Shown here piece by piece: positions 1 to 47,202 of a stretch of DNA of 47,202 bases. Below the pieces are notes generated by a model. The model worked only from the letters and a program-made list of their open reading frames with translations, was not told the origin of the DNA and ran no database searches. Positions within the stretch are counted from its first letter, which is position 1. The number at the start of each line of letters is the position of its first letter. Position numbers and translations under genes: made by a program. This DNA is from Gammaproteobacteria bacterium (lineage in GTDB: Bacteria; Pseudomonadota; Gammaproteobacteria; SZUA-229), in assembly GCA_026195895.1 (NCBI GenBank), contig JAPHRO010000001.1, positions 1 through 47,202 on the forward strand, written 5' to 3'.

Positions 1-1833
1 ACCACCACCTGTGGTCATAGAAATTGCAACGAACAGACCGGTTACGATAGTACCAATCAATACACCGCCCAGAGCTTCTGCGCCCAGCGTCAGGCCAACA
101 ACAATTGGCACGGCTACTGGCAGTAATGAAGGAATCATCATTTCCTTGATTGCGGCTTTAGTCAGCATGTCAACGGCACGGGAATAATCGGGCTTCTGAG
201 TTCGATCCATAATGCCTGGCATTTCTTTGAACTGGCGACGAACTTCGTTAACGATACCACCCGCTGCACGACCTACCGCTTCCATTGCCATGGCACCGAA
301 CAGATAAGGCACCAGGCCGCCGATGAACAGGCCGATAATGACCATGTGGTTAGACAGGTCAAACGCAACCACCTTACCGGCAGCACTCAGCGTGTTGGTG
401 TAGTCAGCGAACAGAACCAAGGTGGCCAGACCCGCAGAGCCAATCGCATAACCTTTAGTTACCGCTTTAGTTGTATTACCTACGGCATCCAGCGCATCAG
501 TTGTATTACGGATTTCTTCCGGCAGTTCAGCCATTTCAGCAATACCACCGGCGTTATCCGTGATTGGGCCGTAAGCATCAAGAGCAACAATAATACCTGT
601 CATAGACAGCATGGATGTTGCGGCGATCGCAATACCATACAGACCTGCCAGCTCAAAAGCGCCCCAGATAGAACCACATACTGCCAGTACCGGCAAGGTA
701 GTGGATTTCATTGAAACACCCAGACCCGCGATAACGTTGGTGCCGTCACCGGTAGTTGATGCTTCAGCAATGTGCCTAACAGGTGAGTATTCAGTTGCGG
801 TGTAGTACTCGGTAATCACAATCATGGCGACAGTCAGTGCCAGACCGATTAACGCAGAGCCGTACAGCGCATTTGCAGTGTAACCTTCAAGGTTGCCCAT
901 CATGGTATCGGTGACGAAATAGAACGCGACTGCCGAAAATATTGCCGCAACCAGAGTGCCACGGTACAGGGCATTCATGATCTTGCCGCCTTCATTGGCT
1001 TTTACAAAGAAGGTACCAATAATAGAGCCGATAATTGAAACACCACCCAGTACCAGCGGGTAGGTAATTGCCAGGTCACCGGCATTTTTCAGCAGCAGCC
1101 CACCCAGCAGCATAGTTGCGATGATGGTTACCGCGTATGTTTCAAACAGGTCAGCCGCCATGCCCGCACAGTCGCCCACGTTGTCGCCAACATTATCTGC
1201 GATAACAGCAGGGTTGCGTGGGTCATCTTCAGGGATGCCAGCTTCAACTTTACCTACGATGTCAGCACCTACGTCAGCACCCTTGGTGAAAATACCGCCA
1301 CCTAAACGTGCAAAGATTGAGATCAGTGAACCACCAAATGCCAGGCCAACCAGAGCATGCAGAGTATCTTCCTGAGCCATGCCCATGCTGCTTAGTATTG
1401 CGTAGTAACCGGCAACACCCAGCAGGCCCAGGCCAACAACCAGCATACCGGTGATGGCGCCGCCTTTGAATGCAACCTGTAGCGCAGGATTGATACCCTG
1501 CTTGGCGGCTTCTGCAGTTCGAGAGTTAGAGCGAACAGAAACGTGCATACCGATGTAACCCGCAGCGCCCGAAAGTACAGCACCTATGGCAAAACCAATG
1601 GCAGTTGGCCAGCTTAAAAACAGCCCCATAACAACAAACAATACAGCACCAACCATACCGATGGTTGTGTACTGACGCGCCAGATAGGCTATAGCGCCTT
1701 CCTGAATCGCACCAGCGATGCGTTGCATTTCATCGTTACCCTGCGGTTTGGATAAGACACTGAAAATGGATATTACGCCGTATGCTATGCCAGCAAGAGC
1801 ACAGACTAAGGCAATGATAAGTCCTGTGGACAT
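1..1833 (-). CDS. hppA: K+-independent membrane H+-translocating pyrophosphatase, C-terminus cut by window edge
   Basis: This integral inner-membrane pump hydrolyses PPi and exports protons. The frame is open for 611 codons from the ATG at 1831-1833 to the window edge, where it stops inside the conserved SMTTGGG motif; a complete member has roughly 670 to 700 residues. The family core is visible ([35 protein letters not shown]), as are many hydrophobic segments. Residues 452-457 read GNTTKA. The lysine in this motif marks the K+-independent class (alanine in the K+-dependent class), so it should not need potassium. A GGGGG ribosome site lies 8 nt before the start. It is the last visible gene of a same-strand series pfp, small orf, adk, hppA, but has its own promoter region with an FNR-type box. 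Confidence 0.95.
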
Positions 1834-2298
1834 GTTCTAACCCCCGTTATTATGTGAAACTGGTTCACGTTTATAAAGCAGTATTCTGTAACACTGCTCC
1901 ATGAATATTTTGTTAAATATCCGTCAACAGGATATTCAACAAATGAATCGTATTATTACCCTGATGTACGTCCTGCAAAAAACACGATTCGATTAGCTTG
2001 GACTATACGTGTTTGCGCTAACTTTAATGGTTGACGTATATCAAAAGTTACTGATGTATAAGGGTTCAGGGCCTGTGAAAAAATTGATCATACTAGTTAA
2101 TTTTTTTATCAATAAAGCGGCGCTATGATTCCTTATAAAATTCTTATCATGTTTTATTCTTGTTGCTGTTTAATTTTGACTTATGTCTAATATTACGACG
2201 CTATCAAAACCGAGTACACATACAATGATTAATTCGCCAATAATGCTGTTCTATTTTAGAAATTTATAATTCAATTATTTTGTCCGTTTGAAATAAAA
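1834..2298. other. hppA upstream region without genes
   Basis: No convincing coding frame lies here. The stretch is AT-rich and holds the predicted FNR-dependent hppA promoter (2002-2044). Beyond 2045 it has only AT-rich tracts, with no further operator or small gene that I could support. Confidence 0.5.
2002..2044 (-). promoter_or_regulatory. Predicted FNR/ANR-type class II promoter of hppA
   Basis: Positions 2031-2044 read TTGACGTATATCAA, matching the FNR consensus TTGAT-N4-ATCAA at 9 of 10 bases. On the minus strand a TATAGT -10 element sits at 2002-2007, which predicts a start near 1995. The box centre is then about 42 bases upstream, the class II activator position. No good -35 hexamer is present, as expected for an activator-dependent promoter. 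The regulator identity and the start site are inferred. Confidence 0.55.
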
Positions 2299-2325
2299 CA
2301 GGGCGATTTCATATCGCCCTGTTTT
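2299..2325 (-). terminator. Intrinsic terminator after adk
   Basis: A perfect 9-bp stem, 2299-2307 with 2313-2321 (CAGGGCGAT/ATCGCCCTG), has a 5-base loop and T/A runs on both flanks. It lies 28 bases past the adk stop. Flanking A and T tracts could make it work in both directions. Confidence 0.8.
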
Positions 2326-2348
2326 TTTCTAGTGCTTTATCAAATGAA

Positions 2349-3092
<744 letters not shown>

Positions 3093-3097
3093 GCTAA

Positions 3098-3301
3098 TTA
3101 TTTGTAAACGCTTTCAAAATGAGTGCCGGGTTGGAAATCCCACATTTCATCCAGCCGAAACTCTCTTATTATCTGATCAACAGCCGCCTGGCCTTGATCT
3201 TTATTAAGTTCACCCAGAACCATTTTGGTGGCGTTACGATTATAGCCGCTGCCCATCTGGACATGGGTGCTAATCATTTCGCGTGCTTTTTCTAAAGTCA
3301 T
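3098..3301 (-). CDS. Small conserved-looking protein of unknown function
   Basis: I do not recognise this family. From the ATG at 3299-3301 it has 67 residues, soluble, mixed helical, with no signal peptide or membrane segment. The middle reads THVQMGSGYNRNATKMV and the C-terminus carries aromatic residues (WDFQPGTHFESVY). The frame stays open upstream to a TTG at 3337, which would add 12 residues, but that extension looks non-coding and the ATG has a GGA-type site 10 to 12 bases upstream. It lies between pfp and adk on the same strand, so it may share their transcript. Confidence 0.6.
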   Translation of the reverse strand: MTLEKAREMISTHVQMGSGYNRNATKMVLGELNKDQGQAAVDQIIREFRLDEMWDFQPGTHFESVYK

Positions 3302-3482
3302 ATTGTTAAGTCCGCAAATGAATGCGAATAAACCCAAATGTGGTAATGCTTATAAAACTGCGTTTTAAATTAACTTTGTTAATAAACATATGTAGCCTCA
3401 GGAAACATAGTTAGTGCATCAGGTCAATTTACGCATAATAGCGTTTCTTCGCATTCAATTGCGGATAAATCTAAAAATAAAA

Positions 3483-3505
3483 AAAGGGAAGCACTGCTTC
3501 CCTTT
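3483..3505 (-). terminator. Intrinsic terminator after pfp
   Basis: A 10-bp stem, 3483-3492 with 3496-3505 (AAAGGGAAGC/GCTTCCCTTT), closes a 3-base loop. On the minus strand it is followed by a run of T, just past the pfp stop. It suggests that pfp is at least partly separated from the downstream small orf and adk. Confidence 0.8.
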
Positions 3506-3513
3506 CATTTTAG

Positions 3514-4770
3514 TTAAACTTCGAACTTGTCGAGTTTCTTAGCTACTGATTGTAACTTCAGTGTTACATAGTCAGGTAAGCCGTTACTCTTATAAGGAGG
3601 GTAGGCCTCACCCTGAATCAGTGGGTAAAGATAATCTTTACAGGCCTGGGTAATACCAAAACCGTCGTCGGTAATGTATTCCATTGGCATCATTTTCTCT
3701 ACATTAGCCACTTCAGACAGGGGAGCCTGACCGATTTCCCATTTATATGGGTTGTTTGAAATACGATCAACAGTTGGCATGATTGAGTTATGGCCTTCCA
3801 GTGCAAACTCAACCGCTTTCTCACCTAATGCGTATGCTTGCGCAACGTCAGACTCAGAAGCCAGGTGACGTGCCGCGCGTTGCAGGTAATCCGCAACTGC
3901 CCAGTGGAATTTATGCCCCAGCTCTTCTTTGATCATGTTAGCAACAACGGGGGCAGCGCCACCTAATTGCGCGTGACCGAAGGAATCGCGAGTACCCTGT
4001 TCCGCCAGGAACTTGCCATCAGGCCAGTGCGTACCTTCAGAAACAACGATAGTGCAGTAACCGTATTCTTTAACTTTAGCGTCAACCTGAGCCATGAATT
4101 TGGCTTTATCAAATTCAACTTCAGGGAACAGGATAACCACTGGAATACCTTCGTCTTCAATCAGGCCACCCGCTGCTGCGATCCAGCCCGCGTGACGACC
4201 CATAACTTCCAGTACGAAAATCTTGGTCGACGTTTTCGCCATAGAGCGCACATCGAAAGATGCTTCTAATGCAGAAACTGCAATGTATTTAGCCACTGAA
4301 CCGAAACCTGGGCAGTTGTCAGTGATCGGCAGATCGTTGTCTACAGTTTTTGGAACGTGAATTGCCTGCACCGGGAAACCCATTTTTTCAGACAACTGAG
4401 AAACCTTGTAACAGGTGTCTGCAGAGTCACCGCCGCCATTGTAGAAGAAGTAACCAATGTCGTGGGCTTTGAATACTTCGATCAGACGTTCGTATTCTAC
4501 TTTGTTGTCTTCCAGGCTTTTCAGTTTGAAGCGGCAGGAACCAAAACCACCAGAAGGGGTGTGTTTCAGGGCAGCGATATCTTCAGCAGATTCCAGACTG
4601 GTGTCGATCAGGTCTTCTTCCAGCGCTCCGATGATGCCGTTGCGACCTGCGTAGACAGTACCGATTTTGTCAGAATGCTTGCGTGCAGTTTCGATAACAC
4701 CGCAGGCTGAAGCATTGATCACGGCAGTTACACCGCCAGATTGTGCATAAAAAGCGTTTTTCTTGCTCAT
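3514..4770 (-). CDS. pfp: Pyrophosphate-dependent 6-phosphofructokinase
   Basis: This enzyme reversibly phosphorylates fructose 6-phosphate with PPi. Residues 112-116 read GGGDS, with Asp where ATP enzymes have Gly, and residues 140-146 read PKTVDND, with Lys where ATP enzymes have Gly; both are hallmarks of PPi use. MGRHAGWIAA and FGSVAKY are further family motifs. I chose the ATG at 4768-4770 (418 residues) because GAGGAG sits 6 bases upstream; an earlier in-frame start would add seven residues. In autotrophic gammaproteobacteria such enzymes have been proposed to act also on sedoheptulose bisphosphate in a PPi-conserving Calvin cycle, and they often sit near hppA, as here. Confidence 0.93.
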   Translation of the reverse strand: MSKKNAFYAQSGGVTAVINASACGVIETARKHSDKIGTVYAGRNGIIGALEEDLIDTSLESAEDIAALKHTPSGGFGSCRFKLKSLEDNKVEYERLIEVFKAHDIGYFFYNGGGDSADTCYKVSQLSEKMGFPVQAIHVPKTVDNDLPITDNCPGFGSVAKYIAVSALEASFDVRSMAKTSTKIFVLEVMGRHAGWIAAAGGLIEDEGIPVVILFPEVEFDKAKFMAQVDAKVKEYGYCTIVVSEGTHWPDGKFLAEQGTRDSFGHAQLGGAAPVVANMIKEELGHKFHWAVADYLQRAARHLASESDVAQAYALGEKAVEFALEGHNSIMPTVDRISNNPYKWEIGQAPLSEVANVEKMMPMEYITDDGFGITQACKDYLYPLIQGEAYPPYKSNGLPDYVTLKLQSVAKKLDKFEV

Positions 4771-5036
4771 GTGTACTCCTCGTGTCCACAATGATTTAAT
4801 GAATTCTTGGTATCTATCAGATGGGAGTGTCTGATCTTCGTGTTCCAGAGCATGTCTGAAACACGGTATTTACATAAAACAGCGCAAGATAATGCGCCAT
4901 TCGGGCCCAAGGAACAAATCAAGCTTATTTATGGGGCCCCTAATCCGTACTTATTGCATAACTATTCAGCTTATCCCTGTCCTGAAGCCGCACAGGAAAA
5001 ACCTGAACAGCTATGATTTTTAAAATGTTGAAAGGG

Positions 5037-5426
5037 CTATTTCTTCTCTACACCGCGGGCATGGGCCTCCGGTGGTGCTTCTTTTTCCATTTCCTGCTCA
5101 CGGGCATGGTCGGCCTGCACCTGCAATAAAGAGATGATGCAGTCTCCCAGATCGTCATATTCGAACACGCCGGTGCCGTATTGCTGATAACCACGATAGA
5201 AAAACTGGCAACGATATTTCTGCAAACCGGTTTTGAACACCGCGAAATTACAGCCTTCATGGTTCCAGACCACCATCGGACAGTCGGTGGCTTCTTTGTC
5301 GCTGGGGCTCAGACGTATTTCAGCATCCGCCAGTTGCAGCTGGAATTCATCTTCGTTCCAGCGTTCCTTCAGGGTGGTCTGAAGAGTCCAGAGTTCGGTT
5401 TCGGTAAAATCTGCTATGCCGGCCAT
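5037..5426 (-). CDS. Hypothetical cytoplasmic protein
   Basis: I do not recognise this 129-residue protein. It has no signal peptide or membrane helix. The N-terminus (MAGIADFTETELWTL) is probably helical, the centre is rich in aromatic residues (KYRCQFFYRGYQQYGTG), and the tail is charged (EMEKEAPPEAHA). I start at the ATG at 5424-5426. The frame extends upstream only through a TTG at 5471, and the extra residues are unconvincing. No strong ribosome site is visible. It lies between pfp and the FecR gene with gaps on both sides, so it is probably monocistronic. Confidence 0.6.
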   Translation of the reverse strand: MAGIADFTETELWTLQTTLKERWNEDEFQLQLADAEIRLSPSDKEATDCPMVVWNHEGCNFAVFKTGLQKYRCQFFYRGYQQYGTGVFEYDDLGDCIISLLQVQADHAREQEMEKEAPPEAHARGVEKK

Positions 5427-5530
5427 GGTGTTACTCAGGTATATTTCTATGGGGTGGGGAGGATACCGCAAAAATCAAATTATTTCACTTTTGAGCGAGC
5501 AGAGCTTTAGGGGAGTATGGCAGGAAGGAT

Positions 5531-5557
5531 GCTCCCATTGCTATTGCCTGTGGGAGC
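5531..5557 (-). terminator. Possible weak hairpin after the FecR gene
   Basis: GCTCCCA at 5531-5537 pairs with TGGGAGC at 5551-5557 around a 13-base loop, 12 bases past the stop. There is no clear T run, so termination is uncertain. The TGTGGGAGC end also resembles a degenerate REP arm. Confidence 0.3.
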
Positions 5558-5568
5558 CGTTGAAGGAA

Positions 5569-8334
5569 TTAACCGCCATTTAACAATACGGCTGTTCCAT
5601 TTGCGGTATTGGGGATATTGTCTCGAATTGAAAAGCTGGTGATGGCGCCTTCAGCATTGGGCCCTACAAACTGAACACTGGCTGTTCCCTGACAGTTCAG
5701 GCAGGTACAGGTCGGTATACAGCTATTACCGGAAATGGCGAATCCAGTATTCAACGAGGTAAATGGGATGTTTCTAGCCTGGCCGTCAAGTACGGTAACG
5801 CTTTCATTGGCGCTGGCCGTATAGCTTGTGACAAGATTGGTAGTGAAGTTTACATCCATGGACACGCTGCCGCCCATAGCGGTAGTGCCGTTTACATATC
5901 CATTAAATACTGTGTCAGTAAAAGTCGCTGAACCAGATAGTCCGGCAAGCTGCGCTGGTGTGGATATGTTATTGCTTTGAATGAAAAGCGCGTCGTTAAC
6001 AGCAGTAACCTGATTATCTTTAATGACTGTTGCCATATCCCATCGGCCCCATGAAATTGTGGTGCCGGGTATAGAGCTGGCATCACTACCGGTATCGAAC
6101 AGCGTGGCTTGTGACGGGTTTATAGTCAGGTTGTGATATCGATTGTCCCCCGTATTATCGGTAAAACGATCATTAGCGATGACAGGATTGCCGGCTGATA
6201 AATAAATATTATCAACACTGCTGCTGTTGGTCAGTACTGGGAAGCTGACGTCACCGGGGGCTGCGTTAAATGCAAATAGGGCGGCAAAATTGTTCGGGGT
6301 TGTCGTGAGGGTGAGTGGAGTCAGCAATGCGCTACCACTCATGCCACCTCCCAAAGGATCTGTCAGTGAATAGGATGTCATTGCTCCGCCTGCTGCATTA
6401 CCTACAAGCAGAAAGCTTGCTTCGCCGTCGCAGGTTGTATTGTGGCAAGCACCAGATATATTGAAAGAGCTGTTTAGATTGGTGAAATTTACCCGATTCG
6501 TCAAGCTGCCAAACCAGTTGATTCCAGCTATATCTGCGCTGACCGAGTAACTCAATAGCTGGTGATTCACAAAATCTATATCCGCAGAAATTGCTGGATT
6601 CACCGCAGCTACATTCCCCAGATGGTTGGTGGGAAGCGTGCCGCCGGCAAATTGGTAGACTTCAATTCGGCTTCTTAGTCCGCCCAGGTTGGCCAGTTCG
6701 GTTGGTGTTGTCAGATTAGGACTGTAGATATAATGTAAGTTCTGGTCGTGAATCAGCGGCGCGTCATTTTCCCGAACGAAATAATTGCCATTCCAGCGTC
6801 CCCAGTTGACGCCACCAAAATTAGCTGTGCCGCCCATGCTGCTCAATACATAAGTCGCACCCGTACCATCAGGTCGTAGTCGAGCGCCTTCATGTCGCTG
6901 GAAGTTTCCATCCGGATCAAAAGACTGCTCGTAAATGGCAAAAGGTAAATTGGCAATGACCTGTCCACCGGGGGTAGTGAAGTTTTCCAGGAAAATGTTA
7001 TTGCCATTATTCGGTGTAATGATGATGGGTGCGCCGACGCCATTTCGGCCCGTGCCATCTAAATGGGTAAAAGCGAGCGCCATACCGGAACCAACCGGTG
7101 CTTTCGGCGGCAATGGTTGCTCAAAGGTGTTGACGTTCTGATCGGGCAAGAAGGGCAACGGACGATCAGGTTGGTGTTCTGGATTGTTTGCAAGCATGGT
7201 CATTGGATTATGCAGTCGATTAAAGCGGCCAGGACGTCTGCTGTCACCCTGCTGGCGGTTGTCGCCTGATTCTCCCTGTGGATCTCCATTGCCGGGTTCA
7301 TGTCCAGGACCCTGTGCCATATCTGCTTGGCCGTCTTGATCTCTTCTATCAGACAACGGAGCATCGTGAAATACTGGCGGGGGTACCAGGATTTCCACCG
7401 GTGGAGTTTGTGCTGTTTCGATATGGAAATATTGATCGTTATTAAAAGAGAAAATACCGGCTGTGTTTTCTGCAATGACGCTGCCGTCAACAACGCCACC
7501 ATACAGCCCGTCCTGCAAATTATCGGCTTGTGGATTGTTCTGGCAGCTACCTGAGTTGCATAGCATCAATCCATAATGTGTACCACGAATACCAATGGTC
7601 GCGACAGTTGTTCTAACCTGATAATTTTTTTTGTTTCTATGTCCAATGGCACCGGTAATGGTTCTAAAGCCGCCGCGGATCAATTCAATAATGCTGCGTT
7701 CTGTGCCATCTTGTTGGCCATTGTAATCATATTGGGCCAATAGTATTTCTGTGTTAGGTCTTAATGAAAGCAGTGCGCCATCTTTCATACGTAGCTGAGT
7801 GTGAGCGCGTTGAGCAGTGCGAATGGTGTCGCCTTTTAAAATATTAGAATTACGTTTTAGTTTTCGAGTGCCGCCGCGATTACTGGCTTCCAGCTTGCCA
7901 ATATTAATGACTACTCGACCAATGACATCTTCTGGATCAGGCATAGCTGTCTGTACGGATTTAACCGGTATAGTTTTTGGGGTGGTGGGTTCGGATAAGG
8001 ACGTGCTTTTAGTAATGACGACAGGGGAAGGAACTTTTTTTACTAAGGGTTTTTTTATTGAAAATTCAGGTAATCTGAGTTTACTGCCAACACTCATGAG
8101 ATTGGGGTTGCCTTTAAAAACGTCAGGATTGTTTTGGACTACTTCGCGACGTAATCGTATTTGTTTGTCTTTATCATTGGGAAAAACTTTGCGGGCGATG
8201 GAATAAACGGAGTCGCCGGGTTTTACCAGCCAGTGTGAATTATTAATGATTTCTGCGTTAGCTGGTTGAGTCGTGATACCTGAAAAAAGGATCATTGCAA
8301 AAGTCAGTGTTGGATAAAAATAATTCCTGCTCAT
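5569..8334 (-). CDS. Exported LysM/FecR-domain protein with two TbpB-like C-terminal repeats
   Basis: This predicted exported protein of 921 residues is of unknown function. I start at the ATG at 8332-8334 because GAGGT lies 7 bases upstream and a clean signal peptide follows (hydrophobic core, cleavage near PANA-E). Domains in order: a LysM-like segment (WLVKPGDSVYSIARKVFP, about 35-90); a FecR domain (about 140-270, with GDTIRTAQRAHTQLRMKDG and TTVATIGIRGTHYG); a Gly/Gln/Asp-rich linker (about 330-390); then two related repeats, each with WGRW and a closing segment resembling the TbpB barrel signature F-GPNAEE-GG-F (LLVGNAAGGAMTSYS; FVGPNAEGAITSFS). Cysteine pairs sit in each repeat. The partner gene 28 bp upstream encodes a Slam-like outer-membrane protein, so this may be its secreted or surface substrate. 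FecR here is probably not a sigma-factor regulator, since no sigma factor gene is near. Confidence 0.8.
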   Translation of the reverse strand: MSRNYFYPTLTFAMILFSGITTQPANAEIINNSHWLVKPGDSVYSIARKVFPNDKDKQIRLRREVVQNNPDVFKGNPNLMSVGSKLRLPEFSIKKPLVKKVPSPVVITKSTSLSEPTTPKTIPVKSVQTAMPDPEDVIGRVVINIGKLEASNRGGTRKLKRNSNILKGDTIRTAQRAHTQLRMKDGALLSLRPNTEILLAQYDYNGQQDGTERSIIELIRGGFRTITGAIGHRNKKNYQVRTTVATIGIRGTHYGLMLCNSGSCQNNPQADNLQDGLYGGVVDGSVIAENTAGIFSFNNDQYFHIETAQTPPVEILVPPPVFHDAPLSDRRDQDGQADMAQGPGHEPGNGDPQGESGDNRQQGDSRRPGRFNRLHNPMTMLANNPEHQPDRPLPFLPDQNVNTFEQPLPPKAPVGSGMALAFTHLDGTGRNGVGAPIIITPNNGNNIFLENFTTPGGQVIANLPFAIYEQSFDPDGNFQRHEGARLRPDGTGATYVLSSMGGTANFGGVNWGRWNGNYFVRENDAPLIHDQNLHYIYSPNLTTPTELANLGGLRSRIEVYQFAGGTLPTNHLGNVAAVNPAISADIDFVNHQLLSYSVSADIAGINWFGSLTNRVNFTNLNSSFNISGACHNTTCDGEASFLLVGNAAGGAMTSYSLTDPLGGGMSGSALLTPLTLTTTPNNFAALFAFNAAPGDVSFPVLTNSSSVDNIYLSAGNPVIANDRFTDNTGDNRYHNLTINPSQATLFDTGSDASSIPGTTISWGRWDMATVIKDNQVTAVNDALFIQSNNISTPAQLAGLSGSATFTDTVFNGYVNGTTAMGGSVSMDVNFTTNLVTSYTASANESVTVLDGQARNIPFTSLNTGFAISGNSCIPTCTCLNCQGTASVQFVGPNAEGAITSFSIRDNIPNTANGTAVLLNGG

Positions 8335-8362
8335 AGCGCACCTCGTATTCATCATTCCCTGT

Positions 8363-9685
8363 TTAGAATGCATAATTCAAATTCAGGCTAAAGACCGTAC
8401 GATCATAGTTATACAGCTCGATATTTGAGCTGTTCTCTGTGTAACTGATTTTAGTGTCCAGTCGCCAGTCTTTATGAAAAAGCCACAATAAGTTTATATC
8501 AGCCGATGTGAAATCATCTTCGCGAACGATGCCGGCAAATAACGGGAAGGTTTGTTCACCTGCGTATTCACTACTTTGATAGCCTGCTGAAATTTGTAAC
8601 GCCAGTTTAGGAGACAAACCTAAAATACTACCAACACGGATACCTGTGATGTCACGTTCGGTGTCCGACAGAGCATTTGCATTGCTATCATCTTCCGCTA
8701 TTTCGGCACCCAGGTTGAGAGTGGCAAAAAATGTTGGATTTAACAGTATGGCAAATGAGTGGGTATAGGTTAATGACAGGGTTGCAAGATCTGAATTTCG
8801 TGATTCTGTTTCTGGGTATTCCAAGTTCACGTATTGCAGTGTTGAACTTAGTCTGGATTTCTGCGTTAAGGAATAATGCCATTCCAGATTCATACCTGCA
8901 AGGTCACGATAATCATCGCCATCAAGTTGGTAAGTCTGGTAAAGCAATTCAGCTTTGTAGCGACTTTCTTTATACAGGCGTGAAACTCCAAACTGCAGCG
9001 TAGCGGTATTAGTGTCAAATTCATCATGGTCCTGATTGATACGAAACGCACCGGTAATATTGCCGCTCATCATCCAGCCGGGTGCAAAAGGGTGACCAAT
9101 CTGCCAGGCGGCAACCAGTTCGCTAAAAGTGTCATCCTGACCGAGGCTTTGTTCATCTAGATCAATTATTGTCACGCCATCATCGGCACCACTGTTAACA
9201 TTGCTGTCGCTTCCTATAGCCAATGAAACGAAACCGCTGGACGTTGTGCGGTAGCGGGCTTCTTTTAGTCGTATCTGATCGAGGAATTGCTGAGTTGTTT
9301 CCTGGACTTCTCTGGGCGGGTTATAGGCAAGTACTTTTTCAAATTCCAGGCGAGCACGTGAATATTCTTCCAGAATAAAATAACCCCGTGCCAGTTCCAG
9401 TCGAGCAACATGATCTTCGGGAAATGTTAATAATACGCGTTCCAGGGCAAACACGCCCTGACTGGCATGACCGGTATCTATAGCAGCAACGCCGTATAAG
9501 TAATCGAAATAGGGATCACCTTCCTGTTGGTCAACATACTGTCTCGCATAGTCATAGGCTTTTTGGCGTTTATAGGTATTAAACAACTGCTGAAGTGTTT
9601 GCAGATTAAAGGCTTCGGCGGCAGAGGTGATAACGGGAAACAGGAATAATCCAGATAGAATTAAAAACAGGCCTTTTTTTAACAT
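8363..9685 (-). CDS. TPR plus outer-membrane beta-barrel protein, Slam/DUF560-like
   Basis: The 440-residue protein has a signal peptide (about 1-22), TPR-like helices (about 27-140, including AIDTGHASQGVFALERVL and ARLELARGYFILEEYSRARLEFEKVL), and then about 290 residues of alternating amphipathic strands ending in a C-terminal Phe (LNLNYAF), the usual Bam signal. TPR followed by a roughly 14-strand barrel is the layout of Slam proteins, the outer-membrane channels of type XI secretion. An AAGGA site precedes the ATG. The downstream gene begins 28 bp later and encodes a protein with TbpB-like repeats, matching the known pairing of channel and substrate. An alternative is a porin or adhesin-export protein outside the Slam clade. 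Confidence 0.75.
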   Translation of the reverse strand: MLKKGLFLILSGLFLFPVITSAAEAFNLQTLQQLFNTYKRQKAYDYARQYVDQQEGDPYFDYLYGVAAIDTGHASQGVFALERVLLTFPEDHVARLELARGYFILEEYSRARLEFEKVLAYNPPREVQETTQQFLDQIRLKEARYRTTSSGFVSLAIGSDSNVNSGADDGVTIIDLDEQSLGQDDTFSELVAAWQIGHPFAPGWMMSGNITGAFRINQDHDEFDTNTATLQFGVSRLYKESRYKAELLYQTYQLDGDDYRDLAGMNLEWHYSLTQKSRLSSTLQYVNLEYPETESRNSDLATLSLTYTHSFAILLNPTFFATLNLGAEIAEDDSNANALSDTERDITGIRVGSILGLSPKLALQISAGYQSSEYAGEQTFPLFAGIVREDDFTSADINLLWLFHKDWRLDTKISYTENSSNIELYNYDRTVFSLNLNYAF

Positions 9686-9763
9686 TTTTTTCCTTGCGTT
9701 TTCTTGGCTGGCACGTCCACAAGTATAGTCATTGTGTATCCGCTGTGCCGCGTCTGAAGATAA

Positions 9764-9789
9764 AAAAAGGGCGATGATTCGCCCTTTTT
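9764..9789 (-). terminator. Intrinsic terminator after the CBS gene
   Basis: AAAAAGGGCGA at 9764-9774 pairs with TCGCCCTTTTT at 9779-9789 around a 4-base loop, with a T run on the minus strand. It separates the CBS gene from the TPR/barrel gene, whose promoter should lie at about 9686-9760. Confidence 0.8.
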
Positions 9790-9859
9790 AAAATTTTTCA
9801 GTTTTTTTATTGATCTGTTCCTAAAAGGAGGAGATTAACTACCTGATATGGAGGATTTA

Positions 9860-10330
9860 TCAGGCCGCCCGATCAGAACCATTTTTCAGCAGGTTTTCCT
9901 GGAAAATGGCTTTATGCACATCACCAATACTGATAATGCCGACCAGTTTGTCATCTTTATCCGTTACTGGGATACGACGAATTTTTTTTACACACATCAT
10001 GGATGCGGCTTTCAATAGCGGCATATCCGGATGCACCGAAGCAACCGTCTGGGTCATCATGTCGCCGGCTTTTTTGTCCAGCACATTTTTATAATCGGCT
10101 TCGATGGCTTCAAAGTCAGTTTTGCCGCCTTCCTGCATGATTTGTTCTACATCAGGGAACATGGCGCGCAGGATGTCTTTTTCTGACAGTACACCAACCA
10201 GTTTGTCGTTGTCATCAATAACGGGCACGCCTGAGATTTTGTTCAAACACATGATTGATGCGATGTCTTTAATTAGCGTGTCGGCTTTTGCGGTTTTAAC
10301 CGATGTATTCATGATGTCTTTTACGATCAT
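9860..10330 (-). CDS. Tandem CBS-domain protein
   Basis: This 156-residue cytoplasmic protein is built almost wholly of two CBS motifs (about 1-60 and 80-145), which normally sense adenine nucleotides or S-adenosyl compounds. Both repeats show the typical pattern I-G/R-PV-D--DKLVGI-S--D. The ATG at 10328-10330 has a strong GGAGGATATAAAT leader. The frame extends upstream, but the extra 27 residues have no ribosome site. It stands alone, with a terminator behind it and the divergent ccm operon ahead. The ligand and target cannot be told from sequence. Confidence 0.85.
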   Translation of the reverse strand: MIVKDIMNTSVKTAKADTLIKDIASIMCLNKISGVPVIDDNDKLVGVLSEKDILRAMFPDVEQIMQEGGKTDFEAIEADYKNVLDKKAGDMMTQTVASVHPDMPLLKAASMMCVKKIRRIPVTDKDDKLVGIISIGDVHKAIFQENLLKNGSDRAA

Positions 10331-10676
10331 ATTTATATCCTCCAAATAGCCTGACGGTAAAGTTGTGAAAAGTGTCAGGCTTTGAATTGTTATAGCGAAT
10401 AAGTATTTCACAAGTCCAACAAAGAAAATTGATATATGCCGTGTATTTACTTATTTTAGTTGCTGCTAATACTAGGGATAAAAGTTCATTTGGCAAGCAT
10501 ATTCAATATAAAAAGCATGGTTTTTCAGTGGCTTGAAGAAAGTTCAATGTATTTGCAGGATAGCGATTTATCCTTGATTTTTCGCAACAGAATCATTTCC
10601 ATATTCGCAGGATTGTTTATAAAAATTCTAATCCGGGTAGAATCATCACCCGACGTTAAACGGGGCACATGATTAT
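10331..10676. other. Intergenic region between the CBS gene and ccmA
   Basis: This 346-bp AT-rich divergent region must hold the CBS and ccm promoters. A 70-codon plus-strand frame (10460-10672) looks non-coding. I saw no FNR box or strong palindrome and could not place either promoter with confidence. Confidence 0.4.
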
Positions 10677-11330
10677 ATGGGTGATTCCACCTCGGAATTG
10701 AGTGTACAGAATATTGCCTGTACGCGCGGTTACCGCGAGTTATTTACAGAGTTGAATTTTGTTCTTGGCGCGGGGCAGATACTGCGCGTGGAAGGCAAAA
10801 ACGGCAGTGGAAAAACCAGTTTGTTGCGCATCCTGGCCGGTCTGGCCGAGCCGGCAGATGGCAAAGTTCTGTGGCAGGGTAAAGGCATTCGGCACCCGGA
10901 GAACAATTATTTCCAGAGCATGCTTTATCTGGGGCATAAGCCGGGTATTAAGTTTGAGTTGTCGCCGCTGGAAAATCTGTGCATGGCCAAAGCACTACAC
11001 GGCAGTAAAAACGAAAACGGTATCGAAGAAGCGCTATATCAGCTAGGGCTGTATGGTTTTGAGGAAATCACCAGCGGCAATTTGTCGGCGGGACAGAAAC
11101 GCCGGGTGGCGTTAGCTGAGCTGTTGCTGACCAACGCCAGAATCTGGATTCTGGACGAACCCTATACCTCGCTGGACGTAGTGGCGATTGCATTCCTGGA
11201 AAAGCTGTTCCAGCAGCACGTACAGGCGGGTGGCATGCTGGTGATTACCTCGCATCAGCCGGTAACGCTTGACGGTTGCGATCATCAACGTATTGTATTG
11301 CCAGCAACCGAGCTGGAGCGGGTGGCTTAG
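10677..11330 (+). CDS. ccmA: Heme exporter ATP-binding subunit CcmA
   Basis: This is the ATPase of the CcmABCD complex, which releases holo-CcmE during cytochrome c maturation. The 217 residues carry Walker A (GKNGSGKTSLL, about 40-50), the ABC signature LSAGQKRRVALAELL, Walker B (IWILDEPYTSLD) and the switch His (ITSHQP). It is the first gene of a full ccmABCDEFGHI operon. The stop codon TAG shares its G with the GTG start of ccmB, indicating translational coupling. Confidence 0.95.
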   Translation: MGDSTSELSVQNIACTRGYRELFTELNFVLGAGQILRVEGKNGSGKTSLLRILAGLAEPADGKVLWQGKGIRHPENNYFQSMLYLGHKPGIKFELSPLENLCMAKALHGSKNENGIEEALYQLGLYGFEEITSGNLSAGQKRRVALAELLLTNARIWILDEPYTSLDVVAIAFLEKLFQQHVQAGGMLVITSHQPVTLDGCDHQRIVLPATELERVA

Positions 11331-12010
11331 TGGACGCTAAATTATCAACGGCTTTCTGGGCGCTACTAAAACGTGATTTGCGCCTGGCCTACCGGCATCG
11401 CAATGAATTACTTAATCCGCTGTTTTTCTTTGTGCTGGTGGTGATGTTGTTCCCGCTCGGCACCAGTCCGGAAAAAGAACTGTTGATGACCATGGCGCCT
11501 GGTGTCATCTGGGTAGCAGCTTTACTGGCATCCATGTTATCTCTCGATACCCTGTTTCGCGCAGATTTTGAAGATGGCACACTGGAACAGATCACCTTAA
11601 GTCCGCATCCCCTGTCGGTACTGGTGCTGGCAAAAATTATTGCTCACTGGCTGGTTACGGGGTTTCCGATGATTTTACTGGCACCGCTGCTGGCGGTGTT
11701 CATGTACCTGCCTGACGAGGGCATAGGGGTGCTGATGTTGACACTGGCCATCGGCACGCCAATCCTGAGTCTGATCGGTGCCATCGGCATGGGGCTAACC
11801 GTTGGTTTGCGTCGTGGCGGCATGCTGTTATCCCTGATAGTGCTTCCTTTATATATACCAGTTCTGATATTCTCGGCCAACGCTGTAAATACCTACCTGG
11901 CAGATCTGGCAATCAGGGGGCAGATATACTTTTTAATGGCTGTTCTGGTGCTGGCGATCACGCTGGCGCCTATCGCAACGGCTGCTGCGCTCCGGATAAG
12001 TCTGGAATGA
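11330..12010 (+). CDS. ccmB: Heme exporter membrane subunit CcmB
   Basis: This is the membrane permease partner of CcmA, 226 residues, with about six transmembrane helices and the typical N-terminus (FWALLKRDLRLAYRHRNELL). I chose the GTG at 11330-11332, which overlaps the ccmA stop and follows GGAGCGGG; upstream frame is antisense-like to the end of ccmA and has no site of its own. The length fits the family (about 220). A 172-bp gap with two small hairpins separates it from ccmC. Confidence 0.93.
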   Translation: MDAKLSTAFWALLKRDLRLAYRHRNELLNPLFFFVLVVMLFPLGTSPEKELLMTMAPGVIWVAALLASMLSLDTLFRADFEDGTLEQITLSPHPLSVLVLAKIIAHWLVTGFPMILLAPLLAVFMYLPDEGIGVLMLTLAIGTPILSLIGAIGMGLTVGLRRGGMLLSLIVLPLYIPVLIFSANAVNTYLADLAIRGQIYFLMAVLVLAITLAPIATAAALRISLE

Positions 12011-12030
12011 ATGGTCGGGAATGATTCATA

Positions 12031-12133
12031 CCAAAGGCGTTTATTGCCTTTGGCCCGAAGGGGGGCTTGCGGGTGAAGATGACACGCTATGTATGACGCC
12101 ACAGGCACGACCTACACCCTCTCACTATGAGAG
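12031..12133 (+). other. Two small hairpins in the ccmB-ccmC gap
   Basis: CCAAAGGC (12031-12038) pairs with GCCTTTGG (12046-12053), and CTCTCA (12119-12124) pairs with TGAGAG (12128-12133). Neither is followed by a good T run, so they look more like RNA-processing or pausing structures than terminators. They may tune ccmAB against ccmCDEFGHI. Confidence 0.35.
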
Positions 12134-12182
12134 ATTTTATGATTGAAATAAGACATTATTGAGTTTAGATATTGATATAAGC

Positions 12183-12929
12183 ATGAAATTACCCGCAATA
12201 GTCCATAAATTTTCATCACCACGTAATTTTTACGTGATGTCCGGCAAGTTGATTCCCTGGTTTGCCTGGCCCTGTTTGATCCTGCTGGTAGCAGGTTTGT
12301 ATTACGGGCTAATAGAAGCCCCGGCTGATTATCAGCAGGGTGAGTCATATCGCATCATATTCATCCATGTGCCCAGTGCCTGGATGTCCATGATGATTTA
12401 TATGGTGATGGCCATTGCGGGCGCGATTGGCCTGATCTGGCGTATTAAAATGGCCGATATTGTGGCATCGGCCTCTGCGCCCATTGGTGCCGCGTTTACT
12501 TTTCTGGCTCTGGTAACGGGGTCGCTCTGGGGTAAACCTATGTGGGGCGCCTGGTGGGTCTGGGATGCACGTCTTACATCTGAGTTGATTTTGCTGTTTT
12601 TATATCTCGGCTTTATTGCCTTGCAGGCGTCTATTGAAGACCCCCGTAATGCGGCCAGAGCCGGGGCTGTGCTGGCGCTAGTGGGAGTGGTCAACATTCC
12701 CATTATTCATTATTCGGTTGAGTGGTGGAGTACCCTGCATCAGGGGGCAACGATTACCAAGCTGGATAAGCCCTCCATTCATATCAGTATGTTGATACCC
12801 TTATTACTCATGGCCGTGGCGTTCAAGTTATACTATGCCGCCTCGGTGCTGATGCGGGCACGGAGTGAGTTATTGAAGCGTGAACAGAATGCGCGCTGGG
12901 TTAGAGAGATCGTGGCAAATGAGTCATAA
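12183..12929 (+). CDS. ccmC: Heme-handling membrane protein CcmC
   Basis: CcmC attaches heme to CcmE in the periplasmic face of the membrane. The 248 residues hold six transmembrane helices, the tryptophan-rich WWD motif (WGAWWVWDARLTSELIL, about 127-143) and flanking conserved histidines (FIHVPSAW; PIIHYSVEWW). The ATG at 12183 gives the family's usual start (LPAIVHKFSSPRNFYVMSGKLIPW). A TTG at 12159 would add eight residues. No strong ribosome site is visible. Confidence 0.94.
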   Translation: MKLPAIVHKFSSPRNFYVMSGKLIPWFAWPCLILLVAGLYYGLIEAPADYQQGESYRIIFIHVPSAWMSMMIYMVMAIAGAIGLIWRIKMADIVASASAPIGAAFTFLALVTGSLWGKPMWGAWWVWDARLTSELILLFLYLGFIALQASIEDPRNAARAGAVLALVGVVNIPIIHYSVEWWSTLHQGATITKLDKPSIHISMLIPLLLMAVAFKLYYAASVLMRARSELLKREQNARWVREIVANES

Positions 12930-12932
12930 ACA

Positions 12933-13127
12933 ATGAGCATAAGTGAATTTTTTCATATGGGCGGCTATGCCGTGTACGTCTGGTCGTCCTATGGGCTGGC
13001 ATTTGTGGTAATGCTGGCGATTTTCATCAAGCCCGTGTTGACGCGCAAACAGATCATCAGGGAGTTGCGCATGAAGTACCGTCAACAGGAGCGGCAGCAG
13101 CAGGATAATGCGCAGGCCGAAAATTGA
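12933..13127 (+). CDS. ccmD: CcmD, small membrane subunit
   Basis: The 64 residues have one transmembrane helix (YAVYVWSSYGLAFVVMLAIF) and a basic, Gln-rich cytoplasmic tail, as in CcmD, which is needed to release holo-CcmE from CcmABC. It starts three bases after the ccmC stop and lies in the normal ccmCDE order. Confidence 0.9.
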   Translation: MSISEFFHMGGYAVYVWSSYGLAFVVMLAIFIKPVLTRKQIIRELRMKYRQQERQQQDNAQAEN

Positions 13128-13263
13128 TAAAGAACAAAGCTGAAATAAGTTGAATGTGAGTAAACTTTTACTTACTTAGGTAATCAGATCATATTGTCGG
13201 TTGAGTTATAGAATTCAATCCTTGTTTAATCAGATACGGGTTAAAGACCCAGAGAGTAGTTTA

Positions 13264-13710
13264 ATGACCCCCCGCCAGAAACGAATGACCATGGTAGCTG
13301 TATTAATCGCCGGTGTTGGCGTGTTTATCACCCTGCTATTAATGGCACTGAACGAAAACATTAATCACTTCTATGGACCCAAGCAGGTACTTGCCGGTGA
13401 GGCACCACAGGATCATAGCTTTAGGCTGGGTGGCCTGGTGGTCGCTGGTACAGTTGAGCGTGACCCGAATAGTCTCAAAATTACTTTTGATCTCACCGAT
13501 ACCGCAGAATCGGTGAAGGTTCAGTATGAAGGCATACTGCCGGATCTGTTCCGTGAAGGTCAGGGTATCGTTGCTACCGGCAAAATGCAGGGTAAGATCT
13601 TTCTCGCCGACGAAGTGCTGGCCAAACATGACGAAAACTATATGCCCCCTGAAGTCGCGGATACCCTGAAAGAAGCCGGTATGACCGAACACCAGGGGAA
13701 AAAACTATGA
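13264..13710 (+). CDS. ccmE: Heme chaperone CcmE
   Basis: This periplasmic heme chaperone is anchored by one N-terminal helix (about 8-30) and followed by an OB-fold domain (about 35-130). The covalent heme histidine lies in VLAKHDENYMPPEV near the C-terminus, matching His130 of E. coli. I chose the ATG at 13264, in front of PRQKRM, with a GAGAG site upstream; a TTG at 13201 would add 21 residues. Length is 148. The stop overlaps ccmF by ATGA. Confidence 0.95.
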   Translation: MTPRQKRMTMVAVLIAGVGVFITLLLMALNENINHFYGPKQVLAGEAPQDHSFRLGGLVVAGTVERDPNSLKITFDLTDTAESVKVQYEGILPDLFREGQGIVATGKMQGKIFLADEVLAKHDENYMPPEVADTLKEAGMTEHQGKKL

Positions 13711-15683
13711 TCCCTGAAATCGGGCATTTTGCCCTTATCCTGGCGCTGAGTCTGGCGATTATTCTTGGTATTGTTCCTTTAGTTGGTAGTTTTAAGCGTC
13801 AGGCCGCCTGGATCTCTGTGGCACAACCGGCGGCCTATGGGCAGGCGCTGTTTATTACCATCAGTTTTATCTGTCTGACCTGGGCATTTATCCAGAATGA
13901 TTTTTCAGTGGTTTATGCAGTCAAACAATCCAATACAGAATTGCCCCTGATTTACCGAATCTCAGCGGTATGGGGTGGTCACGAAGGTTCCTTGCTGCTG
14001 TGGGCCTGGTTCCTGTCATTATGGACCGCAGCCGTTGCGCTGTTCAGTCGGGAAATGCCGCAGGTGATGCGGGCCAGGGTGCTGGCAATCATGGGACTGG
14101 TCAGTATCGGTTTTCTGTTGTTCGCGTTGATAACCTCCAACCCTTTTGAACGCGTTTTCCCGGCACCGCTGGAAGGCCGTAGTTTGAATCCTCTGTTGCA
14201 GGATCCAGGATTAATCATTCACCCGCCCTTGCTATACATGGGTTATGTCGGTTTCTCGGTGGCCTTCGCATTTGCGATTGCCGCTATGTTAGGCGGTCGT
14301 CTGGATAGTGCCTGGGCCAAATGGTCGCGTCCCTGGACCAATATCGCCTGGATGTTTCTGACCATCGGTATCGCACTGGGTAGCTGGTGGGCTTATTACG
14401 AGCTTGGCTGGGGCGGCTGGTGGTTCTGGGATCCGGTAGAAAACGCCTCTTTCATGCCCTGGCTGGTGGGTACCGCCCTGGTACATTCACTGGCAGCGAC
14501 CGAAAAGCGTGGTGTATTTAAAGCCTGGACCGTGCTACTGGCAGTATTTGCTTTTTCACTGAGCTTGTTAGGCACCTTCCTGGTGCGTTCCGGCGTGTTA
14601 ACCTCGGTGCATGCCTTTGCCACCGATCCGGATCGTGGCGTATTTATTCTGGCCTTCCTGGGTGTGGTGGTCGGTGCTTCGCTGTTTTTATATTCCTGGC
14701 GCGCGCCGGATATCAAAAGTGCAACCCGGGTGGAAGTGGTGTCACGTGAATTCGCGCTATTAATCAATAATGTATTGTTAGTCATCACGACATTCTTCGT
14801 GCTATTAGGTACTTTATACCCGCTGGCGCTGGATGCTCTGGGGCTGGGTAAAATTTCCGTTGGCCCGCCGTATTTTGATCTGGTGTTTGTTATTCTGACT
14901 ATTCCGATTGCCATCATGCTCGGTTTTGCAGTGAGCGCACGCTGGAAAAAGGATAGTGCTGCCAGACTGTTGAACAATGTAAAACTGGCGGCGGTTATCA
15001 GTATTGTGCTGGGTGTTGGGGCGGCATTTTTAGTGGCGGATACGTTCAATTTCAGTGCCGCGCTGGGTATCACCCTGGGTATCTGGATCACCTATACCAG
15101 TTTGCAGAATCTGTATGACCGCGTATCGGCGAAACAAAATAAAATGGCTGCGCTGATGCAGTTGCCGCGATCCATTGTCGGTATGACGCTGGCGCATATC
15201 GGGGTGGCATTTTTTGTTGTCGGGATCACGCTGACGTCTCAATTTAGTATTGAAAAAGATGTGCGACTGGAAGCCGGCAAGAGTTTTGATATTGGCGGCT
15301 ATGAGTTTATGTTCAACAGTGTTGTGGAAAAAGAAGGGCCTAATTACCGTGCTACGGAAGGTTCATTTACGGTGAGCCAAAATGGTAAAAAAGTTGCCGA
15401 GTTGTATTCGCAAAAACGTCTATATAATGCCGGCGGTATGCCAATGACAGAAGCCGGTATTGATCCCGGATTTTTCCGTGATCTGTATGTGTCTCTGGGC
15501 GAACCGCTGAATAATCAGGGAGCCTGGAGTGTCAGGCTTTACCATAAGCCGTTTATTCGCTGGATCTGGTTGGGCTGTATATTTATGTCTCTGGGTGGAT
15601 TGCTATCGATAACCGATCGTCGTTATCGGATGAAACTCAAGTCAGAAAGTTTGCAGAAAACCTCAGCGGCGGAGGCGGCCTAA
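13707..15683 (+). CDS. ccmF: Cytochrome c heme lyase CcmF
   Basis: This 658-residue inner-membrane protein joins heme to apocytochromes together with CcmH and CcmI. It has about 15 transmembrane helices and the WWD domain (WWAYYELGWGGWWFWDPVENASF, near 225-250, cited in part: GGWWFWDPVENASFMPW). Conserved histidines such as GGHEGSLLLW and IIHPPLLYMGY are present. ATGA overlap with ccmE and TAATG overlap with ccmG show tight coupling. Confidence 0.97.
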   Translation: MIPEIGHFALILALSLAIILGIVPLVGSFKRQAAWISVAQPAAYGQALFITISFICLTWAFIQNDFSVVYAVKQSNTELPLIYRISAVWGGHEGSLLLWAWFLSLWTAAVALFSREMPQVMRARVLAIMGLVSIGFLLFALITSNPFERVFPAPLEGRSLNPLLQDPGLIIHPPLLYMGYVGFSVAFAFAIAAMLGGRLDSAWAKWSRPWTNIAWMFLTIGIALGSWWAYYELGWGGWWFWDPVENASFMPWLVGTALVHSLAATEKRGVFKAWTVLLAVFAFSLSLLGTFLVRSGVLTSVHAFATDPDRGVFILAFLGVVVGASLFLYSWRAPDIKSATRVEVVSREFALLINNVLLVITTFFVLLGTLYPLALDALGLGKISVGPPYFDLVFVILTIPIAIMLGFAVSARWKKDSAARLLNNVKLAAVISIVLGVGAAFLVADTFNFSAALGITLGIWITYTSLQNLYDRVSAKQNKMAALMQLPRSIVGMTLAHIGVAFFVVGITLTSQFSIEKDVRLEAGKSFDIGGYEFMFNSVVEKEGPNYRATEGSFTVSQNGKKVAELYSQKRLYNAGGMPMTEAGIDPGFFRDLYVSLGEPLNNQGAWSVRLYHKPFIRWIWLGCIFMSLGGLLSITDRRYRMKLKSESLQKTSAAEAA

Positions 15684-16213
15684 TGTCGCGTTTTCTACTG
15701 CCGATTGGGTTTATTCTGCTGATTGTGCTGCTGTATGTGGGTTTAAGTTTAAATCCACGGGAAGTGCCATCGGTGTTTATTAATAAACCGGCACCGGATT
15801 TTTCCTTGCCTAAACTGGAGCAGCTGGATCAGCAGGTTTCCAATAAAGATATGCTGGGTAAAGTCTGGTTGTTTAATGTCTGGGCGACCTGGTGTGTCTC
15901 CTGTCGTTCCGAGCATCATACCCTGATGGCGCTGGCCAATACCGGTGAAGTACCCATCGTTGGCCTGAATTATAAAGATGAAAATGCGCCGGCCCAGACC
16001 TGGTTGAGCCAACTGGGTAATCCCTACATATTTAACGCGGTGGATGCCGAAGGTCGAACCGGTATTGATTACGGTGTCTATGGTACGCCGGAAACTTTTA
16101 TCATTGATAAAAAGGGTGTGATTCGTCATAAACATACCGGGCCGATTTATCCTCAGCAGCTGGAACAAAGTATCCTGCCTTTAGTAAGACAATTAAAGGC
16201 AGAGCAGGGATGA
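15683..16213 (+). CDS. ccmG: Thiol:disulfide interchange protein CcmG/DsbE
   Basis: This membrane-tethered periplasmic thioredoxin reduces the heme-site cysteines of apocytochromes or CcmH. The 176 residues have an N-terminal anchor (about 5-22), the active site WATWCVSCRSEH (about 70-81) and the cis-Pro loop GTPETFIID. The start overlaps the ccmF stop, and the end overlaps ccmH by ATGA. The CVSC dipeptide differs from the CPTC of E. coli. Confidence 0.93.
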   Translation: MSRFLLPIGFILLIVLLYVGLSLNPREVPSVFINKPAPDFSLPKLEQLDQQVSNKDMLGKVWLFNVWATWCVSCRSEHHTLMALANTGEVPIVGLNYKDENAPAQTWLSQLGNPYIFNAVDAEGRTGIDYGVYGTPETFIIDKKGVIRHKHTGPIYPQQLEQSILPLVRQLKAEQG

Positions 16214-16665
16214 GAAACTTTATAATACATGCTGTTGTTTTATGGGCTTTATCTTTTTCAGCACAGGCAAAAATCGAAAGCATGGAATTTGCTAACGAGC
16301 AGATGGAGGAAGACTATAAAGTCTTAATTCAGGAACTACGCTGTCTGGTTTGTCAGAATCAAAACCTGGCAGATTCCAATGCAGAACTGGCACAGGATTT
16401 ACGCCGTCAGGTAGTTGAGTTGCTGGATAAAGGTTCCAGCCGAGATGAAGTGGTTGACTACATGATCGCGCGTTATGGCGATTTTGTAATGTATCGTCCG
16501 CCACTAAAAATTACCACGGTTTTATTATGGTTTGGTCCCGTCGTGTTCTTTTTTATCGCCGGTTATGTGGTGATTTCTTTTATTCGTAAACAGCAGCAAT
16601 CTGCTGATGTGGGAATATCAGAACAGCAAAAGCAAAAAGCACATTCCTTATTAGACGATGAATAG
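16210..16665 (+). CDS. ccmH: Cytochrome c biogenesis thiol oxidoreductase CcmH
   Basis: The 151-residue protein has a signal peptide, the family motif LRCLVCQNQNLADSNAELAQ with the CxxC redox pair (about 38-41), and a C-terminal transmembrane helix (VLLWFGPVVFFFIAGYVVISF). CcmH passes electrons to apocytochrome c. As in Pseudomonas, the CcmI part is a separate downstream gene and not fused as in E. coli. Confidence 0.94.
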   Translation: MRNFIIHAVVLWALSFSAQAKIESMEFANEQMEEDYKVLIQELRCLVCQNQNLADSNAELAQDLRRQVVELLDKGSSRDEVVDYMIARYGDFVMYRPPLKITTVLLWFGPVVFFFIAGYVVISFIRKQQQSADVGISEQQKQKAHSLLDDE

Positions 16666-16701
16666 CTTATTGTCGTCACAAAACACTTTTGAGAAATTTT
16701 T

Positions 16702-17943
16702 ATGTTGGCATTTGTAACAGCATCAATTGCGTTAGTATTTTTAGCACTACTTTTTATAGTGCCCAGTTTGTTGAAAAAAAGTCATCTGCAATCAGATAGC
16801 TTCGATGCCTACAATACTCAGATTGCCCGCGATCAGTTGCGGGAGCTAAAGCTGGATTTACAAAATGGTCTTATGTCACAGGATGATTTTGAAGTAGCAC
16901 GGCAGGAACTGGAAACAAACTTGGCGCTGGATTTGTCTGTATCAAACCAGGATCAGCAGGTAGGTGAAAAATCAGCCATACCCGCTGCTTTGTTTCTACT
17001 GGTCGCTATCCCGGTATTTTCTGTTCTGATCTATTTGCAACTGGGACAACCACAGGCAATTGATCATCAGCAGGTTCAGCAGCTGGCTGAAGATAAAGCC
17101 CCGGCGATGTCGATGGAGCAGGCGGTGGTCAAACTGGAGCAGCGGCTACAGTCAGAGCCGGAGAATGCCGAAGGCTGGTTTATGTTAGCGCGTACCTATA
17201 TGACGATGAATCGCTACAGTGATGCGGTGGGCGCATTTGAGAAAACCATCGAACTGGTCGGTGAAGAAGCGAATTTATTAATTCGTTATGCCGATGCACT
17301 GGCGATGACGAATCAGGGTGAGCTGCAGGGTAAACCCAGAGAAGCTATCGAAAAAGCCTTGCAGCTCGATCCGGAAAATCAGCAGGCATTGTGGTTCGCA
17401 GGAATTGCAGCCATGGAAGCCAGTGAGCATAAACTGGCGCTGGAGCGATTTTTAATTTTGCAGCCGATGCTGATGTCCAGTCCAGAAAATCTGCAGCAAT
17501 TGCATAATTTAATCGCCCGTGTTGAGAAGAATTTGACTGACGATGAAATCGAAGACGTCGCAAGTCAGATGCCCGCACCGCAAGCAGCGACATCGACAGC
17601 AGAAATCCAGGTATCAGTATCACTGGATGAAGCTATTAAAGACCAGGTATCAGCCAGTGATGTGGTCTTTGTTTATGCCAAGGCGATGAATGGTCCGCCA
17701 ATGCCGTTAGCCGCCGCCAAACAATCGGTGGCTGATTTGCCTTTTACAGTGAAATTAAATGATGCCATGGCGATGATGCCGTCAATGAAATTATCCGCTT
17801 TTGATGCTGTCATTGTGGGTGCAAAAATATCAAAATCAGGTAGTGCAGGTTCACTGGCAGGGGATCTTTATGGCGAGGTATCTGGTGTCGAAGTTAAAGC
17901 AGGTCAGAAAATCTCTTTGGTGATTGATAAAATCAAATCCTGA
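16702..17943 (+). CDS. ccmI: Cytochrome c maturation chaperone CcmI
   Basis: CcmI binds apocytochrome c C-termini and delivers them to CcmFH. The 413 residues comprise a two-helix membrane domain (about 4-20 and 95-115) around a cytoplasmic coil, TPR repeats (about 140-285, with WFMLARTYMTMNRYSDAVGAFEK) and a C-terminal periplasmic domain (about 295-413, VFVYAKAMNGPPMPLAA). It closes the ccm operon; a strong hairpin follows at 18099. Confidence 0.93.
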   Translation: MLAFVTASIALVFLALLFIVPSLLKKSHLQSDSFDAYNTQIARDQLRELKLDLQNGLMSQDDFEVARQELETNLALDLSVSNQDQQVGEKSAIPAALFLLVAIPVFSVLIYLQLGQPQAIDHQQVQQLAEDKAPAMSMEQAVVKLEQRLQSEPENAEGWFMLARTYMTMNRYSDAVGAFEKTIELVGEEANLLIRYADALAMTNQGELQGKPREAIEKALQLDPENQQALWFAGIAAMEASEHKLALERFLILQPMLMSSPENLQQLHNLIARVEKNLTDDEIEDVASQMPAPQAATSTAEIQVSVSLDEAIKDQVSASDVVFVYAKAMNGPPMPLAAAKQSVADLPFTVKLNDAMAMMPSMKLSAFDAVIVGAKISKSGSAGSLAGDLYGEVSGVEVKAGQKISLVIDKIKS

Positions 17944-18098
17944 TTATTGCGCCGTAGAGGCGCACAGCGCACATAGTTGCTTCGAGAAATTATGTTTTAC
18001 CGGCAGTGGATCTGCATTACAGGAATTTCCAGGCAGAGCCTGAGGCTAGAAATAATCCTTAGTTTTCTGTTGTAGCATGAACTGTCGGTATGTTGTTG

Positions 18099-18125
18099 GC
18101 TCGAGAGAGTCATTCTCTCTCGAGC
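18099..18125. terminator. Strong hairpin between convergent ccmI and the cd1-like gene
   Basis: An 11-bp perfect stem, 18099-18109 with 18115-18125 (GCTCGAGAGAG/CTCTCTCGAGC), has a 5-base loop and a short T-rich tail on the plus side. It lies 16 bases past the cd1-like stop, so it probably serves both convergent transcripts. Confidence 0.65.
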
Positions 18126-18140
18126 TATTTTGCCCACGAT

Positions 18141-20342
18141 TTAATAAATATCATCCGCCGTATTTGTCACATTGAACTTACCCGTGGTCGCTGGCAGGGA
18201 TATGCTTCGAATGACCTCCAGCGTGGTACCATCAAGAATCACCTGACCGCCATCTTCATTAGCCCAGTCCGAGATCCACACCTCGCTGCCGTTCTTGTTG
18301 AATTCCATATGCACGGCCTTGCCGGCGCTGGCGACATCGAAGCAGCGATCAAGGCTAGCGTTTGCTTTGGCGATGGCGCAGATCTGTTTGTCATGGGTTG
18401 AGCTCAAGGTCATGTCCACCAGCACCCAGGGCGAATTTGGATGGGTCTTGATGAACAATGAACCTGAAGATGGCAGATCGATCTGGCGCACCACTTTCCA
18501 GGCATGCTCGGGATGATTTGCCGGATCGGTGCCGTACACCGAGATGAATGCGTCACCCATGTGTGGTGTGGCATTGACCCAGCCATACACTGGATCCTGC
18601 CAGTTGGCGCCACGACCGGGATGGGGGCCATTGCCGACATCGATAGTCGTTACCAGTTGTCGTTCCTGCACATCGACGATCACCATCTTGTTGCTGGCAT
18701 TGGCGGCGCTCATAAAGTAGCGTTTGCTGTGATCCCAGCCGCCATCATGCAGGAACTTGACCGTGGCAATATTCACCAGCGGTGCGCTGGCTTGTGAGTA
18801 GTCGACAATACCAACATAGCCTGATTCCTTCTGGTTAATCACCCACACCGGTGCAGATTCGGAAGCGGCGATAGCCGCGACACGCACTTCTGGCAGGGTT
18901 ATGCCGTCTATGTCGGTCATCGGCAGGGGTACCAGGTTCTGCGGTTCCAGCGTCCGGCCATCATAGGTGACATACTGTGGCGGCCAATAACAGCCCTCGA
19001 TCAGGTACCGGTCTTCATAACCTGTAAACTTACTGCTATCCACACTGCGGGCATCGTGGCAGCCTTTCACTCTTGCCACCACATTAGGCACGCTGGCCCA
19101 GAGGTCGATCATATTGACCCAGCCATCGCGGCCAATGGCATAGAAATAACGCCCGGAGGCCGAGGTGCGCAGAATATGAACGGCAAAGCCAACATCGACG
19201 CGGGTGATTTCTTCATGGCTATCACCATCGTAGATGGCAATCTTGCCCGCATCACGCAGCACGACGCCAAAGAAATTCTGCCAGTCGTGTGAATGTTGTG
19301 GCGTTGTTGGCCGGCTGGCTACCGGTACGATTAATTCATGGCTAGCCTCGATGTCTGCCATTTCTAGTGCAGGCGGTTCCGGTGGTGATAATTGCAGATA
19401 AGCTGCCAGTTTGTTGATTTCGTCCTCACTGACAATACCGGCACTGCCGAAGTTGGGCATGCCGCCAGGGGTGCCGTGACGGATCATGGCGGCCAGGCCA
19501 TCGGTACCAATTTCGATGGCGCGTGTCTGCCCGATATCCGGGCCGGTGGCACCGGTGCGATAGAGGCCATGACAGCCGGCGCAACGGTTGAAATACAGGC
19601 CTCTGGTTTGATTAAATTCCGATTCTGTCAGGGTCACCGGTGTGCTCGCAACTAGCGGGCTGGTTTGCTGACCGATAAAGGTGGCAATATCCAGTGCTTC
19701 ATAATCCGATAAGCCCAGATCCGGCATGATGTAAGGATAGACTGCCAGTTCTGCTTCCGTGTAGGCGTGGGTGGCCATGGCTTCAGGTTCGACAATGAAG
19801 GCTTCCAGGCGCTCGCAGTAGGAACTGCTACGGCCGGCTGTAGTGTCGCCGGCACAGTTTTCAGAATGGCCCAGTAAATCAGGTCCGAATCTAGGGCTGG
19901 TACCCAGTGAATGACAGCCGGTGCAGGATTCTCTGAACAATGCTTCACCGGCGACCGCATCACCGGTGCGGGTCAATATCTCTGATATGTCGCCAGCTTC
20001 CACCCAGAGCAGGTATTCTTCAATGTCCGCTAGCTGTTCACTGCTCAAGTAGGAGAGGAAGCTCATCGAAGGAATATTATCGATGGCGCTGCTGATTCTC
20101 CAGGCGCCGGAATCACGAATACTTCTACGCACGAAACGACCACCGGCGTCATCGCCATGACAGGCAAAACAAATGCCTTTGTACAAAGACTCGCCATTGG
20201 CATTGAATGAAGTTCCGCTCTGAGTATCCAGGGTATTACTGTCACTGCCGCTACTACAGCTAACAAGAAATATGGGTGAAAGTAAAAGAGTAACAGTAAC
20301 TACAACAGCATGAGTAAAAGAAGTGTGTGAATTATTTTTCAT
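18141..20342 (-). CDS. Triheme cytochrome c lipoprotein with cytochrome cd1 (NirS-type) propeller
   Basis: The 733-residue protein has a lipoprotein signal with lipobox LVSC (Cys29), three class I cytochrome modules with CXXCH at 58-62, 140-144 and 254-258, and an eight-bladed d1 propeller from about 350 to the end. Residues His389 (GFAVHI), His532 (FLHDGG) and His574 (PHPGRGAN) match the d1 ligand and the two catalytic histidines of NirS, with near-identical spacing (143 and 42 residues). The third cytochrome plus propeller follows NirS order closely, including TGKFNV at the end. Extra N-terminal hemes and lipid anchoring are unusual. Nitrite reduction to NO is the best guess; NirN-like heme d1 chemistry or another substrate is possible. 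No heme d1 synthesis genes are in the window. It has a convergent neighbour (ccmI) and a divergent copper receptor. Confidence 0.85.
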   Translation of the reverse strand: MKNNSHTSFTHAVVVTVTLLLSPIFLVSCSSGSDSNTLDTQSGTSFNANGESLYKGICFACHGDDAGGRFVRRSIRDSGAWRISSAIDNIPSMSFLSYLSSEQLADIEEYLLWVEAGDISEILTRTGDAVAGEALFRESCTGCHSLGTSPRFGPDLLGHSENCAGDTTAGRSSSYCERLEAFIVEPEAMATHAYTEAELAVYPYIMPDLGLSDYEALDIATFIGQQTSPLVASTPVTLTESEFNQTRGLYFNRCAGCHGLYRTGATGPDIGQTRAIEIGTDGLAAMIRHGTPGGMPNFGSAGIVSEDEINKLAAYLQLSPPEPPALEMADIEASHELIVPVASRPTTPQHSHDWQNFFGVVLRDAGKIAIYDGDSHEEITRVDVGFAVHILRTSASGRYFYAIGRDGWVNMIDLWASVPNVVARVKGCHDARSVDSSKFTGYEDRYLIEGCYWPPQYVTYDGRTLEPQNLVPLPMTDIDGITLPEVRVAAIAASESAPVWVINQKESGYVGIVDYSQASAPLVNIATVKFLHDGGWDHSKRYFMSAANASNKMVIVDVQERQLVTTIDVGNGPHPGRGANWQDPVYGWVNATPHMGDAFISVYGTDPANHPEHAWKVVRQIDLPSSGSLFIKTHPNSPWVLVDMTLSSTHDKQICAIAKANASLDRCFDVASAGKAVHMEFNKNGSEVWISDWANEDGGQVILDGTTLEVIRSISLPATTGKFNVTNTADDIY

Positions 20343-21151
20343 TTTATAACATCTGATCCTGTGAAAATTCCTGAAATTTGTTGTTTACATAAGTAAGGGG
20401 GGGAGATGCCAAAATCCAGCCAGATTAAAGACCGGTTTTACAGAAAACAAATATTTTTATTCCGTGCATTTTAAGCTGCGCGCATTTTAACGACTGATCT
20501 GGTATTAAGTCCATAGGCCAAATGGAGTAAGTTAAAATAAAAATATTTTATCCAAAAGCCGATGTTTAACTGCGTACTTTATCTGTAATGTGCGTTCTTT
20601 CTTCATGATGAATACGGTTTTTGCTTCAGAAAAAATCAGAATAAATTTTCACCGGAATTCATAAACAATAAAAACTATTAACGGTAAAAAAGTTAATTGG
20701 GTTCCAGTTAGTGGAGAATTTTTTAAGCGATGTATTAAATATCAAGTTTCAGAAAACTTTGCTCAAATGCTGTTTTTATAGGTGAAAGTAAGAACAAATA
20801 AAAGTGGTAAGAGAATCTTGTCTAAATATGTCAGGGCCGCGTTTTAAATGTTTAAGACATTAACAAAAACATAGGGTCCGTATCGTGTATGCGAATTCGA
20901 TGAATTTAGCTGTATGTTATTAAAAGTATTTGAAAGAAAATACAATACGATATTTGTTGTTATATATGACTCGTAAACAAACAAAGCCAGTGTTGAATCA
21001 CACACAAAGTGCGTGAAATGACTCAGTTAGCGTCTGTGTGAAAGCGGCTAAAAAAACTAATTTGTTGAATTAGAAGAATAAACCTGTTCTGGCTCATTAC
21101 TTGCAATTAGCAGTGATTTAAAACAAACAAAAATTATTAAAGGGCTAAACC
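20343..21151. other. 809-bp AT-rich divergent intergenic region
   Basis: No coding frame, tRNA or classical FNR box was found. It contains an AT-rich palindrome (about 20535-20550, ATAAAAATATTTTAT), a direct GCATTTTAA repeat (20466 and 20482 areas), and a small inverted repeat CTAATT-TGTTG-AATTAG just upstream of the receptor gene. It must hold both divergent promoters and could hold an untranslated regulatory RNA, but nothing shows this. Confidence 0.4.
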
Positions 21152-23437
21152 ATGCAAGATTCCTTTCGTCATCGGCGCGTACTGCTTACCGCGCTGATCA
21201 GTTCGCTCATTCACGGAGTTGCCGTGGCTCAAGATGAGCAAATTCCAACCATTAGTGTTACTGCACCCGCAATGAATGAGAGTCAGGATCTGAATGCGAC
21301 CGCTGTGGATGCGCAGGACTTAAATGCCCTGGCACCTGCTACCAGCGATACTGCCAGTCTTCTTAAAAACATTCCCGGTCTGACTATCCAGGGTTCGGGT
21401 GGCGTTTCCGGTTTGCCGGTGATTCGTGGTCTGGCCGATGACCGTTTGCGTATCAAGGTGGATGGTATGGATCTGATTTCCGCCTGCGGTAACCACATGA
21501 ATCCACCGTTGTCCTATATCGATCCAACTAACGTCGAAACAGCCACGGTATTTGCTGGTATCTCCCCGGTCAGTGTCGGCGGTGATAGCATCGGGGGCGC
21601 CATTATTGTGGAGTCTGCTGACCCCGAATTCGCCACTGCTGAACAGGGTAGTTTATTCAAGGGCGAGGTGGGCTTTTTTGCACGCAGTAACGGTAATGCC
21701 TATGGGGATAACCTCAAGGCCACGGCTGCGTCTGAAAATTTCAGCATGACCTATAGCAGTTCCACCGCTGAGGCCGAAAATTACAAAGCAGGTGGTGATT
21801 TCAAAACACAATCCTATGTCAATGACGTAGGCGATCATGTCCTCGATGGAGACGAGGTTGGCTCGTCCATGTACAAATCCACCAATCGCTCACTGAGTTT
21901 TGCCATGCGTAATGAGAACCACATGGCAGAACTTAAACTGGGCATGCAGGATATTCCCTACCAGGGCTGGACAAACCAGCGTATGGACATGACCGGCAAC
22001 GACAGCACCCAGATCAATCTGCACTACAAGGGCAATTTCGACTGGGGTGATCTGGATGCCCGTGCCTATAACGAAAAAACACGTCACGCCATGCAGTTCT
22101 ACGATGACAAACTGTACTGGTATGGCTCCAATGACGGCGTCACTTTCCCTGAAGGCGAATCCTGTACTCTGACCGGTGGTCAACAAGGTTGTGCTGCTGG
22201 CATGCCCATGGACACCCAGGGGGATAATAGCGGTGTTGTGGTCAAGGGTGAATTGTCCCTGTCCGCCAATGACCTGCTGCGTGTCGGTGGTGAAGTGCAA
22301 CAGTACCAGCTGGATGACTGGTGGGATCCATCAGGCAAGGGCATGTGGCCGAATACTTTCTGGAACATTAATAATGGCGAACGTGATCGCGTTGCCCTGT
22401 TTGGTGAATGGGAGGCCCAGTGGAACAAACAATGGCTGAGCCTGCTAGGTGTGCGTGGCGAACAGGTCGACATGAATGCCGGCGATGTTCAGGGTTATAG
22501 CCCAACTTACAGCCCAGCTGACGCCGCCGCCTTCAATGCTGCCGATCGCAACAAGACCGATGACAACATCGATCTGACCGCACTGGCGCGTTTCACGCCG
22601 GATGACACGCAGACTATCGAGTTCGGTTATGCCATGAAAACTCGCTCACCCAATCTGTATGAGCGCTACACCTGGTCCACTCATGGTATGTCTATGCGCA
22701 TGATCAACTGGGCCGGCGATGGCAATGGTTATGTGGGTAATCTCGATCTGGAGCCGGAAATTGCCCATACCGTCAGCGCCACCTTCGACTGGCACGATGC
22801 CGCGCAGAAAGAGTGGGGACTGAAAGTTACGCCTTATTACACCACGGTAGATGACTATATCGATGCCGAGCGTTGTTCCGGTGCTTCCACAGGGGTTTGT
22901 ACAACCGCTAACACAACGGTTACCGATGCCTTTGTCTATTTGCGATACGTCAACCAGTCGGCGACCATTTATGGCCTTGACGTTTCCGGTCATTATCCGC
23001 TGGCCGAGACGGCAGACTATGGCAGCTTCACCATGAACGGTATGATGAATTACGTCAAAGGTGAAAACGACGACACCAGCGACAATCTCTATAACATGAT
23101 GCCGCTGAATGCCAGACTGGCCGTCGCGCAGAAGCTGAACCGCTGGAGCAACAGCGCCGAGCTGGAACTGGTGGATGCCAAAACTGATGTCTCCTGGGAA
23201 CGTAATGAAATGACCACCGCCGGTTACGGCCTGCTGCATCTGCGCAGCAGTTACCAGTGGAAACAGCTACGTTTCGATGTGGGTATCGAGAATGCGCTGG
23301 ACAGATTCTACAACCACCCACTGGGTGGCACTTATCTGGGTGAAGGCAAAACCATGTCAGGTACTGCAGTTGCCTGGGGGACACCCGTGCCCGGCATGGG
23401 GCGTTCACTTTATGCCGGTGTCAACGTCAAGTTCTAA
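21152..23437 (+). CDS. oprC: TonB-dependent outer-membrane copper receptor, OprC/NosA family
   Basis: The 761-residue protein has a signal peptide (cleavage near VAVA-Q), a TonB box-like start (IPTISVTAP), a plug (about 45-165) and a 22-strand barrel ending in Phe (GVNVKF). In the plug, Cys112-x3-Met116 (ACGNHMNPPLSY) and later His312-x-Met314 (RHAMQF) reproduce the CxxxM and HxM pair that binds copper in OprC. Family members import copper, and NosA homologues serve nitrous oxide reductase. AAAGGG precedes the ATG. The downstream exbB-exbD-tonB genes probably energise it. The neighbouring cd1-like gene on the other strand suggests a role in anaerobic respiration. Confidence 0.88.
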   Translation: MQDSFRHRRVLLTALISSLIHGVAVAQDEQIPTISVTAPAMNESQDLNATAVDAQDLNALAPATSDTASLLKNIPGLTIQGSGGVSGLPVIRGLADDRLRIKVDGMDLISACGNHMNPPLSYIDPTNVETATVFAGISPVSVGGDSIGGAIIVESADPEFATAEQGSLFKGEVGFFARSNGNAYGDNLKATAASENFSMTYSSSTAEAENYKAGGDFKTQSYVNDVGDHVLDGDEVGSSMYKSTNRSLSFAMRNENHMAELKLGMQDIPYQGWTNQRMDMTGNDSTQINLHYKGNFDWGDLDARAYNEKTRHAMQFYDDKLYWYGSNDGVTFPEGESCTLTGGQQGCAAGMPMDTQGDNSGVVVKGELSLSANDLLRVGGEVQQYQLDDWWDPSGKGMWPNTFWNINNGERDRVALFGEWEAQWNKQWLSLLGVRGEQVDMNAGDVQGYSPTYSPADAAAFNAADRNKTDDNIDLTALARFTPDDTQTIEFGYAMKTRSPNLYERYTWSTHGMSMRMINWAGDGNGYVGNLDLEPEIAHTVSATFDWHDAAQKEWGLKVTPYYTTVDDYIDAERCSGASTGVCTTANTTVTDAFVYLRYVNQSATIYGLDVSGHYPLAETADYGSFTMNGMMNYVKGENDDTSDNLYNMMPLNARLAVAQKLNRWSNSAELELVDAKTDVSWERNEMTTAGYGLLHLRSSYQWKQLRFDVGIENALDRFYNHPLGGTYLGEGKTMSGTAVAWGTPVPGMGRSLYAGVNVKF

Positions 23438-23468
23438 TCACTATCGTAAGTTAGTGTAGAAATAAGGC

Positions 23469-23535
23469 GCCTGAGGGATTATTGATTATCCGGATAGCAA
23501 ACCGGTGTGTCTCTAACCCCTTCAGGCCTTTTTAA
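23469..23535 (+). terminator. Probable terminator after oprC
   Basis: GCCTGA-GGG (23469-23477) pairs with CCC-T-TCAGGC (23518-23527) with a one-base bulge, and is followed by TTTTTAATTTTT. The long loop holds a small inner CCGG/CCGG hairpin. It lies 32 bases past the stop. Confidence 0.55.
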
Positions 23536-23537
23536 TT

Positions 23538-23823
23538 TTTGATGAACTGAAAAGTAGCAGCAGTGGTCTCTCAGCTATTGAGGGCTGTCACCGTTTTTAT
23601 ATCGAATTTAAAAAAAGAGTGGTTCATTACCACGGGCCAGTTTGCCAAGAAACGTTCTGGCCTGTGGTAATTTTTAACGCTCACATCAAACTAAGCACCT
23701 CTTAAGTACAAAAACTCAACCGCAAAGGTTTAGGGCTGGATGTTGCTCGCGCCATCCGTCATAATTTGCATGCGATTGCAAACAGAGTAAAAACAGAGTG
23801 ATTTTCCAGAGGTTTAATTCATC
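23538..23823. other. Rest of the oprC-exbB gap
   Basis: No gene is visible. The stretch holds the long hairpin at 23626-23671 and a palindrome TTTGCA-TGCGAT-TGCAAA at 23765-23782, which could be an operator in front of exbB. The exbB promoter should lie between them. Confidence 0.35.
23626..23675 (+). terminator. Long hairpin with T run between oprC and exbB
   Basis: A 15-bp stem, 23626-23640 with 23657-23671, is perfect apart from one G-U pair (ATTACCACGGGCCAG against CTGGCCTGTGGTAAT). It has a 16-base loop and is followed by TTTTT. It looks like a second strong terminator, so it could end a small RNA or be an attenuator for exbB. Confidence 0.6.
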
Positions 23824-24486
23824 ATGATGACAGTGGCAGATATTTTTGATAAAGGCGGCATTATTATCTGGCTGCTGTTGATCTATTCATTTATAGCGCT
23901 TGCCGTTATCACAGAACGTTTTCTACATTATGCACTGATGGGGCGACCAGCAAAGAATGTGGAGGATCTTTTGTTGACTGCTTTCGAATCAGGTCAGATT
24001 CAGCAACAGCTGGACAGTTTAGCAGGCCCTGAATCACGGGTGATGCAGGGTATCTTTCAGGCTCACAAAAGACAGGTCAAAGATCTGGAAAGTGTCGCGT
24101 CTCGCTATGGTTCGGAGGAACTGCAAGCCATGGAGCGAGGTTTCCGCACACTTTCCATTCTGGGTAACACCGCGCCTTTGCTGGGATTGCTGGGGACCAT
24201 TATCGGCATGATCAAGGCATTCATGGTTATAGAGATAGCGGGTGGTCGAGTCGATTCACAGGCGCTGGCAGGCGGCATCTGGGAAGCTATGTTAACGACG
24301 GGTGTCGGGCTTGCCGTCGCCATTCCCATTTTACTGTTATTGCACTTTCTTGAGGGCATGGCTGATCGTCGAGCCCATAGCATGCATCGTTGCGCCATGT
24401 TGTTGCTGGAGCATCTGCCCCATGAGCATAAGCATGAAGAAGTGGAAGCCACCCATCATCGCAAGGGTGTAGTGCATGCAGTTTGA
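23824..24486 (+). CDS. exbB: ExbB/TolQ-type proton channel subunit
   Basis: This 220-residue MotA/TolQ/ExbB protein has three transmembrane helices (about 15-35, 115-140, 160-185). The channel region reads LLGLLGTIIGMIKAFM and GLAVAIPILLLLHF. With ExbD it turns proton motive force into TonB motion. The ATG is doubled (MMTV). The end overlaps exbD by 11 bases. The setting after a copper receptor suggests a dedicated Ton system. Confidence 0.92.
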   Translation: MMTVADIFDKGGIIIWLLLIYSFIALAVITERFLHYALMGRPAKNVEDLLLTAFESGQIQQQLDSLAGPESRVMQGIFQAHKRQVKDLESVASRYGSEELQAMERGFRTLSILGNTAPLLGLLGTIIGMIKAFMVIEIAGGRVDSQALAGGIWEAMLTTGVGLAVAIPILLLLHFLEGMADRRAHSMHRCAMLLLEHLPHEHKHEEVEATHHRKGVVHAV

Positions 24487-24877
24487 AGGTTATCGGCGTA
24501 GCAGTAATGTGCCTAATTTGACGCCGCTGATCGACGTGGTGTTTCTGCTATTGATTTTTTTCATGCTGACCTCGCATTTTGTTCGCCACGAGTCCCTGAA
24601 TATCGATTTACCGGAAGCGGAAACCAGTGAACGATTGCAGGAGGGTGACGTGTTAGAAATTGTCATCGACGCTGACGGTCAGTTAATTTATCAGCAACAC
24701 ACCATAGACGTCGAAGCACTGGAAGAAAAACTGCGAGCTGATTTGTTGATCGTGCAGGATAAAAATATTCGTATCAAGGGTGATCAACAGGCTGATTTGG
24801 GCAAGGCTATACGGGTACTGGATATTGCACGCAAGGCGGGTGCCAGTGGTGTTGACATCGTCACCGAACGGAATTAA
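24476..24877 (+). CDS. exbD: ExbD/TolR-type subunit
   Basis: The 133-residue protein has one N-terminal transmembrane helix with the catalytic Asp (LTPLIDVVFLLLIFFMLTSHF, about 15-35; the Asp of PLIDVVF is the proton carrier) and a periplasmic TolR-like domain. It overlaps exbB by 11 bases and tonB by one base (TAATG), so translation is coupled. Confidence 0.92.
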   Translation: MQFEGYRRSSNVPNLTPLIDVVFLLLIFFMLTSHFVRHESLNIDLPEAETSERLQEGDVLEIVIDADGQLIYQQHTIDVEALEEKLRADLLIVQDKNIRIKGDQQADLGKAIRVLDIARKAGASGVDIVTERN

Positions 24878-25524
24878 TGATCAGGCAGGAATATGCAAGC
24901 TGGGTGGGTGGAATTGTTTTTTCACTGGCGCTTCATACCAGCCTGTTTCTGCAGTCAGGTGCACAACTGGGTATGGAAGATGCGAGGCCTGCAAATCTTC
25001 CTTTAACTACCCGGCTTAATTTTTATCGCGAAGTCAAACCGGAACCGGTGGAAATCATCAAGCCGGAGCCGGCTAAGCCCAAACCTGTACCTAAACCCAA
25101 ATCCAGGCCCAAACCTAAGCCTAAGCCGGTAGAGCCTAAAAAAATAACTCCACCTGAGCCTGAACCGGTTCAGCAGCAGATCATCAAACCACAACCCAAA
25201 GGTCAGTTGACAAATCCGGTTGATGCCCTGTTTCTGAAACAGCAACAACAGGTGTATATACAGCAGCTGTTATCCCATATCGAAAGCCACAAATTTTATC
25301 CCCGTAGCGCACGGCAGCGCGGTGTTGAAGGTAAGATCAAAGTGTCATTTACCTTGCAGGTCAATGGCAAAATAAAAAACATGCAGCTTGAAGGCGGAGC
25401 AAGGGTATTACAGGAGGCCACTCGACAGGCGATGCAGAATGCGGTGCCCTTGCCCTTACCGCCTGCCTCAACGCCGTTACCACGGCAGATCCAGATTGGT
25501 ATTATCTATTCATTAACCCACTAA
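24877..25524 (+). CDS. tonB: TonB energy-transducing protein
   Basis: The 215 residues comprise an N-terminal membrane anchor (about 8-28), a long Pro/Lys spacer (about 50-105, many KPKP and EPKP units) and a C-terminal TonB domain (about 125-215, HKFYPRSARQRGVEGKIKVSF and the conserved YP). It couples ExbBD to the receptor upstream. No clear terminator follows. Confidence 0.93.
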   Translation: MIRQEYASWVGGIVFSLALHTSLFLQSGAQLGMEDARPANLPLTTRLNFYREVKPEPVEIIKPEPAKPKPVPKPKSRPKPKPKPVEPKKITPPEPEPVQQQIIKPQPKGQLTNPVDALFLKQQQQVYIQQLLSHIESHKFYPRSARQRGVEGKIKVSFTLQVNGKIKNMQLEGGARVLQEATRQAMQNAVPLPLPPASTPLPRQIQIGIIYSLTH

Positions 25525-25836
25525 TTTAGCAAACAGGTTTTATAGGTAAGGTTCTCGCTGCCGCATTTTTATCCTGGGTGGTGCCTGTATTCTCTGTATT
25601 CTGTTTAATATTGGTTTGGTTATGTGTATACCAGCATTAGCTATAGATTTACAAAATGAGACCGACATTCCTTGCGCTTTATTTCTCTTTAAATCAATCT
25701 AGAAAAATATTCACCCGATGCGATACCGCATAACTTATGCCGGTTTTATATTCTGAAAAGACAATAATTGAATTCTTTTGCACTGGATCAAATAAATTTT
25801 ATAAAAATAAGAATTACTTAACGTGTGAATTCAGTT
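25525..25836. other. Gap between tonB and the nap promoter
   Basis: Apart from the FNR-type nap promoter at its right end, I see no gene, strong hairpin or repeat in this AT-rich stretch. Confidence 0.4.
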
Positions 25837-25879
25837 TTGATGCAGGTCAAATTCAAACCCGTGGATAGAGCGCTTAATA
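25837..25879 (+). promoter_or_regulatory. Predicted FNR-type class II promoter of nap
   Basis: TTGATGCAGGTCAA at 25837-25850 matches the FNR consensus at 9 of 10 bases. A TTAATA -10 element at 25874-25879 predicts a start near 25886, putting the box centre at about -42. This supports oxygen-limited induction of nap and also favours the napF ATG at 25916 over the one at 25892. Confidence 0.65.
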
Positions 25880-25915
25880 AACAGCGCAGCAATGATGTTG
25901 TGTTTGGCAAGGTAT

Positions 25916-26437
25916 ATGGCAAAACGCATAAACAGAATGCAGTTTTTACGTGGCGATTTTGAAGGCGAAGGCGCTTTCAGGCCACCATGGGCGATTGCCG
26001 AAAATACCTTTACCGATATCTGTGATCGTTGCGATCAATGCCTGAAAGCCTGCCCGTTAAATATTATTAAACCTGGCATCGCAGGTTTTCCCGAAATAGA
26101 TTTTTCCAGAGGCGGTTGTGATTTCTGTGAGTCCTGCGCACAGGCTTGCCCCACACAAGCGCTACATATTACTGATTCAAATATAGAAATGCCCTGGCAG
26201 CACATTGCCAATGTTAAGACCAGTTGCTTATCTGAAAACGGTGTCGTCTGTCGTTGCTGTGGTGATGTTTGCGAAATGCACGCCATTCGATTCAAACTGG
26301 TGGTTGGTGGTTCGGCCTTAATCGATTTAAACACTGAAGAATGCAACGGCTGTGGTGAATGTGTATCCGTCTGCCCAGTTCAAGCTATTGAAATGCAACA
26401 TGTTCAAAATGCCAATCAATTGGAGATAAATCCATGA
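25916..26437 (+). CDS. napF: Ferredoxin-type protein NapF
   Basis: This cytoplasmic iron-sulfur protein helps mature NapA. The 173 residues (from the ATG at 25916) hold the usual N-terminal FRPPWA motif and four cysteine-rich clusters: CDRCDQCLKAC, CDFCESCAQAC, an atypical CRCCGDVCEMH, and CNGCGECVSVC. The ATG at 25892 is also in frame but would leave only about 6 bases of leader if the predicted promoter is right. It overlaps napD by ATGA. It opens a napFDAGHBC operon, the E. coli gene order. Confidence 0.9.
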   Translation: MAKRINRMQFLRGDFEGEGAFRPPWAIAENTFTDICDRCDQCLKACPLNIIKPGIAGFPEIDFSRGGCDFCESCAQACPTQALHITDSNIEMPWQHIANVKTSCLSENGVVCRCCGDVCEMHAIRFKLVVGGSALIDLNTEECNGCGECVSVCPVQAIEMQHVQNANQLEINP

Positions 26438-26718
26438 GTGATTACAACATTTGCGGTGTGCTGATACACACGCGAACGGAAAACATTGATCAAGTGAGAT
26501 CCAGCCTGTTAGAAATTTCGGGTGTGGAAGTTCACACAGCCACCGACGATGGTCGACTGGTCGTAACGGTTGAAGATGCAACAAGAAGAAAAGTGGCCGA
26601 CACCATTACCGATTTTCAGAACATGAAAGGTGTGTTGTCAGCGGCGATGATTTATCAGTTTAGTGATGATGTAGATATTAATGAAACTATAGAGACCGAA
26701 GAGGGGATGTCAGCATGA
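26434..26718 (+). CDS. napD: NapA signal-peptide chaperone NapD
   Basis: The 94-residue NapD chaperone binds the Tat signal of NapA. The ferredoxin-like fold motif [10 protein letters not shown] and the SGVEVHT and GRLVVTVE segments are typical. ATGA overlaps on both sides with napF and napA show coupled translation. Confidence 0.9.
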
Positions 26719-29255
26719 AATTGACACGGCGTGACTTCGTGAAAACGAATGCTATAGCAGCTACTGCAGCAGCAGCCGGTGTGACTATACCGGGTATCAA
26801 AGAAGCTATGGCCCAGGGCAGCGATAATATTCGCTGGGATAAAGCCGCTTGCCGTTTTTGTGGCACCGGTTGTAGTGTATTGATCGGTACTAAAGATGAC
26901 AAAGTTGTGGCGACACAGGGCGATCCGGATGCACCGGTTAACCGTGGCTTGAACTGTATCAAGGGCTATTTCCTGTCCAAGATCCTCTATGGTAAAGACC
27001 GGTTAACCAAACCTTTACTGCGTAAAACCAATGGTAAATATGACAAAGAGGGTGATTTCGAGGAAGTGTCCTGGGATGAAGCGTTTGATGTCATGGCTGA
27101 GAAATTTAAAGCCGCGCAGAAAAAATCCATGGAAGAAAACAAGGGCAAACCGGTAGAGAAGATGACCTCTCGCGTGGGTATGTTCGGCTCCGGGCAGTGG
27201 ACAGTGTGGGAAGGTTATGCGGCATCCAAGTTATTTAAAGCCGGTTTCCGTTCCAATAACATCGATCCGAATGCCCGCCATTGCATGGCATCTGCGGTAG
27301 GTGCGTTTATTCGTGGTTTTGGTTCAGACGAACCCATGGGATGTTACGATGATCTGGAGCACGGTGATGCGTTTGTACTCTGGGGTTCAAATATGGCGGA
27401 AATGCATCCCATTCTGTGGACGCGTATTACCGACACCCGCCTGACCAAACCCGGTTGTGAAGTGCATGTACTATCGACTTATGAGCATCGTTGTTTCGAC
27501 CTTGCTGATAACGCTATGGTGTTCAAACCGCAAACCGATCTGGCAATTCTGAACTACATTGCCAACTACATTATTCAGAACGATGCCTATGACAAAGACT
27601 TTATCAGCAAGCACGTTAACTTCAAGAAGACCCCAACGGATATTGGTTACGGTTTACGGCCTGAGCACCCTTTGCAGAAAGCGGCGAAGAATGCCAACAA
27701 GGGTAAACTGAGCGGAATTTCTTTTGAGGAATATAAAAAGTCAGTTGCGCCTTACACGCTGGAAAAAGCCCACGAAATTTCTGCTGTACCCAAAGACCAG
27801 TTGTTACGTTTAGCCAAACTGTATGCTGATCCGAAGAAGAAGATTACTTCTTTATGGACCATGGGCTTCAACCAGCATACCCGGGGTGTCTGGGTTAATG
27901 GTCTGATGTACAACGTGCATCTGTTAACCGGCAAAATTTCACAGCCTGGTAACGGTCCGTTCTCATTGACCGGTCAGCCTTCGGCCTGTGGTACGGCGCG
28001 TGAAGTGGGTACATTCGTACATCGTCTGCCTGCTGACTACGTCATCATGAAAAAACCCCATCGTGAGTTTGCAGAAAAAATCTGGAAACTACCCGCAGAA
28101 ACTATTCCAGGCAAAAAAGGCTATCACGCCGTGCTTCAGCATCGCATGTTGAAAGACGGCAAACTGAATGCCTACTGGGTTATGTGTAACAACAACATGC
28201 AAGCTGCTCCCAATATGAATGAGGAAGGCTTACCCGGGTATCGCAATCCTGATAACTTTATTGTTGTTTCGGATCCCTATCCAACCGTTACTGCAATGGC
28301 GGCTGACCTGATTCTGCCAACCGCTATGTGGATTGAGAAAGAAGGGGCTTACGGGAATGCGGAGCGCCGTACCCAGTTCTGGCGTGAACAGGTACCAGCG
28401 CCCGGCGAAGCCAAGTCCGACCTGTGGCAGCTAATGGAATTCTCCAAACGCTTCAAGATGGAAGAAGTCTGGCCTGCTGAGTTGTTAGATAAAGCACCGC
28501 AGTACAAAGGTAAAACCATGTATGACGTGCTTTATGCCAATGGCCAGGTGGACAAGTTCAAGAAGCAGCAAGTGACTGATACTCGTGGTAACAAATATCG
28601 CAATCATGAAATGGAAGCCTTTGGTTACTACGCACAGAAAGGCCTGTTCGAAGAATACCGTCGCTTCCAGCTGGAAGGTCCTAAAGTGGGGCATGAGCTG
28701 GCTGATTTCGATACCTACCATAAAGTGCGCGGCTTACGCTGGCCAGTTGTTGATGGCAAGGAAACCCTGTGGCGTTATGCTGAAGGTTATGATCCTTATG
28801 TCAAAAAAGGTGAAGGTATCAAGTTCTACGGTCAGCAAGATGGTCGAGCCAACATTATTACTGCGCCTTATGAACCACCGGCGGAAAGTCCCGATAATGA
28901 ATTCGATTTGTGGCTGTGTACCGGCCGTGTGCTCGAACACTGGCATTCAGGTTCGATGACCCGTCGGGTACCGGAGTTGTATCGTGCTTTCCCTGATGCG
29001 GTCATTTTCATGCATCCCAAAGATGCGAAGAAACGTGGCTTGCGTCGTGGTTTGGCAGCCAGGGTAGTTTCCCGTCGTGGTGAAATCGAAGCCATGATTG
29101 AAACCCGTGGCCGTAATCGTGTGCCGGAAGGTCTGGTTTTCGTACCCTGGTTTGATGCCGGTCGTTTGATCAACAAGGTGACACTGGATGCGACTGATCC
29201 GCTATCCAAAGAGACTGACTACAAGAAATGTGCGGTTAAGATTGTAAAGGCATAG
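26715..29255 (+). CDS. napA: Periplasmic nitrate reductase catalytic subunit NapA
   Basis: This bis-MGD molybdoenzyme reduces nitrate to nitrite in the periplasm. The 846 residues start with a Tat signal (TRRDFVK, cleavage near AMAQ), then a 4Fe-4S site (CRFCGTGC...[11 protein letters not shown], about 48-85) and the molybdenum-ligand cysteine in [12 protein letters not shown] (about 193). [14 protein letters not shown] and the C-terminal MGD-binding segment are intact. Full length for NapA of the gammaproteobacterial type. It is made with NapD and NapF and receives electrons from NapB. Confidence 0.97.
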
Positions 29256-29261
29256 TAACTC

Positions 29262-30128
29262 GTGGCAGATCAATCACACAGAAAAGAACTGGGCCAGCAA
29301 AGTCGGCGTAAGTTTCTGGCAAATATTGCCAGAACAGCCGGTGGCGTTGCCATGCTGGGATTGGGACTGGGCATGTATTCCCGTCAGTCCCTGTCTTTGC
29401 CTGCCCAGGCTATTCGTCCACCGGGTGTGGGTAGCGAGGAAGATTTTCTTGCTGCCTGCATTCGTTGTGGTCTGTGTGTGCGTGACTGTCCTTACGATAC
29501 CCTGAAACTTGCCAATCTGGCTGAAGACGTTGCATTGGGCACACCCTATTTCGAAGCACGTCAGGTGCCCTGCGAAATGTGTGACGACATTCCCTGTGTG
29601 AAAGCCTGCCCCACGGGTGCACTGGACCCTGAGCTTACCGACATTGACGATTCCCGCATGGGGCTCGCCGTGCTGGTGGACCAGGAAACCTGCATTGCAT
29701 TCCATGGTTTACGTTGTGAAGTTTGTTTCAACGTTTGCCCGTTACGGGGCAAGGCAATCTCACTGAATCGTCTGCACAATGCACGTACCGGTAAACATGC
29801 GCTGTTCATACCAGTGGTGCATTCCGATGCCTGTACAGGTTGTGGCAAATGTGAGCATGCCTGCATTCTGGAAGAAGCTGCAATTAAAGTGTTTCCGCTG
29901 AAACTCGCCAAGGGTGAAATTGGCCGACACTATAGATTGGGCTGGAAAGAAAAACAGAAAGCCGGCGGCAGTCTGGTAACGCCTGACCTTGAGCATAAAT
30001 ATAATCTGCCAGAAGGTGTTGATTATAGCTTTGAGGGTGAAGGGCTTATTCAGCCAAAACAGCAGAATGAAAATGACACACCATTTTCCAGCAATCCACT
30101 GGATCGACTCAATAAGGGGCTCAAGTAA
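29262..30128 (+). CDS. napG: Quinol dehydrogenase-associated ferredoxin NapG
   Basis: This Tat-exported ([15 protein letters not shown]) 4Fe-4S protein works with NapH in electron flow to NapC or NapB. The 288 residues hold four cluster motifs: [32 protein letters not shown] and [11 protein letters not shown]. The start is GTG, 6 bases after the napA stop. The C-terminal 60 residues are hydrophilic and variable. Confidence 0.92.
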
Positions 30129-31031
30129 TTGGCTACTCCTGTTGAACAATTAGGTCGGGAAGCAATACAGCAAAAAGGCTGGTTTAGCGCGCACAAGTGG
30201 TTAGTGCTGCGACGCATATCCCAGTTAAGTATTCTGGCACTGTTTCTGATTGGGCCACTGTTCGGTATCTGGATCGTAAAAGGTAATCTGGCTTCCAGCT
30301 TAACGCTGGATGTCTTGCCGCTGACTGATCCCTACGTACTGCTACAGACATTGTTCGCGGGTCATCTGGCGGAAACCACAGCCGTTATCGGCGCGCTAAT
30401 CGTACTGGTATTTTATATGCTGGTCGGTGGCCGCGTGTACTGTTCCTGGGTTTGTCCGGTGAACATTATTACCGATGCGGCGGAATGGTTACGCAGCCGA
30501 ATGGGCATTAAAGGCGGCACTCAGTTATCACGTAATGCACGTTACTGGATACTGGTTTTAAGCCTGGCATTAGCCACAGCCACGGGTACTCTGGCCTGGG
30601 AACTGATTAATCCGGTTTCCATGGTGCAGCGTGCGCTGATCTTCGGTGTTGGTTTTGCCTGGGTGGTGATCATTGCCATTTTCCTGCTGGACGCATTTAT
30701 TTCACGCCGTGCCTGGTGTGGACACTTGTGTCCGGTCGGTGCCTTCTATGGCCTGCTTGGTAAGTTCAGTCTTATTCGTGTCAGTGCAGCTGCGCGCAGT
30801 AAATGCGATGACTGCATGGAATGTTTTGTTGTTTGTCCTGAATCCAATGTGATTAAACCTGCATTGAAAGGCGAAGCAAAAAATATCGGTCCGGTGATTA
30901 TGTCATCAGACTGTACAAACTGCGGGCGTTGTATCGACATTTGTGCGAAAGACGTTTTCCAGTTTGACTTACGTTTTAATAACCAAATTAATGAAATAAA
31001 AACTTCACATCAGAGAGAGGTATTACCATGA
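30129..31031 (+). CDS. napH: Membrane quinol dehydrogenase component NapH
   Basis: The 300-residue inner-membrane protein has about four transmembrane helices, two membrane-proximal CxxxCP motifs (YCSWVCPVN, WCGHLCPVG) and two C-terminal 4Fe-4S motifs (CDDCMECFVVC, CTNCGRCIDIC). The start is TTG immediately after the napG stop, with AAGGGG about 10 bases upstream. It overlaps napB by ATGA. Confidence 0.92.
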   Translation: MATPVEQLGREAIQQKGWFSAHKWLVLRRISQLSILALFLIGPLFGIWIVKGNLASSLTLDVLPLTDPYVLLQTLFAGHLAETTAVIGALIVLVFYMLVGGRVYCSWVCPVNIITDAAEWLRSRMGIKGGTQLSRNARYWILVLSLALATATGTLAWELINPVSMVQRALIFGVGFAWVVIIAIFLLDAFISRRAWCGHLCPVGAFYGLLGKFSLIRVSAAARSKCDDCMECFVVCPESNVIKPALKGEAKNIGPVIMSSDCTNCGRCIDICAKDVFQFDLRFNNQINEIKTSHQREVLP

Positions 31032-31471
31032 AAAAGTCACTGGTAATGGGACTGGTCTTGACCTTTGGCCTTGGTTTTATGTCACAGGCATTTTCGGGAC
31101 AGGTACAGTCATTGCGTGGTGCTGCAGATTTGGATACCAAATCTAATCAGGTCGTTGTTAAAAAGAATATTCCCGATCGTGATCCAATCGAACGTGATTA
31201 TGTGCAACAACCGCCGTTGATTCCGCATAAAACGAAAGGTTACAAAATTAATCTTAAATTCAATAAATGTTTAACCTGCCATAGTTGGACTAACTATAAA
31301 GAAGCCGGGGCGACAAAAATCTCTCAGACGCATTTTGCTGACCGCGGTGACAATGTGATGGCGAATGTAGCGGCCCGCCGTTACTTCTGTAATCAGTGTC
31401 ACGTACCGCAGGCCGATGCGGAACCGTTGGTTGAAAATGAATTTTCGCCAATAACTGCAATTCGCAAGTAA
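31028..31471 (+). CDS. napB: Diheme cytochrome c subunit NapB
   Basis: This is the electron-transfer partner of NapA. The 147 residues have a signal peptide (cleavage near AFSG) and two heme sites, CLTCH (about 80-84) and CNQCH (about 120-124), plus the family motif PPLIPHK. An AGAGAGG site precedes the ATG. Confidence 0.95.
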   Translation: MKKSLVMGLVLTFGLGFMSQAFSGQVQSLRGAADLDTKSNQVVVKKNIPDRDPIERDYVQQPPLIPHKTKGYKINLKFNKCLTCHSWTNYKEAGATKISQTHFADRGDNVMANVAARRYFCNQCHVPQADAEPLVENEFSPITAIRK

Positions 31472-31486
31472 AAACAAAAAGAGAGA

Positions 31487-32092
31487 ATGAAGATGAGCAT
31501 GAATTCGATTCTTGAAAAGCTGAAACGTCCCAGCGCCGCGTCACTGGGCAGCCTTCTCATCGGTGGTTTTGTAGCGGGTATTATTTTCTGGGGTGGCTTC
31601 AATACAGCCATGGAGGCGACCAATACGGAAGCTTTCTGTATCTCCTGTCATGAGATGGAAGAGAATGTATATCAGGAATATCAGGATACTATTCACTACG
31701 CTAATCGAACCGGTGTCAGAGCAACCTGTCCGGACTGTCATGTACCCAAACCCTGGATACATAAAATGGTGCGTAAAATTCAGGCCAGTAACGAGTTATG
31801 GCATAAGGCGCTGGGTACTATTGATACACCCGAAAAGTTTGAAGCCAAGCGGTTGAAGCTGGCGCAAAATGTATGGAAAGCCATGAAAGAGACAGACTCA
31901 AGAGAATGTCGTAACTGCCATGACTACGATTCTATGGATTTTGCAGAACAGCAACGCCGTGCAGTCAGCCGACATAGCAAAGGTCTTGAAGAAGGTGACA
32001 CCTGCATTGATTGCCACAAGGGTATAGCCCATTCATTGCCTGCAATGTATGAGATGGATCCAAGTTCGGTAACAGGTGCCGCAGGTCACTAA
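31487..32092 (+). CDS. napC: Tetraheme quinol dehydrogenase NapC
   Basis: This membrane-anchored NapC/NirT-family cytochrome oxidises quinol and feeds NapB. The 201 residues contain one N-terminal helix (about 22-42) and four heme sites: CISCH, CPDCH, CRNCH and CIDCH. It closes the nap operon; a strong terminator follows. Homologues can also supply other periplasmic reductases, so it might serve the cd1-like protein as well. Confidence 0.95.
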   Translation: MKMSMNSILEKLKRPSAASLGSLLIGGFVAGIIFWGGFNTAMEATNTEAFCISCHEMEENVYQEYQDTIHYANRTGVRATCPDCHVPKPWIHKMVRKIQASNELWHKALGTIDTPEKFEAKRLKLAQNVWKAMKETDSRECRNCHDYDSMDFAEQQRRAVSRHSKGLEEGDTCIDCHKGIAHSLPAMYEMDPSSVTGAAGH

Positions 32093-32117
32093 GAACCTGT
32101 CGAGTGCGAATGAGAGG

Positions 32118-32159
32118 GCTGATACTGTCTTTATCAAATAAGGCAGTATCAGCTTTTTT
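32118..32159 (+). terminator. Intrinsic terminator of the nap operon
   Basis: GCTGATACTG (32118-32127) pairs with CAGTATCAGC (32144-32153), extendable by four pairs, and is followed by TTTTTT. It lies 25 bases after the napC stop. Confidence 0.9.
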
Positions 32160-32180
32160 CGTATCAGAATAAAACTGAAA

Positions 32181-32495
32181 TCAACTATCGGCGGGTTTTG
32201 GCCACGAAGAATGCCTGTCTATCCATCGCATTGATGCCCAGTACCACAGGCTCATCCCTGCCATCATGGCGACCCAGGTCCAGTCAACGGTTGCAAAGGG
32301 CTGGTAATAACTGAGCGGGATACAAATTAGGCCGAATACAATACAGCTCCAGACAAGAATGCTGGCGCCTTTTCTTGTTTCAATACTCATCAGAGCCAGG
32401 AAAACCCATATAGGCATATTGTCTTTCTTTGTCATTCTGCTACCACGCATATAATAGTAAAAAAGTTCTGAGGGATTGTTATTATCGCTTGCCAT
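32181..32495 (-). CDS. Small membrane protein of unknown function
   Basis: I do not recognise this 104-residue protein. It has two or three hydrophobic segments (about 27-40, 44-64 and 72-90), a polar N-terminus and a basic C-terminus with paired Trp. No ribosome site is clear at the ATG at 32495; internal ATGs at residues 16, 21 and 27 are possible starts. It stands alone between the nap terminator and the radical SAM gene. Confidence 0.55.
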   Translation of the reverse strand: MASDNNNPSELFYYYMRGSRMTKKDNMPIWVFLALMSIETRKGASILVWSCIVFGLICIPLSYYQPFATVDWTWVAMMAGMSLWYWASMRWIDRHSSWPKPADS

Positions 32496-32618
32496 GCTAG
32501 TCAGATGGCGATTTACAGCTATCTTATCAGCGTGGTCGAAAAGCGCAAAAACTTTAGTTAGTAACGGTATTCTTATTAGTGCTGAATATTTGAATGGAGC
32601 TATTTAAATAGTGGAAGA

Positions 32619-34349
32619 TTAATTGCGGCTTGCAAGTAATCGTTTGGTCATATGCAGGCGCATAGCGGCATCTTCGGTAATACTATGAAACAGGTGGTGA
32701 GGGCTGGTGGCATTGGCAATGCGTTGATCGAGGTCCGGCTTTATTTCACTGTAGTAATCCAGTAATTTCAAATCGAAATGAGACAGGGCACGGGTTAACG
32801 GGTCTTTTTGCAGCCGCTTTAAAACAGTTTCCAGGCCATCCTGATATACATCTCCCAGGCACATATGCACCGCCGAAAACAGAGTAACCCAGCCGTTAAA
32901 CCAGAACATCAAATCAGTATCGAAATCATCACCTCTGGATTGGTGTTTGCCGGTGAGTAAATCACCCAGCTGTTCTTTTTCGTTAACCACTTCGTTTTTA
33001 TCCATGGTCTCTGCACGTCCATAGGCATCTATAGTGGAGCTGGTGAGCATGATAGGGGCATCAGGATGTTTAGTAAGAATGAAGCTGGCATCTTTTATCA
33101 GTTGGCTGGGTGCGGCACCGGGGTTCTCTGGATTAGGTTTAAGGCGGGGAGAGGCACTGGTAGAAAGAATTTGTAGTTGATGCCCGCGCTTGCCAAGATT
33201 TTGTGCGAGCCGTGCAAACACACCTTTTTTAAACAGGTCCATAGAAAAGTTCAACGCATGCTGTTTATGTAACAGACAGAGCTGAATTTCCTGGCTGTAT
33301 CTGGGTGCGGCATCAACAATATTGGCTATTTTATTAACCGGAATGCGTTCCTTTAGCTGGCCTTTTTTGTCGACCATGACTTCCTGGTGAAATTCATCAA
33401 AACTTATTTGCAGCATGATTTTCGCTTTGGGCCAGGTCACCGGGCGTCGCCGGATAGCGCGGGCCATTTTTTCCAGGGTGTTTTTTGTTACTTCAGGCGT
33501 GTCGGCAAAGTCACCATTCAGCAAGATTGCAAATGTGGTGATGTTTTTCATTGACTCGATGGCCTGATAAAAACTATCCAGTTGTCTGGTTAAATCGCCA
33601 CCGGTAAACAATACGCTTTTGGTCAGGCCATTCACCATCTGGTAAATATCGTCGGGCTCGGGGGTATCTTTCATCAGTGGCCGGAAAATAAACATGCAAT
33701 GGCGACAGGTTTGCGGGCAGCCCATGGCGGGAATCAGGCCAAGCTTTGGAAATGAAGTCGGCGGCGATTGGCTGTCTGTTATAGCATCGACCAGAGCCAG
33801 ACGCTGTAAATCGTATTCCCCAAGGGTTTCTTTATAGCGTTGCTTTTCGTCCTGCCCAATATCACGATAGGCGATGGCATGGCTGCGAGTAAATAAGCCT
33901 AGCCTGCGCCAGCTAGCCAGGATGTGCTGGGTTAATTGCTCGGGGTTATTTTGATGTGCGCCAAGCAGGTGAATAAGCTGGTGCTGTTGTAGTTGCGGTT
34001 TGCCCTGGTAATTTTGCCAGTGCTCGATATAGGCATGAGTAAAATCAGCAAGAGTTTCTGATTGCAGCAGCATCTGCATCAGGAACGCCTGTGGGCCTTT
34101 GCAAAAGGCGGCCAGTACCTCGTTTTGATAGTTGGCATGTACATTGTGCTGTAACCACTCAAATGCATAAACATAGCTCATCAAAAAGCTTAGTTCGGCT
34201 GCATCGGGCTGGTCAGCCAGTAGTTCCAGCATGTCTCCCCGGGTCATTCGATTGATTTCAGCTTTAAAGCGTTTACGCATGCTGGCCAGGAAAATGGCTT
34301 GCAATTCATCTTCTTCGGGGGCTTGAGTTGTGGCGGTAAGCGTCGACAT
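32619..34349 (-). CDS. Radical SAM protein of unknown function
   Basis: The 576-residue protein has an all-helical N-terminal region of about 200 residues, then a radical SAM core starting with Cys211-x3-Cys215-x2-Cys218 (GCPQTCRHC) and the GGE-like motif LFTGGDLTRQ. I see no SPASM cysteines after the core, so one 4Fe-4S cluster is likely. The family and substrate are unknown to me. The ATG at 34347-34349 is the plausible start; a TTG nine bases earlier is possible and no strong ribosome site is visible. It diverges from a P-loop protein and metA-like gene across 134 bp, which may point to a shared pathway. Confidence 0.8.
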   Translation of the reverse strand: MSTLTATTQAPEEDELQAIFLASMRKRFKAEINRMTRGDMLELLADQPDAAELSFLMSYVYAFEWLQHNVHANYQNEVLAAFCKGPQAFLMQMLLQSETLADFTHAYIEHWQNYQGKPQLQQHQLIHLLGAHQNNPEQLTQHILASWRRLGLFTRSHAIAYRDIGQDEKQRYKETLGEYDLQRLALVDAITDSQSPPTSFPKLGLIPAMGCPQTCRHCMFIFRPLMKDTPEPDDIYQMVNGLTKSVLFTGGDLTRQLDSFYQAIESMKNITTFAILLNGDFADTPEVTKNTLEKMARAIRRRPVTWPKAKIMLQISFDEFHQEVMVDKKGQLKERIPVNKIANIVDAAPRYSQEIQLCLLHKQHALNFSMDLFKKGVFARLAQNLGKRGHQLQILSTSASPRLKPNPENPGAAPSQLIKDASFILTKHPDAPIMLTSSTIDAYGRAETMDKNEVVNEKEQLGDLLTGKHQSRGDDFDTDLMFWFNGWVTLFSAVHMCLGDVYQDGLETVLKRLQKDPLTRALSHFDLKLLDYYSEIKPDLDQRIANATSPHHLFHSITEDAAMRLHMTKRLLASRN

Positions 34350-34483
34350 AGAGGGCAATTTACCATAAATATAGCTACAGATTGTATTGCTAGTTCCGGG
34401 TTTATTCCGAATTCATCAGTTAATATTTCCTCAAATGCACCGAATATTGCATAATTCCCTTTCAAGCTTTTGGGGAGTCATCA

Positions 34484-35335
34484 GTGAAGTTTAACGTCGA
34501 AGAATTTAGAGCATGGGAACATAAGAAGGTCACCCTGGTGGGTATGTCGGGTGTGGGTAAGACATATCTGTCTACCATGCTGCGTGACAGTCAGTGGTTT
34601 CATTTTTCCGGTGATTATCGTATTGGCACCCGTTATCTGGATGAGCCTATTCTGGATATGATCAAGCAACAGGCAATGCAAATACCTTTTTTAAAAGATC
34701 TGTTACGTAACGACTGGATTTATATTCGTAATAATATCAAGGTGCATGACCTGGGGCCGGTACTGAGTTTCGTGGGTAAATTGGGTAATCCGGAACTCGG
34801 GGGTGTTGAGCTGGAGGATTTCATGCGCCGTCAGGCTTTGTACCGTGAAGCTGAAATCAGGACTATGCTCGAAGTGCCGCAGTTTATTCGTAAAGCACAG
34901 GATATTTATGGTTACCAGCATTTTGTAAATGATGTTGGCGGCAGTCTCTGTGAGCTTGAAGATGGCAGAGTAATGGATACACTGCTTGAAAATACGTTAA
35001 TTTTGTATATCAAAACGACTAATCAGGCCGAAGAAAATAAATTAATTGAGCGCGCACAGAGTGCGCCCAAGCCGCTCTATTATCGGCCAGAGTTTTTGCA
35101 AGAACAACTGGCGGTTTACTTGCACGAAAATAACTTGCAGTATGCGGCGGAAATGGAACCGGATGCATTTACCCGCTGGGTGTTCCCGCATTTATTTAAT
35201 TCGCGTATTCCGCGTTATGAAGAAATTGCCAAACAGGGATACACTGTCACTTCTGAGGAAGTGGCTCAGGTCAAAAACGAAAATGATTTTTTGCAGTTAC
35301 TGGAAACTGCAATTGCCCGTGATCCAGGTAGCTAA
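34484..35335 (+). CDS. P-loop NTPase of unknown function
   Basis: The 283-residue cytoplasmic protein starts with a Walker A motif, GMSGVGKT (about 20-27), in a kinase-like setting (KKVTLVGMSGVGKTYLSTML). The fold is reminiscent of small-molecule kinases, but the rest (VHDLGPVLSFVGKLGNPE; FVNDVGGSLCELEDG) matches no family that I can name. The start is GTG with a GGGGAG site 8 bases upstream. The metA-like gene follows after 5 bases, so the two are co-transcribed. It could be an accessory kinase or chaperone in methionine or sulfur metabolism. Confidence 0.75.
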   Translation: MKFNVEEFRAWEHKKVTLVGMSGVGKTYLSTMLRDSQWFHFSGDYRIGTRYLDEPILDMIKQQAMQIPFLKDLLRNDWIYIRNNIKVHDLGPVLSFVGKLGNPELGGVELEDFMRRQALYREAEIRTMLEVPQFIRKAQDIYGYQHFVNDVGGSLCELEDGRVMDTLLENTLILYIKTTNQAEENKLIERAQSAPKPLYYRPEFLQEQLAVYLHENNLQYAAEMEPDAFTRWVFPHLFNSRIPRYEEIAKQGYTVTSEEVAQVKNENDFLQLLETAIARDPGS

Positions 35336-35340
35336 AAGAT

Positions 35341-36405
35341 ATGCCATTAGTCGCACACAATAATTTGCCCTCATTTAATCGCCTGCGTGGTGAAGGTGTA
35401 AAAGTGCTCGCCCCTGATGCGGCAGTACATCAGGATATTCGTGAATTGCATATTGGGCTGTTGAACATGATGCCCGATGCGGCGCTGGCGGCAACAGAAC
35501 GGCAGTTTTTTAGATTAATTGGTGAGAGTAATCCGATTGCGCAGTTTTATGTGCATCCGTTTACCCTGGATGTGCTGGAGCGCAGTGAAAAGGCTCAGGC
35601 GCATATTGATCAATATTATGAAACCTTTGAGCAAATTAAACAGCAGGGTCTGGATGCCCTGATTATCACCGGTGCCAATGTGGCGGGTCCGGATTTATCC
35701 AGCCAGGTTTTCTGGCAGCCGTTAATCGAAGTAGCTGACTGGGCCCATGAAAATGTGACTTCAACTTTATGCTCATGTCTGGCCACCCATGCCGTGCTCG
35801 AGTTTCGTTATCATCAGAAACGTGTGTTCCAGGGTGAGAAAATATGGGGTGTATACCCGCACAATTTAGTTGATAAATCACATCCACTGGTGGTTGATGT
35901 TAATACGCGTTTTGATGTGCCCCATTCTCGGTGGAATGCGGTGACCCATGCACAGTTTAAACAGGCAAATTTAAAAGTGCTGGCTGAAAGTGATGATGGT
36001 TGTGTTCATCTGGCTACCAGTCCCGATGGTTTGCGCACAGTATTTTTTCAGGGGCATCCTGAATATGACACTATATCGTTGTTAAAAGAATACAAACGTG
36101 AAGTCATGTTATATGTCGAAGATTTGCGTAAAGATTATCCACCATTTCCAGACAATTATTTTGGTGTGTTTGAAAAAGCGCTATTAAATGAATACCGCTT
36201 GCGAGTAGATGAAGCCAAACAAAACAATCTGGATATACCCGTTTTTCCGGAAGCGCTTATTGATTACCGATTAGACAATACCTGGCACGATACCGCAGGG
36301 GAAGTGGTGGGCAACTGGATGGGGCTTATTTATCAGGTGACGCATCGAGATCGCAAAAAACCGTTTATGGAGGGCGTTGACCCTGATAATCCATTGGGAT
36401 TGTAA
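35341..36405 (+). CDS. metA: Homoserine O-acyltransferase, MetA family
   Basis: This enzyme activates homoserine with succinyl-CoA or acetyl-CoA for methionine synthesis. The 354 residues carry the MetA core, with the nucleophile at Cys146 (STLCSCLATHAVL) and the catalytic His and Glu in QGHPEYD. The pocket loop that decides acyl-CoA choice reads ITGANVAGPD instead of the ITGAPLGLVEF of E. coli, so succinyl or acetyl specificity cannot be read off and a different substrate is possible. It is co-transcribed with the P-loop gene 5 bases upstream. Confidence 0.85.
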   Translation: MPLVAHNNLPSFNRLRGEGVKVLAPDAAVHQDIRELHIGLLNMMPDAALAATERQFFRLIGESNPIAQFYVHPFTLDVLERSEKAQAHIDQYYETFEQIKQQGLDALIITGANVAGPDLSSQVFWQPLIEVADWAHENVTSTLCSCLATHAVLEFRYHQKRVFQGEKIWGVYPHNLVDKSHPLVVDVNTRFDVPHSRWNAVTHAQFKQANLKVLAESDDGCVHLATSPDGLRTVFFQGHPEYDTISLLKEYKREVMLYVEDLRKDYPPFPDNYFGVFEKALLNEYRLRVDEAKQNNLDIPVFPEALIDYRLDNTWHDTAGEVVGNWMGLIYQVTHRDRKKPFMEGVDPDNPLGL

Positions 36406-36600
36406 GATTGACCAGATATTTTCTAATTAGCGACAATAATTATTTTTTCTGCTACAGATAGATAGCTAATTAATTCAAAACGTCTCAGCAAACAATCAAA
36501 AATATTTTCATAAAGCTATTAGTTGCTGGAATATTCCGTATGTTTGTTGAGGCGCGATGATAACTATGCCGTGTATATAGATTAAAATATAAATAATTAA

Positions 36601-38373
36601 ATGGAGGCGATGAAAGCCGAAGATATGCCAGCAAAAATAAATTTACCCAGGGGCGTAATATTTAACGCCTATCCCGACAGTATTGGCCAGAAACTGTCAG
36701 ATATAGCTCATGTATTAAAAAAGCCGGAATTCGAGAATGTTTTTTCTCTGTTCTATATCCTGCCGACTATTTTTAACAGTGACCTGGATCGTGGTTTTTC
36801 TATCATTGATTATGAGCTAAATGATGAACTTGTTTCTCAACAGGACCTTGAGCAGCTCCATGAGCTTAATGTCATGTTTAAATTTGATCTTGTTTTAAAT
36901 CATCTTTCTGTCGGTTCCCCCCAGTTTCAGGATTTATTGGAGAATGGGGATGAGTCAAAATACAGGGATTTCTTTATTGACTGGAATAAATTCTGGCAGT
37001 CGCATGGTGAATTAAGTCCTGAAGGTCATGTGATACCACACGAAGAACATCTTGAAAAACTTTTCATGAGAAAGCCGGGGCTACCGATATTGAAAGTGCG
37101 TTTTCCTGATGGGTCTGACCGACCTTACTGGAATACTTTTTACCAGGAAATTACTTATCAGGAGGTAACTGCTCATAAGCTGCTACAGGCATTAGGTATT
37201 ACAGAGCTAACCCATGAGGATGCGGAAAATATTGCCGCCATCGTGAATGATCTGTTGAGTGCGAAGCAGGATATTCGAGAAATAGACCTGGGCGAATTTT
37301 CTCATCATAAAGATGATATTGTTTCCGTTGTTGAGCAGAACCGAAAATATCTGGGGCAAATGGATTTAAATGCTCAATCGCAGGAAGTCTGGAAATTTTA
37401 TGATGAAACCTTAAACAAACTGCGTAGTCATGGTGGTAAGCTTGTCAGGCTTGATGCATTTGCTTATTTGCACAAAGAACCCGGAAAATCAAATTTCTTT
37501 AATGAGCCTGGCACCTGGCAGTATCTGGAACGACTGAAACAGATGGCAGAAAAATATGAACTGATTGTTCTGCCTGAAATACATTCTGAGTATGGCGAGA
37601 AGATCCATGAAAAAGTGACAGCCAATGGCTTTCCCATCTACGATTTTTTCTTTCCCGGACTGGTGATCGATGCCCTGGATCGAGGCACAAACAAATTTCT
37701 ATTGCGCTGGATTAATGAGCTAATAGAAAAAAACATTAAAACAATTAACATGCTTGGTTCTCATGATGGTATCCCGGTACTTGATCTGAAAGGAAATGAC
37801 AATGTCGATGTTTCAGGGGGGAGCTTATTAAGCGAACAGGAGATTGATGCGGTCGTTGACAGAATATTGGACAGGGGGGGAAGAGTAAAAAACCTCTGGG
37901 GCTCGGATGGTCAGAAAATATCATATTACCAGGTCAATGCGACCTTCTTCAGTGCATTGGGAGAGGACGAAAGCAAGTTGCGCCTGGCTCGCGCAATTCA
38001 AATGTTTATGCCGGGGACACCGCAAGTGTGGTACCTGGATCTGTTTGCCGGCAAAAATGATTATGCGGCAGCGGACAGGGGCGGCTCCGGCGGGCATAAG
38101 GAAATTAATCGCACAACACTCTCCATAAGTGATATAGAAAAAGGACTGCAGCAAGCTGTTGTACAGGATCAACTGGAACTCCTTAGATTACGTAACACAT
38201 CACCCGCTTTTGAGGGAGAGTTGACGATCAATAGCACTGAGGAACACCGCCTTCACTTAAGCTGGCAATATCAGCAGTGTGTGGCTAGCTTGAAGGCTGA
38301 TTTACGCGACTTTAGTTTTAGTATTACACATAATGATAATACCAGTGATAGCAGGGTGCTGGCGTATCCTTAA
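36601..38373 (+). CDS. GH13 sucrose-phosphorylase-like glycosidase
   Basis: The 590-residue cytoplasmic TIM-barrel enzyme of family GH13 subfamily 18 type has the nucleophile Asp285 (VRLDAFAYLHKEPG), acid/base Glu326 (LPEIHSEYG) and stabiliser Asp389 (GSHDGIPVLD). These follow sucrose phosphorylase. The length is greater than classical sucrose phosphorylases (about 500) and nearer to glucosylglycerate phosphorylases, so the acceptor is open: sucrose, sucrose 6-phosphate or glucosylglycerate. I use the ATG at 36601; others at residues 4 and 9 are possible. It has no sugar-metabolism neighbours and lies in a region with AT-rich flanks. Confidence 0.85.
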   Translation: MEAMKAEDMPAKINLPRGVIFNAYPDSIGQKLSDIAHVLKKPEFENVFSLFYILPTIFNSDLDRGFSIIDYELNDELVSQQDLEQLHELNVMFKFDLVLNHLSVGSPQFQDLLENGDESKYRDFFIDWNKFWQSHGELSPEGHVIPHEEHLEKLFMRKPGLPILKVRFPDGSDRPYWNTFYQEITYQEVTAHKLLQALGITELTHEDAENIAAIVNDLLSAKQDIREIDLGEFSHHKDDIVSVVEQNRKYLGQMDLNAQSQEVWKFYDETLNKLRSHGGKLVRLDAFAYLHKEPGKSNFFNEPGTWQYLERLKQMAEKYELIVLPEIHSEYGEKIHEKVTANGFPIYDFFFPGLVIDALDRGTNKFLLRWINELIEKNIKTINMLGSHDGIPVLDLKGNDNVDVSGGSLLSEQEIDAVVDRILDRGGRVKNLWGSDGQKISYYQVNATFFSALGEDESKLRLARAIQMFMPGTPQVWYLDLFAGKNDYAAADRGGSGGHKEINRTTLSISDIEKGLQQAVVQDQLELLRLRNTSPAFEGELTINSTEEHRLHLSWQYQQCVASLKADLRDFSFSITHNDNTSDSRVLAYP

Positions 38374-38424
38374 ATACTGCACCACATAATTGTTAGTAAA
38401 AAATATCAGAGCTGAATAAAAAAG

Positions 38425-38443
38425 GCCGGCTACAGGAGCCGGC
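38425..38443 (-). terminator. Intrinsic terminator after sqr
   Basis: GCCGGCT (38425-38431) pairs with AGCCGGC (38437-38443) over a 5-base loop; on the minus strand it runs into T6. It lies about 170 bases past the sqr stop. Confidence 0.7.
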
Positions 38444-38615
38444 TAATAGCGTGGTTGTTCTCTGGAATAAAAATGATTTTTTATCCGCGTCATTAACTTA
38501 TCGGTAAACCAATGTGTCAGCAGTTCAGTTAGTATCTATCCATTAAGCAGGTATCGGCCGGCTTCCTTGCCGAGCGTCCGCTACGCTGCGAATGTCCGTT
38601 TAAGGTGGTTATGGT

Positions 38616-39908
38616 TTATCCATTGGTTCCTGTTTTCTGTTTTTCCAGTTTGGTAATGCCCAGCGCTTTAAGAATGAAACGTTCATAAAGCGGATCAGTG
38701 TTGCCTTTCTTCATCTTACGGATAAAGTATTTTTCAAAACCAATCTTGGCCTGATGTACCCATTTACCTTTTTTGAACCAGGTAACGTTACGGGGTGGAA
38801 TTTGGGGCAAAGCAACAAATGCCGCACCGGTATCGCCCATGTCGGCCAGACAGATTGCATTCCAGGTGCCACAGGTCTCAGGTTTTTCGCCTTTGAGTTC
38901 ATGGGCAATGTTATGCACAATGGCGGTTGCCATGGTTTCGATCATATAACCTGTTTTTGGCGCACCGGTTGGTACAGGTGTGGCTTCGACCGGTGGGATG
39001 GCAACACATACACCGGCTGAGAAAATGTTCTGGTATTTAGGGTTGCGCTGGTATTCGTCAATCATGACGAAACCACGTGGATTACACAGACCTTCTACAT
39101 TGGCTACGGCATCAACACCTTTAAATGCTGGTAGCATCATGGCATAGGTGAATTCAACTTCGTGTTGCTTTTTAACATCACCGTTGAGGTCAAGCTCATC
39201 GGCGAATAATTTGCCCGCTTCAACTTTTGTGGTTTTGGCATTGGTGATGAACTTGATGTCATGGTTGCGTAGATCGCTTTCCAGCATGCCTTTGGAATCG
39301 CCCACACCACCCAGGCCCAGATGACCAATATATGGCTCTGAGGTGACGAATGTCATCGGATATTTGTTGCGTACACCGGCTTTTCTCAGTGCGCAATCCA
39401 GGATGAATGCGAATTCATAAGCAGGACCGAAGCAGCTAGCGAATGGCATGGCACCAATGACGATGGGACCAGGGTTTTCCAGCAGTTTTTTATATTCTTC
39501 ATAGGCTTCCAGTGCGTGTTCTGTGGTACAGATTGAAGTGGTGTGACCATCTGGACCAGAACCTTCAACTTCTTCAAACGCCAGGCGAGGACCCGTAGCA
39601 ATAACCAGATAGTCATAAGCGACTTTGTCGCCGCCAGCCAGTGTTAGCTGGTTGTCGTCAGCTTCAATGCTGGTCACCGTGTCTTCAATAAAGCCAATAT
39701 TTTTCTTTTTCAGAACAGGGCTCAATGGCACAGAGATACTTTTCTGGTCACGCCAACCTACCGCAACCCATGGATTGGATGGAGTGAACTGGAAGTGGTC
39801 ACGGTTGTTAATAATAGTGATCTGATGTTCTTTACCCAGTGCTTCTCTCATTTCATATGCGCAGGGTAGTCCGCCTACGCCTGCACCCATAATTACAATA
39901 TGTGCCAT
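38616..39908 (-). CDS. sqr: Sulfide:quinone oxidoreductase, type I-like
   Basis: This membrane-associated flavoprotein oxidises sulfide to polysulfide and passes electrons to quinone. The 430 residues show the FAD-binding GAGVGG (8-13), the three redox cysteines Cys127 (SICTTEHA), Cys159 (FASCFGPAY) and Cys353 (NAICLADMGD), which align with Cys128, Cys160 and Cys356 of Acidithiobacillus ferrooxidans Sqr, and the quinone-site motif PVPTGAPKTGYMIE. The C-terminal amphipathic tail (KIGFEKYFIRKMKKG) suits membrane docking. I start at the ATG at 39906-39908 because GAGGAA lies 6 bases upstream. It is monocistronic, with an operator-like repeat cluster 130 to 170 bp upstream. Confidence 0.95.
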   Translation of the reverse strand: MAHIVIMGAGVGGLPCAYEMREALGKEHQITIINNRDHFQFTPSNPWVAVGWRDQKSISVPLSPVLKKKNIGFIEDTVTSIEADDNQLTLAGGDKVAYDYLVIATGPRLAFEEVEGSGPDGHTTSICTTEHALEAYEEYKKLLENPGPIVIGAMPFASCFGPAYEFAFILDCALRKAGVRNKYPMTFVTSEPYIGHLGLGGVGDSKGMLESDLRNHDIKFITNAKTTKVEAGKLFADELDLNGDVKKQHEVEFTYAMMLPAFKGVDAVANVEGLCNPRGFVMIDEYQRNPKYQNIFSAGVCVAIPPVEATPVPTGAPKTGYMIETMATAIVHNIAHELKGEKPETCGTWNAICLADMGDTGAAFVALPQIPPRNVTWFKKGKWVHQAKIGFEKYFIRKMKKGNTDPLYERFILKALGITKLEKQKTGTNG

Positions 39909-40386
39909 GTTCATTTCCTCAGTTTGCGTGATATAAAAATATCTTTCCCTAAGAAATAGCAAAGAGCAGGCCAATTAATAAAACACATAGATATCAATGA
40001 CTTATTTTGTTTCGACAGGCTGTGTCATATAAAGTGGCATGACACTGTCATGTAATGTCATGCGTTTATGTCATGACATTAAATATGCAACGCTACTATA
40101 TACAATGGCGTTAAGTATTATGTTTTTTGTACGCTTAAAAACGGCGCGAATTCAAGAGGTGTATTGATGAATGCCTTATCCGTGGCTTTAGACTGTTCTG
40201 ACGATTATCCGTCCAGCATGTGAACAATTTCTTCAGGGAGATCACTGGCCGCCAGCCAGGTTATGCCAAAAGCCAGAATAGGATATGGCCACCGGCCTCA
40301 ATCAGGATATTGGTCGGGTTAGACAATTTGTTCTATGCCGGCATTTTCGCCATTGTGAGTAGCTACTGGATACCTGTCAGCAAAAA
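39909..40386. other. sqr upstream region
   Basis: This gap between the divergent-facing sqr start and the slyD stop holds the TGTCATG cluster at 40023-40079. A GTG frame of 56 codons (40220-40390) could encode a short membrane peptide but lacks a ribosome site. I see no other feature. Confidence 0.4.
40023..40079 (-). promoter_or_regulatory. Cluster of TGTCATG/CATGACA repeats upstream of sqr
   Basis: CATGACA-C-TGTCATG (40038-40052) is a near-perfect dyad, TGTCATG recurs at 40056-40062, and ATGTCATGACAT (40068-40079) is a perfect 12-base palindrome; a partial TGTCAT lies at 40023. The regular spacing suggests cooperative binding of a dimeric regulator, possibly sulfide- or redox-responsive. 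The regulator is unknown. Confidence 0.5.
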
Positions 40387-40875
40387 TTAATGAATTTTTA
40401 CGTTTTCGTTTTCAACCCCATTTTTGATTTCTTCAGGCGTTGCTTCACGAATGGATAAAACTGAGACGGTGAATTTGGCTGTTTTTCCAGCCAGCGGATG
40501 GTTGCCATCAATGGTGACTTTGCCATTTTCAATTTTGGTAATCACAAATTCCTTGGTTTCACCCTGATCATTGGCCATTTCCACCTTGGTGCCGACTTTA
40601 CGAAACTGGGGGGGGACGTTATCGATATCGTCTTCAAATGTCAGGCTGGTATCATGTTCACCAAATCCTTCGGCTGGAGGCACTTCCGCAACTACCTTGT
40701 CGCCGACCCGGGCGCCTTCCAGTGCGCGCTCAACCCGCTCAATCAATCCCATCTGGCTGGCACCGTGGACATATTGCACAGGTAAGTCCACCTGTTCGAC
40801 GACATTGCCATCCTGGTCGGTGATGGTATAGGTGAATTGAACGACTTTGTTACGGCTGATACGTTGGTCTGGCAT
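40387..40875 (-). CDS. slyD: FKBP-type peptidyl-prolyl isomerase, SlyD-like
   Basis: This cytoplasmic folding helper has 162 residues. The split FKBP domain (VVQFTYTITDQDGNVVEQ; GFGEHD; NHPLAGKTAKFTVSV) with an inserted IF domain (about 75-120) is typical. The C-terminus is short and acidic and lacks the His/Cys-rich nickel-binding tail of E. coli SlyD, so hydrogenase metal delivery is unlikely. Confidence 0.9.
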   Translation of the reverse strand: MPDQRISRNKVVQFTYTITDQDGNVVEQVDLPVQYVHGASQMGLIERVERALEGARVGDKVVAEVPPAEGFGEHDTSLTFEDDIDNVPPQFRKVGTKVEMANDQGETKEFVITKIENGKVTIDGNHPLAGKTAKFTVSVLSIREATPEEIKNGVENENVKIH

Positions 40876-40991
40876 GATGTAAGTACTTGTTTAAAAATGG
40901 AAAAATAGATGGGTGTCTATTATACCCTATGCGAGGCCTGATGACGATTTCCACTGCATATCCTCGTTTTAAATCCTAAAAAAATCTGGGG

Positions 40992-41020
40992 TTATTGAGC
41001 GGAAAATGATCATGTATAAT
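40992..41020 (+). promoter_or_regulatory. Sigma-70 promoter of the S24 gene
   Basis: TTATTG at 40992-40997 and TATAAT at 41015-41020 are 17 bases apart; TG one base before the -10 adds an extended element. The start codon follows 28 bases later with a GAGG site. Confidence 0.7.
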
Positions 41021-41048
41021 AAGGTCCTTATTTAAGCGAGGTCCCCTT

Positions 41049-41360
41049 ATGGAAGCATCATCCTGTAGCAAAGCCGAACCTTTTGCCCTGCAAGTGCTGG
41101 GTGACTCCATGCAGCCAGAGTTTATGGATGGCGTGGTCATTGTGGTCGATCCTGAAGGTGTGGTGCGTGACGGCTGTTATGTGGTGGCCTGGCATAACAG
41201 CGAATATACTTTTCGGCAGTATCGCTTTTATGATGAAAAGCACTATCTGGTGCCGCTGAATGATCTTTATAAAACGGAAGAATTTACCGGTCCGGAGGAT
41301 ATCAAAGGTGTGGTTGTTCAGCAGGCCGGTAAGCGACGCAAGGATCGTCGTTTTTACTAG
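41049..41360 (+). CDS. Minimal S24 (LexA-like) protein without DNA-binding domain
   Basis: The 103 residues cover only the LexA/UmuD-type C-terminal domain. The nucleophile Ser20 is present (LGDSMQPEF), but the position of the catalytic lysine (usual VKRL-like motif) reads FRQY, with Arg56 in its place. There is no helix-turn-helix and no obvious autocleavage site. It may be a non-proteolytic relative with an unknown role, possibly binding a peptide. It is monocistronic, with a strong promoter. Confidence 0.8.
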   Translation: MEASSCSKAEPFALQVLGDSMQPEFMDGVVIVVDPEGVVRDGCYVVAWHNSEYTFRQYRFYDEKHYLVPLNDLYKTEEFTGPEDIKGVVVQQAGKRRKDRRFY

Positions 41361-41389
41361 GTAGCTTGTTTATATCGACTTCGAATAGC

Positions 41390-41857
41390 TTATTCTGAGG
41401 GTTCCATCTGATCGGGTCGTGGGCCTTTATTGAAGTATTCGTCGGCTTCGTCAATATCGACTTCGTTACCCTGTTCATCGATCATCGGCAGTTCAAAATC
41501 ATTCCAGCCGCGTAATCCGGTTTTCAATGAAGTGACATTAGTAAATCCCATGAGTTGCATGGTATGTGCAGCCAGCGCGCTACGGTTGCCAGAACGACAG
41601 ATAATAACAATTTCACGATCTCTGCCACGGGCTAATTCAGGGACCGTTTCGTCGTAATTCCAGTCGCAGGCAGATTCGAGAATGCCGCGCGGAATGTTAA
41701 TAGAATTGGCAATATGCAGGCGGTTAAATTCTTTGGGTTCAGTAATATCCACCAGTAATAAATCATCGGATGCTGCAATACGTTCTTCCAGATCCCAGGG
41801 AAACAGTTCTTTTATTTGCGGGAGAACGTCTTCAATCAGGTCTTTAAAAGTCTTCAT
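41390..41857 (-). CDS. Rhodanese-domain sulfurtransferase
   Basis: This 155-residue single-domain rhodanese has the active-site loop CRSGNRSA with Cys87 able to carry a persulfide. An N-terminal helix (about 1-28) and an acidic tail are extra. The start overlaps the response regulator by ATGA, so it is translationally coupled to the two-component system and lies at the end of the dsr-linked gene run. A role in moving sulfane sulfur, or in sensing it for the kinase, is inferred. Confidence 0.9.
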   Translation of the reverse strand: MKTFKDLIEDVLPQIKELFPWDLEERIAASDDLLLVDITEPKEFNRLHIANSINIPRGILESACDWNYDETVPELARGRDREIVIICRSGNRSALAAHTMQLMGFTNVTSLKTGLRGWNDFELPMIDEQGNEVDIDEADEYFNKGPRPDQMEPSE

Positions 41858-42546
41858 TTACGAGTTGCCGATTTTGTTGGTGAATCCTGTGATGTCTTTT
41901 GTCGTAAGCCCTGTTCTACTGCAATTACCGCCGCCTCGACACGGGAGTGGACTTCAAGTTTTCGCAGGATGGCTTTAACGTGTAATTTCACCGTGCCATC
42001 GGAAATCCCCAGGTTACGCGCAATAACTTTATTGCTCTGTCCGTCTGCCAGCAGGCACAAAATTTCCAGTTCACGCGGTGTCAATTCAGAAAACGGTGTT
42101 TCTTTTGGTTCATCTGCATCTGTGTTGTCACCCTGCACCATACGGGCGAGCACATCAGTTAAACCATGGGCAACGACATTTTTCCCTTTTTCGATATCGC
42201 GCAGCGCGCTCACCAGTTCATCCGGTTCCATATCTTTTAATAAATATCCCTGGGCACCATTCCGGAGCGCTTCGACCAGGTCCTGTTCTTCATTGCTAGT
42301 GGTTAGCATAACAATTGGGATTTTGATGCCACGTTGCCTGGCTTCCTGTAAAACTTCCAGACCACTCATGTCCGGCATGCGCAGGTCGAGCAAAATAATA
42401 TCGGGCTGCATTTCTTCCGCTAACTTTAAGCCTTCGGTTCCTTCAGCAACTGCGGCAATAACTTCAATGCCACGTTGTTCAAGCAGGCCTTGCAGACCGA
42501 CGCGGAATAAAGCATGGTCATCAATCATTAATACGCGCATGCTCAT
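41854..42546 (-). CDS. NarL/LuxR-family response regulator
   Basis: The 230-residue regulator has a receiver domain (1-125; phosphoacceptor Asp54 in LLDLRMPDMSG, Lys in YLLKDMEPDEL) and a LuxR-type helix-turn-helix (about 155-215; LTPRELEILCLLADGQSNKVIARNL). It overlaps the kinase gene upstream and the rhodanese gene downstream by ATGA at each end. Target genes are unknown; dsr, sqr and nap are candidates nearby. Confidence 0.93.
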   Translation of the reverse strand: MSMRVLMIDDHALFRVGLQGLLEQRGIEVIAAVAEGTEGLKLAEEMQPDIILLDLRMPDMSGLEVLQEARQRGIKIPIVMLTTSNEEQDLVEALRNGAQGYLLKDMEPDELVSALRDIEKGKNVVAHGLTDVLARMVQGDNTDADEPKETPFSELTPRELEILCLLADGQSNKVIARNLGISDGTVKLHVKAILRKLEVHSRVEAAVIAVEQGLRQKTSQDSPTKSATRK

Positions 42547-43958
42547 TTACTAATCTCCGATAGTCTCTGTAGTGGATCGTTTTCTGTTTCACTGTTATAG
42601 GTAAATTCGATTTCAATGCGGGTGCCTTCATCCGGTTCGCTTTCAATGCGCAATTCACCACCCAGATGATTTGCACGTTCCTGCATGATGGTTAAGCCAA
42701 GATGTTTGCCAGGATGGTCGCTGGAGGTTGGCGTTTCAAATCCAATGCCATCATTTTCTACCAGAACATGATAGTGGCCTTTGTCGTTGCAGCGAAACAT
42801 CAGACGCACATTGTTAGCATTGCTGTGTTTTCGAATGTTGTTCATGGCTTCCTGAACGATACGAAAAATATGCATTTCCAGATTCGGTGGTAATTCTGAA
42901 TCCTGCCATTCCTGCTGTAATAATACATGCATGCCGGATTCTTTGCGTAAGCGAGAAATAAGTTTTTCTACCGCTGGAATTAAACCCTGTTTGTTAATCG
43001 GGGTGCGGCAATGGGCAATCAGTTCGCGTAAATCTGAATAGGCTTCATCAAGACTGTTCTCGACCTGCTCAATGCCGTGAATGGACTGAAATTCAGACAT
43101 CGGCTGTAAAGTTTCATCCAGTACACGTACCTGGAATCGTAAACTGGCCAAAGTCTGCGCCAGCGAGTCATGTAGTTCATTGGCAATCAGACTACGTTCC
43201 TGCATGATAATCATGCGGCGTGATTCCTGGTCGATCCTGGCTTTTTCGATGGCAATACTCAGGTGCTTGGCGAGTGTTGTGAGTAATTCTTCAAACACTT
43301 TTGGATCATCAAATGTACTGCTGGACACCTTAACCCGGATAACGCCTAGCGTACGTTCCTGTAATTGCAGGGGAATGTAGTACGATTTGTAATCTTCGGT
43401 AACATCACACAACAATGTTTCAGCTAAACGGGTCACATGTTCATTGTTGTGTAGAATTTTGTTCTGAGTTAATGCGTCTATTAATTCTTTATCCAGCTTT
43501 ACTTTGCGGCGTTGATCCAGGATATTTGGATCAATGCCGGTGCTGGCAATGTATTCCAGCCAGTTCTGTTCGGTAACCAGCCAGATGGATACATTGTTGG
43601 CATTAATGGCAGAATAGATCGAATCACAAAAATGATTCAACAGCTCTTTTAATTCACTACAGGTATTAATACTGGCAGCGATATCATAGAGAATATTTTG
43701 TGCCCGGCTTTTTTGCATAATCTGAGCATTTTGTTGTTTCTGGTTGCGAAAAGCGATGTAGGCGACCAGAAAAAAAATACTGAGAATTAATAATGAGTGG
43801 ACAGCGATTGCCAGAGATAAGTTTTCTTTGGCATTCACAATCCAGTAGCTACTAAAGCCAAGCGCACTTAGCAATACAAATAAAACAGATATGCAATTAA
43901 CCAGCCGTGCGGATGTTGATTTGAACACATCTGAATATTTGATCGCTGATAATGGCAT
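42543..43958 (-). CDS. NarX-class histidine kinase with GAF-like domain
   Basis: The 471-residue kinase has two transmembrane helices (about 20-40 and 50-70) with only a short periplasmic loop, a GAF-like domain (about 90-240), the HisKA_3 dimerisation helix with His263 (IANELHDSLAQTLASLRFQ) and a HATPase domain (about 350-460; NNIRKHSNA, NDGIGF, GLTIMQERA). It lacks the periplasmic nitrate P-box of NarX, so the signal is probably sensed in the cytoplasm or membrane. Two cysteines (100, 111) flank the GAF start. It follows dsrR by 14 bases, so it is probably co-transcribed with dsr. Confidence 0.92.
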   Translation of the reverse strand: MPLSAIKYSDVFKSTSARLVNCISVLFVLLSALGFSSYWIVNAKENLSLAIAVHSLLILSIFFLVAYIAFRNQKQQNAQIMQKSRAQNILYDIAASINTCSELKELLNHFCDSIYSAINANNVSIWLVTEQNWLEYIASTGIDPNILDQRRKVKLDKELIDALTQNKILHNNEHVTRLAETLLCDVTEDYKSYYIPLQLQERTLGVIRVKVSSSTFDDPKVFEELLTTLAKHLSIAIEKARIDQESRRMIIMQERSLIANELHDSLAQTLASLRFQVRVLDETLQPMSEFQSIHGIEQVENSLDEAYSDLRELIAHCRTPINKQGLIPAVEKLISRLRKESGMHVLLQQEWQDSELPPNLEMHIFRIVQEAMNNIRKHSNANNVRLMFRCNDKGHYHVLVENDGIGFETPTSSDHPGKHLGLTIMQERANHLGGELRIESEPDEGTRIEIEFTYNSETENDPLQRLSEISK

Positions 43959-43972
43959 AAAGTCAATCCGGA

Positions 43973-44284
43973 TTATTCAGTTGGCGGTGCATAATTGGGG
44001 TCGTTGGGATTCATGAAAATAAACTGCGGTTTACCATCTTCTAACTCAACATAATCTACTGTCATACCATCCAGTAAATCTTTTGATGCGACTGACACAA
44101 TGATATCAACACCTTCCGAAGTATAAGTTGTATCGGTTTCTTTTACATCATCAAAGCCCATGCCGTAATGAATGCTGCCGTCAGAATTTCTGGTACCTGC
44201 AAAACGAATGGGCAAGCCGTCCAGATTACTTTCTTTTGCAGAATGACGTATTTGTTTTGCGGCTTCAGCAGTAAGGGTGATCAT
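43973..44284 (-). CDS. dsrR: DsrR, IscA-like protein without cluster cysteines
   Basis: This 103-residue A-type-scaffold fold protein lacks all three conserved cysteines of IscA, as DsrR of Allochromatium vinosum does. DsrR there affects dsr expression after transcription. The sequence ITLTAEAAKQIRHSA and the acidic tail fit the family. An AAAGGAGAG site serves the ATG at 44284 or a TTG one codon earlier. It sits behind dsrN as in A. vinosum. Confidence 0.85.
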   Translation of the reverse strand: MITLTAEAAKQIRHSAKESNLDGLPIRFAGTRNSDGSIHYGMGFDDVKETDTTYTSEGVDIIVSVASKDLLDGMTVDYVELEDGKPQFIFMNPNDPNYAPPTE

Positions 44285-44299
44285 CAATCATTCTCTCCT

Positions 44300-45685
44300 T
44301 TAGTTGGTTGTGGATTTACAGTGGCGCACAAACTCTACAAATCGTTGTGCCCAATGGTTGCTGGACGTGTCTCTCAGGTGAGCATAACAGGCCAGCAGGT
44401 TGTTATAAATAATGCCATCATTTTGACCATCAATTCCAGTGCCGCGCTTGATACGGTAAGCAAATCGTGTGTCCGGATCAAGATTTTCCAGCGCCGAATA
44501 GTGGAATTCGTGGCCGGCGATTTCAGCAGTGGGTTTAGAACCATATTGGTGCCAGGGGTGGTGATCGGATTCTTCCAGTCGAATATAGCCACGACCCTGG
44601 GGTGTGTCATGCATTACGGCATCGGCGGCAATAACGCCGACCATGTCATTCTTTTTACCTTGCCAGCTCAGGGAGCGGCTCAGATACATCAGACCACCGC
44701 ATTCTGCATAGGCGGGCAGGCCATGATCGATAGCGGTTTTAATTTCATGGCGTAAGCCGCTATTGGCTTCCAGTTCCTGCATGCGGGTTTCGGGGAAGCC
44801 GCCGCCGATAAACAGGCCATCGATGTTGGCCAGTTGTTTATCTCTAATGGTATCGATGAACACCAGCTCGGCTCCAGCATTTTCCAGTGCCTGCAGATCA
44901 CCCGGATAATAAAAACCAAAGGCATCATTGCGAGCAATACCTATACGGACATCTTTGGGCGTGATTATCTGAGAGCTACTGAATTTTGTTGCCGGCAACG
45001 CAGGTGCCAGCTCGGCAATTTTTTTAACCAGCTCCAGATCAATCTGATTTTTAATAGCATCCCGAATTTGCCGGATTTTGGTATCGGCGGAATCATCTTC
45101 ATTGCTGGGCATTAGGCCCAGATGGCGCTCTTCAATGGATAATGTGCTATTGCGGTAAACCGATCCAACAACCTGGACATCCGTGTAATGTTCGATCACG
45201 GCGTGTAGTTTACTTTCGTGGCGACTGCCGCCTAACTGGTTAAGGATGACGCCAGCAATATGTATATCGGGATCAAACGCCTGATAGCCAAGAATCAGGG
45301 GTGCGATGCCGCGTGTCATGCCGCGTGCATCCAGCACCAGAATCACCGGAGCTTTTACCAGCGAGGACAGTGCGGCATTGGAGTTGCTGCCGTCCAGGTC
45401 AAGACCATCATAGAGGCCCTTGTTGCCCTCGATGATTGAAATATCAGCCCCAATAGAATGTTGGGCGACAGTATTTACAATCTCATCCGATTGCATGGTG
45501 TAAAAATCGAGATTATGGCAGGGGCGACCGGCGGCACGACCTAGCCACATGGGGTCGATATAATCAGGTCCTTTTTTGAATGGCTGAACCGCCAGGCCGG
45601 TTTCCGCTAACGCCGCGCACAGGCCAATACTCATGGTAGTTTTACCTGAGGATTTATGTGCAGCAGAAATCAGTAAATGGGCCAT
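44300..45685 (-). CDS. dsrN: DsrN, CobB/CbiA-family siroheme amidase
   Basis: This glutamine-dependent amidase is thought to convert siroheme to siro(heme)amide for DsrAB. The 461 residues have an N-terminal CbiA P-loop (SAAHKSSGKTT, about 7-17), the substrate motif KKGPDYIDPMW, and a C-terminal class I-like glutaminase domain with the nucleophile in YAECGGLMYLS (about 330). The same family includes cobyrinate a,c-diamide synthase; dsr context decides the call. I start at the ATG at 45685. Confidence 0.88.
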   Translation of the reverse strand: MAHLLISAAHKSSGKTTMSIGLCAALAETGLAVQPFKKGPDYIDPMWLGRAAGRPCHNLDFYTMQSDEIVNTVAQHSIGADISIIEGNKGLYDGLDLDGSNSNAALSSLVKAPVILVLDARGMTRGIAPLILGYQAFDPDIHIAGVILNQLGGSRHESKLHAVIEHYTDVQVVGSVYRNSTLSIEERHLGLMPSNEDDSADTKIRQIRDAIKNQIDLELVKKIAELAPALPATKFSSSQIITPKDVRIGIARNDAFGFYYPGDLQALENAGAELVFIDTIRDKQLANIDGLFIGGGFPETRMQELEANSGLRHEIKTAIDHGLPAYAECGGLMYLSRSLSWQGKKNDMVGVIAADAVMHDTPQGRGYIRLEESDHHPWHQYGSKPTAEIAGHEFHYSALENLDPDTRFAYRIKRGTGIDGQNDGIIYNNLLACYAHLRDTSSNHWAQRFVEFVRHCKSTTN

Positions 45686-45705
45686 AGATAACAATCTTAA
45701 AACAG

Positions 45706-45734
45706 AAACGGCCCGAATAATCTTCGAGCCGTTT
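45706..45734 (-). terminator. Hairpin between dsrP and dsrN
   Basis: AAACGGC-C-CGAA (45706-45717) pairs with TTCG-A-GCCGTTT (45723-45734) with one internal mismatch. The minus-strand tail (TTTCTGTTTT) is T-rich but interrupted, so this may be a partial terminator or a processing site that lowers dsrN and downstream expression. Confidence 0.5.
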
Positions 45735-45780
45735 GCATGTGTACTAATCTATTCGACTAGATCATGTCGACAGAGTGTAT

Positions 45781-47004
45781 TTACTCGGCCTTATGATGTG
45801 GGTCGGCGATGGCATCATCTAAAGACTGTGGCAGGAAGCCCAGTACTTTAATGCCAATGGCAACCGCAATCATGGCAACTGCCATGCCACCTAAGCCGAG
45901 CATAATCTCGGGCAGACTGGCAGAGTATTGAGCAACCTGACCATCGGCAAATGTAGACTCAAGTACTTCCATACCGGGGAACATTTCCATCGGATAGGCC
46001 TGACCACCGATGATGATGGTGTACATTTGTGCCAGACCGCCGATGATAATCAGTACACAGGCTGCTGCCAGTGTCTTGCGATCATTGGCCACACCCGGTG
46101 CATAGATCATGGCCAGTGGTAACAGGCTGCCGATCAGTATCTGACCCACCCAGAAAATACTGGAGTAGGTGCCACCACCATTGGCACCCAGCAGAATAAA
46201 GGCTTCATAGCCATGATGCTCGGTGGCATACAGATTAGTCAGATGGTAAACGATAACGAAGTAAAGTACTGCTGCGACGAATACACCTAATAGCTTGCGC
46301 AGGCGCATGATAATAACATCGCCTAATGGACGACCGGTCCAGTTGTAAGCTGCCATCAGTACCAGTAGGTAAATCGCCAGACCGAACGAGAATGACATGA
46401 TGATGAACATGGGTGCCATCAGTGCCATATCGTAGCCAGAACGTGCCACCAGGAAGCCAAAGATAGAGCCGGTACCAGTGGTCAGTGCCAGACGCCAGAT
46501 GAAGGCTACAAAACCAGCATAGCGACTGTATTTTTTCATGGTACGGTCAAGATTGGTCCAGGCATAAATGCCAACAATCAGGAAAAAGCCATTGTACAAA
46601 ATTATATTCCAGGCAAAGATGGATTTGAAATTGTAGTAGGTCATGGCGACGACCAGGCGATCCGGGCGACCCAGATCGAGTACCAGAACCATCAAACCAC
46701 CCAGCAGTAAAGCCAGTGCCAGCAAGGTCGACAAAGGCGCCAGAGGTTTATAGATCTTCTTATTAAATACCGAAGCGATTGAAGCAACGTTCAGTGCACC
46801 GGAAGCAGCAACAATCAGGAATACAGCGAACACATGCGGCATGCCCCAGACAATCTGGTTGTTCATGCCGGTCACCCAGTGACCGTTGTGTTCCATGTAA
46901 TAAGTTGAGCCCAGAGCAGCCAGTACGAAGGCGCCTAAAAATGCCAGCAGGCCCAGGTAGCCAGTGCTATTCCCATCAATTTCTTGTAAGTGTATTTTTT
47001 TCAT
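45781..47004 (-). CDS. dsrP: DsrP, NrfD-family membrane subunit
   Basis: The 407-residue integral protein has about ten transmembrane helices and is the quinone-reactive NrfD/PsrC-type subunit of DsrMKJOP, linking cytoplasmic sulfur oxidation to the quinone pool. Motifs such as LVLDLGRPDR and FAWNIILYNGFF are typical. The start follows the dsrO stop by six bases. The ribosome site is weak (AAGGT about 13 bases upstream). Confidence 0.92.
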   Translation of the reverse strand: MKKIHLQEIDGNSTGYLGLLAFLGAFVLAALGSTYYMEHNGHWVTGMNNQIVWGMPHVFAVFLIVAASGALNVASIASVFNKKIYKPLAPLSTLLALALLLGGLMVLVLDLGRPDRLVVAMTYYNFKSIFAWNIILYNGFFLIVGIYAWTNLDRTMKKYSRYAGFVAFIWRLALTTGTGSIFGFLVARSGYDMALMAPMFIIMSFSFGLAIYLLVLMAAYNWTGRPLGDVIIMRLRKLLGVFVAAVLYFVIVYHLTNLYATEHHGYEAFILLGANGGGTYSSIFWVGQILIGSLLPLAMIYAPGVANDRKTLAAACVLIIIGGLAQMYTIIIGGQAYPMEMFPGMEVLESTFADGQVAQYSASLPEIMLGLGGMAVAMIAVAIGIKVLGFLPQSLDDAIADPHHKAE

Positions 47005-47010
47005 AATGAT

Positions 47011-47109
47011 TTAAATACCTTGATAACGCACACCGGTGTTCAGCCCCAGATCCGCACGAATCTGTTTGCCACCGTGTTTTTCCAGTTCTCTGGAAATTTC
47101 GCTGTTGCT
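47011..47109 (-). CDS. dsrO: DsrO, C-terminal fragment with broken frame
   Basis: The minus-strand frame ending at TAA 47011-47013 gives a DsrO-like tail ([29 protein letters not shown]), the periplasmic iron-sulfur subunit of DsrMKJOP. Homology ends after NSEIS near 47104-47110, where DP is expected before NSE. Upstream the frame meets a TAA at 47173-47175. The sequence beyond 47110 belongs to something else (see the gltB-like entry). Confidence 0.65.
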
Positions 47110-47110
47110 T

Positions 47111-47202
47111 ATTTCGGTTAAGTTGGTGTCCGGTCCAGGTGTTGGGACTATTGCTGCGGGAGTCGCGAAAGCTTACGCCGATATGATTACCATTGCCGGG
47201 CA
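47111..47202 (+). CDS. gltB: Glutamate synthase large-subunit fragment, joined to dsrO
   Basis: The plus strand from 47111 reads [12 protein letters not shown] then [18 protein letters not shown] in one frame to the window end. This is the FMN/Fe-S domain motif of GltB (E. coli has [29 protein letters not shown] at this place, compared from memory). No start or upstream GltB sequence is present; the residues before (LLL) do not match. The piece therefore begins abruptly inside the gene and faces dsrO, which suggests a junction at about 47105-47112. Confidence 0.7.

Follow-up and report, generated by a model that had tools for sequence, protein, structure and literature searches.

A SlipAM-family outer-membrane barrel adjoining a FecR protein: a putative, widespread variant of type 11 secretion pairs

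The window analysed here, the whole 47,202-nt stretch of DNA (GCA_026195895.1, JAPHRO010000001.1, Gammaproteobacteria bacterium), carries on its reverse strand a gene for a TPR/barrel protein and, after a gap of 28 bp, a gene for an exported protein. The barrel protein comprises 440 amino acids with Phe as its final residue in the ORF list. The exported protein, the putative cargo, comprises 921 amino acids from the start MSRN at 8334, which is preceded by GAGG; its frame is open further, from 8373, giving an ORF of 934 amino acids whose numbering is used for the domains below. Both ORFs, their spacing and the final Phe are as given in a preliminary description of this DNA. The features are as follows, with coordinates as positions in the window.

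8363..9685, reverse strand: putative T11SS-like translocon, a SlipAM (PF04575) TPR/14-strand outer-membrane barrel (Pfam, AF2, hhalign)
9617..9685, reverse strand: the barrel protein's signal peptide, residues 1-23 (sequence reading)
9260..9604, reverse strand: predicted periplasmic TPR domain, residues 28-142 (AF2 helices and TPR matches)
8366..9244, reverse strand: predicted 14-strand beta barrel, residues 148-440, with the terminal Phe (AF2 strands; VIA Z 22 to CymA/OmpG)
5569..8334, reverse strand: putative cargo, exported, with LysM and FecR followed by two TbpB-like domains at the C-terminus (ORF, Pfam, sequence)
8254..8334, reverse strand: type I signal peptide (MSRN...PANA) without lipobox (sequence, by eye)
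8062..8235, reverse strand: divergent LysM (FimV-like), residues 47-104 (below cut-off here, above it in a homologue)
7369..7926, reverse strand: FecR module, residues 150-335, constant across the family (Pfam FecR 1.2e-11, alignment)
6292..7092, reverse strand: C-terminal repeat R1, residues 428-694, orthologue of the single domain of relatives (alignments)
5572..6291, reverse strand: C-terminal repeat R2, residues 695-934, predicted handle plus 8-strand TbpB/fHbp-like barrel (AF2, Foldseek, VIA)
9764..9789, reverse strand: terminator-like hairpin ahead of the pair (hairpin scan)

The neighbours of the pair are a small ORF, PFK, adk and a CBS-domain gene. No TonB receptor, ECF sigma factor, haem or polysaccharide synthesis genes were seen beside it among the window ORFs. 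The hairpin lies between the pair and the upstream CBS-domain gene, the total count of such terminator-like sites being no higher than in shuffled sequence.

The exported protein begins with an ordinary signal peptide ending in PANA and has no lipobox, in agreement with the preliminary description. It does not look like a FecR anti-sigma regulator, which would have an inner-membrane anchor with a sigma-binding N-terminus in place of this signal peptide and would lie beside fecI/fecA-like genes. LysM and FecR domains had both been assigned to the cargo. The FecR domain was confirmed by Pfam at residues 182-270 (45 bits, cut-off 24); LysM scored 12.8 bits, below its cut-off of 20.9. Homologues sharing the same N-terminus gave LysM scores of 20.6 and 28.2 bits, indicating that the LysM of the cargo is real but divergent.

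The two repeats described for the C-terminal half were readily verified. Local alignment of R1 and R2 scored 223, compared to 42 +/- 7 (max 79) for 200 shuffles. The WGRW motif is present at 524 and 775, and the TbpB-like end is seen as FVGPNAEG at 902, with R2 carrying FVGPNAEGAITSF close to its end. The resemblance to TbpB is also statistical. Alignment A3, comprising 95 repeat domains of the window cargo and related proteins, was used as a profile against all PDB sequences (E up to 10) and returned six entries and nothing else: TbpB (7.4e-9), TbpB (9.5e-6), hemophilin (0.01) and three NHBA entries. PDB searches with single proteins gave nothing useful; the matches needed alignment profiles. 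Pfam TbpB_B_D did not match the window cargo, and at E up to 1 matched 8/95 members (best 1.7e-6). Comparison of the A3 domains with an independent PF01298 set by hhalign gave a modest match (E 4e-5, probability 69.5). By these profile comparisons the repeats are remote homologues of TbpB_B_D domains.

Structure prediction pointed the same way, giving the TbpB/fHbp-type handle and 8-strand barrel for R2 rather than another fold. The AF2 model of R2 built with A3 had a pLDDT of 83.6 and a pTM of 0.85, and its best PDB matches by Foldseek were the TbpB C-lobe (8e-7), hemophilin and fHbp. VIA-align placed it on the C-terminal barrel of fHbp with Z 12.5 over 115 residues at 2.4 A, on NHBA with Z 12.2, on TbpB with Z 12.1 (177 residues over 1-239) and on HpuA with Z 9.7. 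The model covers R2, and R1 was assigned from its homology with R2 and the orthologues; each repeat is thus very likely to adopt the predicted handle plus 8-strand barrel. Relatives found within the window's own family carry one terminal domain. R1 is the orthologue of that domain and shares 48% identity with the nearest one; R2 is a divergent extra copy.

The barrel protein was matched by SlipAM (PF04575) at about 54-55 bits against a cut-off of 22. Classical members scored about 73-360 bits in the same survey, in which the window barrel scored 55. TPR_Slam (PF24575) gave 14 bits, under its cut-off. Among 69 partner barrels, SlipAM was found in 49, BBP2_2 in 32 and TPR_Slam in 23 (Pfam). The AF2 model (pLDDT 95) has TPR-type N-terminal helices and 14 strands. 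Slams themselves have 14 strands. With hhalign, the FecR-linked barrels aligned over the full barrel with nine classical Slam-type proteins (E 6e-38). Another TPR-barrel group, in which 3/4 members adjoin sigma/anti-sigma-like genes, was nearly as close to them (2e-34), compared to 5e-13 between that group and the classical Slam-type group. Maximum-likelihood phylogeny grouped the FecR-linked barrels in one clade (100/100), from which the classical Slams (99/77) and the other TPR barrels were both separate. This rules out a position of the window barrel inside the classical Slam clade; the protein is of the SlipAM family yet no classical Slam. By sequence it is a TPR/14-strand SlipAM relative and no plain porin.

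FecR genes beside DUF560-type genes were surveyed in both directions. When genomes were searched by two short FecR peptide motifs alone (80 loci kept), a barrel gene lay directly upstream in 72 of the 76 loci with enough upstream sequence, at a median gap of 11 bp. A class-wide reverse scan with a barrel profile gave a block of matches above about 250 bits, from which 56 loci were fetched. FecR was the next gene in 52, just upstream in 1, and 3 ended at a contig edge. FecR thus adjoins the barrel in 53/53 assessable loci, from many families and with changing outer neighbours, a figure that addresses the clade and not all TPR barrels, FecR-linked barrels having been used to construct the profile. 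No FecR gene accompanied four weaker barrels (150-175 bits). Two FecR proteins with barrel domains (L141, L144) had no such channel within 6 kb. In a class sample of PF04575-positive genomes, 19 of 27 assessable genomes carried the FecR pair and 8 carried TbpB_B_D genes or a near-copy of such a locus, the TbpB_B_D genes in those 8 not always being adjacent to the channel gene. FecR-linked barrels outnumbered TbpB-linked ones by about 2:1 in the class-wide sample, and the FecR-linked barrel appears to be the most frequent SlipAM-type channel of that class. Culturable carriers of the pair include Pseudoalteromonas denitrificans (L104) and Thiohalobacter thiocyanaticus (L125).

The composition of the partner was next compared across 137 intact relatives. 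LysM was present in 14 by pattern. By profile, 105 have one terminal domain, 9 have at least two and 23 have none, some of these 23 still ending in similar sequence. The preliminary description had regarded the LysM-FecR build as unusual, which did not hold: FecR is the rule in the clade and LysM an occasional addition, so that a one-off build is ruled out. The two repeats are likewise ruled out as family-defining by the 105/137 with one. Short FecR-only proteins ending after the module were found (L173/L176, L210-L212, L223), and at least six genomes with a barrel and a FecR-only protein had no terminal domain genome-wide at E 1e-3. Barrel distances correlated with those of FecR (r 0.69) and of the terminal domain (r 0.53; Mantel p < 0.001). 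After thinning, the values were 0.57 and 0.32, respectively; FecR is the better conserved of the two and so less saturated. Because LysM and the terminal domains vary, FecR-only lineages exist and the barrel-FecR correlation is stronger, the constant partner of the barrel is FecR and not the terminal barrel. This corrects the preliminary description, as does the finding that the second repeat and LysM are local additions. Export of barrel domains cannot be the sole job of the channel, because FecR-only lineages keep it.

The claim that the two genes encode a channel and its cargo is largely supported. The pairing is conserved over many genera, with three qualifications: the channel falls outside the classical Slam clade, other TPR-barrel groups are nearly as close and the terminal barrel is missing in some lineages. 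As judged from sequence, the pair is real and widespread, a variant of the T11SS-type channel/cargo arrangement that is linked to FecR and has a putative function; it has the appearance of a large and so far undescribed branch of T11SS. Unfolded TbpB crosses Slam1 in proteoliposomes, aided by Skp (PMC9090332). Non-lipidated proteins are also T11SS cargo, and a C-terminal barrel directs cargo (PMC8406197, PMC12282271). Because the pair is homologous to that system, it most likely works in the same fashion. We consider it probable that the two genes form a type-11-secretion-like unit in which the SlipAM-family barrel exports the adjoining FecR protein to the surface or medium. Domain assignments, fold predictions, the conservation of the pair and the separate position of the barrel clade are results of the analysis; where the proteins sit, the passage of the cargo and what FecR and LysM do are inferred. 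The non-lipidated cargo would be exported by Sec and then held in the periplasm. The TPR/barrel protein in the outer membrane would recognize the cargo, which would pass through the barrel and fold outside, at the surface or in the medium. The C-terminal handle-plus-barrel would probably serve in targeting and folding, like its counterparts in TbpB, fHbp and hemophilin, with a second such domain in this genome as in bilobed TbpB. The FecR module would be a passenger or docking part, and the N-terminal LysM may tie the cargo to peptidoglycan. Because FecR-only lineages exist, FecR may help recognition or be what the channel serves. The pair thereby makes a testable question of whether the recognized part is the terminal barrel or FecR.

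The FecR module rather than the terminal barrel could be the obligate partner of the channel, acting in docking, gating or as a plug; in cargoes that have LysM, this domain would keep the N-terminus on peptidoglycan, with the terminal barrels outside and the protein spanning the outer membrane. We regard this arrangement as rather unlikely. If true, it would amount to wall-anchored, non-lipidated surface display through or beside the protein's own exporter, which is not described for T11SS. The constancy of FecR, its closer co-variation with the barrel and the retention of FecR-only partners in several lineages would also suit a sensor pair, in which a periplasmic FecR protein signals or gates with the barrel like FecR with FecA and the terminal barrel binds a ligand, with no secretion signal. 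This is rather improbable: the window pair lacks an adjoining TonB receptor or ECF sigma factor, the signal peptide does not fit an inner-membrane FecR topology, and the sole solved sequence relatives of the terminal domain are surface or secreted proteins.

The barrel might also be a small-molecule or polysaccharide channel (EpsL-, BcsC-, PelB- or OmpG-like) with the FecR protein as an accessory and no protein moved. NCBIfam EpsL matched the window barrel at 1.5e-12, below the EpsL cut-off, and the plain porin family BBP2_2 (PF10082) passed just above its own (27.7 bits, cut-off 23.7). The best fold matches were the porins CymA/OmpG and the exporter BcsC, with FadL also found. The BBP2_2 match does not define the barrel, because the SlipAM score is twice as high and SlipAM is the best Pfam family. 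The fold matches listed contain no Slam, and those of the barrel-protein profile listed against the PDB are just TPR repeats; structure therefore cannot place the barrel among Slams or decide for a porin. Genes for polysaccharide synthesis were not seen next to the pair, and we consider a channel of this kind quite unlikely. That the genes are ordinary operon neighbours with separate functions is very unlikely, since the pairing holds in all assessable barrel-selected loci while outer neighbours change, even if synteny by itself is no proof of interaction.

In comparison to the Slam/T11SS translocons (DUF560, PF04575: Slam1, NilB, HrpB), the window barrel shares the signal peptide, N-terminal TPR, C-terminal barrel, final Phe and adjoining cargo, and differs in its separate clade and lower PF04575 score. 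The cargo shares with TbpB, hemophilin, fHbp and HpuA (Slam/T11SS cargo; NHBA shares the barrel) the predicted C-terminal handle and 8-strand barrel and the end F-x-G-x-x-A-E, and its domain duplication matches the two lobes of TbpB. Unlike them, it has an N-terminal half of FecR (with or without LysM) rather than a handle/lobe or ligand domain; it has no lipobox, and most of its relatives carry a single domain while some carry three or four. The soluble TbpB_B_D cargo of TXISS-1B (hemophilin, HrpC) resembles it in the type I signal peptide and predicted solubility, whereas the window cargo is much longer, bears FecR and is without adjoining TonB receptor or haem genes. The PF04773 domain is shared with FecR regulators (FecI anti-sigma partners) and Leptospira FecR surface proteins, with a weak match to Lsa33 (1e-4). 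In contrast to these, the window pair is without a sigma factor or inner-membrane anchor and the cargo has terminal TbpB-like barrels.

In the open literature and few subscription journals, no paper was found that joins FecR with Slam/DUF560/T11SS, or FecR, LysM, outer membrane and TbpB. The main text of two T11SS surveys mentions neither FecR nor LysM. A 2025 survey (PMC12282271) gives most T11SS outer-membrane proteins as without known or predicted cargo and just seven as verified, all in one cluster. FecR proteins would give a predicted cargo to what is apparently the most frequent channel of SlipAM type in the class sampled. They would also extend T11SS-type logic from host-associated iron/haem uptake to free-living bacteria, of which many are known from metagenomes alone. 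One more pair was found in another class of the phylum (L257).

In the window, the pair is followed by genes for a small conserved protein (5037-5471) and a phosphofructokinase (3514-4791), an order kept in several relatives (surveyed loci L004, L006, L008 and L010). The window also carries:

10677-16213, opposite strand: cytochrome c maturation (ccm) gene cluster

Giant relatives of 1570 to >2144 aa were observed at L122:5923-12354, L123:5848-10560 and L148:1371-7094, each with one FecR module followed by up to four TbpB-like terminal domains. The FecR proteins of L141 and L144 also end in a barrel domain, but no SlipAM-like gene was found within 6 kb of either; the channel may have been lost or be encoded elsewhere. 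The FecR cargo of L174:3471-6308 (genome G087) is seemingly divided across frames beside an intact barrel gene, probably because the cargo gene is broken or the sequence contains an error.

In three genomes, each from a different family, a related TPR barrel is encoded next to genes resembling those for sigma and anti-sigma factors: the source genome of the window (L248:2707-5826, at G000:C30:3000-9500) and two others with a similar arrangement (L246 and L247). The source genome encodes a second TPR barrel, also on G000:C30 (L239:3043-4296); close to it, as at L244, lies a protein whose C-terminus is PEP-CTERM-like (VPLPA...RRRK).
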